Of a stretch of 38,101 nucleotides of DNA, positions 1-38,101 are shown in pieces; position 1 is the stretch's first letter; every line of letters starts with the position of its first letter. The translations under genes were made by a program, and so were the position numbers. The notes beneath the pieces are model-generated. The model worked only from the letters and a program-made list of their open reading frames with translations, ran no database searches and was not told the DNA's origin. Origin of the DNA: an uncultured Curvibacter sp. (GTDB lineage: Bacteria > Pseudomonadota > Gammaproteobacteria > Burkholderiales > Burkholderiaceae_C); the NCBI GenBank assembly GCA_903902035.1, contig CAIUTG010000131.1, positions 1 to 38,101 of the forward strand, read 5' to 3'.

Positions 1-425
1 AAGTGAGTCCGATTGGCATGGCCTTTGCCCGGGCTTTCACCTTGCTGGGCGAAAGCGGCGCCGGTCAGCTGGCCAAAATGGTCAACCAAATATGCATTGC
101 TGGCCTGGTGCAGGCTTTGTCAGAAGGCATCGCCTTTGGCCAAAAAGCCGGGCTCGACATGGTGCAGGTGCTCGACGTGATTGGCAAAGGTGCCGCGCAA
201 AGCTGGCAGATGGACAACCGTGGCAAAACCATGGTGGCCGATCGGTTTGACTTTGGCTTTGCCGTGGACTGGATGCGCAAAGACCTGGGCCTGGTCATGG
301 ACGAGGCCAAGCGCAATGGCGCCCGCGTGCCGGTGACCGCCCTGGTGGACCAGTTCTATGCCGATGTGCAGGCCATGGGGGGGCAGCGCTTGGACACCTC
401 CAGCCTGATCAAACGGCTGCGCTGA
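1..425 (+). CDS. NAD(P)-dependent 3-hydroxyisobutyrate/tartronate semialdehyde reductase-type dehydrogenase, C-terminal part
   Basis: Only the last ~140 codons are in the window; the gene begins upstream of base 1, and the in-frame GTG at base 3 is probably internal. The visible part is the all-alpha C-terminal domain of the beta-hydroxyacid dehydrogenase family (3-hydroxyisobutyrate dehydrogenase, GarR/GlxR, GLYR1-like). It shows the family segment GESGAGQLAKMVNQ, whose lysine is the conserved catalytic lysine and whose asparagine contacts substrate, then the helical stretch with DVIGKGAAQSW and the ending KDLGLVMDEAKRNGARVPVTA. The family reduces or oxidises short beta-hydroxy acids with NAD(P)H. 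The Rossmann domain that would define cofactor and substrate is outside the window, so specificity is open. The following genes lie on the opposite strand. Confidence 0.85.
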   Translation, partial: VSPIGMAFARAFTLLGESGAGQLAKMVNQICIAGLVQALSEGIAFGQKAGLDMVQVLDVIGKGAAQSWQMDNRGKTMVADRFDFGFAVDWMRKDLGLVMDEAKRNGARVPVTALVDQFYADVQAMGGQRLDTSSLIKRLR

Positions 426-452
426 ACGCTGACCGAGCCCTGACCAGCCCGC

Positions 453-1130
453 TTATTTGGCGGCGCTGGTGGTGTTGCTGTCCGACGCCTGGGCGCTCAG
501 TGCCTTGAGTTGCTCTTCGGTGAGGTACTCGAACACACGCACCACCTTTTTGACGCCATCCACGCCGCGAGCCACTTCGCTGGCACGGTTGGCTTCACGC
601 TGGGTCACCAGCCCCATCAAATAGACCACTTGCCGTTCCGTCACCACTTTGATGGTGTTGGATTGCAGGTCTTTGGCGTCGATCAGACTTGCCTTGACCT
701 TGCTGGTGATGTAGGTGTCGTTGGAGCGCTGCGCCAGGCTGGACTTCTCGGCCACCACCAGCTCATTGACCACCGAGCGCACATTCTCGACCTTGCCAAC
801 GATCTGGCCGGCTTGTTGCTGCACTGCCGGTGTTGCTGCCTCCCCCGTGATCAAGACGATGCGGTTAAAGCTGGTGACGTTTTGGTGAATTTTGTCGCCA
901 AAGGCGGTATTCAAGCGATCACTGGCGCGCAGTTCGATGCTTTCATCCTCGACTTGAGCGCCGGAAGTGCGACGGTCCGTGGCCACCATTCCGGTCATCA
1001 CAGCGCCGCCAGCGACCACCGGGAAACAACCGGTCAAAGACGTGGCGACCGTCACCATCCCCACGGCCGTGCAAGCCGCCACAACGACACGCTGCGCCCA
1101 AGGGCTTTTAAAAGATGTTTGAGTGTTCAT
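453..1130 (-). CDS. dolP: BON-domain outer-membrane lipoprotein (DolP/YraP/OsmY-like)
   Basis: A 225-residue lipoprotein. The N-terminus has a basic start, a hydrophobic stretch and the lipobox LTGC with Cys35 as the predicted lipidated residue. Two BON domains follow, roughly residues 65-135 and 140-210; the second has the typical VYLMGLVTQREANRASEVAR segment. BON domains bind phospholipid surfaces, and DolP in E. coli supports outer-membrane integrity. The start is supported by a strong GGAGG site just upstream and by a 4-base ATGA overlap with the preceding SIS-domain gene, implying translational coupling. The order yraN, diaA, BON lipoprotein next to rsmI matches the enterobacterial locus, which favours DolP over OsmY, although lpoA is absent here. 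A Ser/Thr-rich tail ends the protein. Confidence 0.85.
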   Translation of the reverse strand: MNTQTSFKSPWAQRVVVAACTAVGMVTVATSLTGCFPVVAGGAVMTGMVATDRRTSGAQVEDESIELRASDRLNTAFGDKIHQNVTSFNRIVLITGEAATPAVQQQAGQIVGKVENVRSVVNELVVAEKSSLAQRSNDTYITSKVKASLIDAKDLQSNTIKVVTERQVVYLMGLVTQREANRASEVARGVDGVKKVVRVFEYLTEEQLKALSAQASDSNTTSAAK

Positions 1131-1684
1131 TCTGGTACCTCCAAATCGCCCAACAACTGGGCGTCAACGCCATCACAAAGACAATGCAGAACCAATAAAT
1201 GGCTCTCCAAGACACGCATCATGCGCTCATGGGTGACCGCAATATGAACATCGGTTTCCAGCAAACGCTTGCTGACATCGCTGCCCAACGGGCCCGTCAC
1301 ACCCACCACCATCATCTCGCGATCGTGCGCGATTTCAATGGCCTCCAGCCACTCGGGGGCTTGGGCCTGGGCCGAAAAAATCAAAAGCACATCGCCGGCC
1401 AAACCCAGGGCCCGAACCTGACTTGCCAAAGGGCTGGTTGGCGTCAGGGCCAACGCCGCCAACTCAGGCCGCTGGCGCTCTAAGGGTCCCCAAAAATAGC
1501 TCACGAACAAAGGGGCCAAAAAAGCCGCGTTGCCCACCCCGCCCACCAACACCTTGCCGCCGTTGGTGATGCAGGCCAACAGCGCTTGCACGCCCTCGGC
1601 AATGCGCTTGCTCAGACCCTCCGCCGCTTGGTAACTCAAATCGGCACTGTCCATGAAGTGCTGGTGGATACGAGGCTCTAACAT
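1127..1684 (-). CDS. diaA: SIS-domain protein, DiaA / phosphoheptose isomerase-like
   Basis: A 185-residue single SIS (sugar isomerase) domain protein of the GmhA/DiaA group. The phosphosugar-binding region near residues 43-52 reads GGKVLVGGVGNAA, and later strands GDVLLIFSAQAQAPEWLEAIEIA and MMVVGVTGPLGSDVS fit the fold. In E. coli DiaA binds DnaA and promotes timely replication initiation, whereas GmhA makes D-glycero-D-manno-heptose 7-phosphate. The position between yraN and the BON lipoprotein gene is the diaA position of other proteobacteria. The usual GNGGSAADA loop is replaced by VGNAAFLAP, which argues against an active isomerase. The gene begins 44 bases after yraN and overlaps the next gene by ATGA, so the three are probably one operon. 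Confidence 0.8.
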   Translation of the reverse strand: MLEPRIHQHFMDSADLSYQAAEGLSKRIAEGVQALLACITNGGKVLVGGVGNAAFLAPLFVSYFWGPLERQRPELAALALTPTSPLASQVRALGLAGDVLLIFSAQAQAPEWLEAIEIAHDREMMVVGVTGPLGSDVSKRLLETDVHIAVTHERMMRVLESHLLVLHCLCDGVDAQLLGDLEVPE

Positions 1685-1728
1685 CTTTCCATTTTAGCGC
1701 CCATGGCCCTTGAACCCCGCCAAAAAAC

Positions 1729-2115
1729 TCAGCCCCCGTCAAACGCACCCTGCAGCCAATTCACCGCTTGCTCGGGCCCCACCTCAATCACATCGAACCG
1801 ACACGGCGGCAGGTGGGTCCATTGCTTTAAGTAAAACCGGGCCACAAAAATCAACCGCTTTTGTTTGCGCCAGTTCACGCTGGCCGCCGCGCCGCCAAAC
1901 TGCGCGGAAGACCGCATGCGGACCTCCACAAAGACCAAGGTGCCGTCGCCTTCACGCACAATCAAATCAATTTCACCCCCGCCACGGCCCGGCGTCCGAT
2001 AATTGCGCTGCACCAACTGCAAACCCGCTTGCTGCAAATGTGTCCAGGCCAGGTCTTCTGCACGCTGGCCCAACAGTCGGGTTGTGGTGGCGTTTTTGGG
2101 CGTTTTTGCTTGCAA
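1729..2115 (-). CDS. yraN: YraN/UPF0102 family endonuclease-like protein
   Basis: A 128-residue member of the UPF0102 family, a compact restriction-endonuclease-like fold related to Holliday-junction resolvases. It has the N-terminal helix GQRAEDLAWTHLQQAGLQLV, the acidic core GGGEIDLIVREGDGTLVFVEV with the putative metal-binding Glu, Asp and Glu, and the C-terminal segment CRFDVIEV. The family normally reads EVK at the end of the core; here it reads EVRMR, so the catalytic lysine position is arginine. The cellular role is unknown. It is divergent from rsmI with only about 30 bases between the two starts, and it leads the yraN-diaA-BON operon. Confidence 0.88.
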   Translation of the reverse strand: MQAKTPKNATTTRLLGQRAEDLAWTHLQQAGLQLVQRNYRTPGRGGGEIDLIVREGDGTLVFVEVRMRSSAQFGGAAASVNWRKQKRLIFVARFYLKQWTHLPPCRFDVIEVGPEQAVNWLQGAFDGG

Positions 2116-2145
2116 TGGGTTGGAAAATTTCTGGAAGGAATTGAA

Positions 2146-3132
2146 TTGAGCCTCGTCAGTGCCTCATTTGGTCAAGCCCTGAGCGCCGCCCGCGAAGCCG
2201 CCGGGAAGCAAGACTTTCCCGAGGGTAGTCTTTATGTGGTGGCCACCCCGATTGGCAACCTGGCCGATATTTCTCTGCGGGCGCTTTGTGTGCTTGAGCG
2301 GATGGATGCCCTGGCCTGCGAAGACACCCGCCATACCCAAAGTCTGCTGCGGGCCTTTGGCCTGGAGCGACCCAGCCACAGCTTGTTGGCCGTGCATCAA
2401 CACAACGAAGCCGAAGCGGCCAACGGGGTCATCTCTCGCCTGGCCCAGGGCGAACGCATCGCCTACGTCAGCGACGCGGGCACCCCGGCGGTCAGCGACC
2501 CAGGCGCTCGCCTGGTGGCAGCGGTGCGGGCCGCTGGCCACCGCGTGATCCCTTTGCCGGGTGCCAGCAGCGTCACAGCCCTGCTCTCGGTTGCCGGCGT
2601 CACAGGCCAGGAGGGCGTTTTGTCGAATGGTTTTGCTTTCGTGGGGTTTTTGCCCAACAAAAGCAGTGAACGGGCCGCTGCAGTGCAAGCCCTGGCTGGC
2701 GAAGCACGCGCCCTGATCTTGTTGGAAGCCCCCCACCGCATTGAGGATTTGGCCGCCGCCCTGGCCCCCTTGGGCGACCGCCTGCTGACCCTGGGGCGTG
2801 AATTGACCAAGCAATTTGAAGAGGTGCACACCTTGCCCGCACAGGACTTGGCGGCTTGGTTGCAGGCCAAGCCGCAACGCAGCAAGGGCGAGTTTGCCCT
2901 GCTGATTCACCCACCCGCCAAAGTGTCGGGCACCACCGCACAAAGCGCAGCGAAAACGGCGGAGAGCCTGCGGGTTCTCAGTTTGCTGCTGGCGGAGCTG
3001 CCCTTGAAAACCGCCGTGCGGCTGGCCGTGGACATCACCGGCCAGCCCCGCAATGCGCTTTACCCACTGGCCCTGCAACTCAAAAATGACCCGGACAAGG
3101 GGGCGGTTTCAAGCGATAATTCACCCCATTGA
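2146..3132 (+). CDS. rsmI: 16S rRNA (cytidine-1402-2'-O)-methyltransferase RsmI
   Basis: RsmI uses S-adenosylmethionine to 2'-O-methylate C1402 of 16S rRNA in the decoding centre. The 328-residue product has the tetrapyrrole-methylase fold with VVATPIGNLADI (residues 31-42), ACEDTRHT, HQHNE and the SAM-loop YVSDAGTPAVSDPGARLV. I chose the TTG at 2146 because a GGAAGG site lies 7 bases upstream and the family motif starts about 30 residues later; the open frame continues upstream, but that part is antisense to yraN. The protein has a short N-terminal extension compared with the E. coli enzyme. The stop codon sits at the first base pairs of the downstream glycine riboswitch, and the promoter of that transcript lies inside this gene. 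Confidence 0.9.
   Translation: MSLVSASFGQALSAAREAAGKQDFPEGSLYVVATPIGNLADISLRALCVLERMDALACEDTRHTQSLLRAFGLERPSHSLLAVHQHNEAEAANGVISRLAQGERIAYVSDAGTPAVSDPGARLVAAVRAAGHRVIPLPGASSVTALLSVAGVTGQEGVLSNGFAFVGFLPNKSSERAAAVQALAGEARALILLEAPHRIEDLAAALAPLGDRLLTLGRELTKQFEEVHTLPAQDLAAWLQAKPQRSKGEFALLIHPPAKVSGTTAQSAAKTAESLRVLSLLLAELPLKTAVRLAVDITGQPRNALYPLALQLKNDPDKGAVSSDNSPH
3092..3120 (+). promoter_or_regulatory. Candidate sigma-70 promoter for the glycine-riboswitch transcript, inside the 3' end of rsmI
   Basis: A -35-like CGGACA (3092-3097) and a -10-like GATAAT (3115-3120) are separated by 17 bases. The -10 matches TATAAT at five of six positions and the -35 matches TTGACA at four. The predicted start near 3127 would fall just before the first aptamer at 3131, as a riboswitch leader needs. 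Prediction from sequence only. Confidence 0.5.
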
Positions 3133-3320
3133 TCGGGAGAGACCGGGCGGCTTGGGCCGCTCGGCGCCGAAGGAGCAACCGCCCCGGAAACTCTCAGGCA
3201 AAAGGACCGGTCACTACCAGTCACTCTGAAGAGTCGCTGGATTTTGTCACCCAGCGCACCGCAGGAGCAAGCAACAAGGCCGCTGCCTTGATTGTGAATC
3301 TCTCAGGTTCCAAACAGAGG
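3131..3320 (+). promoter_or_regulatory. Tandem glycine riboswitch
   Basis: Two consecutive glycine aptamers lie between rsmI and the dehydrogenase gene. Aptamer 1 (about 3131-3213) has outer stem halves GATCGG and CCGGTC and the hallmark core pieces CCGAAGGAGCAA and AAACTCTCAGGCAAAAGGAC. Aptamer 2 (about 3224-3319) has stem halves CTCTG (3224-3228) and CAGAG (3315-3319) with core pieces CGCAGGAGCAAGC and GAATCTCTCAGGTTCCAAACAG. A linker of about 10 bases joins them. The class senses glycine; tandem forms commonly switch on glycine-use genes. The next gene is a DadA-like FAD dehydrogenase rather than gcvT, which suggests that glycine or a related amino acid is its substrate. Confidence 0.93.
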
Positions 3321-3324
3321 GGGC

Positions 3325-3360
3325 GACCACCAAGCACGGTGCCTGGCGGTCTTCCTTTTC
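3325..3360 (+). terminator. Intrinsic terminator hairpin, probable expression platform of the glycine riboswitch
   Basis: Arms GACCACCAAGCAC (3325-3337) and GTGCCTGGCGGTC (3339-3351) pair at 11 of 13 positions and are followed by TTCCTTTT (3352-3359). This lies directly after the second aptamer and before the ATG at 3383. The G-run at 3317-3323, next to the closing stem of aptamer 2, could also pair with the C-run at 3375-3379 beside the ribosome-binding site. Together this suggests glycine-dependent antitermination, perhaps with an added translational layer. Confidence 0.65.
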
Positions 3361-3382
3361 TGACTGTTTGGAGACCCCCATC

Positions 3383-4618
3383 ATGAAATCAATTGCGGTC
3401 ATTGGCGGCGGCATCACCGGCGTCACCACGGCTTATGCGCTGGCTCGCCGAGGCTTTGCCGTCACCTTGTTTGAACAACACCGCTACGCGGCCATGGAAA
3501 CCTCGTTCGCCAACGGTGGGCAGTTGTCGGCCTCCAATGCCGAGGTCTGGACCCATGTGTCCACCCTGGTCAAAGGGCTGCGCTGGATGTTCAAAAACGA
3601 TGCCCCACTTTTGATCAGCCCCAAACCCAGCTGGCACAAACTGTCCTGGTTTGTCGAGTTCATCGCCAACATTCCCCACTACCGCGAAAACACGATTGAA
3701 ACCGCGCGCATGGCGGTGGCGGCGCGCGAGTACCTGTTCAACTGGGCGGACATTGAGAAGATTGACTTCGATCTGAAGAAAGCCGGCATTTTGCACATTT
3801 ACCGCGACAAAAAAGGCTTTGACCACGCGGGCCAAGTATCCCAGTTGCTGGCCCAAGGCGGCCTGCCCCGACGCCCCGTCACACCCAGCGAAATGAAGGC
3901 CATTGAGCCCACCTTGGCCGGCCAATACTATGGCGGCTATTTCACCGACAGCGACGCCACTGGCGACATTCACAAATTCACCACCGGCTTGGCCGCCGCC
4001 GCTGAACGTGCGGGGGTGCGCTGCCTGTACGGACAAAACGTCACCCACCTGCGCAGCAACGGGATGCAAGCCTGGGTCACGGTGAACAACCGCAGCGGCG
4101 ACGGGGGTGATGGCGTGGATCAGCACGTTTTTGATGGCCTGGTGGTGTGTGCCGGTGTGGCCAGCCGGGCTTTTGCGGCCCAACTGGGCGACCGGGTCAA
4201 CATCTACCCTGTCAAGGGCTACTCCATCACGGTCAACCTGTTGGACGCCCCCAGTCAGGCGGCTGCGCCAACGGTGAGCTTGCTCGACGATGAAACCAAG
4301 TTGGTGACCAGCCGCCTGGGCGTGGACCGGCTGCGGGTGGCGGGCACCGCCGAGTTCAATGGCGCCAACAAAGACATTCGGGCCGACCGCATTCGCCCCC
4401 TGGTCGACTGGGTGAACCAATGTTTTCCAGACGTCAACACCCGCCAAGTGGTGCCCTGGGCCGGGCTGCGCCCCATGATGCCGAGCATGATGCCCAAGGT
4501 GGGGCGCGGTAGCCGTGCCAATGTTTTTTACAACTCTGGTCACGGACATTTGGGTTGGACCCTGAGCGCGGTGACGGCCGAAATGGTGGCAGCGCATGTG
4601 GCCGGTGCGCGCAGGTGA
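3383..4618 (+). CDS. dadA: DadA-type FAD-dependent D-amino-acid (or glycine) dehydrogenase
   Basis: A 411-residue DAO-fold flavoprotein. The N-terminus holds the FAD-binding dinucleotide motif IAVIGGGITGVTTAYALARR and an acidic end of the second strand (FEQH). The C-terminus has the DadA signature YNSGHGHLGWTLSAVTAEM. DadA oxidatively deaminates D-amino acids to 2-oxo acids at the inner face of the membrane, passing electrons to the respiratory chain. The ATG at 3383 is preceded by GGAG at 3370-3373; the in-frame TTG at 3368 is less likely. A tandem glycine riboswitch controls the gene, so glycine is a plausible substrate or signal. No racemase gene is adjacent. It stands alone and converges on the sigma-54 activator gene. 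Confidence 0.85.
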   Translation: MKSIAVIGGGITGVTTAYALARRGFAVTLFEQHRYAAMETSFANGGQLSASNAEVWTHVSTLVKGLRWMFKNDAPLLISPKPSWHKLSWFVEFIANIPHYRENTIETARMAVAAREYLFNWADIEKIDFDLKKAGILHIYRDKKGFDHAGQVSQLLAQGGLPRRPVTPSEMKAIEPTLAGQYYGGYFTDSDATGDIHKFTTGLAAAAERAGVRCLYGQNVTHLRSNGMQAWVTVNNRSGDGGDGVDQHVFDGLVVCAGVASRAFAAQLGDRVNIYPVKGYSITVNLLDAPSQAAAPTVSLLDDETKLVTSRLGVDRLRVAGTAEFNGANKDIRADRIRPLVDWVNQCFPDVNTRQVVPWAGLRPMMPSMMPKVGRGSRANVFYNSGHGHLGWTLSAVTAEMVAAHVAGARR

Positions 4619-4626
4619 GTCAACCG

Positions 4627-6681
4627 TCAACCGCGCAGGTGCACGATGCTCTGCAAGTGGTAGCGCTCGATCTTGCGGTAAAGCGTGCTGCGCGAGATTC
4701 CCAGTGCGCGGGCGGCCTGCGCCAAATTGCCCTGCATGTCCTGCACTGCTTGCAGAATGGCTTGCCGTTCAGACTCTTCCAAGCGGGCGCTGCTCGCGCC
4801 CATCCCAACCGCCAGCACCGGCGCCGTGGGGGTGGAGGCAATTTCCTCCGGCAACTCAGCACAACTGACCGCCACCTCGTCGGAGGTTAACAACAAGCCC
4901 TCGACGACGTTGCGCAGTTCACGCACATTGCCCGGCCAGGCGTAGGCCCGCAAGAGGGCCCGAACCTCGGGGCCGAAATGACGGCTGGCCACGCCATGGC
5001 GCTCGGCCAACACCTCATTGAAGTGGTCAATCAACAGGTCAATATCGAACGCTCGCACGCGCAACGGGGGCACTTGGATTCGCGTGACGCTGATGCGGTG
5101 ATAAAGGTCACGCCGGAATCGCCCGGCCTCGACTTCTTGCAGCAGGTCACGGTTGGTCATCGCCAGCAGGCGCACATCCACCCGACGTGGTTTTGATTCG
5201 CCCAAGCGGTAAACCACGCCTTCTTCCAAGACGCGCAGTAACACCGGTTGCAGCTCCAACGCCAACTCGCCAATTTCATCCAGGCACAAAGTACCCCCGT
5301 GGGCCAACTCAAAACGGCCTGCACGCCCTTCGGTGGTGGCCCCGGTGTAAGCGCCTCGAACATGACCAAAAAGTTCGCTCCCAATCAATTCCTTGGTTGA
5401 GGCACCACAGTTGAAGATCACAAATGGCCCGCTGCGCTCCTCGTCGCCATGAATGGCGCGCGCAAACAGCTCCTTGCCCACCCCGGTCTCGCCCTGAATC
5501 AGCACCGCCACACGGCGGTGGCTGAGCAGCTTCGCGCGCTCAACCGCTGCCCGCAAGGCTTGGCTGTGGCCAATCAGATTGGCAAAGTCGCTGCGCGAAG
5601 GATCCCCATCGGTGGCCCCATCCACCCCCCCAAAAGCGCCCATTGCCAAGCGGGTGCTGCTGGTGCGCAGCCTGGGGCCTGCGCTGGAACGTCTGGGAAT
5701 GGCCAAGAGCGCACCGATGTCTTTGCCATTCACCCGCACTGGATGCAGCCATTCAGGCCGCAAGCCCTCGGGCAGATGCCGCGCCCAATCCTCCACCTGT
5801 CTACCGGGTTTCAGCCCCGGCACACTGTTGCCCAAGCGCAAGCCCGATGACGGCAAATTGCCGCTGGCATGAATCAGCTGAGCGCTGCGGTCGAGCACCA
5901 TCATCGCTGCGCTGTCGGTGCGGGCGCTGAGGGAGAGGCAGGCCTCCATCAGTTGGTAGCGCTCGCAGCTGGCGCGCTCGGCCAACACCGCTTCGATCTG
6001 CCGGGCCGCAGCCACCGCAAGCGCCAGGTTGTTGACTTGATAGGTGGATGGGGGCCCTGAAATATCCAGCACACCAATGATCCGATCGGTGCCAGGGCTG
6101 AACACCGGCGCGGCAGCACAGGTCCACCGCTTGATGCCCACACAAAAATGCTCTGCCGCATGGACCAGGGTCGGCGCCCGCCTTGCCAATGCGGTGCCAA
6201 TGCCATTGGTCCCAATGACCCCCTCGTGCCAATTACCGCCCTCCACCAAATGATTGTCTTGGGCCGCTTCAAGCGTTCTGGGATTGCCCGCCGTCTCCAG
6301 CACAATGCCATCGGGATCGGTCAGCAACATGATGGAGCCGGAAGCCGCCAACAGATGCGCCGACGAAATGAACAGGCCCTGTGCCGCCCAGATCAAATCG
6401 GCGTTGCGCAAGCGCAATTGCGCCAAGGCGTCCCCGCGTGCCGACATCGGGGCCAGACGCGACCCCGGCTCCACCCCTGAGCGCAGGCTGCGCTGCCAAG
6501 ACGACAAAACGAACTTCGAAACGGCGGGGCTTGGTTGGGACAAGCCCGCGACAAAACGCTCCCAGGCCTCCATGACTTGTCGCTCGGAGGAAGGGCCCAC
6601 CGTGTTGATGGCGGCGCTGGCGCTCAAGCCGACAGGCGGTGTTGTCGGTTGCATTGAAGGTTGCCTGGGGTCCCTGATCAT
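4627..6681 (-). CDS. Sigma-54-dependent transcriptional activator, AcoR/MimR type
   Basis: A 684-residue bacterial enhancer-binding protein. The N-terminal sensor (about 60-240) is the GAF-containing region of AcoR-type activators, with WHEGVIGTNGIGTALARR and IIGVLDISGP. The AAA+ domain (about 365-600) has Walker A GETGVGKE (397-404), the sigma-54 contact loop GAYTGA (443-448, tyrosine instead of the usual phenylalanine) and Walker B TLCLDEIGE. A Fis-type helix-turn-helix closes the protein (GNLAQAARALGISRSTLYRK). The ATG at 6681 has GAGGAGA just upstream. MimR of mycobacteria, of this type, activates the mimABCD monooxygenase operon. Here the gene is the last of the monooxygenase unit, 110 bases after the NRAMP gene, and two matching -24/-12 promoters lie in the island. 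Probable role: effector-responsive activator of both units. Autoregulation through operon read-through is possible. Confidence 0.88.
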   Translation of the reverse strand: MIRDPRQPSMQPTTPPVGLSASAAINTVGPSSERQVMEAWERFVAGLSQPSPAVSKFVLSSWQRSLRSGVEPGSRLAPMSARGDALAQLRLRNADLIWAAQGLFISSAHLLAASGSIMLLTDPDGIVLETAGNPRTLEAAQDNHLVEGGNWHEGVIGTNGIGTALARRAPTLVHAAEHFCVGIKRWTCAAAPVFSPGTDRIIGVLDISGPPSTYQVNNLALAVAAARQIEAVLAERASCERYQLMEACLSLSARTDSAAMMVLDRSAQLIHASGNLPSSGLRLGNSVPGLKPGRQVEDWARHLPEGLRPEWLHPVRVNGKDIGALLAIPRRSSAGPRLRTSSTRLAMGAFGGVDGATDGDPSRSDFANLIGHSQALRAAVERAKLLSHRRVAVLIQGETGVGKELFARAIHGDEERSGPFVIFNCGASTKELIGSELFGHVRGAYTGATTEGRAGRFELAHGGTLCLDEIGELALELQPVLLRVLEEGVVYRLGESKPRRVDVRLLAMTNRDLLQEVEAGRFRRDLYHRISVTRIQVPPLRVRAFDIDLLIDHFNEVLAERHGVASRHFGPEVRALLRAYAWPGNVRELRNVVEGLLLTSDEVAVSCAELPEEIASTPTAPVLAVGMGASSARLEESERQAILQAVQDMQGNLAQAARALGISRSTLYRKIERYHLQSIVHLRG

Positions 6682-6791
6682 CTCGTCTCCTCTGCCATGC
6701 CACGCGCCTCATGCGGCCTGGTGCCACCGCTAGCTGGACGTGCTTTGTCAGCGGCAAGGCCCGAAAAACCCATGCTTTTTTTATCCATTAT

Positions 6792-8192
6792 TCATGGCTC
6801 GGCAGGCTTCACAACCGCCGTCTTTAATGGCACGAAAGCCACCCAAAGCAACAAGCCCGCGCAGAGCAGGGCCAACAAACCAAACAAAATCCACCACCGG
6901 CCCGCACTGGCTGGGTCCAGCAATTGCAGGGTGAGCCAAGCATTGAGGCCAATCATGAGCCAGGCCGCCGCCCAGGCCAGGTAACGCAACCAGGGCACGC
7001 TGGCAAAGCGGCCCATGATGCGTGCCGCACTCGTGAAACGAATCAACGGCACAACGGCGAAGGGCAGCTGAAAACCCAGCACAACCTGGGTCCACACCAG
7101 CAAGGTCAGCGCGCCTTGCTCACCCGCATGAAACAGCACCACCACGGCCGGCACGATGGCCAGCGAGCGGGTCAGGATCCGCCGTTTCAAGGGGCTCATG
7201 CGCCACTTCACAAAGCCTTCCATCACCACCTGGCCAGCCAAGGTGCCCGTGACCGTTGAGCTCTGCCCAGCGGCCAACAGGGCGATGGCAAAAGCGGCCG
7301 AGGCCACCGTGGTCCCCAGCAGCGGCCCCAGCAATTCATGCGCCTGACCCAACTCGGTCACATTGATGCCCCGCGAAAAAAAGGTTGACGCCGACAAAAT
7401 CAGAATCGCCGCATTAATGAGGAAGGCAAAATTCAGCGCCAAGGCCGTGTCAAAAAAGTTGTATCGAATGGCCTCCTGCTTGCCCTGGTCATTGCCATTG
7501 ATGCGGCGTGTTTGCACCAGCGAAGAGTGCAAATACAGGTTGTGCGGCATGACGGTGGCGCCAAGGATGCCGATGGCCACAAACAGGTTCGCTTGATTGA
7601 GCCTGGGCACCAAGCCAACGGCCACCTCGCTCCACACCGGATGGGCCAGCAAGATTTCGAGCCCCATGCAAACGGCAATGGTCAGGACCATGACAGCAAC
7701 GAATGCTTCCAGCTTGCGCACCCCGTAGTGCTGCAAGACCAGAACAAGCATCACGTCCAAACCCGTGAGCAAAGCGCCCCAAGCCAAGGGGATGCCAAAC
7801 AGCAGGTTCAGGGCAATGGCACTGCCCAACAGCTCGGCCAGGTCGCAGGCAATGATGGCCACTTCACACAACAACCACAAAGCCAGCACCACGGGCCGGG
7901 CGTAGTAGGCGCGGCAAGCCTGGGCCAAATCCATGCGGGTGACAATGCCAAGACGGGCCGCCAGACTCTGCAACAGCATGGCGATCAAATTGGAGGCGAC
8001 CAGCACCCACAACAGCTGATAACCAAAGCGCGAACCCCCTTCGAGGTCGGTGGCCCAATTGCCGGGGTCCATATAGCCCACACTGACCAGGGTCCCAGGT
8101 CCGATGAACCCGAGCAAGCGCCATCGCCCCGGCGCTTGCGCATGGGCAGGCACCCGCATGTCGATGCTTTGCTCCATGTTGGTCATGACCAT
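6792..8192 (-). CDS. mntH: NRAMP-family divalent metal (Mn/Fe) transporter
   Basis: An integral inner-membrane protein of up to 466 residues with about 11 hydrophobic helices. The two metal-site motifs of the NRAMP family are intact: DPGN in helix 1 (GYMDPGNWATDLEGGS) and GATVMPHNLYLHSSLV in helix 6, including the Ala-x-x-Met pair typical of Mn(II)/Fe(II) transporters. Transport is proton-coupled. The start may be the ATG at 8192 or, with better spacing from AAGGA, the ATG at 8186. The gene follows the chaperonin gene by 32 bases and reads in the same direction as the monooxygenase genes, so it is probably co-transcribed. Inference: it supplies iron or manganese when the diiron monooxygenase is made; a general metal-uptake role is the alternative. 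No manganese-responsive leader is visible. Confidence 0.9.
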   Translation of the reverse strand: MVMTNMEQSIDMRVPAHAQAPGRWRLLGFIGPGTLVSVGYMDPGNWATDLEGGSRFGYQLLWVLVASNLIAMLLQSLAARLGIVTRMDLAQACRAYYARPVVLALWLLCEVAIIACDLAELLGSAIALNLLFGIPLAWGALLTGLDVMLVLVLQHYGVRKLEAFVAVMVLTIAVCMGLEILLAHPVWSEVAVGLVPRLNQANLFVAIGILGATVMPHNLYLHSSLVQTRRINGNDQGKQEAIRYNFFDTALALNFAFLINAAILILSASTFFSRGINVTELGQAHELLGPLLGTTVASAAFAIALLAAGQSSTVTGTLAGQVVMEGFVKWRMSPLKRRILTRSLAIVPAVVVLFHAGEQGALTLLVWTQVVLGFQLPFAVVPLIRFTSAARIMGRFASVPWLRYLAWAAAWLMIGLNAWLTLQLLDPASAGRWWILFGLLALLCAGLLLWVAFVPLKTAVVKPAEP

Positions 8193-8224
8193 TCATCCTT
8201 GCCGTGGTGTGGGTCCGCAGGCCC

Positions 8225-9862
8225 TCATTTGCGGCCCAACAACTCCGCCCCACCCCCCATGGCCGGACCTGCGGTCGGATCCACATAGTCAGGCTTTTTG
8301 GCAATCAGGGTCTGGGTGGTCAGAATCAGGCCGGCGACAGACGCTGCGTTGCGCACAGCGCTGTAGCTGACCTTGACGGGATCGATGATGCCAGCTGCCA
8401 CCAAATCTACAAAATGGCCGCTGCGGGCATCCAGCCCGACACCCGGCTTGGCCGCCCCCGTTTTGCGCTTTACATCCTCGGGGTCCAAGCCGCAATTGGC
8501 GGCGATGTGGTGCAAGGGCTGTTGCAACGCCCGTTGCAGCAATTTGACCCCCTCACGCACATGGCCTTCGTGTGAATCGGCCAACTTGTCCAGCGCATTG
8601 GCCACGCGGAAAAGCGCCAACCCACCCCCGGGCACCACGCCCTCGGCAATGGCGGCACGCGCCGCGTTGATGGCATCCTCAATCAAGTGCAGTCGGCGTT
8701 TTTGTTCCACCGGTGTGGCGCCGCCAGCCAGCAAGATGGCCGTGCCACCAGACAACTTGGACAAGCGCTCCCGAATTTTGTCGCGCTCGATGTTCTCGGG
8801 TGCCAGCTCAAATTGCCTTTGCACCTGTTGCCGCCGCGCCGCGACCAGGGCCGGGTCGCCGTCCCCCGCAGTCACAACGGTCTGGCTGGATGAAATGCGC
8901 ACGTGGCGCGCACTGCCCAAGTCGCGCAGCTGGACTGCTGCGATGCTGCCGCCCAGATCGCGCGCAATCACCCGCCCCCCCGTGAGAATGGCCAAGTCTT
9001 CCAGCGCGGCCTTGCGCCAGTGACCATATTCAGGCGGATGGATGGCCGCCACCGGTGCGCCCCCCTTGTCGCGCCAAGCCAGCAAGCTCACGATACAGGC
9101 CGGGGCAACTTCTTCGGCGATGATCAGCAAAGGCCGTTTGGAGTCGGCCACCAACTTGATGATGGCCGCAACCTCATCCGGCGTCTGCAATCGCTGGTCG
9201 GTCATCAGGATGTAGGGGTTGTCCAAGAGCACCTGCATCTTTTCGACCTCGGTGATCATGTGGTGCGACAAATAGCCCCGGTCAAAGGCCATGCCATCCA
9301 CCACCTCCAGCAGTGTCTCAACGGTGCTGCCATTGGTGACATCGACAATGCCATCCGCGCCCACCCGCTCCAACGCCTCGGCGACCAAGTGCCCGGTGGG
9401 CTCGTCATTGGCGGCCACCACGGCCACCGCCCGCAACGCCTCGCCACTGCGCAGCGGTGTGGCCACGCTTTTGAGTGCGGTGACCACCTCGGCGACAGCA
9501 AGCTCCAAGCCCTCCACCAGTTCAACGGGGTTGGCCCCCCTGGCCAAACATGCCAGCCCGTCCTGAACCAAGGCATCTGCCAGGACCGTGGCGGTGGTGG
9601 TGCCATCGCCTGCTATTTCATTGGTCTGTTTGGAGACTTCGCGCACAACCTGTGCGCCCATGTTTTCAAACGGATCCTCCAGCTCGATTTCAGCGGCAAT
9701 GCTGACACCGTCGCGCGAGATGATGGGCGTGCCAATGGGCCGGTCGATGATGGCATTCATGCCACGTGGACCCAGCGTGCCGCGCACAGCCCGCGCCAGC
9801 TTGGCAACCCCACGGCCGAGGGCTTGGCGCGCTTCGTCGTCGTGCAACATGATTTTGGGCAT
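8225..9862 (-). CDS. mimG: GroEL-like chaperonin of the monooxygenase cluster (MimG type)
   Basis: A 545-residue group I chaperonin paralogue. ATPase residues are preserved: TLGPRGMN, the DGVSIA loop, GDGTTTATVLA, LIEDAINAAR and EGVVPGGGLALF. It departs from housekeeping GroEL in lacking the GGM-repeat tail (it ends PAMGGGAELLGRK) and has no groES next to it. Chaperonin-like MimG and PrmG proteins are known to be needed for functional production of the mycobacterial and Gordonia binuclear iron monooxygenases, and the location four genes after mimABCD fits this role. The start at 9862 has AGGA 8 bases upstream; a longer in-frame extension to 10243 overlaps the DUF59 gene and lacks family similarity. 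Likely client: the MimA hydroxylase subunit, in the cytoplasm. Confidence 0.9.
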   Translation of the reverse strand: MPKIMLHDDEARQALGRGVAKLARAVRGTLGPRGMNAIIDRPIGTPIISRDGVSIAAEIELEDPFENMGAQVVREVSKQTNEIAGDGTTTATVLADALVQDGLACLARGANPVELVEGLELAVAEVVTALKSVATPLRSGEALRAVAVVAANDEPTGHLVAEALERVGADGIVDVTNGSTVETLLEVVDGMAFDRGYLSHHMITEVEKMQVLLDNPYILMTDQRLQTPDEVAAIIKLVADSKRPLLIIAEEVAPACIVSLLAWRDKGGAPVAAIHPPEYGHWRKAALEDLAILTGGRVIARDLGGSIAAVQLRDLGSARHVRISSSQTVVTAGDGDPALVAARRQQVQRQFELAPENIERDKIRERLSKLSGGTAILLAGGATPVEQKRRLHLIEDAINAARAAIAEGVVPGGGLALFRVANALDKLADSHEGHVREGVKLLQRALQQPLHHIAANCGLDPEDVKRKTGAAKPGVGLDARSGHFVDLVAAGIIDPVKVSYSAVRNAASVAGLILTTQTLIAKKPDYVDPTAGPAMGGGAELLGRK

Positions 9863-9917
9863 GGTATTTTTTTCCTTGAGTGATTCGTTAAGTGGTTTGA
9901 GCAAAAAAAGGCCTGAT

Positions 9918-10691
9918 TCAACTGCGACAAAGCCCCTCTCGTCGCACGATGTGGATGGGCTGCTGACCTTGCGCACGGTCCCGCACCGCCAGCAGCCCCC
10001 GGCACAGAGCGCCGTTGAACTCCGCATTGATCCCGACTCGGCGCGCTTCGCGCAAATGGGCCAACAAATCAGCTGCGGCGATGGCCTGCCCTTCGGTGTC
10101 GACAAAAGCCAGATCGCCGCCACCCACCAGACCGCGCCGCGCCAAATAGCGGTCCACCAAGCCCTTGTCTGCCGCGCTGAGCGCCAGCTGCTGCAGGGCC
10201 GAGATGTTGAGCGCTGCCAGAGCAACCGGCTCATGCCCCGCATCGATCAAATGCTGGAGCAAGGCTTCCTGGCGGCGCTGAAAGGCCTTGAGCAAAAAGG
10301 TTCGGCGCAAGGTCTCCAGATCGCCCTCGGCCGCCGCGCCAAAGGTGGCCTGAAAACCGCGCCCTTGGGCCACACCCTGGTTGATGGCCTCGGCATACAT
10401 GTGGTCATCCAAGCGCACCTGAACCTGGGTCACCCAGGGCAAGGACTGCACAGCGCGGCTCATGTCATCGGCCATCAGAAAAGCGAAGTTGGCGGCACAC
10501 CAGTAAGTCGGCAAACGAAAACCGATCCGCACCCCGCCATCCCCAGCCAGCTCAATCAAGGTGACGAAGCCCAACTCGGTCACCGACTCATCGAGCTCTG
10601 GATCCACCACCGTGGCCAAGCAAGCTTGCACCTGCGCCATGCGCTCAGCGGTCTCGCGGGCGTCGGTGGTGGGGTCGGCGTCTTGGTTCAT
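9918..10691 (-). CDS. DUF59/MIP18-type iron-sulfur assembly-like protein of the monooxygenase cluster
   Basis: A 257-residue protein. Residues about 20-110 resemble the DUF59/MIP18 (SufT/PaaD-like) domain, with VDPELDESVTELGFV and a single conserved-looking cysteine in PTYWCAANF. Residues 110-257 are alanine- and leucine-rich, probably helical, and I do not recognise them. DUF59 proteins act in Fe-S or other metal-cluster assembly; in propane-type monooxygenase clusters a homologue commonly sits between the amidohydrolase and the chaperonin. The ATG at 10691 overlaps the amidohydrolase stop (TGATG), which points to translational coupling. A role in maturing the diiron hydroxylase or the reductase [2Fe-2S] centre is inference. 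Confidence 0.75.
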   Translation of the reverse strand: MNQDADPTTDARETAERMAQVQACLATVVDPELDESVTELGFVTLIELAGDGGVRIGFRLPTYWCAANFAFLMADDMSRAVQSLPWVTQVQVRLDDHMYAEAINQGVAQGRGFQATFGAAAEGDLETLRRTFLLKAFQRRQEALLQHLIDAGHEPVALAALNISALQQLALSAADKGLVDRYLARRGLVGGGDLAFVDTEGQAIAAADLLAHLREARRVGINAEFNGALCRGLLAVRDRAQGQQPIHIVRREGLCRS

Positions 10692-11710
10692 CAAGCCGCC
10701 CTCGCCATTTTCTCCTTCGCCAGCAAACGCTTTTGCGCCGCGATGTCGATGCCATACAGCCGCGCTGCATTCAGTCCAAGGATTTTTTTCTTGGCTTCCA
10801 GGTCGAGCACGGCCCCGGTTTCGGCAGCAATGCCAGCCGGCAGCTCGAAAGCCATGAAGTCCTCGACCAGCCAATCGGGCGTCCAGATGCCATAGTCGCT
10901 GCCATACAGCAACTTGTCTGGCCCCAGCCACATCAGCAATTGCGAGATCACATGGGCGAAATATTTCGGCTGCTTGCGGATGAAGGGCAGCGCCACCGCC
11001 AGGCCCCCGTAAACATTGGTCTCCTGGGTGGCGATCCAGCAGAAGTCGTCCAGCCGGGGCAGGCCACAGTGCTCAATGATGAAGTTCAAGCCCTGAAAGT
11101 TGGTGGCGGCAATGTCCACATCGGCCACGTCAAAAGCGTCTCGGTCCAAGGGCAAAATGGTCGGTCCTTTGTGGACATGGATGTTTTTCACACCCAGTTT
11201 TTCTGCCAGCGCCAGGTACCGCTCGGTCCAGGGATCGCTCAGCTTGTAGCCCCGGCTGGCGTCCTTCCATTCCGCCGTATAGAGTTTGACACCCTTGAGT
11301 TTGTGGGTGGCGGCCAGCTCTTCGAACTTGTCCAACCCGGCCGCCCCATCGCGGGGGTCAAATGCACCGTTCAGAATGAACCGATTCGGGTGCTGGGCCT
11401 TGAGCACCGCATTTTGTTCAGTGGTGTTGAAGCCCTCGACATAAAAATCTTTCAGATAGGTTGGCTGAAAGATGGCCATGTCATCGTAGCCATCCACGAA
11501 CAGATCGCGGTAAAGCTGCTCACCGCCATAGCGATCGAATTTTTCACGCGGCCACAGTTTTTCTTTGGGGCTCAGAAAGCTGTGATAAGCGTAAAAGCAG
11601 TTGATGAACTGCTCGCCGTGCACGTTTTTTTGATTGGCCTTGCGTCCGTCCCAATTGTGGACATGGCCATCAATGATGAAAATCTCTTCGCCGGAAGCCG
11701 TTTTGAACAT
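10691..11710 (-). CDS. Amidohydrolase-family (amidohydrolase_2) protein of the monooxygenase cluster
   Basis: A 339-residue TIM-barrel metal hydrolase of the amidohydrolase_2 (ACMSD-like) type. Metal ligands are visible: the HxH pair in IDGHVHNWDG (His16, His18), His in KNIHVHKGP, His in NFIIEHCGLP and Asp in LLYGSDYGIWTPDW. The family includes decarboxylases and lactonases acting on metabolic ring or acyl intermediates. A homologue is a regular member of mim/prm-type clusters, but its reaction there is not established to my knowledge. The start at 11710 has GGAGA upstream; it lies 18 bases after the coupling-protein gene and overlaps the DUF59 gene, so it is co-transcribed. It may process a downstream metabolite or serve assembly; sequence alone does not decide. 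Confidence 0.82.
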   Translation of the reverse strand: MFKTASGEEIFIIDGHVHNWDGRKANQKNVHGEQFINCFYAYHSFLSPKEKLWPREKFDRYGGEQLYRDLFVDGYDDMAIFQPTYLKDFYVEGFNTTEQNAVLKAQHPNRFILNGAFDPRDGAAGLDKFEELAATHKLKGVKLYTAEWKDASRGYKLSDPWTERYLALAEKLGVKNIHVHKGPTILPLDRDAFDVADVDIAATNFQGLNFIIEHCGLPRLDDFCWIATQETNVYGGLAVALPFIRKQPKYFAHVISQLLMWLGPDKLLYGSDYGIWTPDWLVEDFMAFELPAGIAAETGAVLDLEAKKKILGLNAARLYGIDIAAQKRLLAKEKMARAA

Positions 11711-11728
11711 AATGACTCTCCTGTTTTT

Positions 11729-12094
11729 TTATGCGTGCGCGACAAAGGCCATGACTTCATCCATGTTGCCAAACAGCACCACGGTGTTCTCGTCAATCGT
11801 GACCATGCGGCCGTAATGGGTGGAGGTGGCGATTTCGAAGGTCTGCGCCGTGATTTCACGGCCCAGCGCTTCGCTGATTTCGTCCATCTTGAATTCGATC
11901 TTGCCCTCGCCGTCAATGCGGATCATGGCCGGCAGGTAGGTCACCCGGATGCCCGGTTTGGTCGCCATCAGCTCGGCGATGGCCCGCGCTTCCACGCTGT
12001 CGTTCATCGTGACGCCACATTGGTGTGAGATGGTGTCTTTGAATTCCAGGTCTTTGAAGGACTGGAAAATGTTGTCGTTGACTTTGGCTGACAT
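11729..12094 (-). CDS. mimD: Monooxygenase coupling/effector protein, MmoB/DmpM family
   Basis: A 121-residue protein of the MmoB/DmpM family. These small, cofactor-free proteins bind the hydroxylase and tune substrate access and oxygen activation at the diiron site. Family features include the N-terminal FQSFKDLEFKDTISHQCGV segment, VRVTYLPAMIRIDGEGKIEF-like core strands, and EISEALGREITAQTFEI near the centre. AGGA lies 7 bases before the ATG at 12094. It is the fourth gene of the structural set, in the order large hydroxylase, reductase, small hydroxylase, coupling protein, which is the prm/mim order rather than the thm order. Confidence 0.92.
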   Translation of the reverse strand: MSAKVNDNIFQSFKDLEFKDTISHQCGVTMNDSVEARAIAELMATKPGIRVTYLPAMIRIDGEGKIEFKMDEISEALGREITAQTFEIATSTHYGRMVTIDENTVVLFGNMDEVMAFVAHA

Positions 12095-12123
12095 GGTGTG
12101 TCCTTTTGCTTGAGATGAGGGGT

Positions 12124-13221
12124 TCAACGGGCGACAGAGGTCGTGATGGAGGCCGGCATTTGCAGGCCAATCTGGCTAACGATGTTTTGCAGACGCTCAA
12201 TGGCGCCCTCATAGGCATCGCTGAATTTGGCAACCTTGTTGTGCGGCAGCGACCAAATGGGCTGCAGGTTTTTGGCTGCCGTGACGGCCAGTTCACCGTA
12301 TTTCTTCAGCCAGGTGTTGAACAAGCGAATGTTGTGCGCCGCGTGCTCGGGGTCAGAGACCAAGATGTCCATCAGCTCGATCGAATTGGCCAGATTGCGC
12401 TGATAGTCGCCTTCCGCCGATGACACCACCGTGGGGGTGAGAAAGTCATTCTGGGCAGCGGCTGCTTGCATGAAAAAGCCGCTTCGGATCAGCTCCCCAA
12501 CCATGGGCTCAAACACCATGTTGACCGCAAAGTATTTTTCCAGGTAGTCGGTGGCGCCGCCGATGGTCTCGACCAGTTTGCGGGTTGGCTGCCAGATGGG
12601 GTCTTCCAGCCATTGCTTCTTGCCGATTTCTGCATCAAAGCCAGGAATGTCTTGGCCAATGTCTCCCAAATACAAGGTGATGTCTTGTGCAAAGCGCAAC
12701 TTGTAGGAGGAGTTGGTGAGGATCGCGGAGTTGATCATCTGGGTATAGCCGTAACGTTGGGCGTGCATCAAGGCGGTGCCCATGCCGAATTCAGCGTGCT
12801 TGTAAGCGCCCAGGTGCTTCTCCAGCACCTTGACCCAGGTCTTGTCAAAACGGGCTGGCGCACCGGCCCGGCGCGCATTCTCTACCGCCTGCGAGATCAT
12901 GCCGATGATGGTCGACTGGCGTTGGTAATGGGTGCGCTCCCACTCTTCATCAATCGAGCGGTATTTGTGCCAATCGGATGAACGGGCGGCCGTCCAGGTT
13001 TCCGAATAGGTGGGCGTGCCATCACCGAAGGAAATGATCCAGTTTTGCAGCAGATACCGTTTGGGGTCGGGCTGCACATCGAGCGTCATGTCCTCGTAGT
13101 GCGTCGCCTTGCGGCCCTTGGGGGTGAAGTAGTTGTACTTGCGGCTGTCCCAGCCAACAAATTTTGCAGAGCCGGCAGCACCTGTGGGCCGCGTTGTCTG
13201 TTCAGCAGTGGTTTGGTTCAT
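12124..13221 (-). CDS. mimC: Diiron monooxygenase hydroxylase small (beta) subunit
   Basis: A 365-residue all-helical subunit of the soluble diiron monooxygenase hydroxylase, ferritin-like fold without the full set of iron ligands. It shows the family segments WRSIDEEWERTHYQ-like (here YRSIDEEWERTHYQRQ), HLGAYKHAEFGMGTALMHAQ and AQDITLYLGDIGQDIPGFD. It pairs with MimA in the hydroxylase dimer of heterodimers and contacts the coupling protein. GGAGA lies upstream of the ATG at 13221, 20 bases after the reductase gene. The family covers methane, phenol, toluene and propane enzymes; gene order and partners here favour the propane/phenol MimABCD type. Confidence 0.92.
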   Translation of the reverse strand: MNQTTAEQTTRPTGAAGSAKFVGWDSRKYNYFTPKGRKATHYEDMTLDVQPDPKRYLLQNWIISFGDGTPTYSETWTAARSSDWHKYRSIDEEWERTHYQRQSTIIGMISQAVENARRAGAPARFDKTWVKVLEKHLGAYKHAEFGMGTALMHAQRYGYTQMINSAILTNSSYKLRFAQDITLYLGDIGQDIPGFDAEIGKKQWLEDPIWQPTRKLVETIGGATDYLEKYFAVNMVFEPMVGELIRSGFFMQAAAAQNDFLTPTVVSSAEGDYQRNLANSIELMDILVSDPEHAAHNIRLFNTWLKKYGELAVTAAKNLQPIWSLPHNKVAKFSDAYEGAIERLQNIVSQIGLQMPASITTSVAR

Positions 13222-13241
13222 GGTGAAGTCTCCTTTTGGGG

Positions 13242-14300
13242 TTAGTGAACGAGGTCCAGCGTGTTGCTCGCCTGGATGAATTTGTCTACATGGGTGTGCT
13301 CGGGTTCGACGCCCAGGACTTGCAGCACGGGCAGCACGGCATCGATCATGGGGGGGGGGCCGCAGGTGTAAGCGTCAATCTCTCCAGTCAACTTTTGTTG
13401 ACGCAAAATGCGTTCAACCGCTTCATGGACGAAGCCCGTCTCACCTTGCCAGTCCTCATCGTCCGTGGCATGTGAGAGCACGGGAATGAACTCAAAGTCG
13501 GTGAGCTTGGCGGCAATGGCGGCCAACTCTTCTTGGAAAAACAGGTCCTTGCGTGTGCGGGCGCCGTAGAAAAAGCGAATCGGACGTTGCTCACCGCTGG
13601 CGATGTGGTCGTGCAGAATCGACCACAAGGGGGACATGCCTGAGCCGCCCCCCACCAAGACCATGGGCCCAGGCCGACCTTCGCGACGGAAGCAATTGCC
13701 GAATGGCCCCTTGATCTTCAACGGCGTACCCGGTTGCAATGTGGTGTCCACCAAAGATGAAAAAGCACCTTGGGGATACTTGCGAATGATGAAGTGAAGC
13801 TTGTCCGGTGTGCCTTGGGTGCTGGCCATGGAATAGGAGCGCGTCACGTCGGCACCCGGCACCGTCAATTCCACATACTGACCTGCCCAAAATTTAAGGG
13901 GCTGCGCCAGCTGGACTTCAAGCAGGCGAATGTCGTGCGTCAAGGTCGTCACACGACTCAAGACACCGTCGAACTCCTTGACGGCAATCGAACGCCGCAT
14001 CATGTCTTCGTCGTAATTCAACAGCTCGACCGTCAGATCGCTGAAGGCATAGGTGCGGCACAGCAGCACATGGCCACTGTCGCGCTCGTAATCCGGCAGT
14101 GCGAAGGTGGAGTATTGCGACACCTCCGCATCCCCTTCAATCAACAGACATTTACAACTGCTGCACCGGCCCTCACGACAACCATGCGGTATCGCAATGC
14201 CTTGGCGAAACGCCGCGTCCAGCACCCATTCACCTTCTTCAACTTCCATCTCTACGCCAACGGGTTCGAGGCGCACTGTGTGCGTTGGTTTTTCAGCCAT
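13242..14300 (-). CDS. mimB: Monooxygenase NADH oxidoreductase with [2Fe-2S] and FAD domains
   Basis: A 352-residue electron-transfer subunit. The N-terminal plant-type ferredoxin domain binds a [2Fe-2S] cluster through Cys41, Cys46, Cys49 and Cys81 (HGCREGRCSSCK). A flavin domain follows with RSYSMAS, then an NAD-binding domain with GGGSGMSPL and the C-terminal CGPPPMID. It passes electrons from NADH through FAD and the cluster to the hydroxylase. The ATG at 14300 has AAGGA at good spacing; an overlapping GTG at 14303 is the alternative. A run of ten C on the coding strand (13350-13359) encodes the three prolines of CGPPPMID. A perfect hairpin lies between mimA and this gene. Confidence 0.92.
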   Translation of the reverse strand: MAEKPTHTVRLEPVGVEMEVEEGEWVLDAAFRQGIAIPHGCREGRCSSCKCLLIEGDAEVSQYSTFALPDYERDSGHVLLCRTYAFSDLTVELLNYDEDMMRRSIAVKEFDGVLSRVTTLTHDIRLLEVQLAQPLKFWAGQYVELTVPGADVTRSYSMASTQGTPDKLHFIIRKYPQGAFSSLVDTTLQPGTPLKIKGPFGNCFRREGRPGPMVLVGGGSGMSPLWSILHDHIASGEQRPIRFFYGARTRKDLFFQEELAAIAAKLTDFEFIPVLSHATDDEDWQGETGFVHEAVERILRQQKLTGEIDAYTCGPPPMIDAVLPVLQVLGVEPEHTHVDKFIQASNTLDLVH

Positions 14301-14330
14301 CACTGTCCTTTGCTGTGTTCAGGTACTGCG

Positions 14331-14366
14331 GCTCCCGGAGTTGCTGTCGAGGCACGCCCCGGGAGC
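14331..14366 (-). repeat. Intercistronic hairpin between mimA and mimB
   Basis: A perfect 8-base inverted repeat, GCTCCCGG (14331-14338) and CCGGGAGC (14359-14366), with a 20-base loop, sits between the mimA stop and the mimB start. No T-run follows on the minus strand, so it is not a standard intrinsic terminator. It may stabilise the mimA message or lower downstream expression, giving more hydroxylase than reductase. Function inferred. Confidence 0.6.
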
Positions 14367-14377
14367 TTGTCAAGCGA

Positions 14378-16045
14378 TCAAATGGGGTTGATCTTGAAAC
14401 CCTTGCGGTACTCGGCGGCCGCCTTTTCTCGGCCCTGTGGTGTCAACTCACGGAAGCCTCGCAAAGGACTGGCCAAGGTGTAGCCCTTGACATGGTCCAG
14501 GGTCCACATGTCCTTGTCGTTGAAGCGCAAGTGGGGTTGTGAGATCAAGGTCTTGCCGTCAGAGCGGACAAAGCCCAGGTCCTTGATGGCGTCGGCCAGA
14601 TCCCAGCCGTGGTAGCAGTCCTCCCACTCGCGCCGTCCGCTGAAGCGGCCCATCGCTGGTGTCGCACGACCTTCGTACTCGGCGGCAAAAGCCACCTTGT
14701 GGGTCCAGCGGCACAGCTCGGAGCAATAGGTGTAGACCTGACCATCGACCTCGTCGTAGCAGAAGTCTTCGCGGATCAGGCACGGCACCATGCAGCTCCA
14801 GCAACGGTGCGGGTAAACATAGCCGCACTCCTGGTCGAACAACATATTGGTTTCACCAGGCACGCTCTTGCGTGCGTACCACTTCCAGTAGTCGCCGAAC
14901 TCGGCGTACCAGCCCGGGTACTTGTGCTCAAACCACTCAAAGTCTTTTTCGGTCTGGGCCTCAATGCGCCAGAAGTTGACAGGCCAGCCGACCGAGAAGA
15001 ACTGAGCCACTTTGTGCACATAGTTTTTCTTGACAAGCCGGTCCCAGGCCGCACTGACATCGTCGTGGTGAATCTTCACGCCGTATTTTTCCAACGGCAA
15101 CATGTAGGTGCGGTAATAGTCCTCATAGATCCAGCGGTGCCACAACTCGACATAAGACTCCTTGTTTTTATCCCGGTCGGTGGTGCCGTACTCGATGAAG
15201 GTGCCGATGGCGGCGTCCACAATCGCGTGGTTTTGCCAGAAGGCGTAACGAATATCTCGTTCCAGCAACAGGTGGTTGTCGGGATCGTTGATCACCGACA
15301 TCAACAAAGAGTGCCCATTGCCGATGTGACGTGATTCGTCCGACTGCACCGACAAGAAGACCGAAGACAGGGCGTAATCGCCATTGCGTGCGGCCTCTGA
15401 AGGCATCGCCACAAACAAGGTGTTGGTGAAGGCGGTTTCAGCCACCACCTGCAAATAGATATTGGCAGCCGTCAGGGCATCGCCGGTGAGGAACCCTTCG
15501 GCGAACTGGCGGCCGATGGTGGTGGCATAGCATTTGCCAAAGGCCGCTTCGGTGATGTCAAAGCCAGCCGGGTCAATGTAGTTTTCCATGTACCACTTCT
15601 TCAGGTTCATCTGAATCGTGGAGTGGCGGAACTCGTCCACCATCTGCATCGTGAAGCCCGTGCGCAGCTCCTCACCCGGGGCCAAAGCCGCCAGCATGGA
15701 CATCGAGCGGGCCGCCGAAATTTCAGGGAAAGGAATGATGGCCAAGAACAACTTCATCCACTCCACCCAGCGGGGCTGGGTGTTGCGAAACATGTCGCCA
15801 CGCAAGGCCGCATCCAACGCGCCGTAGACGCGATTGTCTTTTTCTTCCTGCATGGGGAAGTAAGAGCGCAAGACCTGTTTCATGGGGTCGCGCGGGGCCT
15901 TGGTGATCTTGTAGTCGGTCGGGAAGGTCATCGCTTCCTTCACGTAGCTCGGCTGCCAGCCGAGATCGGCGATGCGGCGGGCCGCTTCGGCAATGGGTAT
16001 CCCTTTCTGGGAAGTAATCTTGTTGAGTGTCAAACCTACAGACAT
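14378..16045 (-). CDS. mimA: Diiron monooxygenase hydroxylase large (alpha) subunit, propane/phenol MimA/PrmA type
   Basis: A 555-residue catalytic subunit. The carboxylate-bridged diiron ligands can be placed with the same spacing as in MmoX: Glu108, Glu138-x-x-His141 (VDEFRHS), Glu203 (VVAETAF) and Glu237-x-x-His240 (SDESRHIGNG). The enzyme uses O2 and electrons from the reductase to hydroxylate a small hydrophobic substrate. The C-terminal part carries a Cys-rich YHS-like metal-site region (Cys407, 415, 418, 422, 429, 441, 445), typical of the propane and phenol subgroups and absent from methane monooxygenase. The ATG at 16045 has GGAGA upstream. A sigma-54 promoter about 75 bases upstream and two palindromes drive the operon. 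The substrate (propane, acetone, phenol, other) cannot be read from sequence. Confidence 0.94.
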   Translation of the reverse strand: MSVGLTLNKITSQKGIPIAEAARRIADLGWQPSYVKEAMTFPTDYKITKAPRDPMKQVLRSYFPMQEEKDNRVYGALDAALRGDMFRNTQPRWVEWMKLFLAIIPFPEISAARSMSMLAALAPGEELRTGFTMQMVDEFRHSTIQMNLKKWYMENYIDPAGFDITEAAFGKCYATTIGRQFAEGFLTGDALTAANIYLQVVAETAFTNTLFVAMPSEAARNGDYALSSVFLSVQSDESRHIGNGHSLLMSVINDPDNHLLLERDIRYAFWQNHAIVDAAIGTFIEYGTTDRDKNKESYVELWHRWIYEDYYRTYMLPLEKYGVKIHHDDVSAAWDRLVKKNYVHKVAQFFSVGWPVNFWRIEAQTEKDFEWFEHKYPGWYAEFGDYWKWYARKSVPGETNMLFDQECGYVYPHRCWSCMVPCLIREDFCYDEVDGQVYTYCSELCRWTHKVAFAAEYEGRATPAMGRFSGRREWEDCYHGWDLADAIKDLGFVRSDGKTLISQPHLRFNDKDMWTLDHVKGYTLASPLRGFRELTPQGREKAAAEYRKGFKINPI

Positions 16046-16119
16046 GGAGGTCTCCTTAAAGTTTCCAATTGAACTGTTGCGTCAAGTCGCTTTTTCTGGG
16101 CAGGTGCCCAACCTACTAT

Positions 16120-16135
16120 TGCGATTCGCGTGCCA
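16120..16135 (-). promoter_or_regulatory. Sigma-54 (-24/-12) promoter of the monooxygenase operon
   Basis: Read on the minus strand the site is TGGCACGCGAATCGCA. It matches the consensus TGGCACG-N4-TTGC at all positions except one (TC for TT), and the GG and GC doublets have the exact spacing. The predicted start is near 16110, leaving a leader of about 65 bases before the mimA ATG. The cluster encodes its own sigma-54 activator. Confidence 0.8.
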
Positions 16136-16188
16136 CCGCTCGCTTTCCCTAGTTCATCAAGCTGGGGCTTGGAAGTGGTGGGTGATGC

Positions 16189-16205
16189 CGTCGTGTTTTG
16201 GGACG
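16189..16205. promoter_or_regulatory. Candidate activator-binding palindrome (site 2) upstream of mimA
   Basis: CGTCGTGTTTTGGGACG: perfect outer arms CGTC and GACG in a 17-bp frame, with one well-formed half-site (CGTCCCAA on the minus strand). Centre about 87 bases upstream of the predicted start, and 33 bases (about three helical turns) from site 1. Confidence 0.45.
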
Positions 16206-16221
16206 CTTGACTGAAACGACT

Positions 16222-16238
16222 TGTCCGATCATGGGACG
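16222..16238. promoter_or_regulatory. Candidate activator-binding palindrome (site 1) upstream of mimA
   Basis: TGTCCGATCATGGGACG, a 17-bp imperfect palindrome pairing at 6 of 8 positions; the minus-strand half-site is CGTCCCAT. Centre about 120 bases upstream of the predicted start, a usual distance for sigma-54 enhancers. It shares the frame YGTCNCAN-N-NTGNGACR with the palindrome at 19928-19944 upstream of the dehydrogenase gene. Confidence 0.5.
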
Positions 16239-16274
16239 GGGAATTTCACAGGGTTCCCTCCGACGCCACCACGT

Positions 16275-16308
16275 GAAAAAGCCCCACCGACCCAAAGCCG
16301 GTGAGGCC
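16275..16308 (-). terminator. Intrinsic terminator after the dehydrogenase-CobW-WD40-65-residue unit
   Basis: Minus-strand arms GCCTCACCG and CGGTGGGGC (plus-strand positions 16299-16307 and 16281-16289) pair over nine positions with one G-T pair, followed by TTTTT. It lies just after the 65-residue gene and upstream of the mimA promoter region, so it separates the two units. Confidence 0.8.
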
Positions 16309-16333
16309 CCTGTTTGAGGGATCCCATCCCGCG

Positions 16334-16531
16334 CTAATCGGCGGGCGTGGTGGGGCTGTTGGGCGCCTCGGCCGATGCCGCCTCGCGCGATTGACGTTCG
16401 GCGATGAAGCGGGCCGCGAGCACCAAGGCACCCATGGCAAAGTCTTTGCCATGGGCCGCAATCATCGCGTCCGAAACCTGTGCCAATTGCTTGAAAAATT
16501 CGTCCTTGCTGCTTTGTTCTTGGTCGCTCAT
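16334..16531 (-). CDS. Uncharacterised 65-residue protein
   Basis: I do not recognise this protein. It has an acidic-polar N-terminus ([13 protein letters not shown]), a central amphipathic to hydrophobic helical stretch (AMIAAHGKDFAMGALVLAARFIAER) and a low-complexity Ala/Ser/Pro/Thr tail. There is no cysteine, no signal peptide and no clear membrane segment. The evidence that it is real is translational: the ATG overlaps the WD40 stop as ATGA, AAGGAGA lies 7 bases upstream, and a terminator follows. It is the last gene of a unit with alcohol dehydrogenase, CobW GTPase and WD40 genes under a sigma-54 promoter. A small partner of the WD40 or CobW protein is a plausible guess. Confidence 0.7.
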   Translation of the reverse strand: MSDQEQSSKDEFFKQLAQVSDAMIAAHGKDFAMGALVLAARFIAERQSREAASAEAPNSPTTPAD

Positions 16532-17646
16532 GAGGCGGTCTCCTTGGTGTGATGGGGGGTTGTCTGGCGGCTGCGAAACAGCGCTTCTGGCAACAACAGC
16601 CAGCCGAACATGCCGTCCTGGGTGCCGAATGCCAGGCGGTTGCCGTCGCTCGACCAAGCCATGGCATTGACCGCACCGCCACCGGCACCTTTGATGAACA
16701 ACACCTCATCGCGGCCCGGCTGACACAACAGCAGCGCGCCGTTGTGATAACCCGCCGCGATCAGCGATTGCTGCGGATGACAGCTGACACAGCTCACCGG
16801 CGTCTTGCTGGCCATGGCGCACTCCCTTGGTTGCTCGGCGGCACCGGGGGGGTCAAAGCCCCAGCAAACGGGCCGTGTGCTGCCACTGGTGACAAGGTAG
16901 CGACCCTCCGCTGCGAACGAAAGCGACAGTGGTTGCCCAGGGTAGCCGCCCATTTCCATGTCGCCTGCATCGGCCACACGCCAGCCATGCAGCGCGTTTT
17001 CCTGCATGCCGGTGACGAGGTAGCGGCCGTCCGGACTCCAGGCCAATGCGCGGTGATAACCGGGCCAAACCAGGGTACGCAGCTTGGCCCCTTCCTGCCA
17101 CAGCGTGACCCCCCCGCTGTGCGCCATGGCCAGGCTGTGCTTGTCTGGGCCGAAGCCCATCGCCGTGACGGGTGCCGGCAAATCAATCGCTTCGCCATGG
17201 TCCCGTGCCACGCAATAGACGCGCTTGCCACTGGCATGGGCACGCCAGCCAGAAGGGCTGCAAGCCACGGCCGTGATCCATGCACCACGCACATGGCTCA
17301 GGATCGTCGGTGCGCCACTGCGCGGCACGTGCACCACACGCCCGTCATCGCCCCCACTGACAAAGCCACCCGCCGCGTCGGCCGCCAGGCTCAGGCAGGC
17401 CCCTTCATGACACGCGACGCGCTGCGGCTGTGGTGGCGGCGCGGCCGCCGGCGTCACCGCCACGCCCCCATCGGACCGGCGCGCAAGGTGCGGACCGCGC
17501 AGCCAACGCGCTTTGACGAGCGCCAGCTGCCCATCACCCAAAGCAAAAGCGACGGTGTCCCCGTCCACATCCCAGGCCAGCGCGACTACCGGCGCTTCCA
17601 ACGTCCAATGTGTGCCGAGCAGGTCCATCAGAGGCGGGCTGCTCAC
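16528..17646 (-). CDS. WD40-like beta-propeller protein coupled to a CobW GTPase gene
   Basis: A 372-residue cytoplasmic protein made of repeated WD40-like blades, about seven, each near 40-50 residues with short motifs such as [53 protein letters not shown] and [19 protein letters not shown]. No enzymatic domain or signal peptide is seen, so it is probably a scaffold. The start is a GTG at 17646 that overlaps the CobW stop by GTGA, with GAGG upstream, and the end overlaps the 65-residue gene by ATGA. This tight coupling suggests stoichiometric production with the GTPase. Its role is unknown; a platform for metal delivery to the monooxygenase or dehydrogenase is inference from context. Confidence 0.8.
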
Positions 17647-18656
17647 GGTGTGGCCTCACTGACATCGGCTGCACAGTGCGCCAGTTCGGCATTCAATTCA
17701 GCGCCATCCCAGCCATGACCGATGAAGACCAGGCGGGACTCGCGCGCCTCCCCCTCGGCCCAAGGTCGATCCAGGCCGCTGTCGACCGTCATGTGCACCG
17801 CCTGAAAAACGAAACGGCGTGATTCGCCCTCAAAGGCCACAATGCCTTTGGCGCGCAACAGGTCGGCTCCACGCTCGGTCACCAAGCGCTGCAGCCATGG
17901 CAAAAAACGGCTGCGTTCAAACGGCTGCTTGAAACTCAACGCCACGCTGCTGAGCTGGCGTCCCGCGCCACGGCTGTGGCGGCCGGCCTCCACCGGCGCG
18001 TAAGCCCGGGGGCCCGCCTGACCCAACCAGGGCGTGGACACACGCAGCCGGGCCATGTCAAAAGCCCCCCGGTCCAGCAGACTGGAGAGCGCAACATTGC
18101 CATGCACCGCAACGCACATTTCGGCGGTGGGGTTGATCTGCTGCGCGGCCCGCTCAGCATCGGCCAAGGTGGTGGCGTCGGCCAGGTCCGCCTTGTTGAG
18201 CAACACCAAGTCGGCCTGCGCCAGCTGCGCGGCGGCTTCGGGTGCGTCGCGCAGCTGATCGCTGAGGTAGCGCGCATCGGCAACGCAAATGACGCTGTCG
18301 AGCTGCGTGTGTTGGCGCAGCAAGTCGTCAAAGTAAAAAGTCTGCACAATCGGCGCGGGGTCTGCCAAGCCCGTGGTCTCAATCAAAATGCCGTCAAAGC
18401 CGCCGGGGCGTCGCACCAGGGCACTGGCGACGCGAATCAGATCCCCTCGCAGCTTGCAGCAAACGCAGCCATTGTTGAGCTCATAGACCTCCTCCTCGGC
18501 CCCGACAACCAGCGAGCCATCGATGCCGAGCTCGCCGTACTCGTTGACGATCACGGCGTAGCGTCGGCCCTTGGCATCGTGCAAAAGCCGGTTCAACAAG
18601 GTGGTTTTGCCCGCGCCAAGAAAGCCGGTCAGCACCGTCACAGGAATGCGCGCCAT
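17643..18656 (-). CDS. CobW/COG0523-family GTP-binding metallochaperone-like protein
   Basis: A 337-residue G3E-family P-loop GTPase. Walker A is GFLGAGKTT (11-19), the family metal motif CxCC is at Cys64, Cys66 and Cys67 ([12 protein letters not shown]), a Walker B/G3-like segment is IETTGLADP, and the guanine-specificity motif is NKAD. A C-terminal CobW domain covers about residues 230-330. Relatives insert or deliver metals (cobalt, zinc, iron; nitrile hydratase activators belong here). It starts 4 bases after the dehydrogenase gene and overlaps the WD40 gene. Candidate clients in this island are the diiron hydroxylase and the zinc dehydrogenase. The metal is not predictable from sequence, and a zinc-homeostasis protein is the alternative reading. 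Confidence 0.88.
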
Positions 18657-18660
18657 ACGC

Positions 18661-19704
18661 TCAGGGAACCAGGACGGCGCGACCTTTGATCTTGCCGTGA
18701 TGCAGGTCCAGCAAGGCCTGGTTGGCGTCCTTCAACTTGTATTCGCGTGTGGCCAGATGGACCAGGCCACGGTCGGCCAGCGCCATCAGCTCGACCAGCT
18801 CCGGGTAGGTGCCGACCAAATTGCCGACAATGCTTTTTTCGCTGGTGATCATGTCCAGTGTGGGCAGTTCTATTTTGCCGCCATAGCCCACGATGTAATA
18901 GGTGCCGGCGTTGCGCGTCATCGCCAAGCCCTTGGCGACCGCATCCCCTTCTCCGACAAAGTCGATCACGGCCTCTGCACCCTTGCCTTTGGTGAGCGCC
19001 AGCACGCGATCGACCTCATGGCCATCGGCTTTCACCAAGTGGTGGGCGCCGCATTCCTTGGCCAACTGCAGCGCCATGTCGGAGCGGTCCACAATGATGA
19101 TCTCGGCCGCGCACAAGGCGGCCAGCACCTGGATGCCGATGTGGCCCAGACCACCGGCGCCAATCACCACCGCGTACTCGCCGGGCAGCAGGTGGCGCGA
19201 GGCCTTCTTGGCGGCGCGGTAGGCGGTGAGCCCGGCATCGGTGTAGGGCGCGACATCCTTGGGGGCCAGGGTCTTGGGCAGCTTGATCAGCGAGCGCTGG
19301 CCGGTGCGCAGGTACTGGGCATAACCCCCGTCGGCATTGATGCCGGGAAAACGGCTCTCCTCGGCATGCATGTCATCGCCCCGGCGGCAAGCCAGGCAAT
19401 GGCCGCTGGTGACCAGCGGATGGCAGATCACGGGGTCGCCGACTTTCACACCGGTCACGGCGGCGCCCACAGCCTCGACCCAGCCGGCGTTCTCGTGGCC
19501 CATGATGTAGGGCAGCTTGACCTCAACCTGGGTGCGCCAGATGCCTTCCACCACGTGCAGGTCGGTGCGGCATACGCCGGCGCCACCGATGCGCACGATC
19601 ACATCGGTCGGGGTCTCGATTTTCGGGTCCGGTACGTCTTCGTAGCGAACAAAGGCATCGCCACTGAGTGACTCGTTGTATTCGTGCAATACGGCGGCTT
19701 TCAT
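18661..19704 (-). CDS. Zinc-dependent NAD+ alcohol dehydrogenase of the monooxygenase regulon
   Basis: A 347-residue medium-chain dehydrogenase. Catalytic zinc ligands are Cys45 (GVCRTDLH), His70 and Glu71 ([12 protein letters not shown]). The Rossmann motif is GAGGLGHIG (182-190) and the second strand ends in Asp (IIVDRS), favouring NAD+. The structural-zinc loop reads [18 protein letters not shown], with only two of the four usual cysteines. Gordonia and mycobacterial propane clusters carry a comparable secondary alcohol dehydrogenase that turns 2-propanol to acetone; the same role is likely here but the alcohol is not proven. The ATG at 19704 has GGAG upstream; an in-frame extension to 19767 is rejected. 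It leads a unit driven by a sigma-54 promoter at 19772-19786. Confidence 0.9.
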
Positions 19705-19771
19705 GGGAAGGCTCCTGCGGTTCGGATGGTGATTTAAAGGGCTTGGTCTGCCCTGACTCCCCATCACCCAC

Positions 19772-19786
19772 GCAATCGCCGTGCCG
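19772..19786 (-). promoter_or_regulatory. Sigma-54 (-24/-12) promoter of the dehydrogenase-CobW-WD40 unit
   Basis: Read on the minus strand the site is CGGCACGGCGATTGC, which fits TGGCACG-N4-TTGC at every fixed position except the first. Predicted start about 19760, leader about 56 bases. It pairs the unit with the monooxygenase operon promoter. Confidence 0.8.
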
Positions 19787-20144
19787 CGCTCAATGGGCTG
19801 GCTAGGCTCAGCGCCAAGCCCTTGATTTCACTTGAAAAGTTTTTTCCAACTGCGGTATTCCCGTGACGGCCCAGACGCCAAACTGTCGCGAATTCGGGCG
19901 CAAGCCCCAGGCACCGAGGCCCTCGGCTGTCTCAATTTGCGACAGCGTATACCCTGAGGCTGCTGCCTCTGTCCATTGGCTTGATTGGGTTCGGCGCCAT
20001 CACCACCGTCATGGGATCGTGATGTCGGTGAGTTGTCGGTGGTGCTTGAGGGAAGGCAAAACGACTTCAGTGATTGAATGCACGTCAAGCACAAGGTGCG
20101 ATCCGATCACGAATTCCCGCAAACCATAACTTCTTTGTCAACAA
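19787..20144. other. Long non-coding upstream region of the dehydrogenase unit
   Basis: About 360 bases without a supportable gene; the open frames here (up to 88 codons on either strand) have no ribosome-binding site or family likeness. It holds the palindrome at 19928-19944, a weaker 17-bp element at 19884-19900 (TGTCGCGAATTCGGGCG) and a direct repeat TGTCGGTG at 20023-20030 and 20034-20041. These could be enhancer sites for the sigma-54 activator. Nothing else is recognised. Confidence 0.5.
19928..19944. promoter_or_regulatory. Candidate activator-binding palindrome upstream of the dehydrogenase unit
   Basis: TGTCTCAATTTGCGACA, a 17-bp palindrome pairing at 7 of 8 positions around a central T, about 150 bases upstream of the -24 element. 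Its half-sites TGTCTCAA and TGTCGCAA resemble CGTCCCAT and CGTCCCAA upstream of mimA. Confidence 0.55.
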
Positions 20145-20178
20145 GAAAAAACCCACCTCTCAGAAGAGAAGTGGGTTT
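20145..20178 (-). terminator. Intrinsic terminator of ssb
   Basis: On the minus strand arms AACCCACTTCTC and GAGAGGTGGGTT (plus 20166-20177 and 20150-20161) form a 12-pair stem with one wobble and a 4-base loop, followed by TTTTT. It lies 28 bases after the ssb stop. Confidence 0.9.
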
Positions 20179-20206
20179 GATGTTTACTTTCTAGGAAAGT
20201 TAGGCG

Positions 20207-20722
20207 CTAAAACGGAATATCGTCGTCCATGTCATCAAACCCAGATGACGGACGGGCCGCTGCGGGGGCTGGCGCGGGCGCTCGGGGTGCCGCAGGCGCG
20301 TAGCTTTGGGCGGGGGCTGGGGCGCGACGTGGCGCGGCTTCATAGCCGTCACCGCCTTGCGCACCGCCGTCGTTGCCGCCCATGCCCTGGCGACTGCCCA
20401 ACATTTGCATTTGGTCGGCGCGAATTTCAGTGCTGTATTTTTCGACGCCGGCTTGGTCGGTCCATTTGCGGGTTCGCAAACTGCCTTCCACATAAATTTG
20501 CGAGCCTTTGCGCAGGTATTGGCCAGCAATTTCAGCCAAACGACCATTGAACACCACGCGGTGCCACTCGGTGGCCTCTTTCATTTCCCCGCTTTGCTTG
20601 TCTTTCCAGCGGTCGGTGGTGGCGATGGTCACATTGGCCACCTGATCGCCGCTCGGGAAGGTGCGGATTTCCGGGTCGCGGCCCAAGTTGCCCACGATGA
20701 TGACTTTGTTGACGGATGCCAT
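20207..20722 (-). CDS. ssb: Single-stranded DNA-binding protein
   Basis: A 171-residue SSB. The N-terminal OB fold (about 1-110) begins [20 protein letters not shown] and includes [22 protein letters not shown] disordered Ala/Pro/Gly linker follows (about 115-160), then the acidic tip DMDDDIPF, which binds partners such as exonuclease I and RecO. It coats single-stranded DNA as a tetramer in replication, repair and recombination. The ATG at 20722 is chosen because family proteins begin there; GGAGA is upstream. It is divergent from uvrA with a 121-base gap and ends at a strong terminator. No LexA box was seen in the gap. Confidence 0.96.
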
Positions 20723-20843
20723 GACTGAAAAATCTCCAATTGAGCCCCTATTATGAACCGACATGGGCGGCCCATCTGGACCAGAAACGGGGATTCTTTA
20801 TCATGAAGGGTTTTTCTCTGTTTGACGACACCAAAGGCCTTCT

Positions 20844-23789
20844 TTGCAATCCCTCGTGCCTCCCCTTGATTCTGTCGATGCCGAACTTGAGCGCTGGTCC
20901 CAACCTCGACTCAGTCTGCGAGCCGCCCATGACCACCTCAGTGTGCGCGGTGCCCGCACGCACAACCTCAAAAACATTGACCTCGACATCCCCCGCAACC
21001 AACTGGTGGTGATCACGGGCCTGTCGGGGTCGGGCAAATCCAGCCTGGCTTTTGACACCCTGTATGCCGAGGGCCAGCGCCGCTATGTGGAGAGCCTGTC
21101 GGCCTATGCGCGTCAGTTCTTGCAACTGATGGACAAGCCCGATGTGGACCTGATCGAGGGCTTGTCCCCCGCCATTGCCATCGAGCAAAAAGCCAGCTCT
21201 CACAACCCCCGCTCCACCGTCGGCACGGTGACCGAAATCAGCGACTACCTGCGGCTTTTGTTTGCCCGCGCTGGCACACCGCATTGCCCCACCCATGGCC
21301 TGCCGCTGCAAGCCCAAAGCGTCAGCCAGATGGTGGACGCGGTGCTGGCCCTGCCTGCCGAAACCCGGTTGATGGTGCTGGCCCCGGTGGCACGCGAACG
21401 CAAAGGCGAGTTTGCCGAACTGTTTGCCAGCATGCAGGCACAGGGCTATGTGCGTTTTCGCATCAACAACGTGATGTATGAATTTGACGAGTTGCCCGAG
21501 CTGAAAAAGAACGAAAAACACGACATTGATGTCGTGATCGACCGGCTCAAGGTGCGCCCCGATGCGCAGCAACGGTTGGCAGAAAGTTTCGAGACCGCCC
21601 TGCGTCTGAGCCAGGGCCGGGCGCTGGCCGCAGAGTTGGACCCGCCAGCGGAGGCCCCACACGCGTCACCTCGCGAACACTTGTTCAATTCGCGCTATGC
21701 CTGTCCGATTTGCAGCTACTCCCTGAGCGAGCTGGAGCCCCGCTTGTTTTCCTTCAACTCGCCCGTGGGGGCTTGCCCCAGTTGCGAGGGCCTGGGTGTG
21801 CAAGACCTGTTCGACGTGGAGCGGGTCGTGGCCTTTCCCTCGCTCAGCCTGGCCAGCGGTGCCATCAAAGGCTGGGACCGACGCAATGCGCTTTATTTTT
21901 CCATGTTGGAGAGCTTGGCCAAGCACTACCAATTCGACCTCGAAGCCCCTTTTGAAACCCTGCCAGAAGCCACGCGACAAGCGATTTTGTGGGGCTCGGG
22001 CGATGAAGAAATTCGTTTCAGCTACGGTGGCGACGGCACCAAAAAATCGACCAAAAAACACGCCTTCGAGGGCATCATCCCCAACATGCAACGGCGTTAC
22101 CGCGACACCGATTCACCCGTCGTGCGCGAAGAATTGGCCCGCTATCGCAGCAGCCAGCTTTGCTCGGATTGTGGGGGTTCACGCCTGCGCACCGAGGCCC
22201 GCCATGTGCGCCTGGGCGAAGGCCCGCAAGCCCAGGCCATTTACCAGGTCAGCCACCTGACTTTGCAAGAGGCGCAGACCTATTTTGAAGGCCTTCAGCT
22301 GCACGGGGCCAAGGCCGACATCGCCAGCAAGGTGGTGCGCGAAATCGCCTCGCGTTTGAAATTCTTGAACGATGTGGGCCTGTCTTATTTGAGCCTGGAC
22401 CGCAGCGCCGACACCCTCTCGGGCGGCGAGTCGCAACGCATTCGCCTGGCCAGCCAGATTGGCTCCGGCTTGACCGGCGTGATGTATGTGCTGGACGAGC
22501 CCAGCATTGGCCTGCACCAGCGCGACAACGACCGCCTGATTGGCACCCTGGTTCATCTGCGCGACCTGGGCAACAGCGTGTTGGTGGTCGAGCATGACGA
22601 AGACATGATGCGCGCCGCCGACCACCTGATCGACATGGGCCCCGGCGCGGGCGTGCACGGTGGGCGTGTCATGGCGCAAGGCAATTACGCCGAGGTGCGC
22701 GACAACCCGGCTTCCCCCACCGGCCAGTATTTGAGCGGCGTCAAAAAAATCGACGTGCCCGCCCAACGCCATGTGCAAAAAGACGCCAGCCAATGGGTGC
22801 GCGTGGTGGGTGCTCGGGGCAACAACCTGAAGCAGGTCAACGCCGATTTTCCAGTGGGCTTGCTGACCTGCGTCACGGGCGTTTCCGGCTCAGGCAAATC
22901 CACCTTGGTGAACGACACCCTGTACACGGCAGCCGCCCACAAAATCAACCGCGCCCACGACGAGCCCGCAGCGCACGACGAGATCCAAGGCTTGGACTGG
23001 TTCGACAAAGTCATCAATGTGGACCAGTCACCGATTGGCCGCACCCCGCGCTCCAACCCCGCCACTTACACCGGCTTGTTCACGCCCATTCGCGAGCTCA
23101 TGGCCGAAGTGCCGACCGCTCGCGAGCGTGGCTACGGCCCGGGGCGCTTCAGCTTCAACGTCGCCGGGGGCCGCTGCGAGGCCTGCCAAGGTGACGGTGT
23201 GGTGAAGGTGGAGATGCACTTTTTGCCCGATGTTTATGTGCCCTGCGATGTTTGCCAAGGCCTGCGCTACAACCGCGAAACCTTGGAAGTCCAATACAAG
23301 GGCTGCAACATCGCGCAGATTTTGAACATGACGGTGGAAACGGCCCACGGTTTTTTCAAGGCCGTGCCCGCCATTGAGCGCAAGCTGCACACCTTGCTGG
23401 AAGTGGGGCTGTCCTACATCAAGCTGGGTCAATCGGCCACCACCTTGTCGGGCGGTGAAGCGCAGCGCATCAAGTTGGCGCAGGAGCTGTCCAAGCGCGA
23501 CACGGGCCGCACCCTCTACATCCTGGACGAGCCCACCACCGGTCTGCACTTTGCCGACATTGCCTTGCTGCTAAAGGTCATTCAACAACTGCGCGATGCC
23601 GGCAACACCGTGGTGGTGATTGAGCACAATTTGGACGTGATCAAAACCGCCGACTGGTTGATCGACATGGGCCCCGAGGGCGGTTCGGGCGGTGGTCAGG
23701 TGGTGGGCGTGGGCAGCCCGGAAACCTTGGCCGACAACCCCCACAGCCACACGGGGCGCTATTTGCGGCGGTATCTGGGGCTGGATTAA
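20844..23789 (+). CDS. uvrA: Excinuclease ABC subunit A
   Basis: A 981-residue DNA damage-recognition ATPase of nucleotide excision repair, acting as UvrA2 with UvrB. Two ABC modules are complete: Walker [10 protein letters not shown] (59-67) with signature [12 protein letters not shown], and a second Walker [10 protein letters not shown] with [12 protein letters not shown]. Zinc-binding cysteines are seen in CPIC with CPSC, and in CEAC with CDVC. The reading frame opens after a stop at 20823; the TTG at 20844 with AAAGG 6 bases upstream is the likely start, and GTG at 20856 is the alternative. The N-terminus is about 20-30 residues longer than in E. coli. Its TAA overlaps the pyrF stop inside a GGGGCT/AGCCCC hairpin. 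Confidence 0.96.
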
Positions 23790-24634
23790 GCCCCGCGTGC
23801 CTGGTTCAACACCTCGCGGGTGCGCCAGGCCTCTTGCCGGGCGGCAGCGGCGAAGTCGTCGCCCGCCGAGGCATACAACACCGCGCGGGAAGAATTCACG
23901 ATGACCGGTGCCCAACCCGCGCCATCCGCCTGGCCAGCGCGGTAACCGGCTTTCACGGTGGCCAAGGCATCCCCGCCCTGCGCGCCCACACCCGGAATCA
24001 GCAAAGGCACGCTGGGTGCCAAGGTGCGCACCCGCTCAATTTCAGCGGGGTAAGTGGCGCCCACCACCAAACCCAATTGACCATTCAAGTTCCAAGGGCT
24101 CTGGGCCAGTTGCGCAATGTGTTCGTACAGGCGGGGCTCGCCGCTCACGCTTTGCAAACGCTGGTTTTGAAAATCATCACCACCCGGGTTGGAGGTGCGA
24201 CACAACAAAAACGCGCCTTTGTCGGGGTACTTCAAATAGGGTTGCACCGAGTCAAAGCCCATGAAGGGCGACAAGGTGACGGCATCCGCGCCATAGCGCT
24301 CAAACGCCTCTTTGGCGTACTGCTCGGCGGTGCTGCCAATGTCGCCCCGTTTGGCATCCAAAATGACGGGCACCTGCGGCGCCACTCGGCGCATGTGCGC
24401 CATCAATTGTTCGAGCTGGGCTTCGGCCCGGTGCGCAGCAAAGTAGGCAATTTGCGGCTTGAACGCCATCACCAGGTCGGCCGTGGCGTCGACGATGGCC
24501 GCGCAAAAATCAAAGATTTTGCCGGGGTCGTTTTTGAACGTTCCCGGCATTTTGGTGGGCTCGGGGTCCAGGCCCACACACAGCAAAGAGTTGTTTTGCC
24601 GCTCTGCTTGGCGCAGTTGTTCAAGAAAAGTCAT
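23786..24634 (-). CDS. pyrF: Orotidine 5'-phosphate decarboxylase, type 2
   Basis: A 282-residue TIM-barrel enzyme for the last step of UMP synthesis (OMP to UMP plus CO2). The catalytic segment [15 protein letters not shown] (Lys95, Asp98) and the substrate loop [10 protein letters not shown] at the N-terminus identify the longer type 2 family common in actinobacteria and betaproteobacteria. The C-terminal [10 protein letters not shown] segment binds phosphate. It starts 9 bases after the uracil-DNA-glycosylase-like gene, so it is probably the last gene of the tsaB-rimI, UDG-like, pyrF operon. It converges on uvrA, the two stop codons sharing a TTAA. Confidence 0.95.
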
Positions 24635-24643
24635 GTTTCAATT

Positions 24644-25363
24644 TTAGTTTTTCATAAAAGGCAAAGCCAAGCCCAAATCCGTCCACACCCGACCTTTGTC
24701 GGCGGGGTGGCGCAGAAGGCTGGGCACATCCAAAGTCACGACCGCAGGAATGCCGTGACAGGTGTGCAACTGACCGCGCAATTTGCCCAAGGGCTCCGTG
24801 GTTTGCAAGGCCTGCTGTGCCGCCACCCGGCCCATCAACAACACCACGTTGGGGGCCAAGCGGCCCATCCATTCGGCCAAATCGGCAGGCAAGGTTTCGG
24901 GCGACTCCTCGGTGTTTGCCTTGGGCGTCATGGCGCGCAGACCCAGCACCGACACGCAGGCATTTTGAGGCCATTGGGTCGCCTGCAAAAGGTTGTCCAA
25001 TAAATGCCCGGCGGGGGGCCTTGCAGGGCCCTGCAGCCAGTCGCTGGCAGGGGCCTCGGGCGCCCAAAAGGCCTCGGTCACGATCAGACAGCCGCCCGTT
25101 GCCAAAGTCTCCGACCGGGGTGCGCTGGCATACAGGGTCTGCGGAATTTCCAGACGCCAGCTCAAAAGGCCGGTCTGGCGCACAGGCAGGGCCTTTTTGC
25201 TGTCCGTGGCGGGGACCTGCTTGACCTCCACCGGAATCGTGGCGACAACGGCCGAAGGGGTCGGCGCCGCCTCTTGGGGGCCCACCCGGCTCGCCTGCGG
25301 CCACCAGGGCGGCACCCGCATTTCCACCAGCATGGCGCGCTGTCGAGGGCTGAGGTCCATCAT
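24644..25363 (-). CDS. Degenerate uracil-DNA-glycosylase-like protein
   Basis: A 239-residue protein whose second half has the layout of family 4/5 uracil-DNA glycosylases: strand LIVTEAFW (93-100), PPAGHLLDNLLQATQW, APNVVLLMGRVAAQ, and LDVPSLLRHPADKGRVW (211-227). The catalytic motif normally reading GEAPG is TEAFW, and the second motif normally HPxxLL has DVPSLL, so the catalytic His is missing. The four Fe-S cysteines of family 4 are absent. It is thus likely inactive as a classical glycosylase, though it could bind DNA or nucleotide. The start overlaps the TsaB-RimI stop by ATGA; a second ATG at 25360 is possible. Residues 1-70 are unconserved and Pro-rich. Confidence 0.72.
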   Translation of the reverse strand: MMDLSPRQRAMLVEMRVPPWWPQASRVGPQEAAPTPSAVVATIPVEVKQVPATDSKKALPVRQTGLLSWRLEIPQTLYASAPRSETLATGGCLIVTEAFWAPEAPASDWLQGPARPPAGHLLDNLLQATQWPQNACVSVLGLRAMTPKANTEESPETLPADLAEWMGRLAPNVVLLMGRVAAQQALQTTEPLGKLRGQLHTCHGIPAVVTLDVPSLLRHPADKGRVWTDLGLALPFMKN

Positions 25364-26586
25364 GTGGTCAACTCCAAACCCATGACCACCGCGTCTTCGC
25401 GTCCGATGGGCGTGGCCGGGGCGACAGGGGCGGCGTAATACGCCTTGCGCACACCCGCTGGCTCAAAACCAAATCGCCGGTACACCGCTTGCGCCCGCTC
25501 ATTCGAGGCGCGCACTTCCAGCCACAGCTTGGCTGCGCCTTGCCTGCGGGCCAACAAGGCCACGGCATCCAGCAGCAAACGCCCCCATCCCTGGCGCTGA
25601 AACGCCGGGGCCACGGTGATGTTGAGCAAATGGGTTTCACCGACGCCCTTCATGGCGACGAAATAGGCGATCAAGGTCTCGCCACCGACCAAGACCATCA
25701 AGTCGTAACCGGTGCGGAGGGAGTCCTCAAAATTGCCCCGCGACCAGGGGTGGCTGTAGACCTCTTTTTCTATCGTCATGACTTTGTCTAGCCACCCCGT
25801 TGTCATGCGCAGGAGCTGCGCTTCAGACCTCGCGACGGTGGGTGTTTTGGGCGGTTTTTGGGCTTTTTCAGCCGCTCTTTCCTGCGTGGTTTGGGCCACC
25901 TTATCCCGCAAATACAAAGGCTGAGCCGCTTCTGGCGTCACCGCCAGCCCGGCGGCCCAGGCTTGTGGGGCCAGCCGCAGCAAGGCCGTGGCACTGGGCC
26001 AAACCGCATGTCCGGGGCATTGCACCTGACCGGCAAGCTGTTCAAACCGCGCACCATATGCGGCCCCCGCCGTGCCAGCCAACATCCACGGCGCGCCCAC
26101 GGCCTGAAGTGCTGGGGGCGTCAGGCGCTCAGGACGGCAAAGTTCAAAGGCGGGCTCACGCGCGCCGCCCAACGCCACGGCCTGCCAGTGGCCCTGTTGG
26201 TATTGGTAGGCCGCGGCATACACCTCATCCATGCGGGCATCGAGGGCCGCCAAGATTTGGGTGTGGCCATGCTGGTAGCGGGCCTCCTCGGCCACCGCCA
26301 GCAAGGAGTCCAAGGCCAAGACGGGCCGCTCGGCGCCCAGCGCCAAACCTTGCGCCACCGCACAGCTGGTGCGCAATCCCGTGAAAGAACCGGGGCCACG
26401 ACCAAACACCACCGCATCCAAATCATGGAGCGTCAAACCGGCTTGTTTCAACAAATCCAGGGCTCGCTCAATGAGCTGGGCGGAGGCCTGCGCGCCGCCT
26501 TCGCCCTCAAACGACCAGGTTTGCTGGTCATCGGTGACGGCGATGGACAAACGCTCGGTACTGGTGTCAAAGGCTAAAAAAGGCAT
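25360..26586 (-). CDS. tsaB-rimI: TsaB-RimI fusion: tRNA t6A dimerisation subunit plus ribosomal S18 N-acetyltransferase
   Basis: One 408-residue frame joins two usually separate proteins. Residues 1-235 are TsaB, with the N-terminal LAFDTSTERLSIAV and the RGPGSFTGLR motif; TsaB supports TsaD in threonylcarbamoyladenosine synthesis at tRNA position 37. A linker of about 25 residues rich in Lys, Pro and Thr leads to a GNAT domain (258-408) with the acetyl-CoA loop RQGWGRLLLD and ANERAQAVYRRFGFEPAG-like end, which is RimI, acetylating the N-terminus of ribosomal protein S18. The frame is unbroken; internal Met codons near 261 and 270 could also yield free RimI. The longer frame beginning at 26841 is rejected. 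It is divergent from dacB. Confidence 0.9.
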   Translation of the reverse strand: MPFLAFDTSTERLSIAVTDDQQTWSFEGEGGAQASAQLIERALDLLKQAGLTLHDLDAVVFGRGPGSFTGLRTSCAVAQGLALGAERPVLALDSLLAVAEEARYQHGHTQILAALDARMDEVYAAAYQYQQGHWQAVALGGAREPAFELCRPERLTPPALQAVGAPWMLAGTAGAAYGARFEQLAGQVQCPGHAVWPSATALLRLAPQAWAAGLAVTPEAAQPLYLRDKVAQTTQERAAEKAQKPPKTPTVARSEAQLLRMTTGWLDKVMTIEKEVYSHPWSRGNFEDSLRTGYDLMVLVGGETLIAYFVAMKGVGETHLLNITVAPAFQRQGWGRLLLDAVALLARRQGAAKLWLEVRASNERAQAVYRRFGFEPAGVRKAYYAAPVAPATPIGREDAVVMGLELTT

Positions 26587-26651
26587 GTCCCCATTATCCC
26601 GAAAGTGGGGACCCGCTTTGAGACGGCGGGACGGACTGCTAGGATGGTTTG

Positions 26652-28133
26652 ATGACCCGTTTTTCAATTGCTTTTGGCTTGGCCTGGGTGCTGGCCTGTG
26701 TCGCCCCTCTGCTGGCCTGCGCCCAAACACCGGTCTCGACGACGGCCGCCACACCCACCTTGCCACGGGAGCTGGCCCAGGCCCTGCAAAAAGCCGGCTT
26801 GCCGGCGCAAGCGGTGTCCTTCTGGGTGGCCCCCTTGGCAAGCCAAGACACGGTGGCGCCCCCCTCCATCGCTCAACCGCTGCTGGCCTGGCGGGCCCAG
26901 GAGCCCATGAATCCAGCCTCGGTCATGAAGCTGTTGACCACCAGCGCCGCCCTCGATTTGCTGGGCCCAGACTTTACTTGGCACACCCCCGTCTATGGCG
27001 ATGGCCGCTTGCAGGGCGGGGTATTGCAAGGCAATTTGTACCTCCAAGGGCAGGGCGACCCGACCCTGGTCACGGAGCGGCTGTGGCTGTTGTTGCGCCG
27101 CGTCCGGCAATGGGGGGTTGAACAAATTCAAGGAGACATCGTGCTGGACCGCAGTGCGTTTGAAAACGCCCCGATCAACCCAGCCGACTTTGATGGCGAG
27201 CCGCTGCGCCCCTACAACGTGCCCGCCAATGCCTTGATGTTGAATTACCGGGCCTGGAGCGCCACATTCAGCCCCGACCCCACCCAGCCTGTGGCCCATG
27301 TGCAGGTCGAGCCCGCCTTGCTGGGGGTCGAAGTGCCCAGCACCGTGCCTTTGTCGGCCGGGCCCTGTGCCGATTGGCACGGGGCCTTGCAGGCCCGTTG
27401 GGACCAGGCCCTGCAACTCAGCTTCCGTGGCAGCTACCCCGCCGCCTGTGGTGAGCGGGTTTGGTCCATGGCCTATGCAGACCCCCAACAGTTCGACGCC
27501 AGGCTCTTGGGCGCCCTGTGGCAGGCGCTGGGGGGGAAGTTGCAGGGCACGGTGCGCGAAGGCAAAGTCCCTGCGGGTCTGACGCCCTGGTTCAGCCCAA
27601 GCTCCCCCCCTTTGGCCGAGGTGGTGCGCAACATCAACAAGTTCAGCAACAACCTGATGGCGCAACAACTGTTTTTAACCCTGAGTTGGCAAACCTCGGG
27701 GGTGGGCGCCAACGAAGCGTCACGCCAAATTTTGCGGCAATGGTGGCTGAACAAGATAGGCTCCCTCAGCGATTTGCCGGAGATTGACAATGGTTCGGGT
27801 TTGAGCCGCCAATCACGCATCAGCGCCCAGGCTTTGGGCCGCCTGTTAAGTTTCAATTGGCGCCAGGGCGACATGCCCGAGCTGCTGGCTTCGCTGCCCT
27901 TGGCGGGGGTGGATGGCACCTTGAAACGCCTGGGGCAGGGTGCCCACTCAGCCCGCTGGGGCTCGGCCCATCTCAAGTCGGGCAGCTTGCGCGACGTCTC
28001 CGCCGTGGCAGGCGTGGTGCGCAACCCGCAAGGAAAGTATTTCGTGGTGGTGGCCATCGCCAACCACGAACACGCCGCCGGGTTTCATCCCGTTGTCCAA
28101 GCCCTGCTGGACTGGCTCAGCAAGGCCCCTTGA
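26652..28133 (+). CDS. dacB: D-alanyl-D-alanine carboxypeptidase/endopeptidase (PBP4 type)
   Basis: A 493-residue periplasmic class C penicillin-binding protein of peptidase family S13. A signal peptide covers about the first 25 residues (hydrophobic VLACVAPLLACAQ; a Cys at 23 makes a lipoprotein form possible but the box is atypical). The catalytic motifs are complete: S90-V-M-K93, S332-N-N334 and K442-S-G444. A large insertion between the first two motifs is typical of PBP4. It trims D-Ala-D-Ala and cross-links of peptidoglycan. The ATG at 26652 has AGGA upstream. It stands alone, divergent from tsaB-rimI and convergent with the SGNH lipoprotein gene. Confidence 0.92.
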   Translation: MTRFSIAFGLAWVLACVAPLLACAQTPVSTTAATPTLPRELAQALQKAGLPAQAVSFWVAPLASQDTVAPPSIAQPLLAWRAQEPMNPASVMKLLTTSAALDLLGPDFTWHTPVYGDGRLQGGVLQGNLYLQGQGDPTLVTERLWLLLRRVRQWGVEQIQGDIVLDRSAFENAPINPADFDGEPLRPYNVPANALMLNYRAWSATFSPDPTQPVAHVQVEPALLGVEVPSTVPLSAGPCADWHGALQARWDQALQLSFRGSYPAACGERVWSMAYADPQQFDARLLGALWQALGGKLQGTVREGKVPAGLTPWFSPSSPPLAEVVRNINKFSNNLMAQQLFLTLSWQTSGVGANEASRQILRQWWLNKIGSLSDLPEIDNGSGLSRQSRISAQALGRLLSFNWRQGDMPELLASLPLAGVDGTLKRLGQGAHSARWGSAHLKSGSLRDVSAVAGVVRNPQGKYFVVVAIANHEHAAGFHPVVQALLDWLSKAP

Positions 28134-28148
28134 TGTTTGGCTTGTGTT

Positions 28149-29207
28149 TTACCAGCGGGCACGGACACGCCCGTAGGCGTAATTGCCGAACAAGACCTGA
28201 GCGGCCGGGGTGAAATACACCTCGTCGGCAAATGTGTATTTGGTGTAATCCAACCCGGTGGTGATGGTCGATGGCGAACACAGGTGTGAGTTGACATGGT
28301 TGGCACCAATGCCGATGCCCACACCCGGGTCAATGGTGTCGCACACAACGGTGGAAGCGTCCCGCAAGCCATACGCAGAGGCCGAGTTGTTGGTCCCGGT
28401 AATCAGGTTGTAGTAGTAAGCCGAATCCACATAAAACACATTGACCGACAAATCGGCAACAGAGACTTCCAAGGCGGGGTTGAAGCCCACAATATTGACC
28501 GAAGTAACGCCCTTGGCTTCAGTACAGGTGATCGGATTGGACAGGCTCTGCGCATTGCTGCCCACCACGGCCAACGACATCAAGGAGGAAACGGTGCTGT
28601 TGGTGCCCCACGGCGAATGGCTGGCATCGTAAGTGCCGGTCACCAGCACATGGGTGGCGCCCGCATTGACCAAGCGGCGCACCTCGGCCCCCAGGTCACA
28701 GCCCGCTTGGGCCATGTTGGTGAGGTATTGGTCTTGGGTAATGGCGCCTTGCTGAATTTGACGGGTTTGCACGATCAAATCGCTCAAACCCCCGTTGATG
28801 ACCACCAGATCATTCGGGCCAAACGTGTCTCGTGCCAAAAACTGACTCACCTGATCGTGGATGGTGGGGGTGCTCAAATTGCCCACCGCATCCGGGGTTT
28901 GCAATACCCGGGCGTTGCCATAGGCATAACCGGTGGATTGGGCACTGGCACACGAAGGGTTCAGCGTCAAACCATAGGCATTGGCCAACTGTTGCACCCA
29001 AATATTAATGGTCCCATCGTTCACGGTATAGCGCGACAGGGTGGCGGTACAGCCATGTTGTCCTACATCACTGAGGCCGTCACCAAAAGAAACGATGCGG
29101 GTGGGGTAGAAAGCCGACACCACCTGACTCGCGCCACAACCGGCCAATAAACTGGCAGCCGTTGCCAATAGCAAGCAATAGGCCAGTCGTAAGCAATTTC
29201 CACTCAT
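28149..29207 (-). CDS. SGNH/GDSL-family lipoprotein lacking the catalytic residues
   Basis: A 352-residue secreted lipoprotein: basic-hydrophobic N-terminus with lipobox LAGC (Cys24). The fold is SGNH/GDSL hydrolase by its block order, but each block has lost its key residue: block I is FGDGLSDVG, with Gly44 where the nucleophile serine should be; block III is NGGLSDL, with Ser142 in place of the oxyanion Asn; block V is ADEVYFTPAA, with Tyr331 in place of the catalytic His (usual D-x-x-H). The frame is intact and conserved-looking elsewhere, so this is not simple decay. It may be a binding protein of the outer membrane or use other residues. The ATG at 29207 has GGAGA at 7 bases; the ATG at 29219 is less likely. 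Confidence 0.82.
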   Translation of the reverse strand: MSGNCLRLAYCLLLATAASLLAGCGASQVVSAFYPTRIVSFGDGLSDVGQHGCTATLSRYTVNDGTINIWVQQLANAYGLTLNPSCASAQSTGYAYGNARVLQTPDAVGNLSTPTIHDQVSQFLARDTFGPNDLVVINGGLSDLIVQTRQIQQGAITQDQYLTNMAQAGCDLGAEVRRLVNAGATHVLVTGTYDASHSPWGTNSTVSSLMSLAVVGSNAQSLSNPITCTEAKGVTSVNIVGFNPALEVSVADLSVNVFYVDSAYYYNLITGTNNSASAYGLRDASTVVCDTIDPGVGIGIGANHVNSHLCSPSTITTGLDYTKYTFADEVYFTPAAQVLFGNYAYGRVRARW

Positions 29208-29273
29208 TGAATTCTCCATCCTTGGCCGCTAGTGTAACGAGGCTTGCTGTCCTGAGATCACCCGCGCCATCCC

Positions 29274-30317
29274 TCAAGCGGCCGCACGCCGCAATCGGTC
29301 GCTCACACCCTCCCATTCGGGTGAGGCGGGGGGCGTTTGAACCCAGATTTCACGGATGCTCGGGCCATCCATTTGCCGCAAGTCAGCGAACAAGGCTTGG
29401 GCCGCTGCCGCCGCTTGGTCCGGCATGGTCAGCACCTGCAGGGGCGCTTTGGCTTGAAAAGGGACAGGCTCCCGGACATACAAGGCCAAGTGGGCAGTCG
29501 GGTTTCCCTGGCCCTCGCGTTGCGCCAGTTCCGTTTGCATTTGGGTCAAACTCATGAGCCTGACCTTGGCTTGAGGGGCGTAATGGGCGGTCAAGGTGCC
29601 AGAGGCCTTGGGCGTGGTCTGCTGACTCAACTGCAGCGCCTGTTCGGGCGTGACCAGGGCTTGACCAAAATCAGACAGAACGGCCAACAGAGCCGCTCGG
29701 GACACCCCACCTGGCCGCAACAAAACGGGCACCCCGCGACTGCAATCCACGATGGTCGACTCAATCCCCACTTGACAGGCGCCGCCGTCCAAAATCAACA
29801 ACGCGTCCCCGTCACCTTGGGGAAATTCGCTCGCCACATGCTGCGCGGTGGTCGGGCTGACCCGGCCGAACCGATTCGCGCTCGGCGCGGCCACGCCGAG
29901 AACACCCAAAGCCTGGGCGCGTTTTAAAAGGGCCTGGGCCACAGGATGCGCCGGGCAACGCAAACCAATGCTGGCCTGCCCCCCCGCCGCCACGGCACCC
30001 ACCTGCGCACGGCGAGGCAGGATCAGGGTCAGGGGGCCGGGCCAAAACGCGCGCATCAAGGCCTGGGCAAATGCCGGCACGTCACGGGCAAAGTGGGCCA
30101 CGTCGCTGGCTTGGGCCACATGCACGATCAAGGGATGGTCCGCGGGTCGGCCCTTGGCTTGAAAAATTTGCGCCACGGCGTGGGGGTTGTTGGCGTCTGC
30201 GGCCAAGCCATACACGGTTTCGGTCGGCAAACCCACCAAGGCGCCAGCACGCAAGGCTTGAGCCGCTTGCTCAACGGCCGCCTCTGCGGTGACAGGGTCC
30301 AGCGCGTTCAGAATCAT
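29274..30317 (-). CDS. tsaC: L-threonylcarbamoyladenylate synthase, Sua5 type
   Basis: A 347-residue Sua5/YrdC enzyme making threonylcarbamoyl-AMP from threonine, bicarbonate and ATP, the first step of tRNA t6A37 synthesis. The YrdC domain (about 1-210) has LPTETVYGLAADA, KGRPADHPLIVHVA and APSANRFGRVSPTTAQHV; the C-terminal Sua5 domain (about 220-347) starts with TLTAHYAPQAK. The length sets it apart from the short TsaC. GGAGG precedes the ATG at 30317. It is 16 bases after purK, so probably in one operon with purE and purK. TsaB of the same pathway is encoded about 3 kb away as a fusion with RimI. Confidence 0.93.
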   Translation of the reverse strand: MILNALDPVTAEAAVEQAAQALRAGALVGLPTETVYGLAADANNPHAVAQIFQAKGRPADHPLIVHVAQASDVAHFARDVPAFAQALMRAFWPGPLTLILPRRAQVGAVAAGGQASIGLRCPAHPVAQALLKRAQALGVLGVAAPSANRFGRVSPTTAQHVASEFPQGDGDALLILDGGACQVGIESTIVDCSRGVPVLLRPGGVSRAALLAVLSDFGQALVTPEQALQLSQQTTPKASGTLTAHYAPQAKVRLMSLTQMQTELAQREGQGNPTAHLALYVREPVPFQAKAPLQVLTMPDQAAAAAQALFADLRQMDGPSIREIWVQTPPASPEWEGVSDRLRRAAA

Positions 30318-30333
30318 CCGCCCCTTGCCTCCT

Positions 30334-31509
30334 TCAAAAAGCCGCCATGCCCAGACAGGCAGCGGCCTCCAGGGCCACACGGCGCGCACGCGCTGCCGTC
30401 TCTGCCGTGATGTTGAGGTGGCCCATTTTGCGCCCCGGTTTGGCCTCTTGCTTGCCATACAGGTGCAAATGCGTGCCGGGCAAGGCCAGCACCTTTTCCC
30501 ACGGCGGGTTGGTGGCCAAGCCGTCCTGCGGCCACAGGTCACCCAACAGGTTCAACATGATGCTGGCGCTGTGCAAACGGGGCGACGTCAAGGGCAGCCC
30601 ACACAAGGTGCGCACCTGCAACTCAAATTGGGAGACATCGCAGCCATCCAGGGTGTAGTGGCCGCTGTTGTGGGGGCGGGGGGCAATTTCGTTAACGACC
30701 AGGCGGCCATCTTGCAACACGAAAAACTCCACGCACAAAACCCCCACATAGTCCAAGCCCTGGGCAATGGCGCGGGCTGAGGCCACCGCCTGTTGCGCGG
30801 TTTGGTGGGACAAATGGGGCTCCGGGTCTTCAAAAACCTCGGTCACCGCCAAAATGCCGTCGCGGTGCAAATTGCGCTGCACCGGAAAGTTCACCATGTC
30901 GCCATCGCGTCCCCGCGCCACGATCACCGAGCACTCCAGCGCCAAGGGCAGCATTTTTTCGAGCACACAAGGCACCTGACCCAGTTGCGCCCAGGCCGCA
31001 GCCAGCGCTTCACGGGTTTTGACGCGAACCTGGCCTTTGCCGTCATAGCCCATGCGCGCGGTCTTCAAAATGCCCGGCAACAAGTCCTGCTGGATTTGGG
31101 CCAAGGAGGTCTCGTTGTCCAACACGGCATAGGGCGCACAGGGCACGCCACACGCCACAAAATGGGCCTTTTCACGGGCCCGGTCCTGGGCCACCGACAC
31201 GCTGGCCGCTGCGGGCGAGACCACGCGGGATTGTTCGGCCAAAGCCGCCAAGCTGGCGGCCGGTACATTTTCAAATTCGGTGGTCACGGCGGCGCAGAGC
31301 CCGCCCAATTGGGCCAAGGCCTGCGGGTCGCTGTAATCGGCCACCAGGTGCTGGTGGCTGACGCGTCCCGCCGGGCTGTTGGCATCGGGGTCCAAGACCA
31401 CCGTGAAATAGCCCATTTGCTGGGCGGCATGCACAAACATGCGGCCCAATTGGCCGCCGCCCAGCACCCCCAACGTGGCACCGGGCAGGATGACGGCGCC
31501 GCGCTTCAT
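30334..31509 (-). CDS. purK: N5-carboxyaminoimidazole ribonucleotide synthase
   Basis: A 391-residue ATP-grasp enzyme converting AIR, ATP and bicarbonate to N5-CAIR in purine synthesis. The N-terminal [22 protein letters not shown], central [11 protein letters not shown] and the ATP-grasp end [19 protein letters not shown] identify it. The ATG at 31509 overlaps the purE stop as ATGA, so the two consecutive enzymes are translationally coupled. A longer frame to 31539 is not needed. PurE then moves the carboxyl group; PurC of the next step is encoded 2 kb away. Confidence 0.96.
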
Positions 31510-32021
31510 GCTTGGGCCGGGGGCAGGGTCATGGTCCACGCCGCCTGGGTCTGGGCCAAGCGGTAGGCTGCCAACTGCGCACGCAATGCCGGGTTATGCA
31601 GCGCCATCGTGGCCACCGCAAACAAGGCCGCATTGGCCGCCCCCGCCTGGCCAATGGCAAACGTCGCCACCGGAATGCCCTTGGGCATTTGCACAATGCT
31701 GTGCAAGGAATCGACGCCCTGCAAATGCTTGCTGGCCACCGGCACGCCCAACACCGGCACCTGGGTCTTGGCGGCCAACATCCCGGGCAAATGCGCCGCG
31801 CCACCCGCGCCCGCAATGATGGCCTGCAAACCCCGCTCCTCGGCCTGTTCGGCGTAAGCAAACAGTTCGTCGGGCATGCGGTGGGCGGAGACCACGCGGG
31901 CCTCATGGGGCACACCAAAGTGCTGCAACACCTCGACCGCCGCTTGCATGGTGTCCCAGTCGCTGCTGGAGCCCATGACAACACCGATCAAAGGAAGGGA
32001 TGAGGACGAGAGTGAAGACAT
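31506..32021 (-). CDS. purE: N5-carboxyaminoimidazole ribonucleotide mutase
   Basis: A 171-residue class I PurE that rearranges N5-CAIR to CAIR. Substrate-site motifs are [24 protein letters not shown] and [11 protein letters not shown]. It pairs with PurK, as expected for class I enzymes. The stop overlaps the purK start. The Ser-rich first eight residues are upstream of the conserved core and there is no strong ribosome-binding site before the ATG at 32021, so a start slightly downstream cannot be excluded. It is divergent from the thioredoxin-TPR gene; the shared upstream region holds a palindrome at 32042-32061. Confidence 0.95.
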
Positions 32022-32041
32022 AAAAAGGCGACGGTTAAATG

Positions 32042-32061
32042 GCTTTGCTTGATGGCAAAGC
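32042..32061. repeat. Perfect inverted repeat in the purE leader region
   Basis: GCTTTGC (32042-32048) and GCAAAGC (32055-32061) with a 6-base spacer, overlapping a 10-bp palindrome CAAAGCTTTG at 32056-32065. It lies about 20 bases before purE. It could be an operator or a leader hairpin; it does not match the E. coli PurR box. Confidence 0.45.
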
Positions 32062-32146
32062 TTTGAATTTTACTTTTTAGTGCCCAAGCGCCTGACAATT
32101 CGCCAAAATAGCGCTTTTCCCCTCCTTTTTTCGGAACGCTTCCACC

Positions 32147-33115
32147 ATGATCGACGTGACCCAACACAATTTTGAGCAAGAGGTGCTCCAAGCCTCCAGC
32201 ACCACGCCGGTGCTGATCGATTTTTGGGCCCCCTGGTGCGGCCCTTGCAAAACCCTGGGCCCGGTGCTTGAGAAGCTGGAAGCCGATTACCAAGGCCGCT
32301 TCAAACTGGTCAAAATCGACTCCGACCAAGAGCCCCAACTGGCGGGCGCTTTTGGCATTCGCAGCATCCCGACCTGCATTCTGATGGTGGGGGGCAAGCC
32401 CGTCGATGGCTTCATGGGCGCGTTGACCGAAGGCAAGCTGCGCGATTTTTTGGACAAGCACATCCCCTCGGAAGACGCCCTGCACGCCGAAGCCGAAACC
32501 GAGGCGGCGGAGGCCTTGATCCAGGCGGGCGATACCGAAGCCGCCCTGGCCAAACTGGCCGAAGCCTTGGCCGCCGACCCCGGCAACGACGACGCGCGTT
32601 TCGACTACGCCAAACTGCTGATTGCGGGCGGTGCCTTTGAAGCAGCCCGCGCACTGCTGCAAGACCCTTTGACACGCATTCCCAAGCCCCTGCGTTTTGA
32701 GGCCTTGGCCACTTGGCTGCAAGCCATGGAATACGTGGACGGCCAAGAATTTGCCAGCCAGTATGGCGGCTGGGAACGGCCCCAATTCGACGCCAAGATT
32801 GCCGAAAACAAACGCGACTTTGACACCCGCTACGCCAAGGCCGCCGCCTTGTTGTCGGCCGGTTTGTTGCCCGAGGCCATGGATGAGTTGTTGGAAATCG
32901 TCATGCGTGACCGCGCCTGGAACCAGGAGCTGGCCCGCAAAACCGTGGTCGCCATTCTGGAGTTGCTCACCCCCACCAAGCCCAAGGGCGGCGGCGATGC
33001 GGGCAACAAAACCGCTGGCGGCATTGAGCTGGCCGGCAAAGCCGTGGCGGCGCTCGACCCGCAGGCTGAGTTGGTGGCGCGTTATCGGCGCAAGCTCAGC
33101 ATGGCGTTGAATTGA
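32147..33115 (+). CDS. cnoX: Thioredoxin-domain TPR protein, CnoX/YbbN-like
   Basis: A 322-residue cytoplasmic protein. Residues 1-108 are a thioredoxin domain with active site WCGPC (Cys31, Cys34) and cis-proline loop RSIPTC. Residues 115-322 are helical repeats of the TPR type (ALIQAGDTEAALAKLAEALAADPGN, LLSAGLLPEAMDELLEIV). CnoX couples protection of oxidised proteins to handover to GroEL/DnaK. E. coli CnoX has lost the CGPC site and redox activity; here the site is intact, as in many other bacteria, so thiol-disulfide activity is expected. It stands alone, divergent from purE. Confidence 0.9.
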   Translation: MIDVTQHNFEQEVLQASSTTPVLIDFWAPWCGPCKTLGPVLEKLEADYQGRFKLVKIDSDQEPQLAGAFGIRSIPTCILMVGGKPVDGFMGALTEGKLRDFLDKHIPSEDALHAEAETEAAEALIQAGDTEAALAKLAEALAADPGNDDARFDYAKLLIAGGAFEAARALLQDPLTRIPKPLRFEALATWLQAMEYVDGQEFASQYGGWERPQFDAKIAENKRDFDTRYAKAAALLSAGLLPEAMDELLEIVMRDRAWNQELARKTVVAILELLTPTKPKGGGDAGNKTAGGIELAGKAVAALDPQAELVARYRRKLSMALN

Positions 33116-33157
33116 GCCTTGGCGTTTCGGCTTGGCTTACTCAGTGCTTGTTGCGGC

Positions 33158-34099
33158 TTAAACCGGCAAACCGGTCAACCGCCCCAAGGCCTCGCGGTAT
33201 TTGGCGGCGGTTTTTTCAATCACCTCCGGCGGCAAGGTCGGCGCCGGCGCGGTTTTGTTCCAGGGCTGACCATTGACCTGGGCGGTTTCCAGCCAATCGC
33301 GCACAAATTGCTTGTCGTAGCTGGGTGGGTTTTCACCGGCGGCAAAAGCGGCGTCATAGCCCTCGACCGGCCAGTAGCGTGAGCTGTCTGGCGTCAGCAC
33401 CTCATCCATCAAGACCAATTGGCCCTGCGGGTCCAAACCGAACTCAAACTTGGTGTCGGCAATGATCATGCCTTTTTTGAGTGCCATTTCATAAGCCGTT
33501 TTGTAAATGGCGATGCTGAGGTCGCGGATGCGGGTGGCCAAGTCCAGGCCAATCATGTCCACCGTTTTTTCAAAGGTGATGTTTTCGTCGTGCTCACCCA
33601 TTTCCGCTTTGGCGGCGGGGGTGTAGATGGGCTCGGGCAGACGCGAAGCGTTTTTCAAACCGGCGGGCAAGGGCACGCCGCAGACCGATTGGCTTTCCTG
33701 GTACTCCTTCCAGCCGCTGCCCGCCAAATAGCCACGCACCACGGCTTCCACCGGAATGGGTTTGAGCCGTTTGACCAGCATGGAGCGGCCCCGCACCTGG
33801 GCCCGCTCTTCCGGCTTGACCACGCTCTCGGGCGCATCGCCCGTGAGGTGGTTCGGGCAGAGGTGGCCCAAATGGGCAAACCAAAAAAGCGCCATTTCCG
33901 TCAGCAATGCCCCCTTGCCAGGAATGGGCTCGCCCATGATCACGTCAAAGGCCGACAAGCGATCGCTGGCGACCATCAAGATGCGGTCGTCCCCCACGGC
34001 ATAGTTGTCACGCACCTTGCCACGGGCCAGCAGGGGCAGGGAATGAAGTTCAGAGGTGTGCAAAGCGGGGGTGGACGAAGTGACTGCGGTCGTGCTCAT
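33158..34099 (-). CDS. purC: Phosphoribosylaminoimidazole-succinocarboxamide (SAICAR) synthase
   Basis: A 313-residue PurC, joining CAIR and aspartate with ATP to give SAICAR. It has [25 protein letters not shown] at the N-terminus (ATP site), [14 protein letters not shown], and [11 protein letters not shown] with [13 protein letters not shown] near the end, all typical of PurC. The ATG at 34099 fits the family start; an in-frame extension to 34195 is rejected. The gene converges on the thioredoxin-TPR gene and is divergent from the PQQ-type dehydrogenase. Confidence 0.95.
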
Positions 34100-34194
34100 C
34101 GGAATGGCTCTTGATAAAGGTCTTGGGTTGTGATTTTGAGAAGTATGCCAGCCTCTGAACGCGGCAACGGTCGTGCGCAGCCGACGAAGCCACA

Positions 34195-34222
34195 TTGCAC
34201 TTAAAAGCCTCGCGCCTAGACT
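34195..34222 (+). promoter_or_regulatory. Weak candidate promoter of the PQQ-type dehydrogenase gene
   Basis: TTGCAC (34195-34200) and TAGACT (34217-34222) with a 16-base spacer, 40 bases before the ATG at 34262. Matches to the sigma-70 consensus are partial. Confidence 0.3.
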
Positions 34223-34261
34223 TTATTGGCTGACTTTTTCCTTTTTTCGCAAAGGTTTTCT

Positions 34262-35863
34262 ATGACCCGCCCCCTTTCACTTTTTGCCGCCCCCGCCCTG
34301 CTTTTGGCGGCACTGGCCACGGCCCATGCCTCCGACTGGCCCAGTTACAACAACACGGTCGATGGGGCGCGCTATGTCCCTCTGACTCAAATCAACCCCG
34401 GCAACATCCGGGACTTGCGCGAAAGCTGTTCTGTCGCACTGGGGGATGACGGGCCGTTTCAAACCGGTCCCCTTTTGATCAATGGGATTCTTTACGTCAC
34501 AACGGGGCACACCACGGTGGCCATTGGGGCAACCAATTGCCATGTCATTTGGCGTCAGGTTCATGCCGCGACCGGCAAAGAGCTGCTGCCAGTGAGTCGG
34601 GGCCTGGCGTATCTGGACGGCTTGCTTTTTCGCGGCACCACCGACGGTCATTTGATCGCCATGGATGCCAAAACCGGACAGGTTCGCTGGCGCCAGTTGA
34701 TCGCCGACACCTCGATCGGTGAATTCCTTTCGGCCGCCCCCATCGCCGCCAATGGCCTGGTTTACATTGGCCCTGCCGGAAGCGACTGGGGCGTTCGCGG
34801 GCGAATGACCGCTTTTGATGCCAAGGATGGGCATGAGGTGTGGCGCTTCAATTTGGTGCCGCAGGGCCAAGAGCCCGGGATTGAGACCTGGAAGCCCGCC
34901 ACAACCGCAGCCCAAGGCGGCGGTGCCACCTGGACGTCTTACACCCTGGACCCGCAAACCCAAGAACTGTTCGTTCCCGTCGGCAATGCGGCGCCCGATT
35001 ACAACCCCGATGCCCGATTGGGCGACAACCTGTACACGGACTCCCTGGTGGTCTTGGATGCCCGGACCGGCCAACTCAAGTGGTATTACCAACTCAATGC
35101 CAACGACGGCTTTGACTACGACATGAGCGCCCCGGCGGTGCTGTACACCGACCGCCAGGGCCACCGTCGGGTGGGCTTTGCCAGCAAAAACGGGCATGCT
35201 TACTCAATGGACCGCGAGACCCACGCGCTCCTGTTCAAAACACCCGTCACCACCATTTTGAATGCCCATGCGCGACCCACCCCTGATGGCATTCGCGTCT
35301 GTCCGGGCACCATGGGCGGAACCGAATGGAATGGCCCGGCCTTCAGCCCACGCGTGCAAACCTTGTTTGTCGGTTCGGTCGATTACTGTGCCACTTTTTA
35401 TTCAGGTGAAACCCCTTATGAGACGGGCAAGCCCTACAACGGCACCAAAGTCCAAATGGCCAGCGGCGATCCCAAAACAGGCTGGGTCACGGCTTTGCAA
35501 GCAGATACCGGCGCGGTGCTCTGGCAATATGCGACCGAAAACCCGGTCGTGGCGGCGATCACACCCACCGCCTCGGGCTTGGTCTTTGCAGGGGACACCG
35601 GCGGCCATTTCCTGGTGTTTGACGACCAAAGCGGCAAGGTCTTGTTGAAAAAACAAATGGCGGGCTCGCTGGCTGGAGGCATCATCACCTATGCCGCCGA
35701 CAACAAGCAGTGGGTCGCCTTGGCGGTGGGGAACCGCTCCATCGCCTTTCAAGACCCTCAGGCCACGCCCACCCTGGTGCTGATGCGCACGGGACTCCCG
35801 GCGGACCATTCAGCCCCCCAGATCAAGGCGGGCCCCCCAACGGTCGAGAAGACGGCCCAATAA
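34262..35863 (+). CDS. PQQ-type quinoprotein propeller dehydrogenase (periplasmic, no cytochrome domain)
   Basis: A 533-residue protein with a cleaved signal peptide (ends near AHA-SDW, residues 22-24) and an eight-bladed PQQ-type propeller: SYNNTVDGARYVPLTQI at the entrance, repeated strand motifs such as LIAMDAKTGQVRWRQ, LVVLDARTGQLKWYYQ and VTALQADTGAVLWQYA. It resembles methanol/ethanol-type PQQ dehydrogenases, with NDGFDYDMSAPAVL where those enzymes hold the catalytic Asp. The adjacent-cysteine disulfide and a C-terminal cytochrome c domain are absent. It may oxidise an alcohol or aldehyde in the periplasm, but cofactor binding is unproven; no pqq genes or cytochrome gene is next to it. 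AAAGG precedes the ATG. Confidence 0.8.
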   Translation: MTRPLSLFAAPALLLAALATAHASDWPSYNNTVDGARYVPLTQINPGNIRDLRESCSVALGDDGPFQTGPLLINGILYVTTGHTTVAIGATNCHVIWRQVHAATGKELLPVSRGLAYLDGLLFRGTTDGHLIAMDAKTGQVRWRQLIADTSIGEFLSAAPIAANGLVYIGPAGSDWGVRGRMTAFDAKDGHEVWRFNLVPQGQEPGIETWKPATTAAQGGGATWTSYTLDPQTQELFVPVGNAAPDYNPDARLGDNLYTDSLVVLDARTGQLKWYYQLNANDGFDYDMSAPAVLYTDRQGHRRVGFASKNGHAYSMDRETHALLFKTPVTTILNAHARPTPDGIRVCPGTMGGTEWNGPAFSPRVQTLFVGSVDYCATFYSGETPYETGKPYNGTKVQMASGDPKTGWVTALQADTGAVLWQYATENPVVAAITPTASGLVFAGDTGGHFLVFDDQSGKVLLKKQMAGSLAGGIITYAADNKQWVALAVGNRSIAFQDPQATPTLVLMRTGLPADHSAPQIKAGPPTVEKTAQ

Positions 35864-35867
35864 ACCC

Positions 35868-36932
35868 TCAGTTCACCACCTGCGCCAAGTCACCCTTGGC
35901 GTATTTGGCGGCCACCACTTGCAGGCTTTCGCCCTTGATTTTGGCGGCTTGGCCTTCACAACCAAACTCCAGGTAGCGTTGCTTGCAAAGTTGTTTGGCG
36001 GCTTCGCGGGCGGGCTTGAGCCACTCACGGGCGTCAAACTTATCGGGATTTTCAAACAAGAACTTGCGCACCGCGCCGGTCATGGCCAAACGGATGTCGG
36101 TGTCGATGTTGATTTTGCGCACGCCAAACTGGATGGCTTTTTGAATTTCTTCCACCGGCACGCCGTAGGTTTCTTTCATGTTGCCGCCGTATTGGCGAAT
36201 GATGGCCAACAACTCTTGCGGCACGCTGGACGAGCCATGCATGACCAAATGGGTGTTGGGAATGCGGCGGTTGATTTCCTTGATGCGCTCGATCGCCAAA
36301 ATATCGCCCGTGGGCTTGCGTGTGAATTTGTACGCCCCATGGCTGGTGCCAATCGCAATCGCCAAGGCATCCAGCTGGGTTTGCTTGACAAAGTCGGCGG
36401 CTTGCTCGGGGTCGGTCAACAACTGGTCGTGCGTCATCACGGCGTCGGTGCCGTGGCCGTCTTCCTTGTCGCCTTGCATGGTTTCGAGGGAACCCAGGCA
36501 GCCCAATTCACCCTCCACGCTGACGCCCAATTGGTGCGCCATGGCGACGACCTGACGGGTCACGTCGACGTTGTATTCAAAGCTGGCAATGGTCTTGCCG
36601 TCGGCCTCCAAGCTGCCGTCCATCATGACCGAGCTGAAGCCCAGGTCAATCGCGCCTTGGCACACCGCCGGGCTCTGCCCATGGTCCTGGTGCATCACCA
36701 AGGGGATGTGCGGAAACGCCTCCACCGCGGCTGCAATCAAATGCTTGATGAACGCTTCCCCCGCGTATTTGCGCGCGCCTGCGCTGGCTTGCAAAATCAC
36801 CGGGGCACCCACCTCGTCGGCCGCGGCCATGACCGCCTGCACCTGTTCCAGGTTGTTGACATTGAAGGCAGGAATGCCGTATTGGTTGGCGGCTGCGTGG
36901 TCCAGCAGTTCGCGCATCGAAACGAGTGCCAT
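35868..36932 (-). CDS. fba: Fructose-bisphosphate aldolase, class II
   Basis: A 354-residue zinc-dependent aldolase of glycolysis, gluconeogenesis and the Calvin cycle. The N-terminal [12 protein letters not shown] segment, the metal and substrate segment [24 protein letters not shown] with [10 protein letters not shown], the zinc-site [11 protein letters not shown] and [10 protein letters not shown], and NIDTDIRLA identify the type. Its length and sequence match the long class II enzymes of betaproteobacteria (CbbA-like). GGAG lies upstream of the ATG at 36932. It ends 4 bases after the PQQ-type gene on the opposite strand and starts 46 bases after argC. Confidence 0.96.
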
Positions 36933-36978
36933 AAAGAAAGCTCCTAAGTTAAAAACCTTTTTTGCTGGGCCTCTTTTT

Positions 36979-37938
36979 TTACAAGTCCAGCATCAATTCC
37001 AAATTCTGTACGGCCGCACCACTGGCGCCTTTGCCCAAATTGTCCAAACGCGCGATCAACACCGCGTGGCCATGGGCCTCATTGCCGAACACCCGCAATT
37101 CCAATTGGTTGGTGTTGTTCAGGGCCAAGGCATCGAGTTTTTGATTGGCCGTGGCAGGCTGCACACTAACCCAACCCCCTTGCGTCAAGCTGTCGGCGTA
37201 ATGCTTGACCAAGGTTTGCTGCAAGTCTGCCAAAGTCGGTTTGGTGGGCAGACTCGCCAGATGCAAGGGCAATTGGACCAACATCCCTTGTTTGAAGTTG
37301 CCCACGGCGGGCACGAAAATAGGGCGGGTGGTGAGGCCGCTGTAAGCCATGATTTCGGGAATGTGCTTGTGTTCCAGGCCCAGGGCGTAGGCCTCATGCA
37401 AAGGCGCTTCGCCTTTTTCATAGGCCTCGATCATGGGGCGCCCGCCGCCCGAGTAACCACTGACGCAAGGCAGGATGAGGGGCGTTTCTGGGGGTAAAAC
37501 GCCGGCTTCAATCAATGGCCGCAACAGCGCAATCGCACCCGTGGCGTAGCAGCCTGGATTGGCCACCCGTTGGGCTTGCCGCACCCGATCGGCTTGGCCT
37601 GCGGTCAGTTCAGGAAAGCCATAAACCCAGCCCGGCGTCACCCGATGGGCGGTAGAGGCATCGATGATTTTCGGCCCGGCTTGTCCCGTTTCTGCCGCGA
37701 TTGCATCGGCCATGGCCACCGTTTCACGCGCTGCATCGTCATGCAAACACAGAATCACGACGTCTGCCAGGGCCAACAATTCGCGCTTGGCCGCCGGGTC
37801 TTTGCGGCGCTCAGGCGCAATGCTGAGGACCTCAATGGCGGGCATTTTCAGCAACCGCTCACGTATTTGCAGACCGGTCGTGCCCGCTTCGCCGTCAATA
37901 AAAACCTTGGCCGAACCCGCTGCTTTTGGTGATGTCAT
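36979..37938 (-). CDS. argC: N-acetyl-gamma-glutamyl-phosphate reductase, type 2
   Basis: A 319-residue NADPH-dependent reductase of arginine synthesis, making N-acetylglutamate semialdehyde. Motifs are [18 protein letters not shown] (cofactor site), IDASTAHR, and the catalytic cysteine Cys130 in [14 protein letters not shown]. The short length and GEAGTTG entrance mark the type 2 subfamily. The ATG at 37938 fits the family; a TTG at 37971 would add 11 residues and neither has a clear ribosome-binding site. It is in the same direction as fba and divergent from sucC, with 132 bases between. Confidence 0.94.
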
Positions 37939-38070
37939 GAGCGTCAATCTTGAAAAAAGGGGGCCAATCAACCGGCGTTGTCAGGAATCTGGAAGATTGG
38001 CGCGATGCAACATGATACATTTCTGCGCTGTTTATACGCACTTTTTTCACCCATTCCTGAGAGAGCCCTC

Positions 38071-38101
38071 ATGAAGATTCACGAATACCAAGGCAAGGAA
38101 A
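38071..38101 (+). CDS. sucC: Succinyl-CoA synthetase beta subunit, first residues only
   Basis: Only ten codons are in the window, MKIHEYQGKE, the invariant N-terminus of SucC (the ADP-forming beta subunit of the TCA-cycle enzyme). GAGAGAG about 6 bases upstream of the ATG serves as ribosome-binding site. The rest lies outside. Confidence 0.8.
   Translation, partial: MKIHEYQGKE

Follow-up and report, generated by a model that had tools for sequence, protein, structure and literature searches.

Which protein do the genes for a COG0523/G3E GTPase, a WD40 protein and a protein of 65 residues (P65) serve when they lie next to a soluble diiron monooxygenase cluster? The question arises in the window, the whole stretch of 38,101 nucleotides from an uncultured Curvibacter sp. 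that was analysed here. It has a practical side, as the way in which soluble diiron monooxygenases acquire iron, and the poor yield of many of them in foreign hosts, are an open practical question. The GTPase (337 amino acids; positions 17643-18656), the WD40 protein (372 amino acids, GTG start; 16528-17646) and P65 (16334-16531) are encoded on the minus strand, as are all other features described here. They follow a gene for a zinc-type alcohol dehydrogenase (ADH; 18661-19713), which was assigned by family search and by its position before the GTPase.

Direct reading of the junctions confirmed the overlaps seen in the sequence-only reading, GTGA between GTPase and WD40 and ATGA between WD40 and P65, and the spacing of 4 bases from ADH to GTPase (ADH TGA-GCGT-ATG GTPase). 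The start of P65 is preceded by AAGGAG. In all 23 GTPase loci examined (21 of the 80 MimA loci surveyed below, the window and locus L026), the reading frame of WD40 starts ahead of the stop codon of the GTPase. The intrinsic terminator proposed after P65 was recovered in part: the minus strand at 16265-16320 folds into a hairpin (-26.5 kcal/mol; z -2.85) and T5 comes after its stem, but this site is absent from the list of a generic scanner. Sigma-54 -24/-12-like sites were located at 19771-19786, upstream of ADH-GTPase-WD40-P65 (two mismatches), and at 16120-16135, upstream of MimA (one mismatch). Within the window such matches are no more frequent than expected by chance (10 found, 14.2 expected); across related loci, however, they are enriched. 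A site is present in 59 of 78 accessory-operon heads (0.04 expected per region) and in 39 of 87 MimA upstream regions (0.03 expected per region), these loci sharing ancestry. Within the 300 bases read, 48 of the 87 MimA upstream regions, mostly rhizobial, have no such site.

The adjacent cluster comprises MimA, the diiron monooxygenase alpha subunit (14378-16045; Phenol_Hydrox, by family search), which is the proposed protein served; a MimB-like reductase (13242-14303), named from its position and from same-place homologues annotated as FAD-binding or 2Fe-2S oxidoreductases; MimC, the hydroxylase beta subunit (12124-13221; Pfam and NCBIfam); and a MimD-like coupling protein (11729-12091; MmoB/DmpM, Pfam and NCBIfam). 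The last of these is diverged, scoring 110.5 bits against an equivalog cut-off of 150 for NF045941, and the name MimD is used for likeness. An amidohydrolase (10691-11710; PF04909), a PF01883 (FeS_assembly_P) protein (9918-10775), both assigned with Pfam, and a GroEL-like chaperonin (8225-9868; Pfam and NCBIfam), of MimG type by position, complete the cluster. The order of alpha subunit, reductase, beta subunit and coupling protein, plus chaperonin, is that of MimABCD and group 5 SDIMOs. We take the MimABCD of the window to belong to group 5; its MimA shares 62% identity with a homologue on a plasmid of Rhodococcus sp. JS3073. The eukaryotic cytosolic Fe-S targeting complex combines the WD40 protein CIAO1, a PF01883 protein and a P-loop NTPase, and a likeness of the cluster to this system was considered; among the MimA loci, PF01883 and WD40 do not strictly co-occur. 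Neither zinc-uptake genes nor nitrile hydratase genes were found among those identified from ADH to GroEL in the window.

By its domains and motifs the GTPase is a COG0523/G3E member (cobW PF02492, 188.5 bits, cut-off 20.7; CobW_C PF07683, 87.4 bits, cut-off 22), and GTPase activity and metal binding are predicted for it. It scores below the cut-offs for CobW proper (TIGR02475; 209.3 against 332.1 bits) and for the ZigA zinc metallochaperone (NF038288; 174 against 600 bits). The CxCC motif, earlier described as intact, is indeed complete (Cys64-Val-Cys66-Cys67) and is found, together with Walker A, in 23 of 23 Mim-linked GTPases. These 23 proteins form one clade, specific to Mim loci (support 100/100), which groups with four WD40-paired GTPases of non-Mim loci (support 99/92). 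Cys124, shortly before the conserved Asp127-Ala128, is invariant in the clade and present in none of 33 other GTPases. The GTPase-WD40 pairing from which a complex had been proposed recurs outside Mim loci, twice beside zinc-transport genes, and those closest relatives of the GTPase whose metal context can be read lie beside zinc genes, not iron genes. A pairing with WD40 has already been described for one COG0523 subfamily in PMC2770081.

The WD40 protein matches PF00400 (61.9 bits, cut-off 27) and no NCBIfam family at E ≤ 0.01. Its model (pLDDT 93.1) is a predicted β-propeller nearest to eight-bladed ones: the eight-bladed design Tako8 was matched with a Z score of 32.5 and a named seven-bladed design with 26.2, while natural chains, with presumed blade numbers, reached 37.7. 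A signal peptide is not obvious by eye. The Mim WD40 proteins are not one clade; rhizobial and rhodobacteral members are separate from the members found in GTPase lineages, and the non-Mim WD40 proteins are nearer to the latter. When genome contigs were scanned with the WD40 protein alone, no relative was confirmed.

P65 has no credible relative in Pfam, NCBIfam or the PDB. The window protein gave no Pfam match and no NCBIfam match at E ≤ 0.01; across the family only scattered Pfam matches were obtained, the best to PF14355 (0.00038, in 2 of 43 members); and the best PDB hits were at E 0.25 by sequence and 6.5 by fold, so short a query making this a weak test. It is predicted to be an all-helical two-helix hairpin. 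No Cys or His is invariant across the family (9 of 53 members carry Tyr or Leu in place of His27), and P65 is annotated as a hypothetical protein in all nine annotated plasmid loci read.

Linkage to the monooxygenase was surveyed by a MimA profile search of genome contigs, of which the best 80 of 529 loci, biased to close MimA relatives, were analysed. P65 is encoded in 74 of the 80, and elsewhere in the genome for five of the remaining six; WD40 is found in 48 and the GTPase in 21, the latter always together with WD40 and P65 and in the order GTPase, WD40, P65 in 21 of 21 loci. Of the 80 MimA loci, 59 lack the GTPase and 32 lack WD40, so neither is generally required. The idea of the trio as a fixed, conserved unit was dropped after this count, which leaves P65 as the constant part and a companion of close MimA relatives. 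The tie to MimA-type enzymes fared better. Among 259 genomes of one family, nine have MimA; a Mim-type GTPase is encoded in six of these and in none of the 250 genomes lacking MimA, the reverse of a trio occurring mostly without the monooxygenase. Among 398 genomes of the phylum, P65 was found in five of five with MimA and, besides one weak partial match, in none of the 393 without it. One genome has a fragmentary MimA, and the P65 and WD40 adjoining it are also divergent.

The arrangement varies among loci. P65 lies upstream of MimA, divergent from it or downstream of it, and six changes are needed to account for the presence or absence of the GTPase on the MimA tree. In 4 of the 21 GTPase loci the trio is at most 10 kb from MimABCD-GroEL, and the stretch read lacks ADH, amidohydrolase and PF01883. 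In Skermanella (L028) the only module gene is that of P65. In an actinobacterial cluster (L149) and in Azospirillum and Methylocella plasmid loci, the stretch read contains MimABCD-GroEL and no module gene. Examples of soil strains with the locus are Methylibium sp. Root1272 and Paraburkholderia madseniana RP11.

We read the genes of the window as the GTPase-bearing form of an accessory (maturation) module of proteobacterial MimABCD, in which P65 is the constant component and the GTPase would place a metal, most likely iron; for this reading as a whole we see about an even chance. That the module acts in Mim maturation is likely, and iron delivery by the GTPase is plausible; zinc supply to ADH is less likely. 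In the proposed mechanism, the helical hairpin of P65 would most likely bind MimA/MimC, the hydroxylase, either as such or as a folding intermediate held on the MimG-type chaperonin, and the propeller would be a scaffold for P65 and, in lineages that have one, for the GTPase. The GTPase, apparently derived from a COG0523 line whose genes are paired with WD40 genes in zinc loci too, may place or proofread the metal, most likely iron, in the hydroxylase by means of its CxCC site and GTP cycle. Lineages without the GTPase would use the general metal supply instead. A bolder version, which we offer tentatively and regard as doubtful, is that P65 represents an undescribed family of obligatory assembly factors for the propane/acetone-type diiron monooxygenases of Proteobacteria which, with WD40 and the GTPase (in Burkholderiales and some Acetobacteraceae), make up a GTP-driven iron insertase evolved from a zinc-homeostasis GTPase-propeller pair.

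The role could instead be regulatory, with P65 acting on the finished hydroxylase as an effector or forming a small subunit of it, much as MMOD or a gamma subunit does, and with WD40 and GTPase tuning activity or localisation, a possibility that we consider lesser but real. The near universality of P65 among close relatives of MimA, against the changing presence of GTPase and WD40, agrees with such a role, as does its all-helical model: according to PMC13045389, MMOD, an inhibitory auxiliary protein, binds the hydroxylase of soluble methane monooxygenase and rearranges it via a long helix. Searches by sequence and by fold, however, did not match P65 to MMOD and revealed no related PDB protein, a weak test for so short a query, and the P65 gene of the window lies in the ADH-GTPase-WD40 operon with its own putative terminator rather than among MimABCD. 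The presence of P65 across differing arrangements, with a single weak match in MimA-less genomes, makes a chance or historical neighbourhood without functional link scarcely tenable, although MimA loci are found also on plasmids, which could carry passengers.

Zinc is the other metal to be weighed. The GTPase-WD40 pair could feed zinc to the ADH of its cluster and metal to the amidohydrolase there, and the 4-base spacing from ADH to GTPase, together with the zinc-transport genes adjoining two of the nearest non-Mim GTPase relatives, points that way. So does the description of subfamily 5 in PMC2770081: its COG0523 genes are clustered with those for WD40 and znuABC, and Zur controls part of them; control in the Mim loci, in contrast, looks sigma-54-like. 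ADH lies within the stretch read in 17 of the 21 GTPase loci; in L065, one of the other four, the module is 1 kb from the edge of that stretch. An 18th locus, L040, carries ADH on the same contig, some 11 kb upstream of its GTPase. In L044 the ADH is on the same contig too, at a distance of some 150 kb, and a search at E ≤ 1e-60 found no such ADH in two genomes; MimA loci with ADH and no GTPase are, moreover, common. The amidohydrolase is missing from 5 of the 21 GTPase loci and was not found at E ≤ 1e-20 in four genomes, in a search that had no positive control, and it is unlikely to be the protein served. Taken together, we judge zinc supply to be unlikely. Much further down the scale, and very improbable in our view, is a guard against mismetallation, in which the GTPase, by removing or buffering zinc, would let MimA be loaded properly with iron; its relatedness to WD40-paired COG0523 proteins, of which two belong to zinc loci, fits this, and the clade-specific Cys124 before Asp127-Ala128 may alter the active region, but it may be structural.

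Several known systems resemble parts of the proposed maturation module. The GroEL-like chaperonin of MimABCD, MimG, reportedly traced to work by Furuya and colleagues in 2013, is a dedicated maturation factor of the same enzyme, and a GroEL-like gene is present in the window cluster. It acts on protein folding, not metal, and the trio would be additional to it. The name MimG is used in PMC7176365. As far as its published description goes, the COG0523 subfamily 5 GTPase with a WD40 gene (Haas et al., 2009; PMC2770081) shows the same adjacency, and WD40-paired GTPases and propellers of non-Mim loci are the nearest relatives of the Mim proteins in both trees; the Mim set differs in its MimABCD, ADH and P65 neighbours, its sigma-54-like promoter and its own GTPase clade. 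The same paper proposes COG0523 proteins as metal chaperones or insertases, one of them dedicated to nitrile hydratase: Nha3, the Fe-type nitrile hydratase activator of subfamily 2, is dedicated to and clustered with one enzyme. It is set apart, by description, by the different enzyme here and by window neighbours without nitrile hydratase. AztD, a β-propeller zinc chaperone often encoded near CobW genes, offers, in the account that PMC6689063 gives of it, a propeller in metal transfer, but it is periplasmic or at the cell surface and the window WD40 protein has no obvious signal peptide. MMOD, in the description cited above, is likewise an auxiliary protein of a diiron hydroxylase.

In the open-licence PMC literature nothing was found that links propane monooxygenase with WD40 or CobW, or a diiron monooxygenase with CobW or COG0523. 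In PMC9213486, the legend of a figure on SDIMO operons lists an amidohydrolase and a protein of iron-sulfur cluster assembly, along with hypothetical proteins that are given no name, and P65-like genes may be among those drawn. The present survey ties a small, experimentally testable gene set to one diiron monooxygenase family. P65 may be a missing factor for the expression of propane monooxygenases of Proteobacteria, and the GTPase clade would add to the nitrile hydratase activator another COG0523 protein whose partner enzyme can be identified; an iron insertase, if that reading is true, would be a dedicated apparatus for loading metal into a soluble diiron monooxygenase. One further small gene accompanies the module. 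Likeness between lineages among these short 'CC' genes, helical-looking by eye, is weak (21-35%) and their common descent therefore unproven; by a count that uses a position rule for weak matches, 'CC' is present in 48 of the 80 MimA loci, where it precedes WD40, P65 or the GTPase.

The three open reading frames lie on the minus strand of the window and encode a COG0523 (CobW-type) GTPase (17643–18656), a WD40 propeller protein (16528–17646) and a 65-residue protein, P65 (16334–16531). Direct reading confirmed the three frames and the arrangement described in the sequence-only reading: four bases separate the stop codon of the zinc-type alcohol dehydrogenase (ADH) gene from the ATG of the GTPase gene, the GTPase and WD40 frames overlap at GTGA, and the WD40 and P65 frames overlap at ATGA. 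An AAGGAG site precedes P65, and a hairpin followed by T5 lies 3′ of it. The genes for MimA, B, C and D (the soluble diiron monooxygenase Mim, with MimA as its alpha subunit), an amidohydrolase, a PF01883 protein and a GroEL-like chaperonin are all located downstream of P65. The GTPase carries the CxCC motif and both CobW domains, and the propeller protein matched WD40 in Pfam; both are known kinds of protein in a new setting. P65 matched no family in Pfam or NCBIfam and, within the reach of these searches, represents an undescribed family. The PF01883 (FeS_assembly_P) domain spans residues 47–120 of a 285-residue reading (9918–10775) adjoining the monooxygenase genes; the longer C-terminal part of this protein has no Pfam match.

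A MimA profile search of named genomes gave at least 529 relatives. The loci of the best 80 (at least 81% identity in the best segment) were profile-searched with thresholds of E < 1e-15 for WD40, E < 1e-60 for the GTPase and E ≤ 1e-60 for ADH. Among these best 80 of at least 529, P65 was found at 74 loci, ADH at 68, the amidohydrolase at 67, WD40 at 48 and the GTPase at 21, the GTPase invariably with WD40 and P65 in the order GTPase–WD40–P65. Some of the six loci lacking P65 are truncated at contig ends or at the 10 kb limit, and five of the six genomes carry P65 elsewhere (79 of 80 overall). The three genes had been proposed as one possible metallation module; their linkage to Mim stands, but the unit has to be redrawn around P65. 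The results are best read as an accessory module dedicated to Mim, with P65 as its constant part and a metal-handling GTPase as an optional part. From its COG0523 family we infer that the GTPase may insert iron, and the 59 of these best 80 loci without it count against a general metallation role. GTPase loci occur in Burkholderiales, in one Zoogloeaceae and in three Rhodospirillales/Acetobacteraceae loci. The GTPase label requires six changes on a 91-protein MimA tree and is therefore not a marker of one MimA clade.

Two side observations were made in this survey. A record titled Mycobacterium sp. KBS0706 contains a proteobacterial-type ADH–P65–MimA cluster whose MimA shares 89% identity with the query; the cause may be a wrong record name or transfer of the cluster. 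By profile and position, a short gene of helical appearance lies ahead of WD40, P65 or the GTPase at 48 of the best 80 of at least 529 loci (40 of the 59 GTPase-less loci, ahead of WD40 or P65, and eight of the 21 GTPase loci). Examples of such a gene are found at 13681–13998, 9155–9529, 13612–13929 and 12632–12979 of the Mim loci L018, L063, L021 and L026, respectively, each counted on its own stretch. The gene shows only weak similarity across lineages and is absent between ADH and the GTPase in the window, where there is no room for it.

The protein served could be MimABCD, ADH or the amidohydrolase. At four of the 21 GTPase loci (L040, L044, L046 and L065) the three genes lie within 10 kb of MimABCD–GroEL, and the stretch read contains no ADH, amidohydrolase or PF01883 gene. 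ADH is encoded on the same contig in two of these genomes, about 11 kb upstream of the GTPase in L040 (89% identity) and about 150 kb away in L044 (90%); no ADH was found at E ≤ 1e-60 in L046 and L065. The amidohydrolase was not found at E ≤ 1e-20 in any of the four genomes, in a search run without a positive control. Retention of the genes near MimABCD without a close ADH or amidohydrolase favours MimABCD as the protein served; two or three of the four cases are firm.

The reverse searches strengthened the proposed link to a diiron monooxygenase. MimA was found in five of 398 genomes of the phylum (E ≤ 1e-30): that of the window, three belonging to a single genus, and one in which MimA is fragmented. 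P65 was found in all five and in a sixth genome, as a weak match of 27 residues of a longer frame (Fisher's p = 7e-11, not corrected for kinship). In the genome with fragmented MimA (L146, 6597–10182), the adjoining P65 and WD40 likewise show strong divergence, as if by joint decay. Among 259 genomes of one family, taken as Burkholderiaceae since the GTPase coordinates in one of them coincide with those in Caballeronia sp. SBC1, the GTPase (E ≤ 1e-80, 59–65% identity) was found in six, all within the nine with MimA. WD40 relatives (E ≤ 1e-20) were found in five of 300 genomes of the window's order, MimA in the window's own only; the other four lie near COG0523 genes. P65 was found in 13 plasmid records, 11 of them among the 28 with a MimA-type match (spanning 63% of MimA in Shinella sp. 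HZN7). The other 17 of these 28 records gave no P65 match and are from Rhodococcus (six), Azospirillum (four), Methylocella (two), Mycolicibacterium (two), Mycobacterium, Nocardioides and Indioceanicola; at least eight have below 60% identity and may be other monooxygenases. Two P65 plasmid records lie outside the 28. One, a Rhizobium sp. CB3171 plasmid (L150, 7771–10153), carries a natural MimA-less cluster, with MimB–D and the genes further downstream, a shortened WD40 frame abutting MimB, and P65 alongside. The other, a Phyllobacterium zundukense plasmid, has WD40 and P65 and, in the 24.8 kb read, no Mim gene except a benzoate dioxygenase reductase matching MimB.

Sigma-54-like sites are no commoner than chance inside the window. 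In related loci, 59 of 78 accessory-operon heads (about 0.04 expected per region) and 39 of 87 MimA upstream regions (about 0.03 expected) have such a site. This enrichment supports probable common sigma-54-like control of the accessory operon and MimA; because the loci share ancestry, it is not an independent count. Near WD40 and P65, three rhodobacteral Mim clusters contain a gene of their own whose annotation is RNA polymerase sigma-54 factor (L021, 15354–16616; L025, 16356–17615; L030, 14354–15640), in keeping with such promoters.

The P65 model consists of two helices (residues 3–27 and 29–55; mean pLDDT 84.4). Lys9, Met23, Phe31, Gly34 and Ala40 are invariant in the alignment, which has no invariant Cys or His, and sequence and fold searches gave no credible PDB relative. 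The WD40 model (pLDDT 93.1, pTM 0.91) best matched chains of TBLR1, Rsa4, ODA16 and Sqt1 (Z 33–38), and scored higher against the designed eight-bladed Tako8 (Z 32.5) than against the designed seven-bladed v13WRAP-T (Z 26.2). Rsa4 and Sqt1 are assembly chaperones, for the WD40 protein an analogy only.

Phylogenetic trees were calculated for the GTPases (leaving out rows below 250 aligned residues, duplicates and two of the three further COG0523 proteins matched in the window's genome) and for the propellers (leaving out duplicates, two truncated sequences and eleven rows from Mesorhizobium). The 23 Mim-linked GTPases, from the 21 loci, the window and Caballeronia SBC2, form one clade (100/100), and a 27-row clade (99/92) with four WD40-paired GTPases of non-Mim plasmid loci. 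Zinc-transport genes are present at two of these four (Skermanella rosea and Devosia) and a creatininase gene lies near that of S. meliloti; no metal gene was seen at the Lichenicola locus. The group label 'WD40zinc' in both trees also takes in four genomes beyond the plasmid loci read for metal context. The GTPase–WD40 pairing itself is already known, since PMC2770081 describes clustering of COG0523 subfamily 5 with WD40, znuABC and creatinase genes; no report of the pair in a monooxygenase cluster was found in the literature searched. In the WD40 tree, Mim propellers from the GTPase lineages group with those of their relatives lacking the GTPase in a 31-row clade (99/97), which joins eight non-Mim propellers (39 rows, 100/100). 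The rhizobial and rhodobacteral Mim propellers form a separate 14-row clade (100/100), and Mim propellers were therefore recruited twice or have strongly diverged. The simplest reading is that the Mim cluster would have taken up GTPase–WD40 as a pair and that the GTPase was then lost at least twice, a direction that we infer because the trees are unrooted. The window GTPase shares 56–79% identity with the rest of the Mim GTPases and no more than 49% with the non-Mim WD40-paired group, and Cys124 is present in 23 of 23 Mim-clade GTPases versus none of 33 others.
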